Positions 1-64,000 of a stretch of 64,000 bases of DNA are shown here, piece after piece. Each line of letters opens with the position of its first letter. The first letter of the stretch is position 1. The stretch is from Actinomycetospora chibensis (GTDB lineage: Bacteria > Actinomycetota > Actinomycetes > Mycobacteriales > Pseudonocardiaceae), in contig NZ_JAQZAM010000002.1 in the NCBI RefSeq assembly GCF_028737215.1, positions 310,001 through 374,000 on the forward strand. The letters are read 5' to 3'. Under the pieces are notes generated by a model. It searched no databases. It saw only the letters and a list, made by a program, of their open reading frames with translations, and was not told where the DNA came from. The position numbers and the translations under genes are program-made.

Positions 1-82
1 CAGGGACGGGCGGACGGCGCCGGATTGGTGATCGAATTCGACCGATCACGTACGCGTCGCGCGGCGCGGGTGCGCCCGGCAT
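1..82 (-). CDS. possible start of a gene running off the left edge
   Basis: From the ATG at 82 the minus strand stays open to the edge (27 codons, beginning MPGAPAPRDAYVIGRIRSPI). No ribosome binding site is obvious and no family can be recognised from so short a piece. The support is contextual: a copy of the operator found at the other promoters of this cluster lies about 100 bp upstream, which would make sense if another member of the regulon starts here. Confidence 0.25.
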   Translation of the reverse strand, partial: MPGAPAPRDAYVIGRIRSPIRRRPPVP

Positions 83-174
83 GGACGCGGTGAGCGAGAG
101 AGCTGTAGATGTCGCTGTCAGTCGGGGAGCATCGAGTCCTCCAAGACGGTCACACCAAGTCCAACGACCGAGCT

Positions 175-211
175 CAGACACAGGTGACGGTTTATCGACA
201 TCTTTGTCACG
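175..211 (-). promoter_or_regulatory. operator copy A (putative TetR site)
   Basis: Read on the minus strand this matches the pattern CGTGAC-N6-GTCGA-N4 well; the second half (CCGTC-N6-GTCTG) is weaker. It overlaps the stop codon of the hydrolase gene ending at 207 and would control whatever starts to the left. See copies B to E. Confidence 0.45.
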
Positions 212-1094
212 GCTGGTCGGTGACCAGACAGGTCTCGAAGAATGCCGCTGTGGCGAGGTGGTGGGCATAGCCGGCGCGGTGGGCGTCGAGGCTGTGCCCC
301 GCGGCTCGCTGCACGGTGACGGTGGCACCGTCCACCTTCTCGAACGCGGCGGCAGCCTGGCGCTGCGCGTGCTCGTCGGAGGCCCAGATCCCGTCGTGCT
401 CGGGGAGGACGTGCAGGACAGGGACCGAGATCCGCGCGGCGACCCCGGGCATCGCTTCGGTCCAGTCGATCGCGCCGCGCAGCTCCTCGGCCGGCAGCGG
501 GTGAAGATCCGCTCCGGCGTCGCGCTGCACGGCCGGGTCGACGAGGCCCGGGTCGGCAGCGAACATGACCTGGTCGCGTGCCTCGTTGGGCACCGACACG
601 GTCGTGCTCTCGCCGAGCAGCGAGCCCCACATCTCGCGGAGGCCGGGCTGCCACACCATGCCCATGCCGGAGGCCATGACCCCTCGTAGAGGAGTGTCGG
701 CGCCGTCGGCGGCCATGTCGGCGGCCATCGTGAGGGCGATCATCCCTCCGATGGAGTGCCCGATGAGGAAGACACGCAGGTCGTCGGTACGGGTCCGGCG
801 CACCTCGCGGAGTGCGTCGCGCAGGATCTCGGACTGGGCGCCGAATCCACAGGCCGCCGGCTCCACGTTCGCGGCGATGCCGTAACCCGGCCGGTCCAGA
901 GCGACCGCCGCGAATCCGAGGTCGGCGTAGTTCTGGAGCGCGGAGGCTCGCGGCGAGCTCTGCAGGTCGTAGTAGCGACTGGAGTACGTACCGCCGTGCA
1001 GCGCGAGCACCAGCGCACGCGCGGTGGTGGTGGGTTCGACGATCCGCCCGGCGAGTCGGTGGCCCGCAGCGGTGATCTCGATCGGGGTTGACAT
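207..1094 (-). CDS. alpha/beta hydrolase
   Basis: A 295-residue single-domain alpha/beta hydrolase. Visible landmarks are the oxyanion-hole HGG segment near residue 34, the nucleophile elbow GHSIGG near residue 112, an acid in the PEHDGIW segment and the catalytic His in AAGHSLDAH near residue 267. There is no signal peptide, so it should act in the cytoplasm. It is the last gene of the leftward aromatic-acid operon, 46 bp after the previous hydrolase, with a GAGGAGA-type ribosome binding site. In such a cluster it could hydrolyse a thioester (aryl-CoA) or a ring-cleavage product; the sequence alone does not decide. Substrate unknown. Confidence 0.85.
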   Translation of the reverse strand: MSTPIEITAAGHRLAGRIVEPTTTARALVLALHGGTYSSRYYDLQSSPRASALQNYADLGFAAVALDRPGYGIAANVEPAACGFGAQSEILRDALREVRRTRTDDLRVFLIGHSIGGMIALTMAADMAADGADTPLRGVMASGMGMVWQPGLREMWGSLLGESTTVSVPNEARDQVMFAADPGLVDPAVQRDAGADLHPLPAEELRGAIDWTEAMPGVAARISVPVLHVLPEHDGIWASDEHAQRQAAAAFEKVDGATVTVQRAAGHSLDAHRAGYAHHLATAAFFETCLVTDQP

Positions 1095-1140
1095 GGGTTC
1101 TCCTCACGTGGGTGGGACGCGCCCCGGAGGACGACGAAGG

Positions 1141-2373
1141 TCAGGGAAGCTGCCGGAGCCAGGGGTCGATGAGTGCGACGGCCTGATCGCGGCCGCGATC
1201 GCTTGCGGGCGAGTTGCCGTAGTGGTCGGCGACGAGGGCGTCGACGTGCTTGTCGGAGCTGCCGATCGTGTCCACGATCTGCTGGAAATCGCTGGGGAAC
1301 ACGCAGTTGTCGGCGGTGTAGGTGATGAGCACCGTCGGCAGCACCATCTCGGGGCCGGCCTTGGCGATGGTGGCCCGGGAGGACAGCGCCGACCACGTCG
1401 AGAGCCAGGCGTCCGGGGTCGTGAGGCGCCCGAAGCCGACGATGCCGTAGTTGGTGGTCTCCGGGCTCGCTCCGTAGACCGAACCGTAGCCGCGGTCGGA
1501 CTTGTCCAGGCTCTGGTCCATCGCGCGCAGGTCGGCGTCGGTGCGCCACACCGTGATCAGTCGGGCGGTGCCGGCGCGGCGGCGGTCGTCGGCGGTACCC
1601 TCGCCGGCCTTGACCCGGCGACGTGCGGCGAGGGCGGCGTCGATCGCGTCCCGGGCCCGCTGGTCGATGCGCGCGACGCGCTCGAGCTGTGCGGCCCGGT
1701 ACCGCTCGACGAACTCAGGATCGTAGGAGGAACTCTCCGGGGCCGGGCGGTAGCCGTTGGCCTCGGAGAAGGGGTCGAGGGCTGGATCGACGGAGAAGGC
1801 GTCGTCCTCGTCGGTGACCGACGGGTCGATGCAGCGGCTCAGGAGAGTGCCCTGCCCGGGGTGCGGCGCGAGGTAGGCCACGGCGTCGAGGGCGGGGAGG
1901 GTGGCCTTGTCCAGCAGGCTGGGTCGACCGGCGGGTGTGCGCGCGACCCGGTCCGCTGGGGCGCGCAGGGACTGCTGGACGTAGTAGGTCACCAGCCCAC
2001 CGCCGCCGGAGTTGCCCAGCCCGACGGTGCGCCGGAACCCCACCCCGTGCAGCCACTCCAGCCCGGCGCCCAGGTCGAGCAGCGTCTGCTCGTGCACCAG
2101 GCGCAGGTCGTTGCCCGCGTCGCGGGCCTGCTGGACGTAGACGGCGTGGCCGGCCTCGAGCAGGGCGGGGATCAGGTAGTGCCGCGAGAAGTCGACGCGC
2201 GGGTGCATGAGCACGACCACGGTGGTGGTGCCGGCCGGCCGGCCGGCCGGCGTGTAGAGGGTGCCCTTGGCGGCGTTCCCGTCCACCGTCACGCTGGTCT
2301 GCAGGTGGACTCCGGTTCCCGGGGGCAGGGTTGCGGGGTGCCAGTCGACGTTGAGTCCGGGATTGGCGGCCAT
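1141..2373 (-). CDS. alpha/beta hydrolase family protein, 410 aa
   Basis: Start chosen at the ATG at 2373, which overlaps the stop of the upstream isomerase gene as ATGA. The protein carries MHPRVDFSRHYLIP at the oxyanion region, the nucleophile elbow GNSGGGG near residue 125 and a late His in VADHYGNSP, so an alpha/beta hydrolase with an inserted helical, Arg-rich cap (about residues 180-270). It lacks a signal peptide. It is larger than the usual 280-300 residue aromatic-cleavage hydrolases. Its tight coupling to the isomerase suggests it works on a ring-cleavage product or CoA ester of the same pathway. Exact substrate not recognisable. Confidence 0.8.
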   Translation of the reverse strand: MAANPGLNVDWHPATLPPGTGVHLQTSVTVDGNAAKGTLYTPAGRPAGTTTVVVLMHPRVDFSRHYLIPALLEAGHAVYVQQARDAGNDLRLVHEQTLLDLGAGLEWLHGVGFRRTVGLGNSGGGGLVTYYVQQSLRAPADRVARTPAGRPSLLDKATLPALDAVAYLAPHPGQGTLLSRCIDPSVTDEDDAFSVDPALDPFSEANGYRPAPESSSYDPEFVERYRAAQLERVARIDQRARDAIDAALAARRRVKAGEGTADDRRRAGTARLITVWRTDADLRAMDQSLDKSDRGYGSVYGASPETTNYGIVGFGRLTTPDAWLSTWSALSSRATIAKAGPEMVLPTVLITYTADNCVFPSDFQQIVDTIGSSDKHVDALVADHYGNSPASDRGRDQAVALIDPWLRQLP

Positions 2374-3176
2374 CAGCGGGCTCCGGCGTTCGCGGGGGCC
2401 GCGGCGAGCACCGACGCGGCGCGGTCGCGGCGGAGCAGCCGGCCGGCGTCGGGGATGTCGATCGGCAGCCCGAGGCGGTCGAGCAGCGTGAACGCGCCGG
2501 CGGTCGCGGCGGACAGGACGGGCAGACCGAACTCCTGCTCGGCGGCCTCCACCAGGCCCAGGGAGGGCATCTGCACGCAGGCGGAGATCACCAGCGCGTC
2601 CGCGCCACGGAGGTCGAGGTCGCGGGCCGCGTCGAGGACCCTCGCGCCGGGGATGCAGCCGACGGTGGCGTTGTCGCCGACCTCGAGGGCCCGCCAGTCG
2701 GTGACCGTGACGCCCTGCTCCTCGAGGTAGCCGACGACGAGCTCGGCCACCGGGCGCAGGTAGGGCATGACCAGGGCGACCCGGGCGGCGCCGAGGGCGC
2801 GCAGGGCGTGGACCAGCGCCCCGGCGCTGGAGGTGACCTGCGGGTGGAGTCCGCGCAGGGCGAGCTGGTCGACGACGGCGGACTCGGTGCGCTCGTGCTC
2901 CCCGACGCCGTCGCGGTGGCCCTGGGCCATCAGGGCGACCAGGCAGGCGTAGAGCACCGCGTCGATCCCGGCGTCGCCGACCTCGTCGACGCACCGTTCC
3001 CGCTGGGCGTTCATCGCCCGCAGCTCCTCGGGCGACACGGTGTGCATCCGCATGCGGGTCGAGTGGAAGGAGAAGCTCGCGTGCTCGTACCTCGCCAGCA
3101 GCGACGGCATCTCGGTCTCCACCGTGACGTTGGAACTCGGGACCACGAGCCCGAGGCGGAAGGACTGCTCACCCAT
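2373..3176 (-). CDS. maleate cis-trans isomerase family protein
   Basis: A 267-residue member of the Asp/Glu racemase superfamily, closest in pattern to maleate isomerase. The N-terminal VPSSNVTVETEM motif (residues 12-23) and two cysteines, C78 in LYACL and C200 in ISACVQM, are placed as the paired catalytic cysteines of that family. Maleate isomerase converts maleate to fumarate, the last step of routes in which an aromatic or heteroaromatic ring is opened to a maleyl compound. Here it lies between a VOC-fold oxygenase and two hydrolases, which fits such a route. Related arylmalonate decarboxylases usually have one of the two cysteines, so isomerase is the better reading. Confidence 0.8.
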   Translation of the reverse strand: MGEQSFRLGLVVPSSNVTVETEMPSLLARYEHASFSFHSTRMRMHTVSPEELRAMNAQRERCVDEVGDAGIDAVLYACLVALMAQGHRDGVGEHERTESAVVDQLALRGLHPQVTSSAGALVHALRALGAARVALVMPYLRPVAELVVGYLEEQGVTVTDWRALEVGDNATVGCIPGARVLDAARDLDLRGADALVISACVQMPSLGLVEAAEQEFGLPVLSAATAGAFTLLDRLGLPIDIPDAGRLLRRDRAASVLAAAPANAGAR

Positions 3177-3516
3177 CGGTGACCTCCCTCGTCGAGGGAC
3201 GGTGGACGACCCGCAGGGCGTTCTTGTCGTGCTGGAGCACGCGGGCGTCGTGGAGCCCGGCGAGGGCCGAGTACCAGACGGCGTGGCGGCAGCCGGTGGC
3301 GCGGCGGTCGATCACGATCTGCCCGGGGGTGCTGGTGTGGCCGGCGCCGACGTTCCCGATCACGTCGTGAGGGGTCTCGACGTCGGTGGTGTCCTCGCTC
3401 TCGAGGCGGATCTCGAAGTAGGGGCCCACCTTGACCACGACCAGCAGCGGGTCCTGTTCCGCGACGCGGACGACGCCCTCGTTCTCGGGGGTGTCGAGGA
3501 CGAACAGGGCGGTCAC
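3169..3516 (-). CDS. hypothetical protein, 115 aa
   Basis: A small protein with no family I recognise. It is mostly predicted beta strand, with no membrane segment and two Cys (one in ATGCRHAVWY). Its start overlaps the stop of the VOC gene by 4 nt and its end overlaps the isomerase gene by 8 nt, so it is translationally coupled on both sides. This and normal GC-rich codon use argue that it is real. A role as a small subunit or accessory factor of the neighbouring oxygenase is a guess from position only. Confidence 0.65.
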   Translation of the reverse strand: MTALFVLDTPENEGVVRVAEQDPLLVVVKVGPYFEIRLESEDTTDVETPHDVIGNVGAGHTSTPGQIVIDRRATGCRHAVWYSALAGLHDARVLQHDKNALRVVHRPSTREVTDG

Positions 3517-4166
3517 GACGTCACCTCGCTGTACTGCTCGAGGTGTGCGGTCTCCCAGTCCGGGGCCCGCTCGACGATCAGCTCGGCCTTGCGGGTGAGG
3601 AGCTTCTCCAGCGAGGGCTCGGGGCCGGAGGCGACCTCGCAGAGCGCGTCGATGGTGAGCTCGGCGTCGAGGTCCTCCTGGGGCGTGACCGGCCGCAGCG
3701 CGCGGGTGAACTCGATCATGTAGCCGTTGGGGTCGTGGGTGTAGATCGACTCGATGGTCTCGTGCTTCACCTGCATCTCGCAGGGCCAGGCGCTCTGGTC
3801 GAGGCGGCGCCGGTACTCGAGCAGGTCGTCCTCGGAGTCGACGTGGATCGCGAGGTGGCGGGAGTTGACGAAGTACTCGGGCGTGCCCTCGGGCAGCCGT
3901 GCCCAGGCGTCACCGGGCGCGCCTTGGTCGCCGACCGGCTCGTGGCCGAAGTAGTAGAAGAACGCGATGCGGTCGTCGTTGCCGATGTCGAAGAAGAAGT
4001 GGATGAAGTCGGGGTGGTCCTGCGGTCCCCACCCCGCCGCGCAGATGGAGTGCACGACGGGGAAGTGCAGGGTGTCGCGGTAGAAGCGCACCGTGGCGGC
4101 GGGGTCGAAGGTGGGGAAGGCGGCGTGGTCGACGCCCTGCACGCGGTGGTCTGGGTCGTGCGTCAT
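3513..4166 (-). CDS. VOC (glyoxalase/extradiol dioxygenase fold) protein
   Basis: A 217-residue protein with one vicinal-oxygen-chelate module. Candidate metal ligands are H14 (GVDHAAF), the His in RHLAIHV (about residue 120) and the Glu in GYMIEFTR (about residue 167), giving a 2-His-1-Glu site. The C-terminal 50 residues are an extra helical tail. The family includes extradiol ring-cleaving dioxygenases and isomerases. In this operon it directly follows an aryl-CoA hydroxylase-like gene (ATGA overlap), so ring cleavage of the hydroxylated product is the simplest hypothesis. It is shorter than two-module extradiol enzymes, so a non-cleaving role is possible. Confidence 0.75.
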   Translation of the reverse strand: MTHDPDHRVQGVDHAAFPTFDPAATVRFYRDTLHFPVVHSICAAGWGPQDHPDFIHFFFDIGNDDRIAFFYYFGHEPVGDQGAPGDAWARLPEGTPEYFVNSRHLAIHVDSEDDLLEYRRRLDQSAWPCEMQVKHETIESIYTHDPNGYMIEFTRALRPVTPQEDLDAELTIDALCEVASGPEPSLEKLLTRKAELIVERAPDWETAHLEQYSEVTS

Positions 4167-5814
4167 CTCGGGCCTCCTAGCGGGCTGAGGGGACGGGTGG
4201 TCTCGGGCAGGGGACAGACCAGGTCGGCGCGACCGGCGACGACGCCGGCGGCGAGGTCGTCGAGCACCGTGACGGGCCCGTCGACGACGGTCAGGCCGCC
4301 GGTCTCGGCGCGCAGGCGCTCCCCCAGATCGAGTCGGGTCAGGACGCGGCCGCGCTCGTCGACCGCGTCGTCCGGGCCGGTGAGCCAGCAGCCGGCCCAG
4401 CCGGACCGGACGAGCTCGTTGACGTGCTTGACCAGGACGTCGGCGTCGTGGTTCCAGGGATCGCCGATGCTGGTCGTGAGCAGGGCGAGGGCCCCGTCGA
4501 AGGGCGGCGGCCCGGGGTGCTCCGCGGCGCCCGACCCGGGAACGGCGGTCAGCGCTGCGCGCCGGTCGGGGTCGAGCCGGCGGGACGCGAAGCGGCGCCC
4601 GCCGTGCTGTAGCGGCTGGTCGAGTACCCAGCCGGTGACGTCCTCGAGGGGCACGTCGCCCGGATCGACCCCGGCGAACTCGGCGAGGCCGCGGCGGGCC
4701 GTGTCGGGATTGGTGCCGGCGAAGCGCGGGAGGGCGACGTTCCCGGTGCGGGTCATGTAGGCGAGCATCAGCTGGTGTGCCGGCAGGTGGGTGCGCTGCG
4801 GGAAGGAGTCCCACCAGAGCTGGCTGCGGCGGGCGAGGTCCTGGAGGCGCTCGACCTGGGGACGGCGCACGCGCTCGTACTCGGCGAGGGCCTCGGGCAC
4901 GGTGGCCGCGTCGCCGACCGCGTCGCGGAGCGCGATCGCGTCCTCCATGGCGAGCTTGGTCCCCGAGCCCACCGAGTAGTGGGCGGTGTGGGCGGCGTCG
5001 CCGAGCAGGACGACGTTGCCGTGGCTCCACCGCTCGCAGTGCACGGTCCGGAAGCGCATCCAGCGTGTCCGGTTACCGATGAGCCGGTGGCCGTCGAGGT
5101 GGTCGGCGAAGGCCTCCTGCAGGTATCGCAGCGAGGCCTCGTCGGACTGGTCCGGCGGTGTCGCTTCGGTGCTCGCGTCGAACCCGGCGGCGCGCCACGT
5201 GCGCTGGTCGGTCTCGATGAGGATCGTGCTGCGGTCGGCGCGGTAGGGGTAGGCGTGGGTGACGAAGGTCCCGTGGGGGGTGGTGACCGGCGCGAAGATG
5301 GCCGTGTCGAGCGCGAAGTCGGCTCCGGCCCAGAGGTAGAGGCATCCGGCGACGTCCACGCTCGCTCCGAGCTGCTCGGCGAGAGAGCTACGCGTCTGGC
5401 TGCTCACGCCGTCGGCGGCGACGACCAGGTCGGCGGTGAACTCGTCCACCGTCGCGCGGACCCCGTAGTGCAGCGTCACACCGGCGGCTTCTGCGTGGTG
5501 TCGCAGGATCGCCAGCAGCCCGGGTCGGGCGATGCCCATCACCGCGCCGTTGCGCACCCGAGCGCTGTCCTCTCCGACGACCATGCGCATGTCGTGCGGG
5601 AGGCCCGCAGCGAGGATGTCGGCGAGGGTCTCGGGGTCGGCGGCCTCCAGGTTGCGCTGGGTCCGGCTCGCGAGGGCCACCCCGAACCCGAAGGTGGTCT
5701 CGGGCAGGCTCTGCTCGTAGACCGCCACCTCGGCGTGGGGATGGGCGAGCTTGAGCAGCCGTGCGGCGTAGAGCCCGCCCGGGCCCCCGCCCAGGACGGC
5801 CACGCTGTCGAGCT

Positions 5815-5818
<4 letters not shown>
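4163..5818 (-). CDS. FAD-dependent monooxygenase, salicylyl-CoA 5-hydroxylase/anthraniloyl-CoA monooxygenase-like
   Basis: Start at the ATG at 5818, overlapping the ligase stop as ATGA. The 551-residue protein opens with the FAD-binding VLGGGPGGLYAARLLK motif and contains LLGDAAHTAHYSVGSGTKLAMEDAIAL near residue 290, a signature of salicylyl-CoA 5-hydroxylase (SdgC) and the N-terminal half of anthraniloyl-CoA monooxygenase. Those enzymes hydroxylate an ortho-substituted aryl-CoA and usually carry a C-terminal old-yellow-enzyme barrel (total about 770 residues). That barrel is absent; instead there are about 150 unassigned C-terminal residues. It therefore probably hydroxylates the product of the adjacent ligase, without a reductase domain. 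Confidence 0.8.
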
Positions 5819-7491
<1,673 letters not shown>

Positions 7492-7501
7492 GAGGTTCTC
7501 C

Positions 7502-7538
7502 GAGATGCGGATGTTGAGAAATCGACAGTGGTGTCACG
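7502..7538 (-). promoter_or_regulatory. operator copy B in the ligase-operon promoter
   Basis: On the minus strand it reads CGTGAC-ACCACT-GTCGA-TTTC-TCAAC, then loses the pattern. It lies 11-47 nt upstream of the ligase start, so a bound repressor would block the promoter or early transcript. It matches the site in front of tetR at about 22 of 27 positions. Confidence 0.7.
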
Positions 7539-7574
7539 GTCGGGCCGGGCGGCGGGCGGGACGCCCGCGGCGTC

Positions 7575-8294
7575 TCAGCCCGGGGGTGGCTCGGCGTCGG
7601 GCCTGGCCTCGAGCGCGGTGGTGAGCGCGCTCTCGAGGTGGGTCACGTCTTCCTTGAGCAGGGCGAGTGCAGCCCACGGCCCGGAGTGCACGTGGCGCCC
7701 CTGGTCACGTCCCGCCCCGCGCATCATCATTTCGACGAGGACGTCGGCGACATCCTCGGCGTCGTCGTCGACGCCGTGGCGGTACCACCAGGCCACCCAG
7801 TTGGCCGCGCCGAGCATGCCCAGCGCGACGGTCCGGGCGGGCAGCGGTCGGAGTCGCCCGGCTTCCTGGGCGTCGGTGACGAGCTGGGTCAGCAGGCTCA
7901 GCACCCGCCGACGTGCCGCGCGGTGCATCTCGGCGATGTCGTCCGGCAGGTCCGGCTCGCTGCGGTCGAGCAGCCGGAACCGCGTGGTGTTGCGGGCGTT
8001 GTTGGCCACGATCTCGCGCAGCGCGAGCTCCAGGCGTTGCTCCTCGTCGAGATCGGCTCGCGCCGTTGCTCGCTCGAGGATCTGGACGACGCGTTCGAGG
8101 ACGTCCCGGACGAGCGCGGCGAGCAGCTCCTCCTTGTTGTTGACGTAGTTGTAGAGCGCCGGCCTGCTGATGCCCATCGAGTCGGCGATGTCCTGAAAGC
8201 TGGTGTTCGCGTACCCCTGATCCGCGAACAGGCGCGCGGAGTGCTCCAGGAGCTCGGTCGACACGAGTCGCCGTCGGGTCTGCTGCCGCGCCAT
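7575..8294 (-). CDS. TetR/AcrR family transcriptional regulator
   Basis: Start chosen at 8294 (MARQQTRRRLV), the point where the family N-terminus begins, rather than farther upstream. The 239-residue protein has a classic TetR helix-turn-helix (about residues 17-60: ADQGYANTSFQDIADSMGIS, then RPALYNYVNNKEELL) and an all-helical ligand-binding domain. It lies between the catabolic operon and the transporter gene, all on the minus strand. Palindromes of the same sequence precede all three, so it most likely represses the cluster and itself and is released by an aryl acid or aryl-CoA. The effector is inferred from context. Confidence 0.88.
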   Translation of the reverse strand: MARQQTRRRLVSTELLEHSARLFADQGYANTSFQDIADSMGISRPALYNYVNNKEELLAALVRDVLERVVQILERATARADLDEEQRLELALREIVANNARNTTRFRLLDRSEPDLPDDIAEMHRAARRRVLSLLTQLVTDAQEAGRLRPLPARTVALGMLGAANWVAWWYRHGVDDDAEDVADVLVEMMMRGAGRDQGRHVHSGPWAALALLKEDVTHLESALTTALEARPDAEPPPG

Positions 8295-8314
8295 GGCGCC
8301 ACCATAGACGGCTT

Positions 8315-8351
8315 CCGACATAGGTGTCAAGAAATCGACGATAGTGTCACG
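8315..8351 (-). promoter_or_regulatory. tetR promoter and operator copy C
   Basis: The site reads CGTGAC-ACTATC-GTCGA-TTTC-TTGAC-ACCTAT-GTC on the minus strand. It contains a consensus -35 TTGACA at 8325-8330; 18 nt downstream lies TATGGT at 8301-8306 as -10. The -10 is only 6 nt from the chosen ATG, so transcription should begin at or next to the start codon (leaderless mRNA). Operator and -35 overlap, as expected for autorepression. Confidence 0.7.
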
Positions 8352-8364
8352 AGGCCCGGACGCC

Positions 8365-9651
8365 TCACGAGTTGATCGCCCGTCGGAGTTCACCATCGTC
8401 CACCGTCGCCGGGGAGGACGTCACCGGGGAGTCTGCAGCCCCTGCGGTGATCGGGCGCGGGACCAGACCACAGGCCAGGGCACCCAGTACGGCCACCACC
8501 GCGAAGACGCCGACGTTGGCGCTGAGGCCGAAGCCCGCCGCGAGGAGCGCTCCACCGAGGACCGGTCCGGCGACCGCGCCCAGCCGACCGACGCCACTGC
8601 TCACCCCGAGCGCGGTGGCACGACGCGCGGCCGGGTAGTGAGCGGCCACGTATCCGTAGATCACGATCTGGTTCCCCGTCGTCGCGGCTCCGGCCACGAA
8701 GACCAGGAGGTAGAGCAGCGCGGTCGGCAACGGAACCGCGATCAGACCCAGCGAGAGGACCGCGAGCGCGAACAGCCCGGTCGCCACCCATCGGCTGCCG
8801 AAGCGGTCGGCCAGTGCCGACCCGCCCAACCCGCCGCCGATGGCACCGACGTTGAGGACCAGCAGGAACGCCAGCGCCGAGCCGAGGTCGTAGCCCGCGC
8901 CCCGCATGAGCTGCGGCAACCAGGTGTTGAGCCCGAACACCAGCAGGAACCCGCAGAAGTTCGCGACCACGAACAGCACCGTCGCCAGGGCAGCCCGCCC
9001 CCGGAACAGCTCGGCGAGCTCACCGCGCCGCCTCGACCCGCCCCCGGACCGTCCTCGCGCCACGAAACTCGGCGATTCCGGGAGCAGCCAGATCGCCAGG
9101 GGGACGAGGGTCACCAGCGGCAGCGCCCCGATCGCGAACAGCGTCCGGAAGCCCGCGGGCTCGAGCAACGCGATCGCGAGCACGGCGGCGAGGGCCCCGC
9201 CGATCGGGAAGCCGCACAGCATCAACCCATTGATCAGCTGGCGGCGTGCCAGAGGCGCGATCTCGACGACGAGGGCGATGGCCGTCGGCGGGATGCCACC
9301 GAAACCCAGGCCGGCCAGGAAGCGGAAGACCCCCAGCCACCACGGGTCCGGCGCCATCGAGACCAGCAGCATCATGGTCGAGAACCAGGCCAGCGAGGCG
9401 ATGAACAGCCGCCGGCGACCGATCATGTCAGTCAGCGTGCCCGACGCGATCGCGCCGATGAACATGCCGATCAGAGCGTAGCTGCCGATCGCACCGGCCT
9501 GCGCCGGCGACATCCCCCACGGCTCGTACTTCAGCAGAGCAGGAATGGCCGACCCGTAGACGATCAGGTCGTAACCGTCGAACACGATGGCCCCGAAACC
9601 GAGTGCGACGACCGCGGCGGTCGAGCGGGCAGGGGCTGACGTCGCCGTCAT
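8365..9651 (-). CDS. MFS transporter, aromatic acid:H+ symporter (AAHS) type
   Basis: Start at 9651 (MTATSAPARST), preceded by GGAGGT at good spacing; the upstream extension has no transporter character. The 428-residue protein has about 12 membrane segments. It carries the AAHS signature DGYDL at residues 25-29 in the first segment and the loop motif GTLTDMIGRRR between segments 2 and 3. Members such as PcaK, BenK and GenK import benzoate, protocatechuate or gentisate with protons. As the only transporter of the cluster, with two operator copies upstream, it probably imports the aryl acid handled by the ligase operon. Confidence 0.85.
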   Translation of the reverse strand: MTATSAPARSTAAVVALGFGAIVFDGYDLIVYGSAIPALLKYEPWGMSPAQAGAIGSYALIGMFIGAIASGTLTDMIGRRRLFIASLAWFSTMMLLVSMAPDPWWLGVFRFLAGLGFGGIPPTAIALVVEIAPLARRQLINGLMLCGFPIGGALAAVLAIALLEPAGFRTLFAIGALPLVTLVPLAIWLLPESPSFVARGRSGGGSRRRGELAELFRGRAALATVLFVVANFCGFLLVFGLNTWLPQLMRGAGYDLGSALAFLLVLNVGAIGGGLGGSALADRFGSRWVATGLFALAVLSLGLIAVPLPTALLYLLVFVAGAATTGNQIVIYGYVAAHYPAARRATALGVSSGVGRLGAVAGPVLGGALLAAGFGLSANVGVFAVVAVLGALACGLVPRPITAGAADSPVTSSPATVDDGELRRAINS

Positions 9652-9704
9652 CCAGACCTCCAGGGGCCGCCGGCAGCCCGGCGGCGGGGACGTCACGACC
9701 GGGC

Positions 9705-9742
9705 CGTGACAGGAGTGGTTACTTATCGAGATGCGTGTCAGA
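9705..9742 (-). promoter_or_regulatory. operator copy E upstream of the AAHS transporter
   Basis: On the minus strand it reads CTGAC-ACGCAT-CTCGA-TAAG-TAACC-ACTCCT-GTCACG, aligning without gaps to the other copies but with several mismatches in the inner half-sites. It lies 54-91 nt before the transporter start, where a promoter would be expected. Confidence 0.55.
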
Positions 9743-9782
9743 GGCACCGTGTCGCGCGCGGCGAGGCGGACGACGGGCAAGC

Positions 9783-9820
9783 CGTGACACTGATGTCGAA
9801 GTATGGACACTTACGTCACG
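9783..9820. promoter_or_regulatory. operator copy D, the most complete palindrome
   Basis: It reads CGTGAC-ACTGAT-GTCGA-AGTA-TGGAC-ACTTAC-GTCACG, in which outer arms CGTGAC/GTCACG and inner arms GTC/GAC are all symmetric. Its centre is 78 bp from that of copy E. It could serve the transporter on the left, and less likely the sulfatase gene on the right, from which it is separated by about 365 bp of integration debris. Confidence 0.65.
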
Positions 9821-9972
9821 CCCGACAATGCGCCGTTTGGCGCAGTCGCTACCTCCGGCGTCGACGTATCCCGATCATGAGCAGCGGCCTTCAGAGGCCT
9901 GAGCTTTCGATCTCACCGAGGAGGGCTTGAGAAGCCTCGGATGTGTCTCAAGTCAATGACGAACAGGCGTTG

Positions 9973-10072
9973 GCCGAGGGCCTCCACCAGCAACAAAGGC
10001 TTCGCGAGGCGTCACTCTGTGCTCCTCGACCTCGTCGACCGCTCTCGTTTCGTGCCGCGGGGCGTGCCACGA
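9973..10072. repeat. 100-bp direct repeat, copy 1 (integrase-tail/att relic)
   Basis: This segment aligns without gaps to 19682-19782 in the same orientation at roughly 80 percent by eye. The best-conserved parts are the CCAGCAAC and CTCGTTTCGTGCC segments. On the minus strand both copies can be read as the end of a protein (RGTPRGTKR, then STE and stop), a kind of tail seen on actinomycete integrases next to tRNA attachment sites. No integrase domain is left. Together with copy 2 it brackets the 10.1-19.7 kb block. The rest of 9821-10185 shows nothing else I can name. Confidence 0.5.
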
Positions 10073-10185
10073 CGGCCGCCGGCGCCCGGGGCTCCTGCCA
10101 CAAGTCTCATCCGTCACGCATGAGGACGGGCAGACCCATGCAGCGGAGGGTGACCGCGCCCCAGCCCGGCGACCGCGAGGACACC

Positions 10186-12030
10186 ATGACGACCGTCGAC
10201 GACCGCACCAAGGACGACGCCGCCGGCCCGTCGTTCGCCGACACCACCGACGTCGAGGACGCCGGCCGCGGCCTCGTGGAGCGCAGCCCGGACCCCCGCG
10301 TGCTCAGCAGTGACGGAGAACGGGTGGTGTGGGACTTCGAGGCCCTCGGCTTCCTCGAGCGCGGGTGCCCGCCGACGGTCAACCCCAGCCTGTGGCGCCA
10401 GAGCCGGCTCACCGCCATGCAGGGCCTCTACGAGGTCACCGAGGGCATCTACCAGATCCGCGGGTTCGACCTGTCGAACATGACCCTCCTCGAGGGCGAC
10501 CGCGGGGTCGTCGTCGTGGACCCGCTATTCACCAGCGAGGTCGCCGCCGCCGGGCTGGCGCTGTACCGCCGGCACCGCGGCGACCGGCCGGTGACCGCGG
10601 TGATCTACACCCACTCCCACGGCGACCACTTCGGTGGCGTGCTGGGTGTGGTCGACGCCGACACGGAGGTCCCGGTCGTCGCGCCGGAGGGCTTCCTCGA
10701 GCACGCGGTCGCCGAGAACGTCTACGCCGGCACCGCCATGTCCCGCCGCGGCATCTACATGTACGGCATGACCCTGCCGAAGGACCCGTCCGGTGTCGTC
10801 GGCACCGGTCTCGGCCCCGGCGGCTCGACCGGCACCTTCGGGCTCGTCGCGCCGACGGTCGACATCACCCGGACCGGTCAGATCGAGACCCTCGACGGCG
10901 TCGACATCGAGTTCCAGCTGACCCCGGGCACCGAAGCGCCGTCGGAAATGAACTTCCTGGTCCCGTCCCGACGGGCCCTGTGCATGGCCGAGAACGCCAC
11001 CCACAACCTGCACAACATCCTCACCCTGCGCGGTGCCGTCGTCCGCGACGCGCACGTGTGGTCGCAGTACCTCGACGAGGCCGTCGCGCTCTACGTGGAC
11101 CGCTGCGACGTCCTGTTCGCCTCGCACCACTGGCCCACCTGGGGACGGGACCGCATCCGCACGTTCCTCACCCAGCAGCGCGACCTGTACGCCTACCTGC
11201 ACGACCAGACGCTGCGCCTGCTCAACCAGGGCCACACCGGTCCGGAGATCGCCGAGCTGATCGAGCTGCCGCCGGCGCTGCGTCGGGCCTGGCACACCCA
11301 GGGCTACTACGGGTCGGTCAGCCACAACGTCAAGGCGATCTATCAGCGCTACCTCGGCTGGTTCGACGGCAACCCCGCCCGCCTCTGGCCCCACCCGCCG
11401 GAGGCGTCGGCCCACCGCTACGTCGAGGCGCTCGGCGGCCAGCAGGCGACGGTCGCCACTGCGCGCCGGTTCGCCGACGCCGGCGACCTGCGCTTCGCCG
11501 CCCAGCTGCTCGACCACGCGGTGTTCGCCGATCCCGCCGACACCGAGGCCACCGGTCTGCTGGCCGACGTCTTCGAGCGGCTCGGGCAGGGCGCGGAGAA
11601 CGCCACCTGGCGCAACTTCTACCTCACCGGCGCCCAGGAACTGCGCCACGGCGTCACACCGACACCGGTGAACCTCGGATCGCCGACGATGCTCGCCGCC
11701 CTGACCGTCGAGCAGCTCCTCGACGCGATCGCGATCCGCGTCGACGGGCCCCGCGCGTGGAACGAGCACCTCGTCCTGGACCTGGTGATCACCGATCAGG
11801 GCCGGACCCACCGGTGCTCGCTCAGCAACGGCGTGCTCATCCACTCGGCCCGTCCCGAGGGCGCGGAGGCCGCCGACCTGGCCGTGACCCTGACGAAGGC
11901 GCAGCTGCCGGCGGTGCTGGCCGGACACGGCCTCGAGGGTATCGACCACGACGGCGACCCGGCGGTCCTCGAGCGACTGCTCGGGCTCCTCGACCAGCCC
12001 GACGGCGACTTCCGCATCGTCACGCCCTGA
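10186..12030 (+). CDS. alkyl sulfatase/metallo-beta-lactamase fold hydrolase (SdsA1/BDS1-like)
   Basis: Start at the ATG at 10186 with AGGA 6-9 nt before it; a longer frame runs upstream but through the integration relic. The 614-residue protein has the binuclear zinc motif THSHGDHFGG (about residues 140-150), MAENATHNLHNI (second metal region) and the ASHHWP segment. A C-terminal SCP2-like domain follows (from about residue 490). This is the layout of class III alkyl sulfatases, which hydrolyse primary or secondary alkyl sulfates to alcohol and sulfate. No signal peptide is evident. A LAL regulator follows on the same strand. Substrate chain length cannot be inferred. Confidence 0.88.
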   Translation: MTTVDDRTKDDAAGPSFADTTDVEDAGRGLVERSPDPRVLSSDGERVVWDFEALGFLERGCPPTVNPSLWRQSRLTAMQGLYEVTEGIYQIRGFDLSNMTLLEGDRGVVVVDPLFTSEVAAAGLALYRRHRGDRPVTAVIYTHSHGDHFGGVLGVVDADTEVPVVAPEGFLEHAVAENVYAGTAMSRRGIYMYGMTLPKDPSGVVGTGLGPGGSTGTFGLVAPTVDITRTGQIETLDGVDIEFQLTPGTEAPSEMNFLVPSRRALCMAENATHNLHNILTLRGAVVRDAHVWSQYLDEAVALYVDRCDVLFASHHWPTWGRDRIRTFLTQQRDLYAYLHDQTLRLLNQGHTGPEIAELIELPPALRRAWHTQGYYGSVSHNVKAIYQRYLGWFDGNPARLWPHPPEASAHRYVEALGGQQATVATARRFADAGDLRFAAQLLDHAVFADPADTEATGLLADVFERLGQGAENATWRNFYLTGAQELRHGVTPTPVNLGSPTMLAALTVEQLLDAIAIRVDGPRAWNEHLVLDLVITDQGRTHRCSLSNGVLIHSARPEGAEAADLAVTLTKAQLPAVLAGHGLEGIDHDGDPAVLERLLGLLDQPDGDFRIVTP

Positions 12031-12158
12031 CACGGGCGGGCCACGCCGCGGTCACAGTCGACCTTCAATTCACTCCCGAGATCCGGTAGAACGAGGCGGC
12101 GGTCGACGTCGGACGAGAACCGCGCGGAATTGATGACACAGTTCCCCGGGGGTCGCCG

Positions 12159-14780
12159 ATGCGGTGGGCGAAGACCATGGTGCCGCTGCGACCACCCGGA
12201 TTCGTCGAACGTCCCACCCTCGACGCCCTGCTGGACCAGTACGGCGAGGCCCACGAGTACGGCCGGGTCGTCCTGGTCAGCGCTCCCGCCGGGCAGGGCA
12301 AGACCGCGGCCGTGGCCGAGTGGACCCGCCGCCACCCGGAGACCCCGACCGCCTGGGTGTCCCTGGAGCCGACCGACCGCGACGCGGCGTGCTGGTGGGA
12401 CACGGTCCTCGGCGCGCTCGACACGGTGCTGGACCCCGTGGAGCACCGGCCGGGACCCAGGCGCGACCAGGACCCCATGGTCATGGCCCACGAGGCCCAC
12501 GAGGCCCTCGAGGCCCTCCCCGACGGCGCGGTGCTCGTCCTCGACGACGTCCACGAGATCGTCGGGCACCCCGCCCTCGACGGCCTCCTCGCGCTGCTGC
12601 GCCATCCCCGGCCGAGGCTCACGATCGTGCTCTGCAGCCGCTTCGACCCGCCGGTGGGGCTCGAGCGGCTGCGCCTGCACGGCCGGCTCGCCCAGGTCCG
12701 CGTCGCCCAGCTCAGCTTCGACCGGGACGACGCCGCGCGCCTGTTCGCCGCGCACGGGGTGCGGCTGGCCGAGGACGAGGTCGCGACGCTGGTCGACCGG
12801 ACCGAGGGGTGGGTCGCCGCCCTGCGCCTGGCCGCGATGTCGCTGCAGGAACTGGAGGACGTGTCGGCCTTCGTCGCCGACTTCGCCGGCGACGACCGCT
12901 CGGTGGCCGACTACCTCGTCGACGAGGTCCTCGCCGTCCTGGACGAGCGGCAGATCGCGGTCCTGGAGACCGGCTGCGTCTCGACGCCGCTGCCCGTCGA
13001 GCTCGCCGTCGAGCTCAGCGGTATCGACGACGCCGCGATCGTGCTGGACCGCCTCGAGTCGGCGACGGCGCTGGTGAACGCCACCGATCGGCGTCGCACC
13101 CTGTTCCGCACCCACGAACTGCTGCGGTCCCACGTGCTGGCCCGGTTGCGACGCCGCGATCCCGCCCGGCTCGCCGACCTCCACCAGCGGGCCGCGTCCT
13201 GGTACGAGCAGCGCGGCGAGCACCCGCAGGCCCTGCGCTGCGCCGCGGCGGCCGGGGACGTGCCCACCGTGCAGCTCCTCCTGCGGTCCCGGGCCATCGA
13301 GCTCCTCGGCCAGGGCGCCTTCGACGCGCTCCTGCACACCGAGCGGGTGCTCGCCGGAGCGGCCGACGACCCTCGGGTACGCCTGCTCCTCGGCCTGTCC
13401 GCCCTGGAGCGTGGCGACCTCGACCACGGCGAGCGGCTCATCGACTCCGCCGAGCGCGAGCTCGCCGCCCACCGGCCCCTCGGGCACCAGAGCGGCAACC
13501 TCGTCGTCTTCCGCCGGATCGTGGCCGCCCGCGCGGCCTTCGTCCGGGGCCGGCTCCCGGCCGCCATCGCCGTCGGGGCCACCATCGACCCCGACGCGGT
13601 CGACGACGTCGCGCTGCGCGCCCTCGCCCTCATCACCCGCGGCACGGCCCTGCTGGCCTCCGACCGCGACCAGTCCCGCCGGGACTGCCAGGAGGCGCTC
13701 ACCCTCGCCGAGTCACGCGACTGGCCCTACCTCGCCCTGCAGGCGCAGTCGACCCTCGCCCTCGCCGACAACCACGCGGGCGAGCGGGCGCGGCTGCAGC
13801 GCCACGCCCGGGCCGTCATCGCCCGCGCCCGCGCCGAGGGCTGGGGCGACAGCTCGTGGACGTTGCGCGCGTGGTTCGCCCTCGCCACCAGCGAGGTCCT
13901 GCGCGGCCGCCCGCACGAGGCAACCGAGCGCATCGCGCACGCCGAAGCCGCCTGCCCGCCCGACCACCCGCACTTCGCCGCAGCCCTCGCCGTCCTGCGC
14001 GGCGCGGCGGAGCACGACACCGGGGAGACGTTCGAGGGCTGGCGACGCATCCGCCACGCGCGCACCTCCCGTAGCGAGGACAGCACCCACGAGGTGCACA
14101 CCAAGGCGCTGGCCGCGCTGCTGGAGCAGCAGGCGGCGCTCGCCGGCGGCCGCGCCCGCGAGGCCGGCGAGGTCACCCGGGCGATGAGCGCGGACCTGGC
14201 GGGCACGGCCGAACTCGCCCTCCTGCGCGCCCGGAACCAGTGGTCGGTCCGCGACGTCCGGGCCCGCAGGACGCTCGACCCCGTGCTCACCGGCGAGCTG
14301 CGGGCGCTGACCTCGCTCGTGGTGGTCGAGGCACCCCTGCTCGACGCCGAGATCGCCCTGGAGCGCGGCGAGACGTCGATCGCCCGCGACCGCCTGCGCC
14401 GGGCGCTCGCCCTCGCCCACCGCTCCGACGTGGTGCGCCCGCTGCGGCACCTGCCCGAGGCACTGCGTCGCTTCCTCGCCGAGCACCGCGGCGGCTTCGC
14501 CGAGCTCGACCCCCTCGTCGACGAGGTCCTCACCGGCAGCGCTCCCGCCGTCGCGGCGGCGCACCACCTCACCGCGCGGGAGCGTGACGTGCTGGACCTG
14601 CTGCCCACGATGCGCTCGTCCGCCGACATCGCCCACGACCTCACGGTGTCGGTCAACACCGTCAAGACCCACCAGCGCGCGATCTACCAGAAGCTGGGTG
14701 TCGAGAACCGCCGGCAAGCGGTCACCCGCGCCCGCCAGATCGGCCTGCTCGTGTCCGAGCGCCCGCGCTCGGCGCACTGA
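12159..14780 (+). CDS. LuxR-family LAL/MalT-like transcriptional regulator
   Basis: An 873-residue regulator. It has an N-terminal STAND-type ATPase with Walker A APAGQGKT at residues 42-49 and Walker B VLVLDDVHE at about 126-134, a helical repeat middle, and a C-terminal LuxR helix-turn-helix (LTARERDVLDLL to VENRRQAVTRA, about 806-862). LAL proteins bind a small inducer plus ATP and activate nearby operons. The start at 12159 is preceded by GGGGG; an ATG at 12177 is an alternative. The likely targets are the alkylsulfatase upstream or the convergent membrane-protein genes; the sequence does not show operators that would prove either. Confidence 0.85.
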   Translation: MRWAKTMVPLRPPGFVERPTLDALLDQYGEAHEYGRVVLVSAPAGQGKTAAVAEWTRRHPETPTAWVSLEPTDRDAACWWDTVLGALDTVLDPVEHRPGPRRDQDPMVMAHEAHEALEALPDGAVLVLDDVHEIVGHPALDGLLALLRHPRPRLTIVLCSRFDPPVGLERLRLHGRLAQVRVAQLSFDRDDAARLFAAHGVRLAEDEVATLVDRTEGWVAALRLAAMSLQELEDVSAFVADFAGDDRSVADYLVDEVLAVLDERQIAVLETGCVSTPLPVELAVELSGIDDAAIVLDRLESATALVNATDRRRTLFRTHELLRSHVLARLRRRDPARLADLHQRAASWYEQRGEHPQALRCAAAAGDVPTVQLLLRSRAIELLGQGAFDALLHTERVLAGAADDPRVRLLLGLSALERGDLDHGERLIDSAERELAAHRPLGHQSGNLVVFRRIVAARAAFVRGRLPAAIAVGATIDPDAVDDVALRALALITRGTALLASDRDQSRRDCQEALTLAESRDWPYLALQAQSTLALADNHAGERARLQRHARAVIARARAEGWGDSSWTLRAWFALATSEVLRGRPHEATERIAHAEAACPPDHPHFAAALAVLRGAAEHDTGETFEGWRRIRHARTSRSEDSTHEVHTKALAALLEQQAALAGGRAREAGEVTRAMSADLAGTAELALLRARNQWSVRDVRARRTLDPVLTGELRALTSLVVVEAPLLDAEIALERGETSIARDRLRRALALAHRSDVVRPLRHLPEALRRFLAEHRGGFAELDPLVDEVLTGSAPAVAAAHHLTARERDVLDLLPTMRSSADIAHDLTVSVNTVKTHQRAIYQKLGVENRRQAVTRARQIGLLVSERPRSAH

Positions 14781-14788
14781 GCCCCGCC

Positions 14789-15016
14789 CTACTCCGTCGG
14801 CGGCCGCGGCCCGTCGGGCACGCTGCGCAGGGACACGACCTGGAGCCCGAGGGCCTGGAGACGGGCCAGCACCCCGTGCAGGTGGGCGTCGTCGACGACC
14901 TCCCCGATCATCACCGTCTCGGCGGGGGCGTCGGCCACCTCGAAGCCGTCGAAGTCCTCGGAGACCTCGCGGGACAGGTGGCCGCGGACGCGGAGCTCGT
15001 AGCGCGTGGGTTCCAC
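14789..15016 (-). CDS. small conserved hypothetical protein, 75 aa
   Basis: A GTG start at 15016 is chosen: it lies 11 nt after the LapA-like stop and has GAGGGG upstream. The protein (RYELRVRGHLSREVSEDFDGF at the start) looks like a small alpha-beta ferredoxin-like fold with the strand pattern of actinobacterial proteins of about 75 residues often found beside membrane transport genes. It has no membrane segment. It ends 8 bp from the stop of the convergent regulator. Function unknown; last gene of a leftward set. Confidence 0.65.
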   Translation of the reverse strand: MEPTRYELRVRGHLSREVSEDFDGFEVADAPAETVMIGEVVDDAHLHGVLARLQALGLQVVSLRSVPDGPRPPTE

Positions 15017-15027
15017 AGCACGGCCCC

Positions 15028-15273
15028 TCACCGTCGGCGGCGGAGCAGGACGCCGATGAGCACACCGACGACGAGCGTGGCCGCCAGGGCGGCCCACTGC
15101 GGCATGACCACCACGGGGAGGAGCAGGCGGATCGCCACCGGCTCGCGGTTCTCGACGACGAAGACGACGGCGAGCACGGCGAGAAGCAGGGCGAGGGCCC
15201 AGCGGGAGGTCCACCAGGCCCCGCCGGCGGGGCCCCGATCGCGGGTCGGTGTGGGGCGCTGTCGGTCAACCAT
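15028..15273 (-). CDS. LapA-domain (DUF1049) membrane protein
   Basis: Start at 15273 with GAGAGGA before it. The 81-residue protein has two membrane helices (about residues 25-45 and 55-75). Between them lies the typical FVVENREPVAIRLLLPVVVMPQW segment, of which ENxxPV is the family mark. It ends in a cluster of arginines. LapA in enterobacteria helps lipopolysaccharide assembly; in Gram-positive actinomycetes the role is unknown. It overlaps the end of the AI-2E-like gene by 8 nt, so the two are probably co-translated. Confidence 0.75.
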   Translation of the reverse strand: MVDRQRPTPTRDRGPAGGAWWTSRWALALLLAVLAVVFVVENREPVAIRLLLPVVVMPQWAALAATLVVGVLIGVLLRRRR

Positions 15274-16432
15274 GGCCGTCCTCTCGTCCGGACGTCGGGG
15301 TGGGCATCTCGCCGGCGGAAGCGGTGACGGGCGCGGCACCGGCGCGGCGTTCGTCGAGCACCTGGCGGATCACGACCTTGCCCGCAGCCGTGATCGGCAG
15401 GGCGGTGACGGCGCCGAGCAGACCCCCCAGGAAGCCACCGACGAGGATCGCGACGAACGCGGCGGCCGGGGATATCTCGACGGTGCGGGAGAAGACCCGC
15501 GGGGCGACCAGGTAGTTCTCGAGCGCCTGGTAGAGGACGAAGAACACAAGGGTGGTCACGGCGAGTCCGATGCTGACGCTGAGCGCGGCGGCGATGCCCA
15601 CGAGCGAGGCGAGCGTGGCCCCGATCTGCGGGATCGCGTCGAGGACGGCGACGACCAGGGCGAGCAGCGCCGGGTAGGGCATCCCGACGACCAGGAAGAA
15701 GACCAGCGAGACGAGGCCCGCCACCGCGGAGACAAGCAGCTGCCCGGACACGTAGCCCCCGATGCGCCCGAGCGCGGCGTCGGCGGCCTCGATGCGGTCG
15801 GCCCGTCCGATCGCGCGGTCGATCGCGGCCCGGATACTCGGCATCGCGAGGACGAAGTAGACCAGCAGCGCGAGCACGGTGACGGTCGCGAAGACGCCGC
15901 CGAACAGGGCGCCGAGCACCCCGAAGACCGCCGCCAACGACGCCCCGGCCACCGTGCCGAGCCCCTGGAGGAGCTGCTGGACCTGCTCATGGCGGGCGGG
16001 GTCGGACAGGGCCTGGCCCAGGGAGGTGCCCGGTCCACCGAGGCGGGCGCCGAGCCGGTCCAGGACGTCGGGGAGCCCGGCGGCGAGCGCGCCGATCTGG
16101 TGCGCCGCGGGGACGATGAGCACCGCCGCGAGCCCGACGACGATCAGCAGCAGAGCGAGGACCACGAGGACGAGGGCGAGGCCGCGGCGGACGCCGCGGC
16201 GGCCCAGGGCCCGGATGGCGGGCTCGAGGCCGGTGGCCAGGAAGAAGCCGACGAAGACCAGGATCAGGGCGCCGCGGGCGACGTAGGCGGCGCCCGCGAC
16301 GAGCCCGACGAGCAGCACCGTGGCCGTGATGGCCGCATAGTCCGTCAGCGGCATCCGACGGGGCCGCGGGGCGACGGGCGTCGCCGGGCCGCGGCCGTCG
16401 ACCGTCGCTGACGAGGTCTGCGTGTCGCTCAC
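15266..16432 (-). CDS. AI-2E family transporter/permease
   Basis: GTG start at 16432 with AGGAG about 8 nt before it; reading farther upstream enters intergenic sequence. The 388-residue protein has the eight-helix layout of the AI-2E (PerM/TqsA) family. There is an early pair of helices, a long extracytoplasmic amphipathic stretch (about 90-160), then the conserved GMPYPALLALVVAVLDAIPQIG segment and YLVAPRVFSR. Members export small molecules or act in Na+/H+ exchange; the substrate cannot be read from sequence. It is followed by lapA and the 75-residue gene in one transcription unit. Confidence 0.8.
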   Translation of the reverse strand: MSDTQTSSATVDGRGPATPVAPRPRRMPLTDYAAITATVLLVGLVAGAAYVARGALILVFVGFFLATGLEPAIRALGRRGVRRGLALVLVVLALLLIVVGLAAVLIVPAAHQIGALAAGLPDVLDRLGARLGGPGTSLGQALSDPARHEQVQQLLQGLGTVAGASLAAVFGVLGALFGGVFATVTVLALLVYFVLAMPSIRAAIDRAIGRADRIEAADAALGRIGGYVSGQLLVSAVAGLVSLVFFLVVGMPYPALLALVVAVLDAIPQIGATLASLVGIAAALSVSIGLAVTTLVFFVLYQALENYLVAPRVFSRTVEISPAAAFVAILVGGFLGGLLGAVTALPITAAGKVVIRQVLDERRAGAAPVTASAGEMPTPTSGREDGHG

Positions 16433-16532
16433 CGGGCTCTCCTGCCGTCCGCACCACCGTCCGGCCGGAGCGTGGGCGTCGCCGCCGGGGCTCGTCCTCA
16501 TGCGCGACGGATGAGGTCCGGGCAGCGGGCGG

Positions 16533-17068
16533 TCAGCAGAGGCCGGCGATCCCGTCGCCGACCAGCTTGAGCCCGATGACGAGCAGCAGGGACGCTCATG
16601 ATCGCGCTGTTGTGCGCGACCATCCAGGTCCGCAGGGAGGCCAGCAGGTCCGCGGAACGCGCACCGAGGACCAGGTCGATCACCCAGGGCAGGGCCGGCC
16701 CGAGCGTGCCCACCAGCACGAACACGGCGAGGGCGATGGCCTGACCGCCGGCCGCTATGCCTGTCTGGGCGATGGCGGCGGCGGCGCCCCCGGTGATGAG
16801 CAGGTTCTTCGGGTTGAGTGCCGAGAGCGCGACGGCCAGGCCCCCCGCCTTGACGGGCGTGAACGTGTCGATCGTCGACATCCACGCCGGGAGCCCGGGT
16901 GTCCCATCGCCGCGCGGCCGCGAGGCCGAGCACCCAGCCGACGACGAACGCCGAGCCGTCGGCCCGGCCGCGTGGTGTGGCGAGCAGGAGGACGACCGCG
17001 ATGATGGGGACGGGACTGAGCGCGACCCCGATCCCGAGGGGCAGGACCGCCCCGATCGCCTCAACCAC
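16533..17068 (-). pseudogene. broken GAP-family (Sap-like) membrane protein gene
   Basis: From a GTG at 17068 with a strong GGAGGA site the protein starts as a normal GAP-family member (EAIGAVLPLGIGVALSPVPI, then GWVLGLA). It then loses frame and skips about 60 residues of the family's middle. It resumes in another frame at MSTIDTFTPVKAGG and continues through LNPKNLLI to AHNSAIMS. Finally it shifts again before the expected LLLVIGLKLVGDGIAG end, where one extra C is present. So there is one internal deletion and two frame changes in 536 bp. In mycobacteria relatives help glycolipid export. It is either a pseudogene or a poorly assembled stretch. Confidence 0.7.
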
Positions 17069-17078
17069 GGGTGTCCTC

Positions 17079-17902
17079 CTACCGGACCGGACCGGCCGAC
17101 GCCCCGACCGCGGCCACGGCCGCGTCGACGTCGGGGAACACGCGGGGGCCGTTCCCTCGACGGCGCGCAGCACGTCGCGGACCTGGCCGAGGTCGCGGGC
17201 GAGGACGAGCTCGACGCCACGACGGTGCAGGGTCGCGGCGAGGGCCACCAGCATGCGGGCGGCGGTCACGTCCACCGAGGGCACCGACCGGGCGTCGAGC
17301 ACGACGCCACGGGTGCCGGGGGTGGCGAGCGCGGTGACCTCGTCGCGGACGTGCGCCGCGTTGGCGAAGAACAGCTCGCCCTCGAGGCGCACGACCGCCA
17401 CCGCGTCGGGCACCTCGGCGTCGTCGTGACGATCGAGGTCGACCCAGGGCTCCGCCCCGGTGCCGATGCGGCCGAGCCGGGCGAGGTGCGGACGTGAGGC
17501 CCGGTAGAGGAGCAGGAGCAGGGAGAGCCCGACGGCGACGACGAGGCCCGGGAGCGTGTCGAACACCAGCACGCCGAGCAGTGTCGCGACCGCGGCCGCG
17601 AAGTCAGCGCGGGCGGCGAGGCCGTAGATCGCTCCCAGCCGACGCGTCCACATCCGGTAGAGGACGACGAGGGCGGAGACGTCGATCAGCTCGATGACGG
17701 CGGCGATGACGACCGCCGCCAGGGCGGCCTCGGGCAGGCGCGTGAACAGCCCGGTGAGGAACAGCAGGGTCAGCACCGTCAGGGCCGCGGCCGTGAGACC
17801 GGAGATCTGGCTGCGGGCGCCCGCACTCCCATTGACCGCCGTCTTCGACAGCCAGGTCGGACGCCACCCCGCGAGGGACGGGGCCAGGACCCGCAGGGCC
17901 AT
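17079..17902 (-). pseudogene. internally deleted SulP-type anion transporter gene
   Basis: The ATG at 17902 has a strong GGAGGAAGG site and the first residues (LRVLAPSLAGWRPTWL) are a SulP N-terminus. They join directly to SKTAVNGSAGARSQISG, which belongs about 300 residues later in SulP proteins; nearly the whole first half of the membrane domain is missing. The remainder has the last membrane helices and a STAS domain (VAVVRLEGELFFANA). Near the end a one-base shift in a C-run moves the natural stop (TAG at 17079-17081) into another frame. It is non-functional as written. Whether the deletion is biological or an assembly collapse is open. Confidence 0.75.
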
Positions 17903-18015
17903 GGAAGCCTTCCTCCGGGACGAGGGACGGGCCGAGCCTGACGCCAGGCTCACCACGCCGCCTCATCCGTCGCGAAGGAGGTGGCGACCGGACCGCAGGT
18001 GCGAGCGTCCGGGCC

Positions 18016-19362
18016 ATGTCGTCAGAGACGCTCGTCGAGCAGGCAGGCAGCGGGCTCCACCGACGGGGCGTCGAGGCCGCGGTGTGGGGGATGCCGGCGG
18101 TGAACTTCGAGATCATGCGCTCGGTGCTCGCCCCGCAGGGGACGACCGAGTTCGTGTACTGGTCCCAGCTGTTGGACTGGCGCAACCAGACGCTGACCCC
18201 GAATCCGGACCTCATCTACTACATGGCGTTCCTGGACCCCGGCCGTGACGGTCCGCTCGTCCTCGACATCCCGCCCGCCGACGAGGAGCACGTGCTCAAC
18301 GGCAGCGTGTGCAACGTGTGGCAGGTGCCGCTCGAGGACGTCGGCAAGTTCGGGCTCGACGAGGGCCGCGGGGGCCGGTACCTGGTCCTGCCACCGGGCC
18401 ACGACGGCCCCGTCCCCGACGGCTACCTGGTGCTGCGCTCCGACACCAACCGCGTCTACGCGCTGCTGCGCTCGGTGCTCACCGCGCCGACCCAGGAGGC
18501 GCTGGAGGCCGGCCTCGCCTACTGCCGCGGTATCCGGATCTACCGGCTCGACCAGGCGGACGACCCGCCCGAGACACCTCGTCGCGATCTGCACGGCGAG
18601 CTGGTCGACACCCGCATCCCCTACGACATCCGCTTCTGGGAGGCCCTCGACCGGGTCGTCCAGTCCGAGCCCTGGTTGCCCCGCGACCGCGCCTTCGCCG
18701 AGATGCTGCGGTGGATCGGCATCCGTCAGGGACAGCCGTTCTCGCCGGACGCCGCGCGGGTCGCGCTGCTGGAGGAAGCGGTCCGGGACGCGCACGCGTG
18801 GATCCGCGAGGTCTACGAGAACGAGCCGCCGTTCTACGAGGGCCGGCACTGGTTCTTCCCGGCGGGACGGGACTTCGCCGACGCCCAGTACACCAACTTC
18901 GCCGACGGGGACGTGTACCCCTACACCGACCGCGGCGTGATCTACCACATGGCCTTCATCGGGATCCGCCGTCTCGGGATCGGCCAGTTCTACCTCGTGA
19001 CCGTGCACGACCAGCACGGCGAGCTCCTGCGCTCCGATGCCACGTACCGGATGCGGGTCCCGGCCGGGGTGCCCGTCTCCCAGTACTGGTCGGTCTCGAT
19101 GTACGACGGGGACGACCACACCTTCATCCGTGGCAACCAGAAGTACTCGGTGTCGTCGCAGACCCCGGGCCTGGTCGTGAACGACGATGGCTCGGTCGAC
19201 GTGTACTTCGGCCCCCGCGTGCGTCCGGGGCTCGAGCCGAACACGGTCGAGACCGGGAACTCGACGACGTTCGAGCTCATGTTCCGGTTCTACGGCGTCG
19301 GGCCCGAGGTCATGAGCAAGCAGTGGCAGCTCGAGGACGTCGAGCGCGTCGACGAGACCTAG
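18016..19362 (+). CDS. DUF1254/DUF1214 domain protein, 448 aa
   Basis: The protein has an N-terminal DUF1254 part (FEIMRSVLAPQGTTEFVYWSQ, then TLTPNPDLIYY) and a C-terminal DUF1214 part (YRMRVPAGVPVSQYWSVSMYD to YFGP). These two domains usually occur together. No signal peptide is seen, unlike many family members, which are exported. Function is not known; family members are often found near lipid or stress genes. It diverges from the broken SulP gene with 113 bp between. A second, more distant family member begins at 19971. Confidence 0.8.
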   Translation: MSSETLVEQAGSGLHRRGVEAAVWGMPAVNFEIMRSVLAPQGTTEFVYWSQLLDWRNQTLTPNPDLIYYMAFLDPGRDGPLVLDIPPADEEHVLNGSVCNVWQVPLEDVGKFGLDEGRGGRYLVLPPGHDGPVPDGYLVLRSDTNRVYALLRSVLTAPTQEALEAGLAYCRGIRIYRLDQADDPPETPRRDLHGELVDTRIPYDIRFWEALDRVVQSEPWLPRDRAFAEMLRWIGIRQGQPFSPDAARVALLEEAVRDAHAWIREVYENEPPFYEGRHWFFPAGRDFADAQYTNFADGDVYPYTDRGVIYHMAFIGIRRLGIGQFYLVTVHDQHGELLRSDATYRMRVPAGVPVSQYWSVSMYDGDDHTFIRGNQKYSVSSQTPGLVVNDDGSVDVYFGPRVRPGLEPNTVETGNSTTFELMFRFYGVGPEVMSKQWQLEDVERVDET

Positions 19363-19622
19363 GACGAGCTCGCTTCGGGATTGTCACCGCAGGGCCGAGA
19401 GGGGCGTACCCGGTTCTCCCGAGATCGGAGACCGCTCCCATCCTGTGCCACCGGGTCGTCGCGCGTGTGTCGGGCCGGGCCACTCGCGCCGGTCTCGTAC
19501 GCACCTGACCGCGGACCCTGTCCACGAACGTGGCTGGAGTCGACGACGAGTACCGCCGCGATCTCGTGCCACGTCCGGACACGGTGGATCACGCGACCGG
19601 GCGTTCTCGCAGGTCAGACCCG

Positions 19623-19666
19623 GTGGAGACGAAGGGAATCGAACCCTCAACCCCCGCCTTGCAAAG
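19623..19666 (-). other. 3' fragment of a tRNA-Ala(TGC) gene, likely attachment-site relic
   Basis: Read on the minus strand this is the anticodon loop TTTGCAA, the 3' anticodon stem GGCGG, the variable loop, a T arm (AGGG-TTCGATT-CCCT) and the acceptor strand ending in CTCCACC. Upstream of the loop the sequence no longer pairs (CCATC instead of CCGCC) and there is no D arm, so this is not a working tRNA. Integrative elements duplicate exactly this 3' half when they insert into a tRNA gene. The adjoining repeat copy 2 strengthens that reading. Confidence 0.7.
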
Positions 19667-19681
19667 ATGGGCGACCACGTA

Positions 19682-19782
19682 GCCCAGGGCCTCTACCAGC
19701 AACGATGTCCTCGCGGGACGTCACTCGGTGCTCCGAAGCATCGTCGGTGGACCTCGTTTCGTGCCACGAGGCGTGCCACGAC
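19682..19782. repeat. 100-bp direct repeat, copy 2, abutting the tRNA fragment
   Basis: Same orientation as 9973-10072 and aligned to it end to end without gaps. It begins 16 bp from the tRNA-Ala fragment. On the minus strand it would encode an integrase-like tail ending in RSTE and stop. The stretches 19363-19622 and 19783-19970 around it contain no gene I can support. Confidence 0.5.
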
Positions 19783-19970
19783 GTGGCCGGCGATCACTCG
19801 AAGCAGCCAGCGGGCGGCCGGCGTGCGTCCGACTGGTTCTGCCCGCGCATCAGCGTGTACCTCTATGTTCGCTCGCGGCCGATCATGCGACGGAGGGTCG
19901 GGCCTCGATCTCGGGACACGATCCGCGGGTCGCTGCGGCGCTGACCTCGTGCCCGGCTCGCGACGAGGAC

Positions 19971-21377
19971 ATGGGGGCGGCGATGGGCGGCGAGGGCCAG
20001 GGGTTTCCCGGGCGGTTGGCGGCGGTCGAGATGGACGGAGAGCTGCCGCGGCGGGAGGACCTCCCGCTGATCTTCGACGAGCTGGACCACCAGATGGCGG
20101 TCCAGGCCTACCTGTGGTCGCTGCCGCTGGTGTCGTACGCGCAGTGGCAGACCCAGCACCGCGAGGTGTTCGGGGCCACGAACTACGACCTGGTCCGTTA
20201 CCTGTCCTACGCCGACCGGCTCGGGCTGATCACAGCGAACGCGACGACGCCCTACATCCTGAACTTCATCGACCTGGGCGAGACCGGGGCCCTGCTCATC
20301 GAGGTCGGAGCCGGACCGACCGCCGGGGGCTTCTCCGACTTCTGGCAGCGGGAGTTCGGCATCCTCGGCGAGATGGGCCCCGACCAGGGGCGCGGCGGCC
20401 GGCACCTCGTCGTGCCGCCCGGGGAACGCGTCCCCGACGACACGTCCGACCTCTACGTGCACCGGGCGACCGGCAACAACATCATGTTCGGTTTCCGGGC
20501 CCTCGAGCCCGACCCGGAAAAGGCCGACGCGCTCGTCGCGACGGTTCGCCTCACGCCGTTCGACGGCCGGGAGGCCCCCGAGACACGGATCGTGGCTCCG
20601 GACGGGCGGGGGTGGTCGGGCGACCAGCCCCGCGGACTCGAGTACTGGGTCCGCCTGCACGAGATACACCAGCGCGAGATCGTCGACGAGCGCGACCGCT
20701 TCTTCCTCGCGATGCTGCGCCAGCTGGGGATCGAGAAGGGCCGTCCGTTCGACCCCGACGCCCGCACGGCCGCGCTGCTCACCGAGGCCACCCGCGTCGG
20801 CGAACTGATGGCCCAGGCCAACACCTTCGCGAAGCGATTCCCCGGGGCCACCTACTGGCCCGACCGCCAGTGGGACCTCGCGGTGCAGATGACCAACTCC
20901 GCGCAGCGCGGCGAGGGCTACGACGAGCTGCTCGAGCGGGCGTCGTGGTTCTACGAGGCGGTCAGCTTCTCCGAAGCCATGAAGAGCCAGACCCCCGGCC
21001 AGGGCCAGGCCTACCTCGGGGCCTACACCGACGCGCAGGGGAAATGGCTCGATGGCGGCGCGGACTACACCCTGCACGTGCCGCCGGGGGTGCCGGCGAA
21101 GCTGTTCTGGTCGGTCACGGTCTACGACGTCGCCACCCGGTGCCTGATCGACAACGAGCAGCAGCGCGGCGACCGCGGGTCCCGCGACGGTGAGCTCGTC
21201 GCCAACGACGACGGTTCGGTGGACGTGTTCTTCGGCCCCACCGCGCCGCCCGGCCGGGAGGACAACTGGGTCCAGACGATCCCGGGCCGGCACTGGTTCT
21301 CGTACTTCCGGCTGTACGGGCCGATGGAGAGCTACTTCGACCGCAGCTGGAAGCTCGGCGACATCACGCCGGCCTGA
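19971..21377 (+). CDS. DUF1254/DUF1214 domain protein, 468 aa
   Basis: Start at the ATG at 19971 with GAGGAC just before it; an in-frame extension upstream crosses the att relic and is rejected. The DUF1254 half contains AYLWSLPLVSYAQWQTQHREVFGA and NATTPYILNFIDL. The DUF1214 half contains YTLHVPPGVPAKLFWSVTVYD and VDVFFGPTAPPG, with the usual WYxxRLYGP-like ending. It is related to, but clearly diverged from, the 448-residue neighbour, so the pair is not a recent duplication. Cytoplasmic by sequence; role unknown. Confidence 0.8.
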   Translation: MGAAMGGEGQGFPGRLAAVEMDGELPRREDLPLIFDELDHQMAVQAYLWSLPLVSYAQWQTQHREVFGATNYDLVRYLSYADRLGLITANATTPYILNFIDLGETGALLIEVGAGPTAGGFSDFWQREFGILGEMGPDQGRGGRHLVVPPGERVPDDTSDLYVHRATGNNIMFGFRALEPDPEKADALVATVRLTPFDGREAPETRIVAPDGRGWSGDQPRGLEYWVRLHEIHQREIVDERDRFFLAMLRQLGIEKGRPFDPDARTAALLTEATRVGELMAQANTFAKRFPGATYWPDRQWDLAVQMTNSAQRGEGYDELLERASWFYEAVSFSEAMKSQTPGQGQAYLGAYTDAQGKWLDGGADYTLHVPPGVPAKLFWSVTVYDVATRCLIDNEQQRGDRGSRDGELVANDDGSVDVFFGPTAPPGREDNWVQTIPGRHWFSYFRLYGPMESYFDRSWKLGDITPA

Positions 21378-21381
21378 TCGC

Positions 21382-21540
21382 GTGATCGCCCCCTCACTGC
21401 ACGGCTACCGCCCGGCCTGGGTCCGCCGCGACCTCGTCGCCGGCGCGACCGTGTGGGCGGTCCTGGTGCCCGAGTCCCTGGCCGACGCCACGATCGCCGG
21501 CGTCCCGCCGGTCGTGGGCCTCTACGCCGCGCCAGGTCAC
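21382..21540 (+). pseudogene. SulP transporter N-terminal fragment
   Basis: GTG at 21382, 2 nt after the previous stop. The first about 50 residues (PSLHGYRPAWVRRDLVAGA to GVPPVVGLYAA) are a typical SulP N-terminus including the first membrane segment. The homology stops abruptly after GLYAA, and the same frame continues into a Rep-like protein. It is a second SulP relic, on the opposite strand to the one at 17.1-17.9 kb. Confidence 0.75.
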
Positions 21541-22032
21541 CAGCCTGCGGCCCGTCCGGATTGTGGGGTGCCGCTCGACCCGGAGGGCGGGGTGACGCTG
21601 GCGGTCACGAGCAACACCGACGGGACGAGGACGGCCGGGTACTCGGGGTTGGCGTCGTGCGGGTCGGTGTGGTGCTGCCCGCAGTGCGCCGCGAAGATCG
21701 CCACCCGCCGCGCGGACGAGCTGTCGAAGGTGATGCGCGCGGTCGACGAGGCCGGCGGCTCGGCGTTCCTGCTCACCCTCACCATGCGCCACGCTCGCGG
21801 TGACCGTCTCGGGTTGACCAAGGACGAGCGCCAGCGCTTGCGCCAGCTCGAGGACAAGCGCGCCGGCTACGAGGCGGCCAATGCGACCGGCTGGGACTTT
21901 GACGAGCATCAAGCCGAGGCCGACTCCATCGAGGAACACTCCCTGCGGCAGCGCAAGGGCTGCTGGGACGTCCTGTCCGACGCGTTCTCTCAACTCGCTC
22001 GCTGCGCAGTACAGCACGCGAATGAATTGTGA
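21541..22032 (+). pseudogene. truncated plasmid/ICE replication initiator (Rep) fragment
   Basis: In frame with the SulP fragment, the protein continues with GLASCGSVWCCPQCAAKIATRRADEL and FLLTLTMRH. This is the zinc-finger region and the first catalytic-domain motif of actinomycete Rep proteins of pSAM2-type integrative elements. The part retained corresponds to roughly the first third; the downstream HUH/relaxase-like motifs are lost after SDAFS. It ends where base composition drops, at the border of the AT-richer island. Non-functional as a Rep; it marks an old element junction. Confidence 0.7.
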
Positions 22033-22164
22033 CCCGCCAAAGCTAATCGCTCTTACCAGGGAATCGATTGCTGACAGCTAGGGCGGGCGCTCACAGCTTG
22101 CGGCTCATGGCCACCTATAATGATGTGGCTTCCTAGTACGACCAGGCCCTACTGTGGAGGTCCC

Positions 22165-22560
22165 GTGAGCTACGATCATCCCCACTTCAAGACTCACCCG
22201 ATTCCCTCTGACATCCAACGCATCCTCGTCGGAGGGTTTGCAAAGTCGGCCGCCACTTGGTTGATTGGAAGCTGGCGGCTCCACGGCGAGCGAACTACAT
22301 ACCTCCACCCCGGTGATCTATTTGGCCGAGTTCTCGCCTATCTATGGGACACTGAACCCGACGAGGCCATGATCTTCTTGGCTGATTACTTGGCCGACCT
22401 CAATGTCCACAATGAGAACGCTGCCATATATGGTGAAGTCAGCCTTGAGGAAGTCCTCCAAGGTCTACGTTTGTGCATGCCGACGAACTTCAGAGGCACA
22501 GAGGCGTTGAAGCGCAAGGCGCGCGCCGACGTTCCCGAGTATTACGGCGGCGACATCTAG
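22165..22560 (+). CDS. hypothetical protein, 131 aa
   Basis: GTG start at 22165 with GGAGGT 5 nt before it; a possible -10 TATAAT lies at 22116-22121 but I see no clear -35. The protein is soluble and acidic in its middle (WDTEPDEAMIFLADYLADLN), probably helical, with no motif I recognise. Its codon use is AT-richer than the flanking chromosome, like the whole island. It stands alone, on the same strand as the nucleotidyltransferase module 340 bp downstream. Could be an immunity or accessory gene; that is only a guess. Confidence 0.6.
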   Translation: MSYDHPHFKTHPIPSDIQRILVGGFAKSAATWLIGSWRLHGERTTYLHPGDLFGRVLAYLWDTEPDEAMIFLADYLADLNVHNENAAIYGEVSLEEVLQGLRLCMPTNFRGTEALKRKARADVPEYYGGDI

Positions 22561-22903
22561 GCCGCTCTGGTGATGGGGAACGGATCGAACGAACCATCGA
22601 CCGTCCGAGCTTGCCCCAGGAGACGGCGGGCAGCGGGCCGGCCGTGAAAGCCGGCGCTGGCCAACCACCGCCGCCGGGCTTCAAGAAGTTGGTCCATGGT
22701 CGAGCCCTCGCCCTCCTGGGTCGGTCAGCCCTTCGCTAGAGGCCTAGCCCACCAGCCGGCTCGATTTTCACTCGCATGCGCGAGTCCATGCGTGTGACTT
22801 CAGGCTAGGCTGATCGGGTGATGACCCGACACGTCGCCACGTGCGGCGAGAGCTGGCGATCATCGCTGCTAGCCTCCTCGAGCCAACTTCGAGGAAGGCG
22901 AGG
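22561..22903. other. intergenic, no supported gene
   Basis: This 343-bp stretch has no convincing coding sequence. It holds a short hairpin, ACTCGC-ATGC-GCGAGT, at about 22771-22786, and must contain the promoter of the gene pair starting at 22904; I cannot point to a clear -35/-10. Confidence 0.4.
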
Positions 22904-23383
22904 ATGTTCGGACCAGATGGCTACTTGCCGTCACGCGTCCTCGTGTCGCCTGACCAGCTGTACGAAGGATTCGTCGCAGCCTTTCCTCAATCGACAACTC
23001 GCGCGAACCTCTTCCAAGCCTGGCTCTTCCACCGGGTCGAGGTGGCCGAACTGGTTCGCGTTCGGATGCAGTGGATCGGTGGCAGTTTCGCGACATCGCG
23101 AGTCGATCCCCCAGACATCGACGTCGTTACCTTCATTGAAGGCCCGGAGTTCGAGACTCTTTCGCCAGGACGAATACGGCTGGTCGAGCGACTCTTCGAG
23201 GGACCGAAGACTAGAGATGAGCGCGGTGTTGACGCTTATGTCGTCGCATACTATCCCGAAACTCACCCAGCTCGGTTTGGATACGCGCGAGCACGCGGAG
23301 ATTGGGATGACCACTTCAGTAGGCTGAAGGACGATCACGACCGGTCCCGCGGGTACTTGGAGGTGCGAGATGACCCCAGTTAG
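22904..23383 (+). CDS. DUF6932-type nucleotidyltransferase-like protein
   Basis: ATG at 22904, behind AGGAAGGCGAGG, is preferred to a GTG at 22841 because the family begins near FGPDGYLP. The 159-residue protein contains WIGGSFATSRVDPPDIDVV (about residues 57-75), that is GGS-x9-DID. This matches the hG[GS]-x9-13-DhD core of polymerase-beta-type nucleotidyltransferases and is the feature that places it near DUF6932. A helical C-terminus follows. It overlaps the next gene by 14 nt, so the two are a coupled pair. Such small enzymes act as toxins, antitoxins or second-messenger synthases; which applies here is not visible. Confidence 0.65.
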   Translation: MFGPDGYLPSRVLVSPDQLYEGFVAAFPQSTTRANLFQAWLFHRVEVAELVRVRMQWIGGSFATSRVDPPDIDVVTFIEGPEFETLSPGRIRLVERLFEGPKTRDERGVDAYVVAYYPETHPARFGYARARGDWDDHFSRLKDDHDRSRGYLEVRDDPS

Positions 23384-24347
23384 CTCCCTCCGCGCCGCCA
23401 TCGCTCGCCTGGACGAGACTCTGCAAGTGACCGAGGGCACCGAGTACGCCGGGCTGAATCTAACCTCACGTAGCCTCCGACACCTTCGTGGTGATCTAGA
23501 GCAACAGCTGGTTGCTGCGAGGCGCTCAGAGGTAGAACTCCACCTGAGTGGGCAACCGGTACTCGACCACGAGATAAGAATCGATAAGCTGGCCCAGTTC
23601 TTGGGACGTTTCCAAGAGTCGGTGGCTGCGATCGCCCAGGCGCTAGCGGGCAAGGCGACTTCTCGTGCTCCCATCCCAGCGAATCTTCGTGATGCTTCGA
23701 GCCTCCGGCTCGCCGGAGTGTTCCCGGGGTCGTTTGGTGCGACGCTGCGCGGACCAGAAGAGAACGTGGACGATGGCGTTCTTTTCGAACTGCCCAACGA
23801 GGATGTCGAGAGCCTGCTCGATCTCTCACTGAAGAGAATACTTTCGATCGTGGATGCGGTGCACCTCACGGATGGCAGCGACGAGGAGACTATCGTCGAG
23901 CTCGTTGCTCCACTCGGCTCGAGGGCACTTCGCCATGTGACATGGCTCGCGAAGCTTATGGCCGACGATGAGCTGGATGCCGAGTGGATTTGGACTGCAC
24001 CGGGCAGCAGCAGCAAGTATTCCGCGCTCTCATCGGGCGGCGCTCGCCGTCTATACCGAGTTCTTAGTAACAACGAAGCGACTGAAGAAGCTCAAGTTGT
24101 ACGCGGCCTGCTCGGAGGGGCGAGCGAAATCAGAAATCGCATCGAGCTGCAGCTTGCCACCGGCGAGATTATCAACGCGCGCGTCGCGGACGATGTTGTT
24201 GCTGCTCTTCGTGACTACTTCGGCTCGGAGGTGAACGCGACCTTCAACGTACGGACTGTCACATCGAGGACATCAGGGATCGTGAGGAACTACTACCTCT
24301 TGACCGACCTGGAATACGCGATCCCTCCGGGACAGCAGCCCAGCTAG
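23370..24347 (+). CDS. unknown partner protein of the nucleotidyltransferase, 325 aa
   Basis: ATG at 23370 preceded by GGAGGT and overlapping the previous gene. I do not recognise the family. The N-terminal half is helical (a coiled-coil-like segment at about 15-60) and contains GQPVLDHEIRIDKLAQFLGRF and VFPGSFGATL. The C-terminal 70 residues alternate strands (RIELQLATGEIINARVADDVV to YYLLTDLEYA) and look like a small beta-barrel. There is no membrane helix and no obvious catalytic motif. Obligatory coupling to the nucleotidyltransferase suggests an inhibitor, substrate-presenting or sensor subunit; inferred only from position. Confidence 0.65.
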   Translation: MTPVSSLRAAIARLDETLQVTEGTEYAGLNLTSRSLRHLRGDLEQQLVAARRSEVELHLSGQPVLDHEIRIDKLAQFLGRFQESVAAIAQALAGKATSRAPIPANLRDASSLRLAGVFPGSFGATLRGPEENVDDGVLFELPNEDVESLLDLSLKRILSIVDAVHLTDGSDEETIVELVAPLGSRALRHVTWLAKLMADDELDAEWIWTAPGSSSKYSALSSGGARRLYRVLSNNEATEEAQVVRGLLGGASEIRNRIELQLATGEIINARVADDVVAALRDYFGSEVNATFNVRTVTSRTSGIVRNYYLLTDLEYAIPPGQQPS

Positions 24348-24438
24348 CCCGATCTGTCGCACCCCCGGTGCTCCCATGCCCGCAGGCCGGCTGTATTGTG
24401 CGAGCCCACATTTCCTAGGAATCGATAGAGAGCCTTCG

Positions 24439-24945
24439 ATGCCCTTCAGCAGGTTGGAAGAGAGTGAGTTGCAGGGGCTGTCAGAGGACCAGCTCAAGGT
24501 CGCTCGAGAGCTCGACCGGTTGACCATCGCTGTCGCTGCTCAGGTCAACACAGGTTATGCACGAGCCCGCGGATGGCAAGCAGCTCACACAGTACTGAGC
24601 CCACTCACGGCCACACTTGCCGGAGCGGCAGGACTGACCGGAATCTCTGGGCTCATCGGCACAACTGGGGCCGGCGTCATCGCTCTATCCGCAGCGGTGG
24701 TCGCCGCTGCAGAAGGTGCGCTGAATCCTGCGGGTCGTGCCGTTAAGGCGCGTGACGACGCCGAATCGTTCATCGCGGTGCGTGATGAGATTCGTCAATT
24801 CGCCTACCTCCGCCTCGGTGAGATGTCGGCGCTGGAGGGAACTGAACAGGTTGGAGCTTTCACGAAGAGGCTGCACGAGATTGGAGAGAAGGCCGACCCG
24901 CCAGGCATCCTGATGTGGCGTCGCATTAGGCGCGGCTCATCATGA
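24439..24945 (+). CDS. SLATT-like two-TM membrane protein
   Basis: ATG at 24439 chosen because it begins the conserved part; AGAG lies about 10 nt upstream. The 168-residue protein has an N-terminal helix, two adjacent hydrophobic segments (about 55-76 and 80-98, rich in Ala/Gly) and a C-terminal helical tail with the pattern LNPAGRAVKARDDAESFIAVRDEIRQF. This matches the layout of SLATT domains, two-TM effectors found with SMODS-type nucleotidyltransferases and SLOG proteins. It starts 91 bp after the unknown partner. Assignment is by layout, not by a unique motif; another small 2-TM family is possible. Confidence 0.55.
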   Translation: MPFSRLEESELQGLSEDQLKVARELDRLTIAVAAQVNTGYARARGWQAAHTVLSPLTATLAGAAGLTGISGLIGTTGAGVIALSAAVVAAAEGALNPAGRAVKARDDAESFIAVRDEIRQFAYLRLGEMSALEGTEQVGAFTKRLHEIGEKADPPGILMWRRIRRGSS

Positions 24946-24999
24946 AGATGAACTTGCCCTTGCGCCAACGGCCAATCGGGGCGGCGGCCATCGCGCGGC

Positions 25000-25417
25000 C
25001 TAAGTCGAGCCTCTTCGTAGGGACTGGGCAGCACTAATTATGGCGTCGTAGGAGGCGGGTCTGTAGCCCAGGTCTGCGACACCAAGAATGACGGCGAGAC
25101 GCCCGATTAGAACATCTCGTGGATCGTCTGTATCGGGCGATGAGCGCGGTTGCGTCCTGGCCGTCTGCCACGTCATCAGATGGTCCGATGCGGTCAGCTC
25201 CTCTACGGCGACCCGTGCCGCACGCGCAAGAGTGGCCGACCGCGTCGCCTTTGCTGTTCCGCTGATGACCTGGCCGTCCTGCTCCAGGCGAGCGCGGACG
25301 CGCTCGACGAGAGCCTGGTCAACCTCGACCTCCTTCTCGATACGCGAACCCGACCCTCGAGGCCGCCCCTCGACGTCGAGTCCTGACTACCTGCTCGTAC
25401 TTGTCTCGGAGGCGCAC
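25000..25417 (-). pseudogene. frameshifted small gene of unknown function
   Basis: The minus strand between 25386 and 25000 encodes a plausible protein (VDQALVERVRARLEQDGQ, then TLARAARVAVEELTASDHL, ending AQSLRRGST) but has no start codon before an upstream stop at 25387-25389. A GTG at 25417 begins VRLRDKYEQ in a different frame and runs through the same DNA. Joining the two needs one frame change near 25370-25390. No family recognised. It lies tail to tail with the SLATT-like gene. It may be a relic or an assembly indel. Confidence 0.35.
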
Positions 25418-25514
25418 TGTGCGGACCGCCGGGTGATCACCTGAGCGTGGCTGCGACGCGAGGGGTCGAGTTTGGCCGATTATGACTGACCCGCTCCGGA
25501 CCGCCCCGGGAAAG

Positions 25515-26600
25515 CTAGAACAAATCGGCGCTATTCGGAAGCAGTGCGGTCCTTTCTACGGCGGATAGACTGCGCTCGTCGTGCCGGAATGGAATATAGG
25601 TAGGGTGGCCCTCGCGGACCCGTAAGAGTCCGAGCGCTCCTCCTTGTTCCTTGACCATCCCGTGAGTTTCATTGAGCAGGCTGGCCAGAACCGTATCCGC
25701 CGAAGGCGCGTCGTTCTTGAGGGTCTTTGGTACGCGGTTGTTCGCCTCAGCGCGCGCGATCCATAGCTTCTTTTCAGAGACACCATACTTCAACGGTGCC
25801 GCCTGCGGATTCAGCCTTGCAGATCGGGCAATAACCATTGCGGCCAAGGCCCGCACTTGAATCGGATGTAGGGGAGTTTTGCGGAGCATAGCGAAGAGAG
25901 GCGACGTCATAAGCCCGTTGAGAAGTCCGCGATCGTCGATCGCTCCAACGACGACCACCTTCCCCAACCTCAGAATTACCGGCGACGGCCAGCCCAAGGG
26001 GATGATTGCATCGAAGTCGCACAGCTCACAGCCACTCTCTTGTGCTAAAAAGGTGGCGAAAGTCGAGTGTCCGTTCGGAACGTAGGCAACGCCTCGACAC
26101 TCTTGGAGCAGGTCGTGGAGGTGCGCGAGACCCTCTAGGTCTTTCACGGTCGCTATAGTACTCGAATTGCGGTCTCGGATATCCGAGCGCAGTCGAAGGT
26201 CGTTGCGTCTAGACCCATAAGCGATCTTCACGGTCCAGCCCCGAAGCGTTCTCTCGCCCAGCCGTTCTACGGCGGCCGGGCCGACATCAAACGCTTGCTG
26301 GACTGACTTTTCCAGCCTGCTGAGATGCTCGTTGTTGCACTTCTTGCAACAGGGAATCGCAAAGTGGCGAAGGGGCAACCCAGTTAGATTCGGAAGTAGC
26401 ATTAGCGCGCGATCACGCCACGCCGGGAACCGGCGCTGAAGCCACTTTGGGAAGACGTCCTCTACGCTCCGACTTGTCTCGTCTAGGGCAAGGTTGCAGA
26501 CGAAGCACCTATCCTCACCTAGGCCGCGACCTAACCAGGGTTTGAAGTCAACTCCCCCCATCTCCATGGCCTCATGTAGCGGCGCTTCAGGTGATGTCAT
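25515..26600 (-). CDS. HNH-like zinc-binding nuclease family protein
   Basis: ATG at 26600 preferred; a TTG at 26669 would add 23 unsupported residues. The 361-residue protein has CFVCN (about residue 32), EDVFPKWLQRRF (about 46) and CCKKCNNEHLSRLE (about 86). The spacing and the CxxC pairs match HNH-type treble-clef nucleases of the EHVFPKW kind, but the usual His before VFPKW is Asp here. The remaining 250 residues are unassigned. Families like this occur in phage-defence and mobile regions, which fits the AT-richer island. Whether it still cuts DNA is uncertain because of the His-to-Asp change. Confidence 0.6.
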   Translation of the reverse strand: MTSPEAPLHEAMEMGGVDFKPWLGRGLGEDRCFVCNLALDETSRSVEDVFPKWLQRRFPAWRDRALMLLPNLTGLPLRHFAIPCCKKCNNEHLSRLEKSVQQAFDVGPAAVERLGERTLRGWTVKIAYGSRRNDLRLRSDIRDRNSSTIATVKDLEGLAHLHDLLQECRGVAYVPNGHSTFATFLAQESGCELCDFDAIIPLGWPSPVILRLGKVVVVGAIDDRGLLNGLMTSPLFAMLRKTPLHPIQVRALAAMVIARSARLNPQAAPLKYGVSEKKLWIARAEANNRVPKTLKNDAPSADTVLASLLNETHGMVKEQGGALGLLRVREGHPTYIPFRHDERSLSAVERTALLPNSADLF

Positions 26601-27057
26601 GATGAGATCTGGATTGCAGCGTTGCTGACGAACATCGCCTCTGAGTCGTGACGGCTCGCTGTGTTCCAACGTCGCTGCCGCCCCCGCACTTGGACACGGC
26701 GGTAAAGGCTAGTCGCCTACGACTCTTTCGGCACGCCTCGTGACCGCCACCCCAACGATCACGCCGCCGCTGCGCCTCGTCAGAGGCGACCCCGACCAGC
26801 AGCCCGCCGAACGCAGCCGGTACGACGACGCCGACGCCCGCCGCGCTCGCCGAGGTGCTCGCCGGCCCCACCGGACAACCCGACCCGGACCGGACGAAGC
26901 GGAGCACTTGAGATCGCCCACGACGTCATGGCGTATCCCACGGCGACGGCCCCTCGGGCCCGCACTTGCTCGACAGGCAGGCAACGAGGCACCGGGACGT
27001 ACCTAGCGTCCTCCGGTGGCCGGAGTCGGGCGATTCGACGGAACACATGGCCGGCTG
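26601..27057. other. intergenic, nothing recognisable
   Basis: Both strands carry open frames, but all are Arg/Pro/Ala-rich with no sensible domain, and none has a good ribosome site. Composition returns to high GC here, so this is the right border of the AT-richer island. No repeats or RNA genes seen. Confidence 0.4.
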
Positions 27058-27267
27058 CTAGCCCGAGTCCTGGTCGTCGGGGTGGCCCAGACGGCCCCGG
27101 TCCACGATGTCTCGCGGCGCAGGAGCGTCGGGATCGGGATCGACGCCGAACCACGCAGCCCGCATCACGCTGCCCCACTCCAGCGGCCCGGCCGGGTCCA
27201 CCGCCGCGTCCACCGCCTCTCGTAAGGCGTCAAAGTCGCCGGGACCTTCATCCGCCTCGTGTGCCAT
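27058..27267 (-). CDS. small hypothetical protein
   Basis: A 69-residue acidic protein (MAHEADEGPGDFDALREAVDA, later MRAAWFGVDPDPDAP). Its Asp-rich, Arg-poor composition is natural for a minus-strand gene and unlike a shadow. GAGG lies about 15 nt before this ATG, and in-frame ATGs at 27285 and 27300 are alternatives. No family recognised. It could be a remnant of a longer gene. Confidence 0.4.
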   Translation of the reverse strand: MAHEADEGPGDFDALREAVDAAVDPAGPLEWGSVMRAAWFGVDPDPDAPAPRDIVDRGRLGHPDDQDSG

Positions 27268-27489
27268 GAACGCACCGTGCCTCATTACAGAGGTCGACAT
27301 GGGCGGTTTCGCGCACTTAATTGCCTCGGCGTCCCCGCCTCGCCGGTCGCTGTGGGGTAGGTGCCGTCGCCACCGCGCCCGAACGGACAGCACCACCAGC
27401 GTCACAGCCAGGGTCGGGTACGGCGAAGTTGGCGACCAGTTCATTGATCGCGGTCGCCCACCCCATGCGTTCAATTTCCGCGTCGGCGG

Positions 27490-27819
27490 CTAGCACCTCG
27501 CCTCGCTTATCGCCCCATCAGCGGGTCGCGGAGCCCGGAGCGCGGAGCGCGGAGCGCGGAGCGCGGCGAGGGTGCGGTCGATGCTCGCGAGCACGTTGAG
27601 CGGAGTGATCTGACCAGACTCATGCGCGCACAGGAGCGCCCACGACGCGCGATGTGCGGTGTCGTCGAAGCCGCCCAACAGGTGCAGAGCCGCTTCAGCG
27701 CGGCGGTTTCCGTCGAGGGCGGCGGCGAATAGTTGGCCTATCGCCTCGCAAGGAATATCGCGGGCGGCCTCGGTCTCGAGGCCTTCGGTAGGGCGCGAGC
27801 TGGTGTCGTGAATGGTCAT
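27490..27819 (-). CDS. hypothetical protein, 109 aa
   Basis: ATG at 27819 (MTIHDTSSRPTEGLETEA). A helical protein with a Leu/Ala-rich centre (AIGQLFAAALDGNRRAEAALHLLGG) and a C-terminal tail made of a repeated A-P-R-S-A-L-R unit that comes from the heptanucleotide repeat at 27529-27563. It lies 70 bp downstream of the ECF sigma gene on the same strand and might be co-transcribed with it. It is not a recognisable anti-sigma factor: no zinc HxxxCxxC motif and no membrane helix. Unknown function. Confidence 0.5.
   Translation of the reverse strand: MTIHDTSSRPTEGLETEAARDIPCEAIGQLFAAALDGNRRAEAALHLLGGFDDTAHRASWALLCAHESGQITPLNVLASIDRTLAALRAPRSALRAPRPADGAISEARC
27529..27563. repeat. tandem heptanucleotide repeat inside a coding region
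   Basis: Five tandem CGGAGCG units, the first with one mismatch. Because 7 is not a multiple of 3, each unit shifts the frame, and slippage of one unit would change the protein's C-terminus and stop. Confidence 0.85.
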
Positions 27820-27889
27820 GCAGGTCTGACGCATCCCGCGGGCTCGCCGTTCCCACCGTCGCGAAGCAGGTGGGAACGGCGAGTGGCCG

Positions 27890-28495
27890 TCATGGATCGG
27901 CCCGAGCGTCCTCGCGCTCCCTCGTCGCGAGATGGGCGACGATGGTTGCTCGGGCGCGATGTGCACGCGACTTGACGGTGCCCACGGCCACCCCGAGCAG
28001 CTGTGCAGCCTCCTCGTTCGTGAGCCCGTCGAGGTGAAGCACTTCGAGCACGAGGCGCTGCTCCCGAGGCAGCAGCGCGAGCAGGTTGGGCAGCACGGCC
28101 GCCGCGTGCTCGCGGTCGATGACCGCTAGTGAGGGGTCGCCGGGGTCGGTGCGCTCGGGCTTGTCGTGGGACTTGTACAGCTCCCCGAACGGCATCGCGC
28201 GGTGGGTTTGGCGGCGCCGCGCGGCGTCGATGGTCTCGTTGACGGTGATGCGGTGCAGCCAAGTCGACACCTTTGATCGTCCGTTGAAGGTGCTCGCGCC
28301 CTGCAGCACCCGCAGCCACACGTTCTGCACCACGGCCTCGGGGTCCGGCTCGAACCACGACAGTCGGCGGACCAGCGAAAACAGCAGACGCTGGTAGCGG
28401 TGCACCAGGACCGCGAGGGCGTCGGTGTCCCCGGCGACGTAGTCGGCGAGCAGCTCGGCGTCGGTACGCGGGTCCTGGTCGGGCTGGGTGGTCAT
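27890..28495 (-). CDS. ECF-type RNA polymerase sigma factor
   Basis: ATG at 28495 with GGAGG before it. The 201-residue protein has region 2 (AVLVHRYQRLLFSLVRRLSW to TFNGRSKVSTWLHRITVNETIDAARR) and region 4 with a helix-turn-helix (LLPREQRLVLEVLHLDGLTNEEAAQLLGVAVGTVKSRAHRAR). It resembles SigM/SigE-like ECF sigmas, which direct stress regulons and are normally held by an anti-sigma factor. No anti-sigma gene with a recognisable zinc motif is adjacent; the following 109-residue gene is the only candidate by position. The gene is preceded by the palindromic element at 28540-28660. Confidence 0.88.
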   Translation of the reverse strand: MTTQPDQDPRTDAELLADYVAGDTDALAVLVHRYQRLLFSLVRRLSWFEPDPEAVVQNVWLRVLQGASTFNGRSKVSTWLHRITVNETIDAARRRQTHRAMPFGELYKSHDKPERTDPGDPSLAVIDREHAAAVLPNLLALLPREQRLVLEVLHLDGLTNEEAAQLLGVAVGTVKSRAHRARATIVAHLATREREDARADP

Positions 28496-28539
28496 GGCGG
28501 CCTCCGACCGAAAGAGGGGTCGGGGCTGGTGGGCCCCGG

Positions 28540-28660
28540 GGCGGTGGGCGGAGGCGCTTGCTGCCTCCACCGCCCGAAGGGCGCCGAGCGGGCCGTCGAG
28601 GCTCGCGGTCAAGGGCCGGACGAAGTCCGGTCGCGTAGCGACGCGCATGCGCCCTTGACC
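28540..28660. other. multi-hairpin palindromic element, possible structured RNA or DNA site
   Basis: A run of nested and consecutive stems. GGCGGT/ACCGCC is continued by GGAGGC/GCCTCC around a GCTTGCT loop (about 28540-28573); CGCCC-GAA-GGGCG follows (about 28571-28583). A 10-bp perfect pair, GGTCAAGGGC at 28607-28616 with GCCCTTGACC at 28651-28660, encloses two perfect hairpins: CCGGAC-GAA-GTCCGG (28616-28630) and GTCGC-GTA-GCGAC (28630-28642). It lies between the divergent sigma-factor gene and the 109-residue gene at 28929. The GAA/GTA triloops and the closed multi-branch form are far from chance; the role is unknown. Confidence 0.6.
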
Positions 28661-28928
28661 GGGAGGAACGGCCCGATCAAGCTCCCGGGGGCCTCCAGCA
28701 CCGGCGGCCGCGCAGCGGCTCGATCTCGCGCCGCAGGCGCCCCGGCCGCCCGGCCGTGAGGAGCACTGCGCCGGCGGCGCACACCGACCCCAACCGGCGT
28801 GCCCGGCTACAGGCCGACCTGCGAGCAAGGACGAGACGAGCCCTTGTCGTCCGGCCGTGCCACGCTGGGGCGTCGCCCGCGCTTCCCCCGCGGAAGGACG
28901 CTCGTCTCGTCCTGTCCAGGAGGTGTGT

Positions 28929-29258
28929 GTGGTCCAGCCAGCCGAGCTCCGGCGCCGCGAGCAGCGCCGGCTCGAAGCCGAGCAGATGGTCCAAGCCGCC
29001 GCGGTGGTGCGTGAACGTGGCCCCGGCGGGTTCGCCGGCCTGAATCGCGAATCCGCCGACGCCGTCGGTGCGCTGCTCGAGACCCTCGCCGATGACTGGC
29101 GCGAGCGCCCGACTTCGCCCCGGGTGTGGGAACACGCGGCGCGCGCCGCCGAGCGCCTGGTGCACGACCCGATCCGTGAGCCCGCCCCACAGTTCCCTGG
29201 CCCGCTACCCGCTGGCTACGAGGGCCCGCGCCGCGACAAGACCGACCATCCCCTGTAG
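28929..29258 (+). CDS. hypothetical protein, 109 aa
   Basis: GTG at 28929 with CAGGAGG 6 nt upstream decides the start. The protein begins with a charged helix (AELRRREQRRLEAEQMVQAAA), then a Trp/Glu-rich helical part (ADDWRERPTSPRVWEHAARAAERLV) and a short Pro-rich tail. No family recognised and no membrane segment. It is divergent from the ECF sigma gene across the palindromic element and lies 181 bp before the DNA ligase gene on the same strand. Confidence 0.5.
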   Translation: MVQPAELRRREQRRLEAEQMVQAAAVVRERGPGGFAGLNRESADAVGALLETLADDWRERPTSPRVWEHAARAAERLVHDPIREPAPQFPGPLPAGYEGPRRDKTDHPL

Positions 29259-29439
29259 CCCAGCGGCCGCGCCCACACCTGCGGCTGCGCTCCGACGAGA
29301 ACTTGAGCCTCATCCGCGGATCACGGCGCGTCCCGGACCGGCCGGTGCTCGGTGGCGCAGCGAAGGTCGAGGTCTCGGTCGGTGGTGAGTCGGCCTCCTC
29401 CGGTGGCAGAGCCAGCCCGCCCTCGGTGAGACTCCTGCG

Positions 29440-30405
29440 GTGGTCGAGAAGGTCGCGGTGATGCTGTCGCGGTCGGTCGACGTCCTGCCGACCGAAGGGC
29501 CCTGGGCCTACGAGCCCAAGCTCGACGGCTTCCGCTGCCTGCTCTCGATCAAGGAGTTCGGCGACGTGCGACTCGACAGCCGACGCGCCAAGCCGCTCGG
29601 CCGGTACTTCCCGGAGATCGTCACTGCCGCGCACTTCCTGCCATCGGGTCTCGTCCTCGACGGCGAGCTCGTCATCGCCGGCGACGGGGGCGTGGACTTC
29701 TCCGCACTGCAGCAGCGCCTCCGGTACTCCTCTCCAGCGCGTACTTCTCAGTTGGCGAGCGAGATGCCAGCTTCGCTGGTCGCCTTCGATGTCCTGGAGC
29801 GCGACGGCCACGACCTGCGCCGCTCCCTCTACGACGAGCGACGCCAGGTCCTCGAGGTGGTGCTGAGCGAGGCTCCCCGCGCAGTAGGGCTCATGCCCAT
29901 GACCACCGACCCTGAAGCCGCGGGCGCCTGGCTGCGCGACCAGCCGCCGGGCATCGAAGGCGTCGTGGCCAAGCGCCGCGACCAGCGCTACCGCCCCGGC
30001 GCCCGCAGCTGGCAGAAGCTGCGCGCCCGCGACACCGCCGAGGCCGTCATCGGCGGCATCTTCGGCACCCTCGAGCACCCCGAAGCCCTGGTCCTCGGCC
30101 GCTATCGAGGCGGCCGGCTCCGCGTGGTCGGCCGCACGAGCCCGCTTCCGCTGGCCGCGCGCGCCGAGCTGCAGCGCCTGCTGCGATCGCCGCGCACCGA
30201 GCACCCCTGGCCGTTGCGGCTGCCGTCCAGCCGCTTCGGACAGACTCCCGGCAGCGAGATCGAGTACACCCAGGTCGAGCCGGAGCTGGCGGTCGAGGTC
30301 GAGACCGACACCGCCTACGAGCAAGGCCGATGGCGCCACGCCACCAAGTACCTGCGCCTACGACCGGACCTAGCCCCCGAGGACGTCGCAGCCGACTCGG
30401 CGTAA
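29440..30405 (+). CDS. ATP-dependent DNA ligase, LigC-like
   Basis: A 321-residue ligase of the short actinobacterial LigC type. It has the adenylation motif EPKLDGFR with the nucleotide-accepting Lys at about residue 27, motif III (LDGELVI), motif IV (EGVVAKRR), motif V (WQKLR) and a C-terminal OB-fold (ALVLGRYRGGRLRVVGRTSPL). LigC enzymes seal nicks in backup base-excision or stress repair. GTG at 29440 is taken; an ATG at 29461 is equally compatible with the family start. No LigD polymerase or Ku gene is nearby, so it is a stand-alone ligase here. Confidence 0.85.
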   Translation: MVEKVAVMLSRSVDVLPTEGPWAYEPKLDGFRCLLSIKEFGDVRLDSRRAKPLGRYFPEIVTAAHFLPSGLVLDGELVIAGDGGVDFSALQQRLRYSSPARTSQLASEMPASLVAFDVLERDGHDLRRSLYDERRQVLEVVLSEAPRAVGLMPMTTDPEAAGAWLRDQPPGIEGVVAKRRDQRYRPGARSWQKLRARDTAEAVIGGIFGTLEHPEALVLGRYRGGRLRVVGRTSPLPLAARAELQRLLRSPRTEHPWPLRLPSSRFGQTPGSEIEYTQVEPELAVEVETDTAYEQGRWRHATKYLRLRPDLAPEDVAADSA

Positions 30406-30544
30406 TGCGGCCCGAGCGCCACCCGCGCCTGGTAGATGTCGGTAGCAGGGAGTACCGGCCAGGATCGTTCTCGCGTCTGGTCTGAAGGCTATTCAAGGGT
30501 CTACTTTGCGGAGCGTAGGCGAATTGCCGCAAAGGGGTGACACC

Positions 30545-31090
30545 GTGTCGGGACTCCGCGACTCACGGTGGCAAGCGGTCGCAACCCTGGCCACGGTGTC
30601 CGTCGCACTCGCGACCATCGTCACCCTCACGTCGACGATCGCCACCGACCACGTGTGGGCCCTCGCCATCCTCGTCGTTGCCGCCGGCGTGGTGCGCGCC
30701 GCGTGTGCGGGCGGAGTGACGTCCATCCTGTGCCTCGCCGGAACGATGGTCATCGGCCAGCCGATCATGCACATGATTGGTGAGCTCACGCATTCGCACG
30801 CGCTTGCGGCGAGTCACAGCGTGCTCGCGTGTCTCGTTCTCATCGCCTTCCACGTGGCGCTGTTCGTGGTTCTCACGGCGTTGACCACCGCTTGCGACAC
30901 GGCCGGACGCGCACTCCTGGCTCGTTTCCGCCGTCTCGTCCGTGTCGTGCTCCGGACGGTCGGGCCTGTTCAGTACGACGCGCTGACCCTGAGGTTCGAG
31001 CCACCGGCTCGCCGCTCCAAGCAACGTGTGAGCGCACGTCTGCCCGAGCGGCGCGGTCCGCCCGCCGTGCTCGTCGCTCTCGCTTCCTAA
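30545..31090 (+). CDS. four-TM membrane protein with conserved histidines
   Basis: GTG at 30545 with AAAGGGG before it. The 181-residue protein has about four membrane helices, a VIGQPIMHMIGELTHSHA segment in the middle, HVALFVVL and a cytoplasmic C-terminus ending RRGPPAVLVALAS. A clear paralogue lies at 40548-41117, with GQPxxHxxGxxT, SHS and the RRGPP tail conserved. That paralogue sits beside DUF6153 and DUF305 genes, so a metal-linked membrane role is possible for both. Not a family I can name. Confidence 0.65.
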   Translation: MSGLRDSRWQAVATLATVSVALATIVTLTSTIATDHVWALAILVVAAGVVRAACAGGVTSILCLAGTMVIGQPIMHMIGELTHSHALAASHSVLACLVLIAFHVALFVVLTALTTACDTAGRALLARFRRLVRVVLRTVGPVQYDALTLRFEPPARRSKQRVSARLPERRGPPAVLVALAS

Positions 31091-31475
31091 GCGCAGGCAA
31101 CAGAGGACGGCGCGGCGTAGTCCGCCACGACCGCCCAACCCGGCGTCGCGTGCAGCGGTGACTTCGAGGGCCCCGTCCCGGTTGGATGCCGACCGCGCCG
31201 TCGGACCTCTTGAGGTGGCCACCGCGCGGCTTCGTCGGTCGGCCGTGGTCGACCGATCCGCGCTCTCTGAGCGATCCACACGTCGTGTGCGGTCGCGCGC
31301 TCCGGCCGCAGCCGTCGGTCGGGGCTCGAACACGACCGCCGCGGGCCACCGCGGCCCCTCCCACCGTTCTGCTCTGCCCGTTCTCGTCCTGCCCTTCATG
31401 GAGACACCGTGACCACAGCCACGCCTCGCGACCGTGCCGTCGGAGATCCTCCGCGACTCGATCGGGCGACCTGAG
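31091..31475. other. intergenic leader of the synthetase gene
   Basis: No stand-alone gene is supported. A GTG at 31409, behind GGAG, opens a 21-codon frame (beginning TTATPRDRAVGDPP) that ends at 31472-31474, just before the chosen ATG of the synthetase. It could be a leader peptide or the true N-terminus displaced by a frameshift. Confidence 0.3.
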
Positions 31476-34400
31476 ATGACCAGGTCCGGCCACTCCGGCG
31501 ACGGGGCCACACGCACCTTCCGTCTCGGTCGCAGCACCACCGCGATCGCCCGGCCGCGCAGCCGTGCCCAGAACCCGGTCAGCGGAGACGATCACGGCGC
31601 GCTGCGACCGCGGACGTCGCCGGAAGACCGGCTCGCGCGGATGCTGGAGCGGCGCTGCGACCAGTTCCGGCGACTCGGTCGAGCAGGGTGCCGCGCCGTC
31701 GAGGCGGCGGAGGGGTCGCTCACCTACGACGACCTCGACATGTCCGCGAACCGGCTGGCCCGCTTCCTGCACGGGCGCAAGGTGGGGCCCGGGGACCGGA
31801 TCGCGATCCTTCTCGAGCGGCCGCTCGACGCACTCGTCGCCCAGGTCGCCGTCGCAAAGCTCGACGCAGCCAGGGTGCCCGTCGCGCCAACCCTGTCGAA
31901 CCAGAGTCTCGCGGCGGTACTCGACGCCTCGGGCGCCAGTCTCGTCATCACCAACGCGGCCGCGGCGGCGCGCCTCGACGCCTCCGACGTCGACGCGGTC
32001 TATCTCGACCGGGTCGCCGCTCGGGTCGACGCCGAGGACGTTCGCCGGCTGCCCGACGCCTGGCGGACCTCGCCGTACGAGTCACCCGCCTACATCCTCG
32101 TCCACGCCGACGGGGCCGGCGGTGGTCTGCGGGTGCCTGCCATCGGCCATCAGGCGGTCACCAACCTCGTCGAGGTCGTCGGTGATCTCGTCGACATCGG
32201 CGAGAACGACCGTGTCTTCCATGACCCGCGCCTGAGCTCCGACCTCGCGGTGCTCGAGACGTGGCTGGCGTGGTCCCGTGGCGCCACGGTCGTCACCCCT
32301 CCGGTCGGCGCGGAGCTGCGTGGACCCGCACTGGGCCGATTCCTGCGGGACCGGGGGGTCACGGTGCTCCGCGCGGACCCCGCGCAGGTGGTCGGTCTCG
32401 ACGTCGAGCTCCCCCGTCTACGGCTCCTTCTCGTCAGTGGTGTGGAACGACCTCGAGAGTTCCTGGAGGCGTGGCGACGCCCGCGGCGGCGGCTCATCGG
32501 TCTGCACGGGCCGCCCGAGACCACCGTCGCCGCCCTCTGGAGCGAGCTGCACGCGGACCGCGCGCCGACGTTGGGGCGTCCGCTCCCCACGTACGGGGTC
32601 GTGGTCCTCGACGCCCACGATCCGACTCGCGTACCGCCGCCGGGCGAGGTCGGCGAGATCGGGATCACCGGTGTCGGCGTCGCTCGCGGCTACGTCGGGC
32701 GCGCGGACCTGACCCGTCAGGCCTTCCTCGACGCGACGCCGGTGGGTCGGGTGTTCCGCACCGGCGACCTCGGGCGGATCACCACGGATGGCGAGGTCGA
32801 ACGGATCGCCCGACTCCACGGCAGCGCAGGCCGCGGCGTCCGCGACCACCCGGGCAACGCCCAGCCACCGCCGAAGTCCGCGCCCCGGCGCAGGTCCAGC
32901 CGCACGGTCGTCATGCGCCAGCCACCCGGTGCGCCACCTGCGCCGGGCGCCCCACCGGGGACGCCCCGTCGCCAGCCCGGGCGCACCCCACCCCACCAGC
33001 CACCGCACCGGATCGAGCGCGCGAGCCCGCCGCCTCGAGGTGGACCTCCCTCGCCGGCGCTGGGGTTTGCGCCGTCGGCGCCGGCTCCGGTCTCACCGGG
33101 GGCCCCGTCCACGGGGTCTTCGGACGCGCCCGCTGTCGAAGCTGCGCTCACCGCGATCTTGAGCGAGATCCTGGGCCGCGACACCGTCCCGCCGGGCGCG
33201 AACTTCTTCGACGACCTCGGCGCCGACTCGCTGCTCATGGCCCGCTTCTGCGCCAAGGTCCGCAAGCATCCACAGCTGCCGTCGGTGGCGATGCAGGACA
33301 TCTACCAGAACCCGACGCTCGCGGCGTTGGCTAAGGCGTTGGCCCCGTCGTCGGATCAGGGCGCGGGAGCAGCGGACATCCAAGCCCGGCTCGGGACGAT
33401 CCTGGGTGAGGTCCTCAGCCTGGAGACCGTGGCTCCCGCCGCCCACTTCTTCGACGATCTCGGCGCCGACTCGCTGCTGATGGCGCGCTTCTGCGCCAAG
33501 GTGCGCAAGGACCCCGGCCTGCCGACCGTCGCCATGCCCGACATCTACGCCCACACGACCCTGGCGAGCTTGGCGGCCTCCCTCGCTCCGGCGGGAGGAC
33601 CCGCCGAACCGCGGTCGACCGTCGCCGTGGCGCCTCCCTCACCCGCGTCCACCGGACCGCGCGCCGGCGCCCTGGCGATGGTCCTCTGCGGCGCGGCGCA
33701 ACTCCTGCTCTTCCTCACCTACACCTACGTCGTCGCGATCTTCCTGACCTGGGCCTACGGCTGGGCCACCACGGCGACCGGACTCCTCGACCTCTACCTG
33801 CGCGCCGTCGGCATCGCAGCACTGGGGCTCCTCGGGCTCGTCGCGCTCCCCGTGGTCCTCAAGTGGGTGCTGGTCGGCCGATGGCGACCGACCTCGATCC
33901 CGGTCTGGAGCCCGGCGTACCTGCGCTTCTGGGTCATCAAGGTCCTGATCAGAACGAACCCGATGGTGATGTTCACCGGCACGCCCGCCTACAGCCTCTA
34001 CCTCCGTGCGCTCGGCGCGAAGATCGGTCCGGGGGTCGTCCTGCTGACCCGCCAGGTCCCCGTCGCCACCGACCTGTTCTCGGTAGGGGGCGGCACTCTC
34101 ATCCGCAAGGACGCGTCGGTCTCCTGTTACCGCGCGCACGACGGCAACATCGAGATCGGTGGCGTGACCCTGGGGGCGAACGTCGTCATCGGCGAATCGA
34201 CGGTGCTCGACGTCCAGACCTCGATGGCCGACGGCTCGGTGCTGAGCCACAGCTCCTCGCTGCACCCCGGGCAGTCCGTCCCCGCGGGTGAGACGTGGCA
34301 CGGCTCGCCGGGGCGGCGCGCCGCGATCACCGTCCCGATCGTTCCGCCTGTCCCCTGTGGCCGCCTGCGCCGTCTCGCCTACCCCGTCGTGACCCTCGCC

Positions 34401-35801
34401 GTCGCGCTGTTCGTCGCACTTCCGGCCACGATCACCCTTGCCGCCCTCGTGCATGCGGCCGCCCCGCAGGTCGAGGCACTCTTCGAGCCCCCGGTCGGGG
34501 CCGTCGCCTCCGGCGGCTATTGGGTGCAGACCCTCGTCCTGAGCAGCGTCCTCTATCTCGGCGCCCTGGTGATCGGGTTGGTGATGGTGATGACACTGCC
34601 GCGCCTGCTCGCCCTCGGGCTGCGACCCGACCGCCTCTATCCGCTCTACGGACTGCGGTACTGGCAGCAGCGCACCGTCGCCGCCCTGACCAACGTCAAG
34701 GCGTTCGTCGAACTGTTCGGCGACAGCTCCGCGATCCCCTACTACCTCATGGCCATCGGCTACCGCTTGCGCCCGTGGACCCAGACCGGCTCCAACTTCG
34801 GGATGACGGTCAAGCACGAGAACCCGTTCCTGACCGTCGTCGGGCGCGACACCGTGGTCGCCGACGGACTGTCGGTGATGAACGCCGAGTACTCACCCAC
34901 CTCGTTCCGGGTGTCCGCCACCACCATCGGAGCCCGCAACTTCCTGGGCAACAACATCGCCTATCCACCCCAGGGGCGCACCGGCGACGACTGCCTCCTG
35001 GCCACCAAGGTCGCCGTCCCGGTCGACGGTCCCGTCCGGACAGGCGTCGGACTGCTCGGATCACCCAGCTTCGAGATCCCCCGCACCGTGGCGCGCGACA
35101 GCGCGCTCGAGGCCGGCGACCCAGAGGTCCTCGCCCGGGCGATGGTCCACAAGAACCGCCACAACACCATGACAGTGGCCCTGCACCTGCTCGTGCGCTG
35201 GCTGTTCAGCTTCTTCGTACTCGTCGCCGTGGCCGCGGTCGCGTCCCTGCCCGTGCGCCTCGGCGCCTTCGAGGTGGTGATCGCCGAAGCGCTGATCATC
35301 GCGATCACCATCGTCTGGTTCGTCGCGGTCGAACGAGCCGCGGCGCGACTCAAGACCTTCGCTCCCGACGGCTGCTCGATCTACGACCGGGGATTCTGGC
35401 GCCACGAGCGCTACTGGAAGGTCCCGTCCCCGAGCTGGATGCGCCTCTTCAACGGCACGCCGTTCAAGTCCTGGATCTGGCGTCTCCTGGGCGTGCAGAT
35501 CGGGAAGCGCGTATTCGACGACGGTGCCTCGATCATCGAGCGCGGCTTCACCACAATCGGCGACGAGTGCACCCTCGGCGAGAACTCGGTCATCCAGTGC
35601 CACTCGCAGGAGGACGGCGCCTTCAAGTCCGACGTCGTGGTGATCGGGGCCCGGGTCACCCTCGGCGTCAACTCCTTCGTGCACTACGGCACCACGGTCG
35701 GCGACGCCGCCGTCCTGGCTCCCGACACCTTCCTGATGAAGGGCGAGGACGTCGCCGCCGGCGAACGCTGGGGCGGCAACCCCGCGCGGTCCATGGCCTG
35801 A
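31476..35801 (+). CDS. Pls/PosA-like synthetase: degenerate adenylation domain, two carrier domains, left-handed beta-helix membrane part
   Basis: Order of parts in 1441 residues: a degenerate AMP-binding domain (about 60-445), a Pro-rich linker, two near-identical carrier domains each with FFDDLGADSLLMARF (Ser for phosphopantetheine, about 585 and 667), then membrane helices alternating with left-handed beta-helix acyltransferase-like blocks (for example GGVTLGANVVIGE, VIGARVTLGVNSFVHYGTTVG). This is the layout of Pls/PosA synthetases, such as the poly-lysine synthetase. The A domain lacks the TSGTTGxPKG loop (HADGAGGGLRVPA instead), and the A8-A10 subdomain with its catalytic Lys is gone, so it probably cannot activate an amino acid itself. 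Confidence 0.75.
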   Translation: MTRSGHSGDGATRTFRLGRSTTAIARPRSRAQNPVSGDDHGALRPRTSPEDRLARMLERRCDQFRRLGRAGCRAVEAAEGSLTYDDLDMSANRLARFLHGRKVGPGDRIAILLERPLDALVAQVAVAKLDAARVPVAPTLSNQSLAAVLDASGASLVITNAAAAARLDASDVDAVYLDRVAARVDAEDVRRLPDAWRTSPYESPAYILVHADGAGGGLRVPAIGHQAVTNLVEVVGDLVDIGENDRVFHDPRLSSDLAVLETWLAWSRGATVVTPPVGAELRGPALGRFLRDRGVTVLRADPAQVVGLDVELPRLRLLLVSGVERPREFLEAWRRPRRRLIGLHGPPETTVAALWSELHADRAPTLGRPLPTYGVVVLDAHDPTRVPPPGEVGEIGITGVGVARGYVGRADLTRQAFLDATPVGRVFRTGDLGRITTDGEVERIARLHGSAGRGVRDHPGNAQPPPKSAPRRRSSRTVVMRQPPGAPPAPGAPPGTPRRQPGRTPPHQPPHRIERASPPPRGGPPSPALGFAPSAPAPVSPGAPSTGSSDAPAVEAALTAILSEILGRDTVPPGANFFDDLGADSLLMARFCAKVRKHPQLPSVAMQDIYQNPTLAALAKALAPSSDQGAGAADIQARLGTILGEVLSLETVAPAAHFFDDLGADSLLMARFCAKVRKDPGLPTVAMPDIYAHTTLASLAASLAPAGGPAEPRSTVAVAPPSPASTGPRAGALAMVLCGAAQLLLFLTYTYVVAIFLTWAYGWATTATGLLDLYLRAVGIAALGLLGLVALPVVLKWVLVGRWRPTSIPVWSPAYLRFWVIKVLIRTNPMVMFTGTPAYSLYLRALGAKIGPGVVLLTRQVPVATDLFSVGGGTLIRKDASVSCYRAHDGNIEIGGVTLGANVVIGESTVLDVQTSMADGSVLSHSSSLHPGQSVPAGETWHGSPGRRAAITVPIVPPVPCGRLRRLAYPVVTLAVALFVALPATITLAALVHAAAPQVEALFEPPVGAVASGGYWVQTLVLSSVLYLGALVIGLVMVMTLPRLLALGLRPDRLYPLYGLRYWQQRTVAALTNVKAFVELFGDSSAIPYYLMAIGYRLRPWTQTGSNFGMTVKHENPFLTVVGRDTVVADGLSVMNAEYSPTSFRVSATTIGARNFLGNNIAYPPQGRTGDDCLLATKVAVPVDGPVRTGVGLLGSPSFEIPRTVARDSALEAGDPEVLARAMVHKNRHNTMTVALHLLVRWLFSFFVLVAVAAVASLPVRLGAFEVVIAEALIIAITIVWFVAVERAAARLKTFAPDGCSIYDRGFWRHERYWKVPSPSWMRLFNGTPFKSWIWRLLGVQIGKRVFDDGASIIERGFTTIGDECTLGENSVIQCHSQEDGAFKSDVVVIGARVTLGVNSFVHYGTTVGDAAVLAPDTFLMKGEDVAAGERWGGNPARSMA

Positions 35802-35962
35802 CGTCGGTGAGGTGACCGCGCTTCGGGTCAGCCAGACGGTTGCCTCGAGGTGACAAGACCCTGACCTCGATGGTCGAGCTCTGTGCCGACGCGGTAATTC
35901 TGCGCCGACCTCGAACGGCGGACGCTTCTCTTGTCACCGCTTGAAGGCGCAAGGAGCCCGCA

Positions 35963-37618
35963 ATGATCACGACGGTCCCGCCGCATCCGCGGACTCCGAC
36001 CTCGGCCGGCGCGGTCACCAATCGCTTCCCGGCGATGCGGCCCGCCTCGTCGTCGATCGACCCACCGACGGTGAAGCTCGTCCTGACACGACCGCTCGCC
36101 GCGGCCGCCGCAGTCGTCACGTCCTCGGCCTCGCGGGTCCGCGGTGTCGACGCGGCTCGCGGCATCGCGCTGCTCGGGATGATCGCCGCACACACGCTTC
36201 CCCTCGCCGAGGGCGGCCTGCCCACGATGGTCGGGCGGCTGGTCAACGGTCCCGCCGCGGCGCTGTTCGGGGTCCTGGCCGGACTCTCGGTCGCGATGCT
36301 GACCGGACGGCGCCGCCTCGAGCTGGGCACCGAGCCCGCCCGCCGCTACGCCCTGCGCCTGGTGGTGCGGGGCCTCGCGATCGGGTCGCTCGGACTCGCC
36401 CTCGGCCAGGTTGCGCTCGGCAGCATCGACGTGATCCTGACCTACTACGGCGTGCTGTTCGTGCTCGCCGTTCCGCTGGTGTTCCTCTCGACCCGCGTCC
36501 TGGTCGTCCTCGGCGCGGTGCTCACGGTCCTCGCCCCCGTCACCGGGTTCCTGCTGCGGGCGCAGCTGCCGCCCACCGAGCTGCTCGACCCGTCCTTCAC
36601 CATGCTGGTCACCGACCCCGCCGGGCTGCTGACCACCCTGATGTTCACCGGCGCCTACCCGGTCTGGCCCTGGCTCGCCTACCTCTGCATCGGCCTCGCC
36701 GTCGGCCGTCTCCGCCTCGACAGCACCCGCGTCGCCGCCACACTCGCCGGGGGCGGGGTCCTGCTCGCCCTGGTCGCGAGTGTCGCCTCCAGCCTGATCC
36801 TGCAGGCTGCAGGCGGGCTCGAGCAGCTCCTCGCCTCCTCCGGCCTCTCACCCGAGGAGCTCGCCGCCCTGTCGGCCGAGGGGCCCAACGGCGTCACGCC
36901 GACCACTAGCTGGTCGTGGCTCGCGGTCACCCTGCCGCACTCCTCCACCCCGTTCGACCTCGCCCGCACCATCGGGACCTCACTGGCGGTCCTGGGCTTC
37001 ATGCTGCTGCTCGACCGCCTGATCGCGCGCTCCGCCTCCGGCACGCCCGCCCGGGTCCTGAGCGCTGCCCGGAGCCCCCTCGCGGCGGCCGGGTCGATGA
37101 CCCTGACGTTCTATGTCCTCCACGTCGTGGTATCCGGGCTGGCCCCGGAGAGCGACCCGTGGGTCCTCTTCCTCGTCCAGGTCGTCGCAGCTCTGGCCGT
37201 CGGGGCGCTCTGGCAGCGGCGCGTGGGGCGTGGACCGCTGGAGACGGGCGTGGCGAAGCTCGTCGACGCCGTCGTCGCCGCCCCGTCCCGAACGACAGCG
37301 CCGACCACGGCCGTCCGTCCCCGCGTCGGATCCCGGCTCCAGTCCGCGCTCGCCGTCACGGTCCTCGTCGTCGTGGTGGCCACCGGCGCCGGCGTCGCCC
37401 TCGCGTTCCCGGCGTCGCAGGACACTGCCACCGTGACGAGCGCGGAATCCGACACGTCCGAGGAGACCCCGGCCGAGGAGCCCGGAGCCGTCGAAGGCGC
37501 TGACGGCGACACGGCAGGCAACCCCGCGGCCGGTGAACCCGCATTCCCCGAGTCCGGTGACGCCGCCAACGCGCCGGAGCCCGGAAACGACGGGGCCGAG
37601 TCCGGCGATGAAGGCTGA
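35963..37618 (+). CDS. DUF1624/heparan-alpha-glucosaminide N-acetyltransferase-like membrane protein
   Basis: ATG at 35963 with AAGGAG 7 nt before it. The 551-residue protein has the family start RVRGVDAARGIALLGMIAAH (about 57-77; the His sits at the end of the first membrane helix), about ten membrane helices and AGSMTLTFYVLHVVV near the end. The C-terminus carries a single extra membrane helix followed by an acidic Gly/Pro/Glu tail (SDTSEETPAEEPGAVEGAD) likely outside the cell. Relatives move acyl groups across the membrane. It follows the synthetase by 161 bp on the same strand and may use or modify the same product. Confidence 0.75.
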   Translation: MITTVPPHPRTPTSAGAVTNRFPAMRPASSSIDPPTVKLVLTRPLAAAAAVVTSSASRVRGVDAARGIALLGMIAAHTLPLAEGGLPTMVGRLVNGPAAALFGVLAGLSVAMLTGRRRLELGTEPARRYALRLVVRGLAIGSLGLALGQVALGSIDVILTYYGVLFVLAVPLVFLSTRVLVVLGAVLTVLAPVTGFLLRAQLPPTELLDPSFTMLVTDPAGLLTTLMFTGAYPVWPWLAYLCIGLAVGRLRLDSTRVAATLAGGGVLLALVASVASSLILQAAGGLEQLLASSGLSPEELAALSAEGPNGVTPTTSWSWLAVTLPHSSTPFDLARTIGTSLAVLGFMLLLDRLIARSASGTPARVLSAARSPLAAAGSMTLTFYVLHVVVSGLAPESDPWVLFLVQVVAALAVGALWQRRVGRGPLETGVAKLVDAVVAAPSRTTAPTTAVRPRVGSRLQSALAVTVLVVVVATGAGVALAFPASQDTATVTSAESDTSEETPAEEPGAVEGADGDTAGNPAAGEPAFPESGDAANAPEPGNDGAESGDEG

Positions 37619-37759
37619 GGCCGCGGTCTGGCGCGGCACCATGTCGAGCTCGGCGGAGGTCTGCGGGGCGTCGCCCGAGGGGGCGCCGCCGGTGCCCGCC
37701 TCGCAGGTCGTGCCCTCCTCCGGCGCGAGCGGTGGGGCCACTGCGAGGTGGGACCGTCG

Positions 37760-38209
37760 CTAAGAAACGGTGACCTCGAGCAGCCTCACACCGCTGCGCT
37801 CGAGCTCCGCGGTGTAGACGCCTGACCGATCCGCCGTGAACTCGAGGACAGCTCGACCTCCCGGATCGGTCGGGGCAACACGTTCGTAGCCATGCAGGTG
37901 AATGTCGTCCGCGACATCGGTCGACACCGCGAGCAACACCGTGCTGCCCCTTCCGACTTCGACCTGATCCGACTTCCGAGCGAGTCGGCCCCGCTCGAAG
38001 AGGATCGAGACGACCGTGCCGTTCGGCGGTGTCGCGATTGGCGGAGCATCGTCGTCGCCCGCTCCAGAGGAAGGCGCGGTCGGCGTTGCGCTGGGGGGCA
38101 CGGCAGCTGGGGCGACGGTGTCTCCGCATCCCGTCACGAGACCGACCACCACGGCTCCCATGAGCAGCACCGACGCTCTCCAGCTCCTTCGTGCCTCCTC
38201 GCGCGTCAT
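37760..38209 (-). CDS. cupredoxin-like lipoprotein
   Basis: A 149-residue lipoprotein with signal and lipobox VGLVTGC (Cys about 28), an Ala/Pro/Thr spacer, and a beta-rich domain containing VADDIHLHGYER and FTADRSGVYTAELE. These are the strand and loop patterns of cupredoxin folds as in EfeO/plastocyanin-like domains. Only the two His in HLHGY are obvious ligands; the usual Cys/Met ligands are missing, so it may bind no copper or bind it differently. It overlaps the amidase gene by 4 nt (ATGA) and is exported to the membrane surface. Confidence 0.7.
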   Translation of the reverse strand: MTREEARRSWRASVLLMGAVVVGLVTGCGDTVAPAAVPPSATPTAPSSGAGDDDAPPIATPPNGTVVSILFERGRLARKSDQVEVGRGSTVLLAVSTDVADDIHLHGYERVAPTDPGGRAVLEFTADRSGVYTAELERSGVRLLEVTVS

Positions 38210-39261
38210 CGGCGTTCCTCGTCGAGGTAGTCCTCGACGCCGGAGCTGATCGCACCCGCAAGGACGTCGACGCCGCGCGGGGTTGCCACCGCCGTCAGGT
38301 CGCCCGGGTTGGTCAGGAACAGGGGCTCGACGAGCACTCCCGGCATGGCGCTGGGTTCGTCCTTCGAGCCGGGGGCGCCCGGCCCGAGGAGGACGAGATC
38401 GCCGCCGCCGGTTTCGCCGCCCGAGGAGTCGTCGATGACCCCACGGTCGGGCGACGGCTCGCCGAGTGCGGCTAGGCCAGCGCGGATGTTGGTCTGCAGC
38501 GATTGGGCGAGCGCCCGGCTGCGGGGAGCGAGCGGCCGGTCAACGTCGTACAGGGTCTCCGAGCCCCTCCCCGAGGGATCGTCGAAGGAGTTGAAGTGGA
38601 CAGACACGAGCGCGTCGGTGCGCGCGATGTTGGCACACCGCACGCGACCCACGAGGTCCTTCTGGCTCGCGGCAGTCGTCAATGAGCCGTTCTGCAGGTC
38701 GTCGGGCTCGGTCGTGCTGCCGAGCTCATCCGTCGAACGCGACAGCACCGCGGTGAAGCCGGCTGTTCGTAGGCGGGAGGCCACGGCGAGGGCGACCGGC
38801 AGGGTCAGTTCCTTCTCGGCCACGGTTCGACCGTCGAGCGTGGTACCGAGGGAACCGGGGTCCGGCCCCCCGTGCCCTGCGTCCACCAGGACCGTGCCGC
38901 GCGATGCAGGGCCGGACGGAAAGGCAATGCATCCGCCCGGAGCGAACGACCGAGCATCGAGGACGATCGACGACGGCGCCGCCGGCATCGCTGTCGGCCG
39001 TTCCGGCCGAGGAGTCTCGCTCACGAACTGCGCGCTCAGGACCGACCACGCAGCGAGGGTGGCCCCCACGAGCGCGGCAAGCAGTCCGCGCAGTGCACCG
39101 TGCTGCCGACGGGCCACTCGATGGCCAGACCGACCATGTGGCCGAGTCCGACTCTTCTCCTCACGGAGACCAGCCGTCCCGGCGGTAATCCGCGCCACAC
39201 GCGTCGTACTCGGGCGGCGAATCGGCACCGTCGGTGTGCGGTCGTCACGACCAGACGTCAC
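38206..39261 (-). CDS. N-acetylmuramoyl-L-alanine amidase (Amidase_3)
   Basis: GTG at 39261 with GAGG before it. The 351-residue protein has an Arg-rich cytoplasmic N-terminus, one membrane anchor (LRGLLAALVGATLAAWSV), and the amidase domain. Zinc/catalytic landmarks are VLVDAGHGGPDPG (His), EKELTLPVALAVASRL (Glu) and DALVSVHFNSF (His), with the final Glu in MPGVLVEPLFLTN. It cuts the amide bond between muramic acid and the stem peptide. It is coupled to the downstream lipoprotein gene. An unusual Gly-rich insertion (SSGGETGGGDLVLLGPGAPG) precedes the last strand. Confidence 0.85.
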   Translation of the reverse strand: MTSGRDDRTPTVPIRRPSTTRVARITAGTAGLREEKSRTRPHGRSGHRVARRQHGALRGLLAALVGATLAAWSVLSAQFVSETPRPERPTAMPAAPSSIVLDARSFAPGGCIAFPSGPASRGTVLVDAGHGGPDPGSLGTTLDGRTVAEKELTLPVALAVASRLRTAGFTAVLSRSTDELGSTTEPDDLQNGSLTTAASQKDLVGRVRCANIARTDALVSVHFNSFDDPSGRGSETLYDVDRPLAPRSRALAQSLQTNIRAGLAALGEPSPDRGVIDDSSGGETGGGDLVLLGPGAPGSKDEPSAMPGVLVEPLFLTNPGDLTAVATPRGVDVLAGAISSGVEDYLDEERR

Positions 39262-39301
39262 GTCAGCCTCACCAAGTCCGGTCTGTCTCGATCGGAGGCG
39301 G

Positions 39302-40375
39302 TCACGTGCGGCCCTGCACATGGAGTCGGAACTTGCTTCGGACCCCGTCCTGAGACCTTCCCGGCACACCGGCCCACCCGTGATCAGCCTCTTGGCGGGT
39401 GAGGTGCCAGTGCACTGTCTGGGTCAAGCCTTGCGGGAGAGACGTGGTGGAGCGCCAGCCCAGAGCGTCGAGAGCCGGTAGCGGGTCGGCGATGTGGGCG
39501 ACGTCGTTCGCCCGGTCCGCGAGGTCGCCGAACCCGAAGGCACCCTCGTAGCCGGTGAGCGTGGCCACCATCCGCACCATGTCCGCGATGGTGGTCGAGG
39601 TGCCCGATCCGATGTCGGCCACGAGTCCCGGCGCCGAGGGGTGGACGGCGGCGAGCAGGAACGCGTCACAGACGTCGTCGATGTAGACCCAGTCGATGGG
39701 TCGCGTCCCGCTGCTCAAGCGCGGTGCACGACCCTCGAGCAGGCTTCCGACGACGTACGGAAGCAGCTTGGTCTCGTCGGGCTGGCTCGGCCCGTAGACC
39801 ATGGCGGGGCGCAGGACGGTCACCGGAAGCCCCCACTGCTGGTGGAACAGCTGCGCACAGGCAGTCGCCGCGACCTTCGCCGCGGCGTAGGGCGAGCACG
39901 GCGCTTCGCCCGCGCGCGGTTCCTCCACCGAGCCGGCGAGGACGACCCTCCTGTTGCCCAGGCGGTGCGCCGCGGTCATCACGTTCACCGCGGCCCGCGT
40001 GTTGTTCTCGAGCATGGTGCCCAGGACGTCGGCACTGCGGTGGCCGGCGACGGTGCTGGCCAGGTGGAGAACGACCTCCGGGTTGCTCTCCCGAACGAGG
40101 CGGTCGGTGGCGTCGGCGTCGGCGAGGTCTGTCTCGTGCCACGTCGCGCGCCGACGCCCGGGAAGGCCGTATCGCGAGGTGCCGGACGGAGCGCGGCCCG
40201 GACGGGCGACAACGTGCACGTCTGCGTCGACGTCCAGGAGCCGCGCGAGGAGATGCCCGCCGATAAAGCCGCGGGCTCCGGTCACCAGGACTCGACGGGA
40301 AGCCAGGCTCGGGATGTCGGACAAGGTCGTGGCTGGCCGTGGACGGGGAAGGTTCGCAGCCAAAGTGCCAGGCAT
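39302..40375 (-). CDS. NAD-dependent epimerase/dehydratase (SDR)
   Basis: ATG at 40375 with GTGAGGA about 10 nt upstream. The 357-residue extended SDR has the Rossmann motif VLVTGARGFIGGHLLARL (about 33-50), the catalytic SPYAAAKVAA (Tyr-x3-Lys, about 187) and RPAMVYGPSQPDETKL for nucleotide-sugar binding. Such enzymes act on UDP- or dTDP-sugars. The lack of a neighbouring glycosyltransferase leaves the substrate open. It is upstream of the amidase gene by 40 bp on the same strand, so envelope sugar metabolism is likely. Confidence 0.85.
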   Translation of the reverse strand: MPGTLAANLPRPRPATTLSDIPSLASRRVLVTGARGFIGGHLLARLLDVDADVHVVARPGRAPSGTSRYGLPGRRRATWHETDLADADATDRLVRESNPEVVLHLASTVAGHRSADVLGTMLENNTRAAVNVMTAAHRLGNRRVVLAGSVEEPRAGEAPCSPYAAAKVAATACAQLFHQQWGLPVTVLRPAMVYGPSQPDETKLLPYVVGSLLEGRAPRLSSGTRPIDWVYIDDVCDAFLLAAVHPSAPGLVADIGSGTSTTIADMVRMVATLTGYEGAFGFGDLADRANDVAHIADPLPALDALGWRSTTSLPQGLTQTVHWHLTRQEADHGWAGVPGRSQDGVRSKFRLHVQGRT

Positions 40376-40547
40376 GAGTGAGGTCCTCACAGGGGTGGCG
40401 GGTGGTGTGTGCACCCGGCGCCGACGGTTTCCTGCGAAGCTCGCGTCGATGATCAATACGGAGTTGCGTGGCGCGCGGGACATCCCCGAGGCGCGTCCGC
40501 CCTCCTCGCGAGGCAGGAGCCTCGGAGGTAGTGGGGTCAGCCGTCGA

Positions 40548-41117
40548 TCAGGAAGCGAGCACGGGAAGCATCGGAGGCCCGCGTCGGTGAACCTGTCGGG
40601 AGAAGAGCAGTTGATGCTCGCGTGGGGGTCCGGCGTCGCGTTCGGTCGTGATGACGCACGTCGAGATCGGCGCCGCAGGGAGGTGCAGGACCCGGGCGAG
40701 CACGAGCACAACGGTGGAGACGACGTAGCGACATGCGGGTTCGCTCGCGGCGACGGCAACGACGAGGAGCGCGACGACGACGTGGAGCGCGACGATCGAG
40801 ACGCTCTGGGGCCATCCGTGCGAGTGCGACAGCCACTCGGTACCGGCCTGGGTCACCTTGCCCAGCGCATGCACTGCAGGTTGCCCGACGACGGCGAGGT
40901 TGGCAGCCGCGAAGGTCCCCTGGAACCGCCCCGGCAACCACAGGCGCCCGATGCCGACGACCAACGCGACCAGCCCCACTGCGAGGGCATGGGTCGGGGG
41001 TTCGTCGGCGAGCAGGTCGAAACCGACCGCGACGATGAGCACCAGCACGGACGACGCGACCAGTAGAGCTGAGCGCAGGCGTGAGCGGTCACGCTGAGTC
41101 GCCACCGAACCGGACAC
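40548..41117 (-). CDS. four-TM membrane protein, paralogue of the one at 30.5 kb
   Basis: A GTG at 41117 is taken (another at 41105); TGCTAGCGT lies just before it and could be an extended -10, which would give a leaderless transcript. The 189-residue protein shares with the 30545-31090 product the segment GQPAVHALGKVTQ, a SHSH motif, a helix with HV, and the terminal RRGPPMLPVLAS. The loop after helix 2 contains AGTEWLSHSHGW. It is divergent from the His-rich DUF6153 gene. Family not recognised; the clustered His suggests metal contact. Confidence 0.65.
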   Translation of the reverse strand: MSGSVATQRDRSRLRSALLVASSVLVLIVAVGFDLLADEPPTHALAVGLVALVVGIGRLWLPGRFQGTFAAANLAVVGQPAVHALGKVTQAGTEWLSHSHGWPQSVSIVALHVVVALLVVAVAASEPACRYVVSTVVLVLARVLHLPAAPISTCVITTERDAGPPREHQLLFSRQVHRRGPPMLPVLAS

Positions 41118-41224
41118 GGCGGGGACGCTAGCACTCGATGGTGGTGGCCAGCCGAGCTGCTCGCAGCCCAGGGTTACGGGTCTCGTCACCCGCGACGCCG
41201 ACCAGGTGCAGGAGCGCCCTCGGC

Positions 41225-41812
41225 ATGCGAGTCGCCTTCGGTATCGTCGGCGGCGTGATCCGCTGGCACGGCAGCTCGCGGCACCGCGCGAGCGCGGTGT
41301 CGAGGCAAGTGTTGACCAGCTGGTCCGGCCGCCTCGCTCTCGTGGTCGTAGCACTGGGGCTCGTCCTCATGCACCACGTCGTGGGGGCCCATCAGCATGC
41401 GAGCCCGGGCCCACCGCAGGCCGGGCCAGCCGCTCACTCGATGGCCAAGCCCGGCGGAGCGCCATCGATCGCACACCATGAGCACGACCTTGCCCCGGGC
41501 CCGGAGGCGGCGGTCGGCAGCGAGCAGGTAAGGCCCCCCGGCACCCAGGTCGGCGTGGTCGTGCAGAGCAGTGCCGCTGTCCTGCACCAGCACCCCGACG
41601 GGAGCGGTCACGACCACTCGGGATCGCTGCTCCACATGTGCCTCGTGGCGCTCCTCGGGGCTGTGGTTCTGCTCCTCGTGCTCGTCCTCCTCGCGTCGTG
41701 GTGGCGGCTACCGCGGCGCGTGACCGCCGAGCGTGGTCGCACGGTTCTCGATGAACCGCGCGCTCCACCGACCTCGTCGAGACTCGCGGAGCTCCAACTC
41801 CTTCGGCTGTAG
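41225..41812 (+). CDS. DUF6153-like His-rich membrane protein
   Basis: ATG at 41225. The 195-residue protein has a first membrane helix followed by LMHHVVGAHQHAS, an external loop rich in His (AHSMAKPGG, AHHEHD, HQHPDGSGHDHSG), a CLVALLG membrane helix and a basic cytoplasmic tail. This matches DUF6153, a family found with copper-handling genes in actinomycetes. DUF305 and F510_1955-like genes follow on the same strand. A role in holding or sensing copper at the membrane is inferred from composition and neighbours. Confidence 0.7.
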   Translation: MRVAFGIVGGVIRWHGSSRHRASAVSRQVLTSWSGRLALVVVALGLVLMHHVVGAHQHASPGPPQAGPAAHSMAKPGGAPSIAHHEHDLAPGPEAAVGSEQVRPPGTQVGVVVQSSAAVLHQHPDGSGHDHSGSLLHMCLVALLGAVVLLLVLVLLASWWRLPRRVTAERGRTVLDEPRAPPTSSRLAELQLLRL

Positions 41813-41927
41813 GCCGGCCCACCGCCTGCACGCGCGTCTGCGAGACGCCACCGTGCAGCGGCGCCGAGCCCTGTCCTCAGCACCAGCCACTGCGCATCGG
41901 CCGGTGCTCAGCCGAAGGAGATTCCTC

Positions 41928-42575
41928 GTGCGTGCACGTTTCGTCGGCGGCGTCATCGCCGCCGCCACCGCCGCGGTCCTGACCGCGGGTTGTTCCGGGT
42001 CGTCGACCGCCCCGGCGGGCGGTCCCACCGCGTCGCCGCCGGTCTCGTCCCAGTCCGCCGTCGCGCCGATCTCGTCCGAGCACAACGAGGCGGACATGAT
42101 GTTCGCCCAGGGCATGATCCCCCACCACACTCAGGCCATCGCCATGTCCTCGCAGGCTTCGGAGCGCGCAGCCTCGCAAGAGGTCAAGGATCTGGCCGCC
42201 CGCATCGAGCAGGCTCAGGGCCCCGAGATCGAGCAGATGAACCAGATGCTCGCCGCGTGGGGGGCACCGCAGTCGCAGCCCGGCAGCACGGCGATGCCTG
42301 GTATGCCGGGCATGCCCGGGATGCCGATGGGCGGCATGCCCATGCCGGGGATGATGGATGAGGCCCAGATGCAGCAGCTGGCCGCGCAGTCCGGTCCAGC
42401 GTTCGACCGGATGTTCCTGCAGATGATGGTCGAGCACCACAACGGTGCCATCCAGATGGCCCAGACCGAGCAGGCCCAGGGATTGAACCCGCAGGCCAAG
42501 CAGCTCGCCGGCGCCATCGTCGCCGATCAGCAGCAGGAGATCTCCGAGATGCAGGCCCTGCTCAGCAGGGTCTGA
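41928..42575 (+). CDS. DUF305 lipoprotein
   Basis: GTG at 41928 with GAAGGAG at ideal spacing. The 215-residue protein has a signal with lipobox AVLTAGC, a low-complexity Ser/Thr/Pro spacer and the DUF305 core: DMMFAQGMIPHHTQAIAMS and FLQMMVEHHNGAIQMA. Between the two halves is a Met/Gly/Pro-rich loop of MPGMPGMP repeats. DUF305 proteins are exported, ferritin-like four-helix bundles with HH motifs, commonly located in copper operons. The Met-rich insertion would suit Cu(I) binding. It ends in a strong terminator hairpin. Confidence 0.88.
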   Translation: MRARFVGGVIAAATAAVLTAGCSGSSTAPAGGPTASPPVSSQSAVAPISSEHNEADMMFAQGMIPHHTQAIAMSSQASERAASQEVKDLAARIEQAQGPEIEQMNQMLAAWGAPQSQPGSTAMPGMPGMPGMPMGGMPMPGMMDEAQMQQLAAQSGPAFDRMFLQMMVEHHNGAIQMAQTEQAQGLNPQAKQLAGAIVADQQQEISEMQALLSRV

Positions 42576-42581
42576 CCGACC

Positions 42582-42611
42582 GGGGACGGGCGGCCGCGGC
42601 CGTCCGTCTCC
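42582..42611 (+). terminator. Rho-independent-type hairpin after the DUF305 gene
   Basis: GGGGACGGGCGGCC (42582-42595) pairs with GGCCGTCCGTCTCC (42598-42611) across a 2-nt loop, with two G-U pairs. No T-run follows, as is common in actinomycetes. Confidence 0.6.
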
Positions 42612-42709
42612 CCCCACGGCTCGGCGCGTGGGCGCCCGTCCCCGGACCCGGCTCCATCGGCCGACCGCATGCTCGCGCGGCGGCGTCCCCTGCCTCGAGA
42701 GGAGGCGAA

Positions 42710-43615
42710 TTGACCAGAACGTTTCGGCGCTACCGGCGCCGTCGAGCGATCGTGTCGACCCTCGTCGTCGCCCTGGCGACAGTCCTCGGCGCTGCGTGCA
42801 CCCGCGACGACACCGCCATCGGACGTCATGAATCGTCGCCGTCCGTGCCCGGTCACGTCCATGGCCTCGGGATCGATCCCCTCGACGGCGGTCTCTACGT
42901 CGCGACGCACGGCGGACTGTTCCGTTCCGGCCCCACCGGCCTCGAGAAGGTCGGTACATCAGCGGCCGCGAACCGCGACCTGATGGGCTTCCTCGTCGCC
43001 GGAGCCGGCCAGTTCATCTCGAGCGGACACCCCTCGCCTCTCGAGGCGACCCCCGACCCCCTCGGGCTCGTCCGGAGCACCGACGGCGGCCTGTCCTGGC
43101 AGAACATCGCCCTCGGTGGCGAGGTCGACTTCCATGCTCTGGACCAGGGGCCGGGAGGCATCTACGGAGTCGATGCCGAGGGCAGTCTGCGGTTCAGTCG
43201 GGACGGTGGTGCGCGGTGGGAGGCCTGGCCGGCACCACCGGCACTTGATGTGGCTGCCGACCCGCGCCGGCCTGATCACCTGGTGCTGGCGGTCGTCGCC
43301 GGTGTCGTGGCCTTCGACGGCCCCGCCGCATCTGCCCCGGACGCGACTGCTCCGGCCGTGGATCCCACCCCCCAGATGGCGTTCCTGTCGTGGGCGCCGG
43401 ACGGCGAGTTGTTCGGCCTGACGCCCGACGCCCGCCTGCTCACGAGCCCTGACGGAGGTGCCACCTGGCTCCCGCGCGCCACCGTTCCGGGAGGTCGGGC
43501 GCAGGCGCTGACCGCCGTCGGACAAGGGCGCGTTCTCGCCGCGACCGCAGGGGGCGTCCACGAGAGCCGTGACGGCGGCGGGACGTTCACCACCGTCGCC
43601 GTGATGGCCACGTGA
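42710..43615 (+). CDS. F510_1955-like exported sialidase-fold lipoprotein
   Basis: TTG at 42710 with GAGAGGAGG 5 nt upstream. The 301-residue protein has a basic N-terminus, a hydrophobic signal ending LGAAC (lipobox), then a beta-propeller with repeated Asp-box-like motifs (RSTDGGLSWQN, SRDGGARWEAW, SPDGGATWLP, SRDGGGTF) and the start VHGLGIDPLDGGLYVATHGGLF. This is the F510_1955 type, exo-sialidase-like propellers with unknown substrate that travel with DUF305 and copper genes. No catalytic sialidase Arg triad is evident, so it may be a binding protein. Confidence 0.8.
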   Translation: MTRTFRRYRRRRAIVSTLVVALATVLGAACTRDDTAIGRHESSPSVPGHVHGLGIDPLDGGLYVATHGGLFRSGPTGLEKVGTSAAANRDLMGFLVAGAGQFISSGHPSPLEATPDPLGLVRSTDGGLSWQNIALGGEVDFHALDQGPGGIYGVDAEGSLRFSRDGGARWEAWPAPPALDVAADPRRPDHLVLAVVAGVVAFDGPAASAPDATAPAVDPTPQMAFLSWAPDGELFGLTPDARLLTSPDGGATWLPRATVPGGRAQALTAVGQGRVLAATAGGVHESRDGGGTFTTVAVMAT

Positions 43616-43643
43616 CCCGCCAGCGACGTGGGCGGACGTGCGA

Positions 43644-43679
43644 GGACGCCCGCCCGGGATCGTCTCCGAGCGGGCGTCC
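43644..43679. terminator. bidirectional terminator between convergent genes
   Basis: Perfect 10-bp arms GGACGCCCGC (43644-43653) and GCGGGCGTCC (43670-43679) around a 16-nt loop, in the 71-bp gap between the propeller gene (plus) and copA (minus). Confidence 0.7.
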
Positions 43680-43686
43680 GGTCGGG

Positions 43687-46014
43687 TCACGCGGCGGCGC
43701 GAGCGCGGAATCGCCGCAGACGGAGGCTGTTGGCGACGACGAAGACCGAGGAGAAGGCCATCGCCGCACCGGCGAGCATCGGGTTGAGCAACCCCGCAGC
43801 AGCCAGGGGCAGCGCTGCAGTGTTGTAGGCGAACGCCCAGAACAGGTTGCCCTTGATGGTCGACAGTGTGCGGCGGGAGAGCCGGATGGCCTCGACTGCG
43901 GCCCGCAGGTCTCCGCGCACCAGGGTGAGATCACTGGCCTCGATGGCGACATCGGTGCCGGTGCCCATGGCCAACCCCAGGTCGGCGCGCGCGAGCGCGG
44001 CGGCGTCGTTGACACCGTCGCCGACCATGGCCACGACCCGGCCCTCCTTCTGGAGGCGTGCGACCACCTCGTCCTTGTCCGCAGGCATGACCTCGGCGAT
44101 GACCCGCTCACGGTCGATGCCGACCTCGGACGCGACGGCACGAGCGGCCGGCTCCGCGTCGCCGGTGAGCAGGACCGGGGTCAGGCCGAGAGCACGCAGG
44201 CCGCGCACGGCCTCGACACTTCCCTCCTTGACGGTGTCGGCGACGGAGAGGAGACCGCGCGCCGCGCCGTCCCACGCCACCGCCACCACGGTGTGTCCGC
44301 GGGCCTCGGCGTCCGACTTCGCCCCGGCGAGGTCCGCCGGCATGGCCACCGACCAGTCCTCCAGCAGGCGCGGCCGCCCGACGAGGACGGCGTGGCCATC
44401 GACGGTGCCGTGGACCCCGAGTCCCTCGTCGTTGGCGAACTCCTCGATGGGCGGGAGTGGCCGGTCCGAGCGCCCGCGCGCCGCGGCTGCGATGGCCCGG
44501 GCGACGGGGTGCTCCGAGGCGTCCTCGAGGGCGCCGGCAAGGCGGAGCACCTGTGCGGGGTCCTCGCCGTCAGCGGGGTGCACGTCGACCAGCGACATGC
44601 GGCCTTCGGTGATCGTGCCGGTCTTGTCCAGGACGACGGTGTCGACACGACGGGTGGACTCGAGGACCTCCGGGCCTTTGATGAGGATGCCCATCGCTGC
44701 GCCCCGACCGGTGCCGACCATCAACGCCATCGGTGTGGCCAAGCCCAGCGCGCAGGGGCAGGCGATGATCAGGACCGCCACGGCTGCGGTGAACGCCGCC
44801 GCCGCCCCGACCCCAGCGACCAGCCAGAAACCGAGCGTGGCGGCCGCGAGCAGGATGACGATCGGGACGAAGACGCCCGAGACACGGTCGGCCAGACGCT
44901 GGACGGCGGCCTTGCCGGTCTGGGCGTCCTCCACCAGACGCGCCATCTGGGCCAGCTGGGTGTCCGCACCGACCCGCGTCGCACGGACGACGAGACGACC
45001 GCCCGCGTTCACGGTCGCACCGATGACCGCGTCACCGATCCCGACCTCGACGGGCACCGACTCACCGGTGACCATCGAGGCGTCGACCGCCGACGTGCCG
45101 TCCTCGACCTCGCCGTCGGTGGCGATCTTCTCGCCAGGTCGGACGACGAAGCGGTCGCCGACGGCCAGTCGCTCGACCGGAATCCGGCGTTCGACGCCGT
45201 CGCGGAGCACCGCGACGTCCTTGGCGCCGAGCTCGAGCAGCGCGCGCAGGGCGGCTCCGGCGCGGCGCTTGGCCCTGGCCTCGAACCAGCGGCCGGCGAG
45301 GATGAACGTCGTGACCCCGGCCGCGACCTCGAGGTAGATGTTGCCGGCACCGTCGGTCGGTGCGATGGACAGCTCGAACGGGTGGACCATTCCGGGCACG
45401 CCGGCGGTGCCGAGGAAGAGCGCGTAGAGCGACCAGCCGAAGGCGGCGAGGGTGCCGAGCGAGATCAGTGTGTCCATGGTCGCGGTGCCGTGGCGCAGGC
45501 TGGCCCACGCGGCGCGGTGGAAGGGCAGCGCGCCCCACACGATCACCGGGGCGGCGAGCGCGAGCGACGCCCACTGCCAGTACATGAACTGCACCGCTGA
45601 CACCATGGCCAGCACGATCACGGGGATCGAGAGGACGACGGAGACGAGCAGCCGGGTCCGCAGGCTGTCCGCCTCGCTTCCGCGGTTCCCCTCGGCCTCG
45701 GTGCCGTTGGCTTCCGCCGCCGACGGCGGCGCCGGGACGGACGCCGTGTAGCCGGCCGCCTCCACCGCGCCGATCAGATCGCGGGCGCTCACGTCGGACG
45801 TGACGGCGACGCGTGCCTTCTCGGTGGCGAAGTTGACCGTCGCCCGGACTCCGTCGAGCTTGTTGAGCTTGCGCTCGATGCGGTTCGCGCACGAGGCGCA
45901 GGTCATGCCGCCGAGGACGAGCTCGACCTGTGGGGTCGGGGTGTCGTGCTGCTCGGGCGATGCGCCGACGGTGTCTGGGGCGGCCGCGCCGGTGTTCTCG
46001 GTGGCGGTGCTCAT
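43687..46014 (-). CDS. copA: copper-translocating P1B-type ATPase
   Basis: A 775-residue ATPase. N-terminal heavy-metal domain with GMTCASC (C39, C42), membrane helices, the TGES phosphatase loop (MVTGESVPV), the CPC ion site in [13 protein letters not shown] (about 418), the phosphorylation loop DKTGTI (about 463), HP motif in EHPVARA and the hinge [19 protein letters not shown] plus CxxC indicates Cu(I) export out of the cytoplasm. It is the last gene of the csoR operon, after the copper chaperone and an exported protein, so it should be induced by copper through CsoR. Confidence 0.92.
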
Positions 46015-46074
46015 CCCGCGTGTCCTTCCTGGGAAGCCTCGGAGAGGCCGTGCTCGACAGTCGATGGTGGGTGA

Positions 46075-47127
46075 TCAGTGGCCATGCGGTGTAGCCGACT
46101 CGTTGTGGCCGCTCGGGGCATCGACCGGCGTCCCGGGACTGGCCGCAGCAACGACCGTGAACTCCGCTGTCCGGACGACGCCTTGATGGGCGAAGTCGAG
46201 GTAGAGCCGGTAGGGACCGGCCGAGGGCACCTCGGCGAGGAACTCGATCGTCGGCCCCGCTGCGGTGCGGCCGTCGCCGGGGTTACCGGTGGGGTGCACG
46301 TGCAGGTACGCGAGGTCGCCGGTGCGGAGTGCGACGAGGTGGCCGTACGCGGCGAGGTAGGGCTGCAGGTCCGTCACGGGAGCTCCGTCCCGCGAGACCG
46401 ACAAGGACAGGGGACTCTCGGTGCCGGGGACGAGGGCGCCCGTGAGCGTCACCGTGTAGCCGTCCGGGGTGGTGGCGGTCGTGGACGGGGGCGGCAGGGG
46501 CACGGGGCGGTAGGTACCGGCGACCGCGATGTCACGGCCGAGGGTCTGCGCCTCGCTGCGCCCGTCCGGCGCGAAGTCCGCGAACACCCGGTGATCGCCG
46601 GCGGCGAGGGACGTCGTGGTGCGCCAGGTGCCGTACGGGTCCATGACCGGGTGGAGGTGCTGGAAGCCGCTCTGGTCGCGTCGCACCAGGATCAGGTGCA
46701 GTGGCTTGTCGTGGGTCGGGGTGAAGGCGGTCACGGGTGCACCGGTCGGGCCCAGGATGCGGAACGCCAGCTCACCGGAGCTGTCTGCCTGCCCCGGGGT
46801 GGCGAGGATGTCGAGGGTGTAGCCGTCCTGCGAGACGGCGAGGCCGCTGACGTCGCTTCCTGCGGCAGGGGCGCCGGGCCCGATCGGCCCCTGCGTCGGT
46901 GCCGGGGCGGGTGGCAGCGCTGCCGCGGGAGCCGGGGTGGGTCCTGCGACCGCGGCGATGCCTCCGCCCACGGCGAGGGCGAGCACCAGCGCGAGGGCGA
47001 ACCCGAGGAGACGGACAGCGGGGCGATCGAGCCGTGATCGCCATGAGGGACGTTCGGTCGCCCGACCCTCCGAGGAATCGCCGGACGCCGTCGAACGCTC
47101 CGTCCTCTCCGGGCTCGTGGTGCTCAC
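46075..47127 (-). CDS. membrane-anchored extracytoplasmic protein of the copper operon
   Basis: GTG at 47127 overlaps the copZ-like stop (GTGA) and has GGGGAGGA upstream. The 350-residue protein has a cytoplasmic charged N-terminus, one membrane helix (LLGFALALVLALAVGGGIAA, about 40-60), a Pro/Ala linker, then two beta-rich domains. These contain KPLHLILVRRDQSGFQHLHPVMDPYGTW and GHLVALRTGDLAYLHVHPTG, and the protein ends in SGHNESATPHGH. Repeated HLHP/HVHP motifs suggest metal binding. Proteins like this are often annotated only as secreted heavy-metal-associated. Likely an external copper holder between CopZ and CopA. Confidence 0.75.
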   Translation of the reverse strand: MSTTSPERTERSTASGDSSEGRATERPSWRSRLDRPAVRLLGFALALVLALAVGGGIAAVAGPTPAPAAALPPAPAPTQGPIGPGAPAAGSDVSGLAVSQDGYTLDILATPGQADSSGELAFRILGPTGAPVTAFTPTHDKPLHLILVRRDQSGFQHLHPVMDPYGTWRTTTSLAAGDHRVFADFAPDGRSEAQTLGRDIAVAGTYRPVPLPPPSTTATTPDGYTVTLTGALVPGTESPLSLSVSRDGAPVTDLQPYLAAYGHLVALRTGDLAYLHVHPTGNPGDGRTAAGPTIEFLAEVPSAGPYRLYLDFAHQGVVRTAEFTVVAAASPGTPVDAPSGHNESATPHGH

Positions 47128-47348
47128 GACGTCCTCCCCGAGCCTTCGAGCTGGTAGCCGGCCTCCTCCACCGCGGCCCGGACCGCGTCGTCGTCGACCG
47201 GGCTCGCCGCCGTCACGACCACACGACCGGTGGCGAGATCGACGTCGACGCCCGACACGCCAGGAACTTCTCCGACCTCTTCCCGCACCGAAGCGACGCA
47301 GTGGTCGCAAGTCATACCGGTCACGGTGTAGGTGCTGGTCTCGCTCAT
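47124..47348 (-). CDS. copZ: heavy-metal-associated (CopZ-like) copper chaperone
   Basis: A 74-residue HMA-domain protein with the metal site GMTCDHC (Cys at about 14 and 17) and the ferredoxin-like pattern ending in AAVEEAGYQLEG. It delivers Cu(I) in the cytoplasm, here presumably to CopA encoded two genes downstream. It lies 125 bp after csoR and overlaps the next gene. Symbol given by family and position. Confidence 0.88.
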   Translation of the reverse strand: MSETSTYTVTGMTCDHCVASVREEVGEVPGVSGVDVDLATGRVVVTAASPVDDDAVRAAVEEAGYQLEGSGRTS

Positions 47349-47473
47349 GGGTCGTCTCCGTTCTCGTCGACCGCCCGATGACGGTCAGGTGGATCGGTCC
47401 GCGCTTCTGCCCGAGGCGGGCGGGCGCAGAGCCGGCGGGAAAGGACGAACAGCGCCGTCCCTCTCGAGAGCGA

Positions 47474-47755
47474 TCAGGACTTGACGAGTCGCGCGATCGC
47501 TGCGCTGGCCTCGGAGATTTTCTCGTTCGCCACGTCGCCGCCCTGCGCGGCTGCCTCGGCCACGCAGTGGCTGAGATGGTCGTCGAGCAGGCCGAGCGCG
47601 ACGTTCTCGAGGGCGCTGGTCGCGGCAGAGACCTGGGTCAGGATGTCGATGCAGTACTTGTCGTCGTCGACCATCTTGGCGATGCCGCGCACCTGCCCCT
47701 CGATGCGGCGCAGCCGCTTCAGGTACGCGTCCTTCTCCGCGGTGTAACCGTTCAT
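47474..47755 (-). CDS. csoR: copper-sensing repressor CsoR
   Basis: ATG at 47755 with GAGAGGAG before it. The 93-residue all-helical protein has the CsoR signature RLRRIEGQVRGI and the three Cu(I) ligands: C35 (KYCIDIL), H60 and C64 (DDHLSHC). With apo-protein bound the operon is off; Cu(I) releases it. It is first in the leftward operon csoR-copZ-unknown-copA. A GC palindrome typical of its operator overlaps its own promoter (47785-47797) and similar ones precede the divergent nuo-like operon. Confidence 0.92.
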   Translation of the reverse strand: MNGYTAEKDAYLKRLRRIEGQVRGIAKMVDDDKYCIDILTQVSAATSALENVALGLLDDHLSHCVAEAAAQGGDVANEKISEASAAIARLVKS

Positions 47756-47784
47756 CACCGGGCTCCTCTCGTTGACCTCGAACA

Positions 47785-47797
47785 TACCCCTGGGGGT
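47785..47797 (-). promoter_or_regulatory. CsoR-type operator in the csoR promoter
   Basis: TACCCCTGGGGGT is an interrupted palindrome of the CsoR class. On the minus strand a -35 TTGACA lies just upstream (47800-47805) and TATGTT follows the palindrome as -10, so the operator fills the spacer. Confidence 0.75.
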
Positions 47798-47930
47798 TTT
47801 TTGTCAACCGGCGTCCTGCGGGCGATGCCTGGACGGCGCCACTACGGGACGAAGATGCAGCTAGAGGCTGTATCAATCAGTCAAGCGGAGAGGATTCAGG
47901 GCGAGGGCGACATTCACGGACACTTGCTTA

Positions 47931-47984
47931 TGATACCCCTACCCCCTATCTTTCTCGTGGTACGGCTACCCCCTAGGGGTATTG
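47931..47984 (+). promoter_or_regulatory. one good and one partial CsoR-family operator upstream of the nuo-like operon
   Basis: A near-perfect palindrome TACCCCCTAGGGGTA lies at 47967-47981, 30 nt before the TTG start of nuoA. A half-palindromic ATACCCCTACCCCC lies at 47934-47947. Both have the same G/C-run geometry as the csoR site and the site before the CstR-like gene. This places the membrane module under CsoR or the CstR-like regulator. The csoR and nuo promoters are divergent and 180 bp apart. Confidence 0.65.
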
Positions 47985-48011
47985 TCAGAAGCGGTCCAGA
48001 GAGGAGCCGTC

Positions 48012-48362
48012 TTGGATGAGCTGACACCGGCCCTCGTGCTGCTTGCCATCGGCGTACTGCTGGTCGCCGGAGTGCGGGCACTGGCGCGGATTCTCAGCGT
48101 GGCACCGCCGCTGACGAACGTGATGCCGCACGCCGGCGGCTTGCCGCCGCTCGAGCACCCCGTCTCCCGGTTCCACGTCCGTTGGTACGTCGTGACCATG
48201 GTCTTCCTGGCCTTCGACATGGAAATGATCTTCATGTACCCCTGGACCCTGGTCGTCGCCCAGATGGGTCCGGCGGCGGTGGTCGAAATGTTCGGCTTCC
48301 TCGCGCTCCTCATGGCCGGCGTGCTCTACGCCTGGCGCGAGGGGGCCCTCCGATGGACCTGA
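48012..48362 (+). CDS. nuoA: NuoA-like subunit (NADH-quinone oxidoreductase chain 3)
   Basis: TTG at 48012, behind GAGAGGAG, gives a 116-residue protein; a TTG at 47982 lies inside the operator and is less likely. It has three membrane helices and the NuoA loop region (PLEHPVSRFHVRWYVVTMVFLAFDMEMIFMYPW), where FDMEMIFMYPW is the family signature carrying the membrane acidic pair. The usual conserved Cys of the first loop is not present. It opens an eight-gene operon of complex I-like membrane subunits and overlaps the next gene by 10 nt. Confidence 0.85.
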   Translation: MDELTPALVLLAIGVLLVAGVRALARILSVAPPLTNVMPHAGGLPPLEHPVSRFHVRWYVVTMVFLAFDMEMIFMYPWTLVVAQMGPAAVVEMFGFLALLMAGVLYAWREGALRWT

Positions 48363-49459
48363 GGAACGCGCTCCTCCGCGTCGCCGCCCGACGGCCCCAC
48401 GTCCTGATCATCGGCGGCATCGGCACCGATCGACTCCGGGCGCGCGTCGAGCACGAGGTCGACCGCCGCCACTGGACCAATGCGATGGCACCGGCCGACA
48501 CCGACGTCCTCGTCGTCATCGGCCATCCCGGGCCCGAGCTCAGGGCCGTCGTCGACGATGTGTGGGCAACGGTGCCCGCACCCCGCGCCCGGCTCGACGT
48601 CCGGAACGAACACGAGGTCACCACAGCGCTCGACGATGCTGTGACCGTCCTGCAGGATCTCCCGGCCCAAAGGGCTGGGGCGCCTCGCGACGGTCTCCGC
48701 TGGGACCGCCCCAGCGACCCGTCCGGCGCGCACGACCACCACGACGCGCACGACGACGACACCTCCCACGAGCAGGACACCGGGCACGAGGACCACGACG
48801 GCGGGCATCACCACGGCGGCGACATGGAGCTCCCCGGCGGGCTGGCGATGGCCGACCTGGGCGAGGACCGCGACGGGCTCGCCCTCGATCAGCTCCACGT
48901 CCCACTCGGTCCCGTGCTGCCGGAGTGGCCGAGCGGGCTGGTCGTCGATGTCGTCCTGCAGGGCGACGTCATCCACGAGGCACGCTCGCGCTTCGTCGAC
49001 CTCGACGACCTCGATGCCACCGAGCGCCTGCCCGACGCGGCCCGAGCGCTCGACTCCGCGGCGCGCGTCCTTGCCCTCGCCTGCTGGGAAGGCCCCTCCG
49101 CGCGAGCTCGCGGACTGCGGGACGCCCTGCTCTTCGGCGGGAGCAGCACCGCGCGCGTTCTCGAGGAGCTCGACGACCTGCGCCGCCGGGTCCGGCGGTC
49201 GCGGCTCCTGCGGTGGATGCTCCGCTCCGGCGAGGCCGGACGCAGCGAGCTCCTCGAGGCCCTCGACGACAAGCTGCTCTCGGCCAGGGCCGCCGCCGCG
49301 GGGGGCGGCGGAGAGGCACCGGTCGCGATCGACCTCGCGGCGCTCGACGCCCGACTGGTCGGCGCCGAGTTCGCCGCGGCGAGGTTGATCGTCGCCGTCG
49401 CGGACCCGCTGCCACAGCCCGCTCGGACGCGGCCCACGGAACAGGAGGGTGCGTCGTGA
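48353..49459 (+). CDS. degenerate NuoB/NuoD-like subunit with a His-rich linker
   Basis: ATG at 48353. The N-terminal 85 residues (RRPHVLIIGGIG to ADTDVLVVIGHPGPELRAVVDDVW to VPAPRARLDV) follow the NuoB strand pattern but none of the four cluster N2 cysteines is present. Residues about 120-160 are a His/Asp-rich linker (AHDHHDAHDDD, GHHHGGD). After it comes LDQLHVPLGPVLPEWPSGL then VDVVLQGDVI, which resembles the N-terminal sheet of NuoD. The rest is helical. The whole 368-residue protein has a single Cys. It replaces nuoB, C and D in the operon and may be a scaffold. The homology is inferred, not obvious. Confidence 0.55.
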   Translation: MDLRNALLRVAARRPHVLIIGGIGTDRLRARVEHEVDRRHWTNAMAPADTDVLVVIGHPGPELRAVVDDVWATVPAPRARLDVRNEHEVTTALDDAVTVLQDLPAQRAGAPRDGLRWDRPSDPSGAHDHHDAHDDDTSHEQDTGHEDHDGGHHHGGDMELPGGLAMADLGEDRDGLALDQLHVPLGPVLPEWPSGLVVDVVLQGDVIHEARSRFVDLDDLDATERLPDAARALDSAARVLALACWEGPSARARGLRDALLFGGSSTARVLEELDDLRRRVRRSRLLRWMLRSGEAGRSELLEALDDKLLSARAAAAGGGGEAPVAIDLAALDARLVGAEFAAARLIVAVADPLPQPARTRPTEQEGAS

Positions 49460-50400
49460 GCGTCGCACTGCCACTCGGCGGGTCGGTCCTCCTGCCGGCC
49501 CTCCTGCTCGCCGTCACGTGGGCGGCCGTCACCGCCGACGCCGTCGCCGCCGGCCGGGCGGCGGGACGCCCCGTGCCCTGGACCGTCGCCGCCGCACTTC
49601 CCGGGCGCGAGGCCCTCCGACTGCTCGTCGGGCAACGCCGGCGCGGCGTGGCCTCCGACGAGCTGCTGCGCGGCGTCGGTGGCGCGGTCCTCCCGATCGC
49701 CGCGCTGTTGGCCGCTGTGGTTCTCCCGCTCGGGCTGCGCCCCGTGGCGGATCTCGGCGCGGGGATCGTGTGGTTCAACGCGATGGAGGTGTTCGCGTGG
49801 GCCGCGGTGTGGCTGGTCGGGTGGGGCGCCAACAGCACGCTGTCGCTGATCGGTGGTTACCGGTTCGTGGCACAGGGTCTGGCCTGGGAGCTCCCGCACA
49901 TGTTCGCCCTCATCACGGCCGCGGTCGGAGCGCAGAGCCTGCGCGTCACCGACGTGGTCGCCGCCCAGCAGGGCCTGTGGTTCGTCGTGATCATGCCGGT
50001 GGCGTTCGTGGCCTTCCTGCTCAGCGTGGCGGCCATGGCGTTCTGGGGCCCGTTCGGCGCGCCCGTCGGCCGCGACATCGCCGGCGGGGCGGCGGCGGAG
50101 CTCGGGGGGGTCGACAGGCTCGTCTTCATGACCGGACGGTGGCTCCTGCTGGTCGCGGCGGCGGCCATGGCGGTGCCGCTGTTCCTCGGCGGGGGCCACG
50201 GCCCGTGGCTGCCGGCCTGGGCCTGGGTGCTGGTGAAGACCCTGGCCGTGCTCGCGGCGCTCGTTGCGCTGCGCCACCGGATTCCGACCATCCGCATGGA
50301 GCGCTGGACCGAGTTCTCCCTGGTGGTCCTCACGCCGGCCACCATCGCCCAGGCCCTCGTCGTGACCCTCGTCGCGCTCGGCGAAGGAGGCCTCCGATGA
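49456..50400 (+). CDS. nuoH: NuoH-like subunit
   Basis: GTG at 49456 overlapping the previous stop (GTGA). The 314-residue protein has about eight membrane helices and the recognisable middle segment GWGANSTLSLIGGYRFVAQGLAWELPHMFAL, the counterpart of the GWxSNNKYSLLG...EIP region of NuoH. The quinone-site loop that normally reads PFDLPEAEAELVAG is eroded (PVGRDIAGGAAAELGGVD) and the early RxGPN loop is absent. So the fold is kept, but the quinone contact residues are largely lost, in keeping with the degenerate B/D subunit. Confidence 0.8.
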   Translation: MSVALPLGGSVLLPALLLAVTWAAVTADAVAAGRAAGRPVPWTVAAALPGREALRLLVGQRRRGVASDELLRGVGGAVLPIAALLAAVVLPLGLRPVADLGAGIVWFNAMEVFAWAAVWLVGWGANSTLSLIGGYRFVAQGLAWELPHMFALITAAVGAQSLRVTDVVAAQQGLWFVVIMPVAFVAFLLSVAAMAFWGPFGAPVGRDIAGGAAAELGGVDRLVFMTGRWLLLVAAAAMAVPLFLGGGHGPWLPAWAWVLVKTLAVLAALVALRHRIPTIRMERWTEFSLVVLTPATIAQALVVTLVALGEGGLR

Positions 50401-50957
50401 CGACAGCCCTGTTCGTCGTCCTCGCCGTGATCTCCGTCGTGGCCGGCGCGCTGGTCTTCCGCGTCGACTCGATGGCGCGCGCGACGTTCCTGCTGCTGCT
50501 CTCGTTCCTCGCCGTCGCGGGCCTCGTCCTCATGACCGGACTGCAGTACCTCGGCGTGGTCATCGTGCTGATGATGGTCATCGAAATGGTCGTCATGGCC
50601 GTCTTCATGATCATGTACATGATGAACCCGGCCGGGCTCATGCCGATGTCGATGTTCCACAACACCCGCGGCTCCGCCGTCATCGCGGCGACCACCTTCG
50701 TCGCGCTCGCCGGGGGTGCGCTCCTCGTGGACTGGCCGGTCCGAGGCGGCGCGCCGGCACCAGACCTCACGATGGCCCTCGGCGAGAGCCTCATGAGCGG
50801 TCAGATGCTCACGATGATGACATTGGGGGTCACCCTGTTCGCCACGATCGTCGGCACGGTCGTGCTGGCCGCCGGCCGAGGTCGCTACGACCGGCTGGGC
50901 GACGAGCTCGACGCGCCGGAGTCCGACGACCGGGACCGGGGCGGGGTCGGGCGATGA
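50397..50957 (+). CDS. nuoJ: NuoJ-like subunit
   Basis: ATG at 50397 overlapping the nuoH stop. The 186-residue protein has five membrane helices. Helix 3 region reads GLQYLGVVIVLMMVIEMVVMAVFMIMYMM; NuoJ normally has FxGAIxVLxxFVIML here with a pi-bulge, and a Glu (E in MVIEMV) lies in the membrane. The C-terminus is short and acidic. It forms part of the antiporter-like arm with NuoK. Overlaps nuoK by 4 nt. Confidence 0.8.
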   Translation: MTTALFVVLAVISVVAGALVFRVDSMARATFLLLLSFLAVAGLVLMTGLQYLGVVIVLMMVIEMVVMAVFMIMYMMNPAGLMPMSMFHNTRGSAVIAATTFVALAGGALLVDWPVRGGAPAPDLTMALGESLMSGQMLTMMTLGVTLFATIVGTVVLAAGRGRYDRLGDELDAPESDDRDRGGVGR

Positions 50958-51259
50958 ACCTGCAGGCCTTCCTCGTCGTCGCCGCGGCGCTGGTCTCCGT
51001 CGGGCTGTTCGGGGCACTGACCCAGCAGTCGATCGTCATGCTCATGATGGGCCTCGAGCTCCTGCTCAACGGGGTCATCCTCGGGGCGGCGGCGTTCTGG
51101 TACTTCCTGGCGCCGGCCGGCACGGAGGGCCAGGTGCTGATCGTCATCGTGGTCACGGCGATGGCCATCGAGATGGCGGCCGGGTTCGCGGTCACGACCG
51201 CGATCTATCGCGCGAAGCGCATCGACATGACCGACGACGCCGCCGAGCTGCGGGGCTGA
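50954..51259 (+). CDS. nuoK: NuoK-like subunit
   Basis: A 101-residue, three-helix protein. It keeps both membrane glutamates of the family: the one in MLMMGLELLLNGVILG (about residue 35) and the one in MAIEMAAGFAVTTAIYR (about 72). These are homologous to the MrpC subunit and belong to the proton path of complex I. Fully preserved sequence contrasts with the degraded NuoB/D/H features. ATGA overlap with nuoJ and a 2-nt gap to nuoL. Confidence 0.88.
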   Translation: MNLQAFLVVAAALVSVGLFGALTQQSIVMLMMGLELLLNGVILGAAAFWYFLAPAGTEGQVLIVIVVTAMAIEMAAGFAVTTAIYRAKRIDMTDDAAELRG

Positions 51260-51261
51260 CC

Positions 51262-53076
51262 ATGAGCGTTCTCCTCGGCGCCCTGCTGCTCGTCCCCCTC
51301 GCGGCCGGGATCGCGCTGATCGTGGTGCGCCCTCTGCGCTTCGTCGTCCCCGTGGGACTCACGATCGCCGCGGCGACCGTGGGCCTGGCGGTGGCCGCCG
51401 CGCTCCGGCGGCCGCAGGCTCGTTTGCCGCTCTTCGACGGCGTGGCCGTCGGCTTCGCGGTCGACGACCTCTCGGCGGTCATGGTCGTGCTCGTCGCGCT
51501 CGCCCTGCTTGCGGTGCTGGCCTTCGCCGCGGGCGATCCGGCATTGGGGTCGGGACGCTTCGTCGGCCTGGTGCTCGTCTTCGCGGCCGCGATGCTGGCC
51601 ACCGTCACCGCGACCACGCTCCCGCCGCTGCTCGCCGCGTGGGAGGTGATGGGCGCAGTCAGCTGGGCCCTCATCGCCCACCACACCGGCGACCCCGCGG
51701 CGGCCCGCGGCGCGAAAACCGCGTTCCTCACCACGCGCACCGCGGATCTCGGGCTCTACCTCGCCGCAGGTGCGGTGCTCGCGGGCGGCGTGTCGACGCT
51801 CGCGATCGACGCGCTGCCCGACGTGGCCGGTGGGTGGCGGGACCTCGCGGTCGCCGGCATCGTGGTCGCCGCGCTCGGTAAGTCCGCGCAGCTGCCGTTC
51901 AGTTTCTGGCTCTCCGGGGCGATGCACGGGCCGAGCCCGGTGTCGGCGCTGCTGCACTCCGCGACGATGGTCGCCGCCGGGGCCTACCTGCTCCTGCGGA
52001 CGACTGCCGGCCTCGATGCGACCGGGTGGGCCGGGCCCCTGGTGGCGTGGGTCGGCGTGGGGACCGCGCTGTTGCTCGGCCTCGTCGCGCTCGCCCAGAG
52101 CGATCTCAAGCAACTGCTCGCCGCCTCGACGTCCGCGCAGATCGGGTTCATGGTGCTGGCCGCCGGGGTCGGCGCCGTGCCTGGCGGCGTCCTCCAGACC
52201 GTCGCGCACGCCGCGACCAAGAGCCTGCTCTTCCTGGTAGCCGGCGCGTGGCTCGTGCGGGTCGGCACCCGCCGACTCGACGGCCTCCAGGGGGCCGCGC
52301 GCCGATACCCCGTCCTCGGCGCAGCGTTCACTGTCGGCGCCGGGACCCTTGCCGGAGTGCCACCGACCGGTCTGTGGGTGAGCAAGGACGCCGTCCTCGC
52401 GGGCGCGGCGGCGAGCGGCCCTGCGCTCTACATCGTCGGTCTGGCCGCCGGGCTGGTCTCGGCTGGATACGCCGCCAAGGCCGTGTGGTTCGTGTGGCGG
52501 CCGTCGCCTCCCACCGTGCGGGACGGCACCGTCGGACGTGCCGGGGCGCGGGTCCAGGCCGTCGTCGCCGTGACCCTCGCGGTGGCCGCGGCAGGCGCGG
52601 GGCTGCTCGCTCTCGGCCCGGACATCCTCCGGCCGGCTCCCGAGCCGACCGTTCTCGAGCTGGTCGCCTCCGGAGCGATCGCCGTCATCGGTTTCGGGGT
52701 GACGTGGCGCGTGGTCGGCCGGCTCCCGGCCCCTGCGGCACTCCTCTCGTGGCTGCACCTCGAGCAGATCGCTCTCGTGGCTGCGGTCCGGCCGACGCTG
52801 CGGCTCGCCGCCCTGCTCGCCCGCCTCGACGACTCGCTCCACCACCGCGTCGTCCTCGGAGCCGGACGCGGCGTCACGCGTACCGCCGATGAGGTCGACC
52901 GCCACCTCGAGCGCGGCCTGGACCGGGGCGTAGACGGGGTGGCCGCCGGCGCCCGAGCCCTCGGCCGCACCGCCCGCCGGCCCCAGACGGGTCAGCTGCA
53001 CCAGTACTACGCCCAGGCCGCCGTCGCCTTCGGCGTGCTGGCCGCCCTCGCCGTGCTCCTGATCGGGGTGAGCTGA
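51262..53076 (+). CDS. nuoL: NuoL-like antiporter subunit
   Basis: A 604-residue membrane protein. Key proton-path residues are present: Glu in AAWEVMGAVSWALIAHH (about 130), Lys in ALGKSAQLPFSFWLSGAM (about 213), the HSATMVAAGAYLL segment and Lys in AHAATKSLLFLVAG (about 317). The long C-terminal lateral helix of complex I NuoL is present only in altered form, ending with one membrane helix. It is somewhat shorter than E. coli NuoL (613) but complete. With M and N it forms the proton-pumping arm. Confidence 0.88.
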   Translation: MSVLLGALLLVPLAAGIALIVVRPLRFVVPVGLTIAAATVGLAVAAALRRPQARLPLFDGVAVGFAVDDLSAVMVVLVALALLAVLAFAAGDPALGSGRFVGLVLVFAAAMLATVTATTLPPLLAAWEVMGAVSWALIAHHTGDPAAARGAKTAFLTTRTADLGLYLAAGAVLAGGVSTLAIDALPDVAGGWRDLAVAGIVVAALGKSAQLPFSFWLSGAMHGPSPVSALLHSATMVAAGAYLLLRTTAGLDATGWAGPLVAWVGVGTALLLGLVALAQSDLKQLLAASTSAQIGFMVLAAGVGAVPGGVLQTVAHAATKSLLFLVAGAWLVRVGTRRLDGLQGAARRYPVLGAAFTVGAGTLAGVPPTGLWVSKDAVLAGAAASGPALYIVGLAAGLVSAGYAAKAVWFVWRPSPPTVRDGTVGRAGARVQAVVAVTLAVAAAGAGLLALGPDILRPAPEPTVLELVASGAIAVIGFGVTWRVVGRLPAPAALLSWLHLEQIALVAAVRPTLRLAALLARLDDSLHHRVVLGAGRGVTRTADEVDRHLERGLDRGVDGVAAGARALGRTARRPQTGQLHQYYAQAAVAFGVLAALAVLLIGVS

Positions 53077-53078
53077 CC

Positions 53079-54584
53079 GTGCTCTCCGTCCTCGTGTTCC
53101 TTCCCGTCGTCGTCGCGCTCGCGCTCAGCGCGCTGCCGGCCACGAGCACAACGCGCCGCTACACCGTGCCGTGGGTTGTCACCGGACTCGTGCAGCTGGT
53201 GCTCGTCGCCGTCATGTGGCTGCAGCTGCCCACCAGCGGCTACGGATTCGTCGAACAGGTCGCGTGGATCCCGAGCGCCGGCATCTCGTACCACCTCGGG
53301 GTCGACGGGCTCTCGCTGCCGCTCGTGGCGATGACGGTCGTCGTGTTCATCGCGACAGCGATCTACTCGCTGCGCGAGGATCGGCGTCCGAAGTCCTACG
53401 TGCTGCTGTTCCTGGCCCTGCAGACCGTGAGCGTGGGGGTCTTCGTCGCCCTGGATCTGATCCTGTTCTTCCTGTTCTTCGACCTGTCGATCGTGTTCAT
53501 GTACTTCGTCATCGCCGGCTGGGGTCACGGCTCGCGCGCCCGCTCGGCGGCTCTGACGTTCTTCCTCTACACCTTCCTGGGCTCGCTCGCGCTGCTGCTG
53601 GGCTTCATCCTCATCTACCTCGCGGCCACCCCGCACACCTTCGACATCCCGGCGCTCGCCGTCCTCAACCCGCTCGCGGCCGGCGGCCCACTGGCCGGAG
53701 CCGCGCTGCTCGCCATCGGTGTCGGGCTCGCGGTGAAGACCCCGCTCGTGCCTTTCCACACCTGGTTGCCGCCGGCACACACCGAGGCCCCGGCCGCGGG
53801 CTCGGCCGTGCTGGCGGGAGTACTGCTCAAGATGGGGACCTACGGCTTCGTCCGCATCGCGATGCCGCTGCTGCCGGCGTCGTGGCGGCAGTTCGCCGGT
53901 GTGGTCGTGGTGCTCGGCGTGGTCTCGGTCATCTATGGCGCGCTGGTCGCGCTCGCCCAGACCGACCTGAAGCGCATGATCGCCTACACCTCGGTGAACC
54001 ACATGGGCTACGTGCTGCTCGGCGTCGGCGCCGCGGGCCTGGTCGCCGAAACCGATGCGCAGGCTCGGCAGCTCGCCACCACGGGCGCGGTGACCCAGAT
54101 GGTGTCGCACGGGCTGATCACCGGGGCGCTGTTCCTGCTCGCCGGCGCGCTGCACGAACGTGGCCGCACCTACGACATGGGTGCCTACGGCGGCCTGGCG
54201 GCGCGCACGCCGCGGTTCGCCGGCCTGTTCGCGGTAGCGGCCTTCGCCTCACTCGGGCTCCCCGGCTTCTCCGGGTTCATCGCCGAGTTCCAGATCTTCA
54301 CCGGCGCGCTGGGTGCGACGCCGGTGGCGACCGCCATCGCCGTCGTCGGCATCCTCCTCACCGCCGGGCTGTTCCTGGTGGCTCTCTCCCGGATGCTGCT
54401 CGGCGAGCTGCGCTACCCCGACGCACCCGGCACGCCGCGTCCCCTCCCCGACCTCCGGGCTCGCGAGCTCGCGGCCGTCGTCCCGCTGCTCGTGCTCGCC
54501 ACCGTGATCGGGTTGGTACCGCGATTCCTTCTCGACCTGGTCGAGCCCGCGTCGCGGGCGGTCAACGAGCTGGTGGCCCGGTGA
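53079..54584 (+). CDS. nuoM: NuoM-like antiporter subunit
   Basis: GTG at 53079, 2 nt after nuoL. The 501-residue protein shows YHLGVDGLSLPLV, the Lys in VGLAVKTPLVPFHTWLPPAHTEAPAAGSAVLAGVLLKMGTYG with all standard residues, and VNHMGYVLLG. One notable change is at the key membrane acid: where NuoM has Glu in FFEG/FFEV, this protein has FFDLSIVFMYF, Asp at residue 135. An Asp may still carry protons but the change is unusual in this highly conserved position. About 14 helices; otherwise full length. Confidence 0.88.
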   Translation: MLSVLVFLPVVVALALSALPATSTTRRYTVPWVVTGLVQLVLVAVMWLQLPTSGYGFVEQVAWIPSAGISYHLGVDGLSLPLVAMTVVVFIATAIYSLREDRRPKSYVLLFLALQTVSVGVFVALDLILFFLFFDLSIVFMYFVIAGWGHGSRARSAALTFFLYTFLGSLALLLGFILIYLAATPHTFDIPALAVLNPLAAGGPLAGAALLAIGVGLAVKTPLVPFHTWLPPAHTEAPAAGSAVLAGVLLKMGTYGFVRIAMPLLPASWRQFAGVVVVLGVVSVIYGALVALAQTDLKRMIAYTSVNHMGYVLLGVGAAGLVAETDAQARQLATTGAVTQMVSHGLITGALFLLAGALHERGRTYDMGAYGGLAARTPRFAGLFAVAAFASLGLPGFSGFIAEFQIFTGALGATPVATAIAVVGILLTAGLFLVALSRMLLGELRYPDAPGTPRPLPDLRARELAAVVPLLVLATVIGLVPRFLLDLVEPASRAVNELVAR

Positions 54585-54627
54585 AGGCCGAGTCGGCGCC
54601 GTCAGCGCCCCGTCAGGGGGAGCAGCC

Positions 54628-56034
54628 ATGGTGATGATGAACGAGGACCCCACGACAATGATCCCCGAGCTGGCGCTGCTCGCGGGGGCGGTGCTCGCCG
54701 TGCTCGTCGGGGCGTGGACACCGCGCCGCAGGCAGGGTCGCGTACGGGTCCTCGCGCTGGTCGCCGTGAGCGGCGGACTGGTCGCCACGGTCGTGGCCGC
54801 GACGAAGCCGTCGAGCACCACCTTCGATACCTACGTCCTCGACACGACGACCCACGCGGTGCGCGCGATCGTGCTCGTCGCCGTCGCCCTGATCCTGTGG
54901 TGGTCGCGCGACGCCGTCACGGCGCATCCGCGCGAGAGCGAGTTCACCGCGCTCGTCCTGCTCGGCGGTCTCGGAGCGGTGCTGATGGCCGGGACCGGCG
55001 ATCTCATGCTGCTCTTCGCCGCGTTCCTGCTCGCCAGCGTGCCGCTCTACGCCCTGGCCGGCTGGGCCAAGACGGGCGCGACCACCGAGGCCGCGCTGAA
55101 GTACTACCTCTCCGGCGCCTTCGCCGGAGTCACAATGCTCGCCGGCACCACCCTGATGTACGGAGCTACCGGCTCGACGAGCTACAACGCCTTGCCCGAG
55201 GGGCTCGTGACGGGCGCGGCGGGGCCAGCAGCCGTCGGCCTCGTCGCCGTGCTGGCGGGCCTGGCGTTCAAGGCCGGAGCCGTCCCCGCCCACTTCTGGG
55301 TCCCTGACGTCACCGACGGCACGCCTCCGGCGGTCGCCGCCGTCCTCACGACCATCCCCAAGATCGGTGCGCTGGCCGCGACGTGGCGTCTCCTCCTGGC
55401 CGTGCCCGAGCAGATCGTGCCCTGGCCGTTGCTGGTCGCGGTGCTCGCCGCGATCAGCATGACCCTGGGCAACCTCGCCGCGTTCGCTCAGACGTCGGTC
55501 CTGCGGCTGCTCGCCTACTCGACCGTGTCCCAGGTGGGCTACGTGTTGATGATCATCGCCGTGGCGGCCCGGACGCCCGAGGCCCAGCCGGCCCTGCTCT
55601 TCTATCTCGCCGCCTACGCGCTCACGAACATCGGGGCCTTCGCCGTGGTCGCGGCACACCCTGCTCGCACCATCGACGAGTTCCGAGGGCTCGGCCGTCG
55701 TCGCCCCCTGCTCGCGGCCGCCCTTGTCGTCTGCCTGCTCGGGCTCGTGGGCACACCTCCCACGGCAGTGTTCGTCGGCAAGCTCACCGCGTTCGCTGCC
55801 GCCTTCGACGGCGGGATGGCCTGGCTCGTCGTGCTCGCCGCGGTCAACACCGTGGCCTCGCTCTTCTACTACCTGCGATGGGTCGCCCCGCTGTACCGGG
55901 ACGAGCCGCCCGAGCTCGCCGACGTGAGCAGCGAATCCCGCACGGCGCGCCAGGGCGCGGTCACCGCCGCGACTCTCTCGCTGGTCCTCGGCGTCGCCGC
56001 CGGCCTGATCCTGCCCCTGTTCGCCGCCTCGTGA
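54628..56034 (+). CDS. nuoN: NuoN-like antiporter subunit
   Basis: ATG at 54628 with GGGGGAG before it. The 468-residue protein has about 14 membrane helices and the NuoN segments TTEAALKYYLSGAFAG, LAFKAGAVPAHFWVPDVTDGTPPAVAAVL (Lys on the proton path) and LAYSTVSQVGYVLM. It completes the operon A-(B/D)-H-J-K-L-M-N. There are no nuoE, F, G, I genes anywhere in the window, so there is no visible NADH, FMN or iron-sulfur part. The following gene is convergent. Confidence 0.88.
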   Translation: MVMMNEDPTTMIPELALLAGAVLAVLVGAWTPRRRQGRVRVLALVAVSGGLVATVVAATKPSSTTFDTYVLDTTTHAVRAIVLVAVALILWWSRDAVTAHPRESEFTALVLLGGLGAVLMAGTGDLMLLFAAFLLASVPLYALAGWAKTGATTEAALKYYLSGAFAGVTMLAGTTLMYGATGSTSYNALPEGLVTGAAGPAAVGLVAVLAGLAFKAGAVPAHFWVPDVTDGTPPAVAAVLTTIPKIGALAATWRLLLAVPEQIVPWPLLVAVLAAISMTLGNLAAFAQTSVLRLLAYSTVSQVGYVLMIIAVAARTPEAQPALLFYLAAYALTNIGAFAVVAAHPARTIDEFRGLGRRRPLLAAALVVCLLGLVGTPPTAVFVGKLTAFAAAFDGGMAWLVVLAAVNTVASLFYYLRWVAPLYRDEPPELADVSSESRTARQGAVTAATLSLVLGVAAGLILPLFAAS

Positions 56035-56041
56035 CCGGCAC

Positions 56042-56452
56042 CTACGCGGTCGTGGTGGTGAGGCTGTCGAGCGCGGCTCGCAGTCGGGAGCCGGCGTCGG
56101 ACGCGGTCTCACCCAGGTCCGACCCTGCGTTGCCGGCGGCAACACCAAGCAGGGCTCCGGGATCGACGGCCTGCACGATGGTGCGACCCTCAGCGCGTCG
56201 CACGGTGACGTTGCAGGGCAACAGAAGCCCGACCTCCGGGTTGGCCGAGAGCGCCGCGTGGGCGAGCGCGGGGTTGCAGGCGCCGAGGATGGTGTAGGCG
56301 TCGATCTGCTCGCCGAGTTTGGCCTGCAGGGTGGCCTGGACGTCGATGGTGCTCAGCACCCCGAATCCCTGATCAGCGAGCGCTGCCGTGACGGCCTCGA
56401 CCGCCGCCGGGTGGTCGAGGCCGACCTCGACGGTGTGGGCGATGTCGGACAT
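56042..56452 (-). CDS. DUF302 domain protein
   Basis: A 136-residue DUF302 protein: VEAVTAALADQGFGVLSTIDVQATLQAKLG, then YTILGACNPALAHAALSANPEVGLLLPCNVTVRR and a C-terminal extension. Cys in GACNP and LPCNV are the family's conserved pair. DUF302 proteins are frequent next to persulfide and copper genes, possibly binding a cofactor or thiol. It is divergent from the CstR-like gene with the operator at 56543-56556 between, so both may respond to the same signal. A decayed second copy lies at 61953-62195. Confidence 0.85.
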   Translation of the reverse strand: MSDIAHTVEVGLDHPAAVEAVTAALADQGFGVLSTIDVQATLQAKLGEQIDAYTILGACNPALAHAALSANPEVGLLLPCNVTVRRAEGRTIVQAVDPGALLGVAAGNAGSDLGETASDAGSRLRAALDSLTTTTA

Positions 56453-56486
56453 GGCTTGGCGTTCCTCCTCCGCGTTGGGGTGATGA

Positions 56487-56870
<384 letters not shown>

Positions 56871-56958
56871 TCCGGACCTGACCCGCAGGACCACCGGCGG
56901 ACCGCTCGACACTTCAGGCGCCACCGCCGACACCCGACCGACTCAGCAACGGTAGATA

Positions 56959-56973
56959 CCCTACCGGGTAGGG
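56959..56973 (+). promoter_or_regulatory. CstR-type operator at the dioxygenase start
   Basis: CCCTACC-G-GGTAGGG, perfect 7-bp arms around one base, ending 7 nt before the ATG at 56981, overlapping the ribosome binding site. The preceding gene ends 88 nt upstream, so a separate promoter for the sulfur operon is likely here. Confidence 0.7.
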
Positions 56974-56980
56974 AACCATC

Positions 56981-58390
56981 ATGATCGATGTGCAGACCAT
57001 CGCCACGACCAGCCTCGGTGACCGCAGCTACCTCGCCCACGACGGACGGGTCGCGCTGGTCGTCGACCCGCAGCGCGACATCGACCGCGTGCTCGCCCTG
57101 GCCGACGAGCTCGGCGTGCGGATCACCCACGTCGCCGAGACCCACATCCACAACGACTACGTCACCGGGGGGCTTGAGCTCGCCGGGCGCACCGGCGCGG
57201 CCTACCTCGTCGACGCCCGCGACGATGTCGGCTTCGACCGCACCCCGGTCCGCGAAGGCGACGACATCGTCGTCGGGGCGATGCGGCTGCGGCCGTTGGC
57301 GACGCCGGGCCACACCCACCACCACCTGTCCTACGCCCTGACCGAAACCCAGGCCAGCGGGTCGGGCGCGGTGACGGCGGTGTTCACCGGCGGCTCGATG
57401 CTCTACGGCACCACCGGGCGCACCGACCTGGTCTCCCCCGCCGACACTGTCGAGCTCACCCACGCCCAGTACCACTCCGTCCGCCGCCTGGTCGACGAGC
57501 TCCCCGGCGCCGCGGTGGTGTATCCGACCCACGGGTTCGGGAGCTTCTGCTCGGCGACCCCGCCCTCGGGTGAGGCGTCCACGGTCGGGGACCAGCGGAC
57601 GGTCAACCCGGCGCTGATCCAGGGCGAGCAGGAGTTCGTCGACACCCTGATCGCCGGGCTCGGGGCCTACCCCGCCTACTACGCGCGGATGGCCCCCACC
57701 AACGCCGCAGGGCCCGCGCCGGTCGACCTGTCGGCGCCGGAGCCGGTCGGACCCGTCGAGCTGCGTGCCCGCCTCGAGGCCGGTATCGCCGCGGGGCAGT
57801 GGGTCGTCGACCTGCGCGAGCGCACCGCGTTCGCGGCCGGGCACCTGGTCGGCTCGCTGAGCTTCCAGCTCGCTCAGCCCTTCGTGACCTACCTCGGGTG
57901 GCTGCTGCCCGAGGACGCCGAGCTCACCCTCATCGGCGAGACCGGCGAGCAGGTCGCCGACGCCCGCCGCGAGCTCGTGCGCATCGGCATCGACCGACTC
58001 GTCGGCGCGGCCACCGGCCCCCTCGAGACCCTGTCCGACGACGCACCGCTGGCCTCCTATCAGGTCTCAGACTTCCCCGGCCTGCTCGCCCGTGATCCCG
58101 AGGCGGTCAACGTGGTGGACGCACGCACCGAGAACGAGCGCGCCGGCGGCGGTGTCGCCGGGTCGCTGCACATCCCGCTGCACGAGATGCTGACCCGCCG
58201 CCACGAGGTCCCCGACGGCGAGGTGTGGATCTACTGCGGGTCCGGCTACCGCGCCTCGGTCGCGGCCTCCCTGCTCGCCGCCGAGCCCGGCCGCGCCCGC
58301 GAACTGATCGTGATCAACGACGACTGGCCCCACGCCACCGAGGCCGGACTGACCATCGCCCACGACCAGGCCCCCGCCCTCGCGCGCTGA
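56981..58390 (+). CDS. persulfide dioxygenase-rhodanese fusion (CstB/Blh-like)
   Basis: A 469-residue protein with an N-terminal metallo-beta-lactamase-fold dioxygenase (ETHIHNDYVTGG with H55, H57, D59; TPGHTHHHLSY with H111; VFTGGSMLYGTTGRTDL). Two rhodanese domains follow. The first (about 245-340) lacks a Cys; the second (about 360-465) has the active Cys in YCGSGYRAS. It oxidises persulfide to sulfite and moves the sulfane sulfur, detoxifying sulfide. It is first in an operon with two more rhodaneses and a TauE exporter. CstR-type operator directly upstream. Confidence 0.88.
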   Translation: MIDVQTIATTSLGDRSYLAHDGRVALVVDPQRDIDRVLALADELGVRITHVAETHIHNDYVTGGLELAGRTGAAYLVDARDDVGFDRTPVREGDDIVVGAMRLRPLATPGHTHHHLSYALTETQASGSGAVTAVFTGGSMLYGTTGRTDLVSPADTVELTHAQYHSVRRLVDELPGAAVVYPTHGFGSFCSATPPSGEASTVGDQRTVNPALIQGEQEFVDTLIAGLGAYPAYYARMAPTNAAGPAPVDLSAPEPVGPVELRARLEAGIAAGQWVVDLRERTAFAAGHLVGSLSFQLAQPFVTYLGWLLPEDAELTLIGETGEQVADARRELVRIGIDRLVGAATGPLETLSDDAPLASYQVSDFPGLLARDPEAVNVVDARTENERAGGGVAGSLHIPLHEMLTRRHEVPDGEVWIYCGSGYRASVAASLLAAEPGRARELIVINDDWPHATEAGLTIAHDQAPALAR

Positions 58391-58424
58391 GCGCGCGGCA
58401 GATCACGCCGCACGAGAGGACCCC

Positions 58425-59060
58425 ATGGCTTCCGCCACCCCAACGACCACAGCCCTGACGACCGAGGCCGAGAACGACACCATCACCGGCGCGGAACTCG
58501 CGACCTGGTCCTCCAGAGCCGGCGTCGCGCCCCTCGTCCTCGATGTGCGCAGCGCCGCCGAGTACGACGCGATCCACATCCGCGGCTCCTACCACGTGCC
58601 GCTGCCCACCCTGGCCGAGCACACCGACGAGCTGGCCGGCCACCTCGCCGACGGCGGCCCGGTCGTCCTTATCTGCCAGTCCGGTGTCCGCGCCGAGCAG
58701 GCCCGCCGCCACCTCGCCGCCGGCGGCCTCGCCCATGCCCGCGTGCTGGCCGGCGGCGTCGGCGCCTTCGACGCCGCCGGCGGTGAGGTCGTCCGCGGGC
58801 GACCCGCCTGGGCCCTGGAACGCCAGGTACGCCTCGCGGCGGGCGCGCTCGTCGTCACCGGCCTTGCCGCCGGGCGGCTCATCTCGCCGAAGGCACGGCT
58901 CCTCACCGCCGGGATCGGCACCGGGCTCACCGTCTCCGCACTCACCGACAACTGCGCCATGGGCGCCGCCCTCGCGCGGCTGCCCTGGAACCGGGACCGC
59001 AACGAGCCCACCCCCATCGAGGCTCTCGACCGCGTGGCGCGGCGGACCCCGGAGCGCTGA
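58425..59060 (+). CDS. rhodanese with membrane-associated C-terminus
   Basis: A 211-residue protein. Rhodanese domain (LVLDVRSAAEYDAIHIRGSYHVPL) with the active loop ICQSGVRAEQA (Cys about 80), followed by two hydrophobic segments (LAAGALVVTGLAAGRLI, LLTAGIGTGLTVSAL) of the DUF2892 kind and a second Cys in DNCAMG. It likely handles sulfane sulfur at the membrane. It lies 34 nt after the dioxygenase gene and 3 nt before the TauE-like gene, in one operon. Confidence 0.88.
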   Translation: MASATPTTTALTTEAENDTITGAELATWSSRAGVAPLVLDVRSAAEYDAIHIRGSYHVPLPTLAEHTDELAGHLADGGPVVLICQSGVRAEQARRHLAAGGLAHARVLAGGVGAFDAAGGEVVRGRPAWALERQVRLAAGALVVTGLAAGRLISPKARLLTAGIGTGLTVSALTDNCAMGAALARLPWNRDRNEPTPIEALDRVARRTPER

Positions 59061-59063
59061 CCG

Positions 59064-59849
59064 ATGCTCGGGCTCGCCGCACTGTTCGGCGCCGTGGTCG
59101 GCGCGCTGCTGGGCCTCGTCGGCGGGGGCGGCGGCATCCTCGCCGTCCCCGCCCTGGTCTACGGCCTCGGGCTGCCGCTCTCCGCCGCCGTCCCGGCCTC
59201 ACTCGTGGTCATCGGAACGGCGTCCGTGGTCGCGGTCGCACCTCGCGCCCGCCGGGGCGTCAACTGGCGTCTGGCCGGGGTCATCGGCGCCGCCGGTGTC
59301 CCGACCGCGGTGCTCGGCGGCGTGGTCAACCACCAGTTCGACCAGCGCGTCCTGCTGCTCGCGTTCGCTGCGATCATGGTCCTGGCCGCGGTCCGGATGC
59401 TGCGCGCCACCGACGAGACCGGCGGCGTCTGCGACCTCCCCGGCGGCGGGGTCGCGTGGCGACGCTGCCTGCCGCGCGCGCTCGCCACCGGGCTCGCCGT
59501 CGGATTCCTCACCGGGCTGCTCGGCGTCGGCGGCGGATTCCTGCTCGTACCCGCGATGATCATCGCCCTCGGCCTGCGCACGCCCGTCGCCGTGGCGACC
59601 TCGCTCGTCGTCATCGCCATCAACTCGGCGGCCGGGCTCATTCCCTACCTCCTCGCCGGAGACGCCGACGCCGCCATGAACTGGCCAGTCATCGCCGCGT
59701 TCGCCTTCGCCGCCATCGTCGCCTCGCTGCCCGCCGGCCGACTCGCCCGCCGCGTCCCCGCCGCCGTCCTGCGCCGCGGCTTCGCCGTGCTCGTCCTGCT
59801 CGTCGCCGCCGGCGTCACTACCCAAGCCCTCACCACCCTGATCGACTGA
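59064..59849 (+). CDS. TauE/SafE family sulfite/sulfonate exporter
   Basis: A 261-residue protein with eight membrane helices in two repeated halves, each beginning with a Gly-rich motif: GLVGGGGGILAVPALVYGLG and GLLGVGGGFLLVPAMIIALG. These GxGGGxxxVP motifs mark TauE. In cst-type operons TauE exports sulfite made by the persulfide dioxygenase. The order dioxygenase, rhodanese, TauE, rhodanese matches that role closely. Confidence 0.88.
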   Translation: MLGLAALFGAVVGALLGLVGGGGGILAVPALVYGLGLPLSAAVPASLVVIGTASVVAVAPRARRGVNWRLAGVIGAAGVPTAVLGGVVNHQFDQRVLLLAFAAIMVLAAVRMLRATDETGGVCDLPGGGVAWRRCLPRALATGLAVGFLTGLLGVGGGFLLVPAMIIALGLRTPVAVATSLVVIAINSAAGLIPYLLAGDADAAMNWPVIAAFAFAAIVASLPAGRLARRVPAAVLRRGFAVLVLLVAAGVTTQALTTLID

Positions 59850-59871
59850 CCCACCCACCGAAGGAGCACCG

Positions 59872-60237
59872 ATGACCACCATCCGCGAGATCACCGTCGA
59901 CGAGCTCGCCGCCGCCCGTGAGGACCCGAATCCCCCGATGCTGCTCGACGTGCGGGACCGCGCCGAGTACGCCGCTGGCCACGCCCCAGGAGCCGTCAAC
60001 ATCCCCCTCGACGAGCTCCCCGACCACCTCGGCGAGCTGCGAGGCGGCGCGCAGATCGCAGCGATCTGCCAGTCCGGACGACGCAGTGCCGTGGCGGCCG
60101 AACAGCTCGGAACCACCGGTATCGACGCGTTGTCCGTCGCGGGCGGGACCAGCGCCTGGGTCGAGTCGGGCCGTCCGACTCTCAGCGACCAGGGCCCGTC
60201 GGTTCAGCCTCACTCGAAGAAGGAGGAGTTGTCATGA
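59872..60237 (+). CDS. single-domain rhodanese
   Basis: A 121-residue rhodanese: MLLDVRDRAEYAAGHAPGAVNIPLDELPDHL and the active loop ICQSGRRSAVAA (Cys about 65). It corresponds to the small sulfurtransferase often present in cst operons as sulfane acceptor. Cytoplasmic. GAAGGAG ribosome site 7 nt upstream; its stop overlaps the SHOCT gene start by 4 nt. Confidence 0.88.
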   Translation: MTTIREITVDELAAAREDPNPPMLLDVRDRAEYAAGHAPGAVNIPLDELPDHLGELRGGAQIAAICQSGRRSAVAAEQLGTTGIDALSVAGGTSAWVESGRPTLSDQGPSVQPHSKKEELS

Positions 60238-60449
60238 TGGGTTCCCTGCCGATGCTGGGTTGGCTGTGGCCGCTGCTGATCGTCATCGGGCTGGCCATGA
60301 TCGCCGTGGGGACGATCGTCCTGGTGCGTCGCCGCCCCATACCGACCGCGAACCGCACGTCCATCGCACGCGAGCTGCTCGACGCGCGGTACGCCCGCGG
60401 CGAGATCGACGACGACGACTACCAGCACCGTCGCGACCAGCTCCGATGA
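60234..60449 (+). CDS. SHOCT-domain small membrane protein
   Basis: A 71-residue protein with one membrane helix (WLWPLLIVIGLAMIAVGTIVLV) and a C-terminal SHOCT motif (ARELLDARYARGEIDDDDYQHRRDQL). SHOCT proteins are small oligomerising tails with unknown function. ATGA overlaps on both sides put it between a rhodanese and the multicopper oxidase. A similar protein lies at 62437-62700. Confidence 0.85.
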   Translation: MMGSLPMLGWLWPLLIVIGLAMIAVGTIVLVRRRPIPTANRTSIARELLDARYARGEIDDDDYQHRRDQLR

Positions 60450-61942
60450 CCGGGCGCTCCGCCCCCCGGCACCCGATCAGCCGCCGACAAGCCCTCGGGC
60501 TGCTCGGGCTCGGCGCCGCCGCCGTCACCGCCGGTGCCACGGGATGGGCGACCCTCGGGGTTTCCGACACCACGCGGACGGCCTCCGTCCTGCCCAGCGG
60601 CGAGCCGCTGGGTCTCCCGCCTGAACTCGCCAGCCGCCAGGGCCAGCTCGCCGTCGACCTGACGGCCGCACCTGGCGCGTCCCTGGCCGGGCGCCCCGCC
60701 TCGGCCTGGGGCTACAACGGCTCCAGCCCGGGCCCCACCCTGCGGCTACGGCCCGGCGATGAACTGGCCGTGCGACTGCGCAACGGACTCGACCAACCCA
60801 CCAACCTGCACACCCACGGCCTGCGGGTCTCGCCCGAGGGCAACTCCGACAACCCGTTCATCCACATCGCACCCGGCGAGACGTTCGACTATCGCATCGC
60901 CATCCCCGACGGCCACCCCCCGGGAACGTTCTGGTACCACCCACACGCCCACGGCTACGTCGCCGACCAGCTCCTGGCCGGCCTGGCCGGAGCCCTCATC
61001 GTCGACGACGCCCCCGAGCCCGCCGTCTCGGCCGACCGGGTACTGCTCATCACCGACACCACCCTCGGCGCCGGCGGGCCCGCTGCCACGGACCCCGCCA
61101 CCCGCATGGTCGGTCGGCAGGGGGAGCTGTTGCTGCTAAACGGCCTGCATCGGCCCGTCATCCCGGCCGCCAGCGGCGAACTGCAGCGCTGGCGACTGAT
61201 CAACGCCACCACCTCGCGCACCCTGAACCTGCACCTCGACGCCCACCCGCTGACCCGGATCGCCTTCGACGGGATCACCCTGCCGACCGCCACCGGCGTG
61301 GACACCGTCCGGCTCGCTCCCGGCAACCGCGCCGACGTGCTCGTCCGCCCCGACCGACCCGGCACGTTCCCGCTGACCGCCTCCACCGAGCCGCGTCGCG
61401 CGATGGGCATGATGGGCGGGCCGGCCGTCGGTGGGGAGACCGAGGTCCTGGCCACGCTGACCACCAGCGGCCCCGCCCGAGCTCCGAGCGCGCTGCCGAC
61501 CTTCCCGCCCGGCCCCGCGCCGGACGCGGGCGCGACGACCGGAGCTCGCCGGCTCACGTTCACCATGGGCATGGGCGGCGGGATGGGCCCGGGTGGGACG
61601 GGCTCAGGTGGCCAGGGCATGAGCTTCGGCTTCGACGGTCGCGCCTACGATCCCGTCCGGACCGACCAGACCGTGGCCCTCGGCGCCGTCGAGGAATGGA
61701 CCGTCTCGAATCCCACCCCAATGGCCCACCCTTTCCACCTGCACGTCTGGCCGTTCGAGGTCCTCGCCGACAGCGCGGGCACCCCGACCACCGGCGCACC
61801 GCAGGACGTCGTGCTCGTACCGGCAGGCGGGTGGGTCCGGCTCCGCATCCCGTTCACCGTGCTGCCGGGCCGCAGCGTCTACCACTGCCACATCCTCGAT
61901 CACGAAGACGCCGGGATGATGGCCAGCATCGCCGTCAGGTGA
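60446..61942 (+). CDS. multicopper oxidase, Tat-exported
   Basis: ATG at 60446 overlapping the SHOCT stop. The 498-residue protein starts with a Tat signal (PISRRQALGLLGLGAAAVT). All four copper-binding segments are present: HTHG (about 115), FWYHPHAHGY (about 165), HPFHLHVWPF (about 430) and HCHILDHEDAGMM (about 482) with the type 1 Cys and Met. A Met/Gly-rich loop (TMGMGGGMGPGG) precedes the third segment, as in CueO-type cuprous oxidases. It probably oxidises Cu(I) outside the membrane, complementing CopA. Confidence 0.9.
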   Translation: MTGRSAPRHPISRRQALGLLGLGAAAVTAGATGWATLGVSDTTRTASVLPSGEPLGLPPELASRQGQLAVDLTAAPGASLAGRPASAWGYNGSSPGPTLRLRPGDELAVRLRNGLDQPTNLHTHGLRVSPEGNSDNPFIHIAPGETFDYRIAIPDGHPPGTFWYHPHAHGYVADQLLAGLAGALIVDDAPEPAVSADRVLLITDTTLGAGGPAATDPATRMVGRQGELLLLNGLHRPVIPAASGELQRWRLINATTSRTLNLHLDAHPLTRIAFDGITLPTATGVDTVRLAPGNRADVLVRPDRPGTFPLTASTEPRRAMGMMGGPAVGGETEVLATLTTSGPARAPSALPTFPPGPAPDAGATTGARRLTFTMGMGGGMGPGGTGSGGQGMSFGFDGRAYDPVRTDQTVALGAVEEWTVSNPTPMAHPFHLHVWPFEVLADSAGTPTTGAPQDVVLVPAGGWVRLRIPFTVLPGRSVYHCHILDHEDAGMMASIAVR

Positions 61943-61952
61943 GGTCGATGCT

Positions 61953-62195
61953 TCACGCGGTCGCCCGATCGGGCGGGGTGGGCGCCACCCATCGTCGTAG
62001 TGAGGCTGTCGAGCGCAGGCGGGTGTCGGCGTCAGACGCGGTCTGACGCAGCTCGACGCCGGTTACGGCGGCAACACCGAGCAGGGCTCCGGGGTCGACG
62101 GCTAGGTCGATGGAGCGGCCCACGGAGCGTCGCACGGCGATGTTGCAGGGCAGCAGGAGCCCGACCTCCGGGTTGGCCGAGAGCCGCCGAGTGAC
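61953..62195 (-). pseudogene. decayed DUF302 copy
   Basis: The minus strand encodes LSANPEVGLLLPCNIAVRR and VDPGALLGVAAVTGVELRQTASDADTRLR, which match the C-terminal two thirds of the intact DUF302 protein at 56042-56452 almost residue for residue. The first about 70 residues are missing; a short LDVQVT just before LSANPE may be a remnant, which would imply an internal deletion. The intact and decayed copies flank the sulfur operon. The rest of 61943-62436 shows no gene. Confidence 0.75.
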
Positions 62196-62436
62196 TTGGA
62201 CGTCCAGGATCTGGGCTGTTGGCGATCCTCACCCAGAGTAGGAGTCGTCCGGACAGGGACCGTGGGCGGTGCGGAGGAGGGTCTTTCGACTCCCTCTGCC
62301 GCGGACCGCGGGCTCTGCCCGGCTCCCCCGGGCCAACCGAACCTGGCCTCGTCCACCCGAGGCGCGCGTCGTACAACAGCTCCGGCTCTCGGCGGTCGGC
62401 GGACCCGGAGTGGGCGCGAGAGGAAGGTCAAGGAAC

Positions 62437-62700
62437 ATGATGTGGTGGTACGGCCCCGGCATGAACGGCTGGGGGTATGGGCTCATGACCATCAGCATGG
62501 TGCTGTTCTGGGCGTTGATCATCTTCGGGATGGTCGCCCTGATCCGCTACCTCGGGCGAGCGGGCCAGGTCGCCGCCGCTCGACCGACGCCCCAGCAACT
62601 CCTCGACGAGCGCTTCGCGCGCGGAGAGATCGACGAAGACGAGTACCGGCGTCGTCTGGACCTGATGGCCGTCGTGACGGGCCCGCGCGCCAAGCCTTAG
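62437..62700 (+). CDS. SHOCT-domain small membrane protein, second copy
   Basis: ATG at 62437 with AAGGTCAAGGA before it. The 87-residue protein has a Trp/Gly/Met-rich start (MMWWYGPGMNGWGYGLM), one membrane helix, and a SHOCT end (QQLLDERFARGEIDEDEYRRRLDLM). It is paralogous in layout to the 71-residue protein at 60234, with the same RFARGEIDxDxYxxR core. It overlaps the end of the convergent broken ligase gene by 4 nt. Confidence 0.85.
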   Translation: MMWWYGPGMNGWGYGLMTISMVLFWALIIFGMVALIRYLGRAGQVAAARPTPQQLLDERFARGEIDEDEYRRRLDLMAVVTGPRAKP

Positions 62701-64000
62701 GGTCCTCGCACGATCAGGGGCGCTTTCCCCAGAGCGGTGTGCGGGATGGTTTCCACGGCTCGAATCGTCACGGAAGGTGCGACAACGCCCTGGGCCTCGA
62801 GAGCCGAGCTCAGCGATGCTGCCAGGACCGAGGTATCGACTTCGCCGGGTCGGGCGAGCAGGACGTCGAGGCCGGCTGGCCGCTGGACGATCTGCCACCC
62901 CGCGGCCGTCACGGTGTCCATCACCTGGTGGAACGTCACGGGCTGGACGTCACGGGTGCCGCCGTCGGGCCTCGCGAAGCGCAGCGTCTCCTGAACTCGG
63001 CCCTGGATGCCCTCGAGCAATGTGTAAGGCCGTCCGCACCCACAGTCGCCATCGACGGCCAGCTTCACGCTGTCGCTCATCTCGTACGGATTAAGGGCAT
63101 CGTGCGCGAGAACAGGACGCTGACCAGCACTTTCGTCCCGTACTGGCCGGCGGGAACGGGCCGGTTCTCGTGGTCGACGACCTCGAGCACGACGAGATCA
63201 TCGAACACGTGCATCCCCTGGTGCTCGCCGCACTCCGCGGCGAGGCCGGCGGTCTCGGTAGCTCCGTAGACATCGTGGGGCGCGTGACCCCAGGCGCGTT
63301 CGACCAGCGAGCGGGTCGACGCGGTGAGCACCTCGGACGCGGAGAACACGAACCTGGGGGCGAGGGAGAGACGACCAGCGAGCTGCTCCACGGCCAACGA
63401 GCGCAGCATCGAGGCGTAACCGATCAACAACTCCGGCTGCCAGCTGTTCAAACGCTCGACGAGGCTCGGCAGCGGGTCACCGGCGTCCAGGCGCAGGGTC
63501 GGCAACCAGGGGCTGTGCACCGAGGCGCCCACTCGCGCGGACTGGTGCGAGGGATTCGTCGAGCTCACCACCGCGGTCCTCAAGCGACGAGCCAGCCCGG
63601 CGGTGGAGCCGGCCCAGTCGAACGCCCGGTTGTAGGACGCGACGACGTCCACCCACTCCGCGGGGCTCCACACGAACACGCCCCGTCGACCGGTCGTACC
63701 GGCTGTGGCCGCGACGTAGTAACGGCCGCCCAGGAGCTCGTCGACCGATGCGGACCGGAGGTAGCGCTCCACGTCGGCGATGCGGACCTCCGGCCGCGTA
63801 CACACCTCGTCGAAGTGCTCCATGACGAGTGCCTTGGTCAACACCGGCAGTTCACTCAGCGGCGCATCGCCCATGCCTCGGTGGAACCGCCGGTAGAACG
63901 ATGACCGGTCATACGCGAAGGCTCGCAGCTCGGACAGTGCGCGAGCCTGATGGGCAAGCAACGCACCCCGGCTCCAGTGATCCCGACGCCGAAGCCGCTG
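62697..64000 (-). pseudogene. phenylacetate-CoA ligase/F390 synthetase-like gene, frameshifted and cut by the right edge
   Basis: From the right edge the minus strand encodes an ANL-type ligase of the PaaK/CoF synthetase group: LLAHQARALSELRAFAYDRSSFYRRF, the P-loop AATAGTTGRRGVF, VYGATETAGLAAEC and SRTMPLIR. At about 63085 the frame is lost by one base: the expected YEMSDSVKLAVDGDCGCGRPY continues in another frame to the stop at 62697. Both parts together make a family-like protein, so one indel separates them. No start is seen within the window. Biological decay and a sequencing error are equally possible. Confidence 0.75.

Follow-up and report, generated by a model that had tools for sequence, protein, structure and literature searches.

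We propose that an operon of complex-I-like genes in Actinomycetospora chibensis belongs to the copper regulon of a CsoR repressor of the RicR type, and that its product is a proton-arm-like ion mover free of redox chemistry. Taken as a whole, we regard this account as probable. It draws on predicted operator sites, their spacer class, a promoter footprint, gene linkage and the absence of conserved cysteines, all of which are visible in sequence, and leaves repressor binding, copper induction, assembly, ion transport and metal binding as inferences. The window referred to throughout is the whole 64,000-nucleotide stretch of DNA that was analysed. Its regulatory features are as follows, with N4 or N5 giving the spacer between the two arms of a site.

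47477 to 47755 (about), minus strand: csoR, a RicR-like copper repressor
47785 to 47799, minus strand: imperfect operator before csoR, TACCCCTGGGGGTT (on the minus strand AAACCCCCAGGGGTA), one mismatch as TACCC-N4-GGGTA
47924 to 47929, plus strand: inferred -35 hexamer, TTGCTT, from the comparison of seven closely related operons
47934 to 47948, plus strand: predicted operator site 1 (partial), TACCCCTACCCCCTA, inside the promoter spacer
47947 to 47952, plus strand: inferred -10 hexamer, TATCTT, from the same seven-operon comparison
47967 to 47981, plus strand: predicted operator site 2 (full), TACCCCCTAGGGGTA, from motif, genome and relative comparisons and the Streptomyces lividans copZA1/copZA2 15-mer
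56543 to 56556, plus strand: TACCCCCTGGGGTA, a CstR-class operator (TACCC-N4-GGGTA) before the CstR-like gene
56604 to 56870, plus strand: CstR-like repressor (PF02583; alignment)
56957 to 56970, plus strand: second CstR-class site, TACCCTACCGGGTA, before an MBL-fold/rhodanese gene (56981)

The original prediction had put CsoR-family operators in front of the nuo-like operon, csoR and the CstR-like gene, and all four sites are present where it placed them (47785 on, 47934-47948, 47967-47981 and 56543-56556). Its view that they have the same form is only partly right, since the spacer is N4 in the site of the CstR-like gene and N5 in the nuo site; the site before csoR, an imperfect one, agrees better with N4 (one mismatch) than with N5. 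Site 2 meets the CsoR/RicR-type (type 2) operator form, TAC-X9-GTA with C/G tracts. Site 1 lacks that full form here, where it ends in CTA, and has it in two of seven relatives (L046 and L048).

Allowing up to three mismatches, TACCCCCTAGGGGTA has four matches in the window (three places, one of them on both strands) against 0.29 expected, a number reached by none of 100 shuffles. Within the window by itself, the looser pattern TACCCCNNNGGGGTA with up to two mismatches did not reach significance (3 occurrences against an expectation of 1.18, equalled by 15 of 100 shuffles). Across the 6.18-Mb genome, exact TACCCCNNNGGGGTA (TACCCC-N3-GGGGTA) occurs in five places and its reversed control in none, and with two mismatches the pattern is near background (103 versus 79). 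The exact 15-mer TACCCCCTAGGGGTA has two copies genome-wide, while TACCC-N4/5-GGGTA is found in 11 places (8 N5 and 3 N4), compared with 3 for the reversed control.

Seven operons, namely that in the window, a second copy on contig C54 of the same genome and L045 to L049, share a footprint of TTGnnn, exactly 17 nt and TAYCKT, with a full N5 site that starts 13 to 15 nt past TAYCKT and ends 23 to 47 nt before the start codon. The arrangement TTGnnn-17-TAYCKT occurs in only 1 of the other 75 loci. What had been called a partial site is better described as a conserved element, ACCCCTACCYCSTA, that fills the 17-nt spacer in all seven operons and whose right end reaches into the inferred -10. Our inference is that site 1 is only partial because its right arm must double as the -10. 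Site 2 would then lie at roughly +8 to +23 relative to the inferred transcription start. The seven operons are close relatives, the promoter is deduced from sequence, and a consensus promoter scan chose a different promoter. In a study of S. lividans CsoR, the protein failed to bind a half site in vitro (PMC3902906), and site 1 may therefore not bind alone.

These sites might serve the divergent csoR only, leaving the nuo-like operon as a constitutive neighbor. The intergenic region between csoR and nuoA is indeed common to both genes here and in several relatives, and in Pseudonocardia loci L052 and L055 the sole perfect site is closer to csoR. Set against this, csoR has its own site 30 bp from its start (placed at the ATG at 47755 because a Shine-Dalgarno sequence precedes that codon), and site 2 ends 30 bp before nuoA but lies 212 bp from csoR. 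Loci L046 to L049 have two separate perfect sites, one of them 39 to 63 bp before nuoA; in L114 a perfect site stands 44 bp before nuoA, with no csoR in the short stretch available; and on the Curtobacterium plasmid pC1a a perfect N5 site stands 38 bp before nuoA, between copA and nuoA. We consider it improbable that the operon is merely a bystander and continue with the reading that it belongs to the copper regulon.

The operon is embedded in a copper-resistance island. To the left of csoR, and on the same strand, lie three further genes:

43687 to 46014, minus strand: copA-type heavy-metal P-type ATPase
46075 to 47127, minus strand: unnamed 350-aa gene between copZ and copA
47124 to 47348, minus strand: copZ-like heavy-metal-associated protein (PF00403, E 1.1e-16)

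The ATPase has homologues in relatives and a C54 paralogue with E1-E2_ATPase, Hydrolase and HMA matches; its copper specificity is taken from context. The 350-aa gene is conserved, and its C54 copy (L012:7461-8519) has no Pfam match. To the right of the operon are genes for DUF302, the CstR-like repressor, an MBL-fold/rhodanese protein, a rhodanese, TauE, a rhodanese-like ORF and a multicopper oxidase. Given the second N4 site in front of the MBL-fold/rhodanese gene, the sulfur genes next to the copper island seem to be an N4 regulon of their own. The second island copy on C54 (L012, 3000-17000) carries the nuo-like operon, csoR, the 350-aa gene, copA and DUF305 in mirror order, with an ORF2 (the second gene of the operon) that is 76% identical and with its own N5 sites and csoR.

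Six of the eight genomic N5 sites precede the window operon (C22), the C54 copy, a second csoR, a copA on C23, a gene for an HMA protein on C51 and a DUF4396 gene on C22. One N5 site, on C2, falls by eye inside an apparent coding sequence. Of the N4 sites, two precede the CstR-like gene and the MBL-fold/rhodanese gene, and the third is on C23. From its repressor sites together with its place inside the copper-resistance island, we conclude that the operon is probably switched on by copper.

At L010:8772-9397 an exact TACCCCCTAGGGGTA and a one-mismatch operator precede the DUF4396 membrane protein gene, beside a DUF305 gene, and this gene is likely a further CsoR target. The site on C44, TACCCCCTGAGGGTA, is at or just upstream of the 5' end of a membrane-protein frame (L013:2604-3341); it is possibly an extra copper target, or chance.

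The closest named relative of the window ORF2 is that of Actinomycetospora callitridis (89% identity), and ORF2 is present in 37 of 150 genomes of the bacterial family. We compared 80 loci, the closest 80 of 234 from a species-genome collection, all from Actinomycetota. Because they are the closest, copper linkage across the whole operon family may be lower than in this sample, and because some of the loci are short, linkage may also have been missed. The 27.7 kb upstream of nuoA contain 20 perfect N5 sites, spread over 15 of the 80 loci, and the 1553 kb elsewhere contain 30. No perfect site with any other spacer (N1-N9) was found upstream of nuoA in the 80 loci, and 65 of them have no perfect site there. 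Eight of the 15 loci with perfect N5 sites have one within 80 bp of nuoA, and in several others it lies in the intergenic region shared with csoR. When the regions upstream of nuoA in the 80 loci were scanned for dyads without a preset motif, TACCC-N5-GGGTA came out on top among 6711; it is present in 14 loci where 0.48 would be expected (Bonferroni 1.7e-12, a value that ignores kinship and is too small because the loci share ancestry). Within 320 bp upstream of nuoA in 30 loci of the bacterial family, the exact form was present in four and a one-mismatch form in two, with no site at zero or one mismatch in the remaining 24.

Matches to CsoR (55% identity or more) or CopA (65% or more) lie near the operon in 31 of the 80 loci, and operator and linkage co-occur (12 of 15 loci versus 19 of 65; Fisher p 7e-4, kinship ignored). 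With laxer limits, 34 loci are copper-linked and 46 have no CsoR or CopA match nearby. The genes can be very close: in L027, L028 and L031 (3 of the 30 family loci) the CopA match ends at 1115-1133 and the nuoA start is estimated at 1145-1154, and in L050, L053, L065 and L080 copA ends on the same strand 123 to 198 bp before nuoA. Mapped onto a NuoM tree of 87 rows, copper linkage requires 19 changes and is clustered (none of 500 shuffles was as low); matched operator/linkage pairs on this tree number only six, with a median p of 0.25. The tree excludes L049, L053, L093, L095 and L114, from which no NuoM was recovered, and plasmids L194 and L198.

We found no common neighbor in the copper-free loci, where the commonest Pfam families each account for 3 of 81 proteins; this test took the nearest gene up- and downstream by a rough GC3 rule in 44 of 46 loci and covered 81 of 170 neighbor proteins. 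Without a strongly recurrent neighbor family in the unlinked loci, we take the copper link to be a property of part of the operon family. Nothing strong emerged as another shared operator in the 46 copper-free loci (best dyad in 3 loci, Bonferroni 0.05). In Actinomadura, a CCTAC-N5-GTAGG dyad occurs upstream of nuoA in L077, L091, L097 and L108, and TCCTA-N7-TAGGA does so in L077, L091, L093 and L108, possibly reflecting a different regulator in that genus.

The operon also resides on plasmids. Fifteen carry ORF2 relatives, and we analysed 12, omitting H4, H6 and H8 (Mycobacterium avium) as likely repeats of H5. The operon lies near copper-type genes on 6 of the 12. Metal genes are nearby on 7. 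Six of these have a heavy-metal P-type ATPase, in one case together with an ArsR-type regulator of unknown metal, and the seventh has a multicopper oxidase, DUF305 and a sulfocyanin-like protein. Plasmids of Pseudonocardia alni and P. autotrophica carry, in order, a heavy-metal ATPase, an HMA protein, a metal-sensitive regulator, the operon and DUF305, with a perfect N5 site 293 bp and 287 bp before nuoA, respectively. Curtobacterium pC1a has a multicopper oxidase, DUF305, a metal-sensitive regulator, an HMA protein and the ATPase ahead of the operon, and after it a second metal-sensitive regulator with rhodanese, DsrE and TauE. In M. avium and M. intracellulare plasmids the ATPase and HMA protein are close, with N5 sites in that region, and Arthrobacter FB24 plasmid 1 has the order sulfocyanin-like protein, DUF305, multicopper oxidase, operon, with no N5 site in the stretch examined. 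On a Mycobacterium paragordonae plasmid (L200, 296-10756), an ArsR-type regulator and a heavy-metal P-type ATPase come after the operon, so metals other than copper may be part of the link as well. Copper-type genes were absent from the stretches examined in Rhodococcus oxybenzonivorans, Gordonia, Ornithinimicrobium, Pseudarthrobacter and R. pyridinivorans, for which the gene tables are incomplete; among these five, an ArsR/SmtB gene (L198) and BlaI/MecI/CopY-type regulators (L194) are within reach. The operon is apparently interrupted or incomplete in the gene tables of L194, L198 and L199. That metal islands travel with the operon argues for a role in metal stress.

The operon itself comprises relatives of nuoA, ORF2 and relatives of nuoH, J, K, L, M and N (48012-56034, plus strand), with ends that mostly touch or overlap:

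48012 to 48362, plus strand: nuoA-like gene (TTG start; Shine-Dalgarno-like sequence at 48000-48006; PF00507, E 5.3e-25)
48353 to 49459, plus strand: ORF2, a NuoB-like domain, a His-rich linker and a NuoD-like domain
49456 to 50400, plus strand: nuoH-like gene (PF00146, E 9.4e-36)
50397 to 50957, plus strand: nuoJ-like gene (PF00499)
50954 to 51259, plus strand: nuoK-like gene (PF00420)
51262 to 53076, plus strand: nuoL-like gene (PF00361)
53079 to 54584, plus strand: nuoM-like gene (PF00361; TIGR01972 above cut-off)
54628 to 56034, plus strand: nuoN-like gene (PF00361)

The eight proteins gave no match to the NuoE, NuoF, NuoG or NuoI families at E 0.01, and none to the MrpE, MrpF or MrpG subunits. 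Description of the operon as a proton arm suits its membrane subunits A, H, J, K, L, M and N, but not its second gene, a NuoB/NuoD relative that is apparently redox-dead. ORF2 has no Pfam or NCBIfam match, and a profile of 40 of its relatives matches NuoB over 38 residues (E 7e-6). An AlphaFold model (pLDDT 82.8, pTM 0.80) predicts two domains joined by a His-rich linker of low confidence at residues of about 118-157. The best Foldseek matches of the first modeled domain are NuoB (E 0.015, probability 1.00), with none at E of 0.001 or below. The second (residues 167-357) aligns to NuoD and HycE with Z of about 12, over 178 to 182 residues at an rmsd of 3.1 to 3.3 in the top three rows. The comparison tool warns that a Z of this size can arise between unrelated helical bundles; all 50 structure rows listed for this domain are complex-I-type or related respiratory assemblies.

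There is no conserved cysteine among the invariant or nearly invariant columns of 40 ORF2 sequences, and the window ORF2 holds a single Cys; in complex I, NuoB supplies Cys ligands to cluster N2. By eye, the NuoD-like part lacks the quinone-contact His. In the NuoH stretch that we take to be the acidic quinone-side loop (PEAE/PFD), none of the 20 nuo-like rows retains the glutamates of PEAE, whose places are taken by other residues; 10 of the 20 still have the Asp of PFD and 19 a later Glu, and the TM1 Glu-Arg is missing in all 19 rows with data. The antiporter-like subunits give a mixed picture at what we assume to be their conserved Lys/Glu positions (the residue roles in NuoB, D, H, L, M and N are assumed in general): NuoL retains its charged residues, NuoM its TM7 Lys in 20 of 20 rows, with one Glu present as Asp in the window protein, and NuoN has lost one conserved Glu (TM5). 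From the cysteine and NuoH-loop losses together with the retained NuoL and NuoM residues, we interpret the product as a translocator of protons or cations that performs no redox chemistry. Ion transport is inferred here, and we would put the case for a redox-dead complex-I-like translocator at about evenly balanced.

The His-rich linker is found in many ORF2 members and is absent in the copper-linked L080 and L092. His-richness is weakly higher in copper-linked loci (medians 11 and 7, p 0.03), and we dismissed it as a marker of copper linkage.

The linkage of the operon to copA, copZ and csoR, together with that linker, leaves room for a copper exporter in which the NuoL/M/N-like subunits would swap Cu(I), donated by the His-rich protein, for protons. 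We find this unlikely, since NuoL and NuoM retain charged proton-channel residues and many relatives have no copper linkage, with the caveat that there was no systematic look for a copper path. Still less convincing is a safety plug, in which the NuoB/NuoD-like fusion would replace or cap the canonical complex I subunits when copper destroys Fe-S clusters. A canonical complex I is present in the genome, with one canonical NuoD and one canonical NuoH on contig C5, and ORF2 has both the B and D folds, but the operon supplies membrane subunits of its own (A, H, J, K, L, M and N) and its NuoH is 27.9% identical to the canonical one. A stand-alone translocator under copper control remains our preferred reading.

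Which repressor acts on the operon can be addressed through the two PF02583 proteins of the window. The window CsoR, a PF02583 match in a search of its own genome, has RicR as its best NCBIfam model at 160 bits, below the curated cut-off of 175, and among solved structures S. lividans CsoR is the best match (4adz, E 2.1e-31). Its Cys-His-Cys positions (Cys and His/Cys), presumably the copper ligands, align with those of S. lividans CsoR. The CstR-like protein retains the two Cys and has Gly in place of the CsoR ligand His in the alignment. Spacer length was compared over 300 bp upstream of 30 CstR-like and 30 CsoR genes, which were the best matches returned within the bacterial family and thus not a random sample. 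TACCC-N4-GGGTA precedes 28 of the 30 CstR loci (22 perfect, 6 with one mismatch; none in 2), and N5 sites precede 25 of the 30 CsoR loci (N2 in one, no site in 4). One of those 25 is the nuo site of the window itself (L155), which leaves a clean count of 24 of 29 other loci. Published S. lividans CsoR operators have the form TAC-X9-GTA with a 5-nt spacer, and two of three CsoR-bound operators, copZA1 and copZA2, contain exactly TACCCCCTAGGGGTA (PMC3902906, Table 1).

The nuo sites have N5 spacing like CsoR sites and unlike the N4 sites of CstR, so we assign them to copper and not to persulfide. The suggestion of control by a copper or persulfide repressor is accordingly narrowed to its first half, in favor of which we count the N5 spacing, the identity with CsoR-bound operators, the S. 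lividans-like CsoR, the second operon copy with its own site and csoR, and the recurrent linkage to copper genes on chromosomes and plasmids. Without binding or expression data, regulation of the nuo-like operon by CsoR stays a prediction, and one that we hold to be highly probable. Likewise, of the proposed tie to metal and sulfur stress, the copper part is well supported and the sulfur or persulfide part is not for this operon. Persulfide control by the CstR-like protein, which would link the operon to sulfide stress and which could appeal to the CstR-like gene, MBL-fold/rhodanese, TauE and rhodaneses directly downstream and to the comparable genes on pC1a, is the least credible alternative and was rejected through the N4/N5 split: the nuo site is N5 and none of the 80 loci has an N4 site (zero or one mismatch) in the 350 bp ahead of nuoA, which does not exclude cross-talk.

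The mechanism that we envisage for the copper-regulated operon is as follows. In the absence of copper, CsoR would occupy the full site just downstream of the transcription start and block RNA polymerase, perhaps binding the partial site in the promoter spacer too. CsoR loaded with Cu(I) would depart, and the operon would be expressed alongside the other copper genes. Its product would be a membrane complex resembling the complex I proton arm, capped on the cytoplasmic side by the NuoB/NuoD-like fusion without electron transfer, and would move protons or other cations without a redox reaction. Such a complex could maintain ion balance or proton motive force while copper harms the respiratory chain, and the His-rich linker may sense or buffer metal. 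How the operon benefits copper resistance remains open, as do the direction, ion and energy source of translocation.

Copper regulons known so far consist, to our knowledge, of exporters, chaperones, oxidases and metallothioneins. We found no report of a copper-repressed complex-I-like operon in the open-access literature, which leaves subscription papers mostly uncovered. If the proposal is correct, copper resistance would come to include ion or proton transport, through an operon whose seven complex-I-type membrane subunits are controlled by a copper repressor, and an inducible complex-I-like arm without a redox part would be useful for studying the antiporter-like subunits alone. Stated more broadly, and with somewhat less than even confidence, actinobacterial chromosomes and plasmids may carry an undescribed component of copper resistance, a copper-derepressed and redox-dead relative of complex I in which one fused protein, with a linker that is often His-rich and possibly binds metal, replaces the Fe-S and quinone subunits, and in which copper state, not NADH or quinone, runs or gates the proton arm.

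Among known systems, the operon resembles the S. lividans CsoR regulon (csoR, copZA1 and copZA2) in the copZA1/copZA2 operator 15-mer, the TAC-X9-GTA form and the closest solved CsoR, and it differs in that the three sites published there, as far as the paper is accessible, lie at csoR and two copZA operons, none of them complex-I-like (PMC3902906). RicR of Mycobacterium tuberculosis is a copper-sensing CsoR-family repressor with several scattered targets, and those named in the accessible part of the source (mymT, lpqS, rv2963, socAB, mmcO and ricR) include no nuo-type genes (PMC10961391). No NCBIfam model matches the window CsoR better than RicR, yet the protein falls short of that model's cut-off. 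With respiratory complex I (NDH-1) the operon shares subunits A, H, J, K, L, M and N and the B and D folds; unlike NDH-1 it lacks NuoE, F, G and I, its B-like part has no conserved Cys, its D-like part is shortened (about 180 aligned residues) and its NuoH loop glutamates are lost. Archaeal MBS/MBH complexes and formate hydrogenlyase, whose B- and D-like folds are among the structural matches of ORF2, carry metal centers, in contrast to ORF2 with its lack of conserved cysteines. Mrp cation/proton antiporters are similar in having NuoL/M/N-type subunits without redox partners, and Mrp models are among the weaker NCBIfam matches of the operon L, M and N proteins; the operon departs from them in matching no other Mrp subunits and in possessing NuoA, NuoH and the B/D-like fusion.
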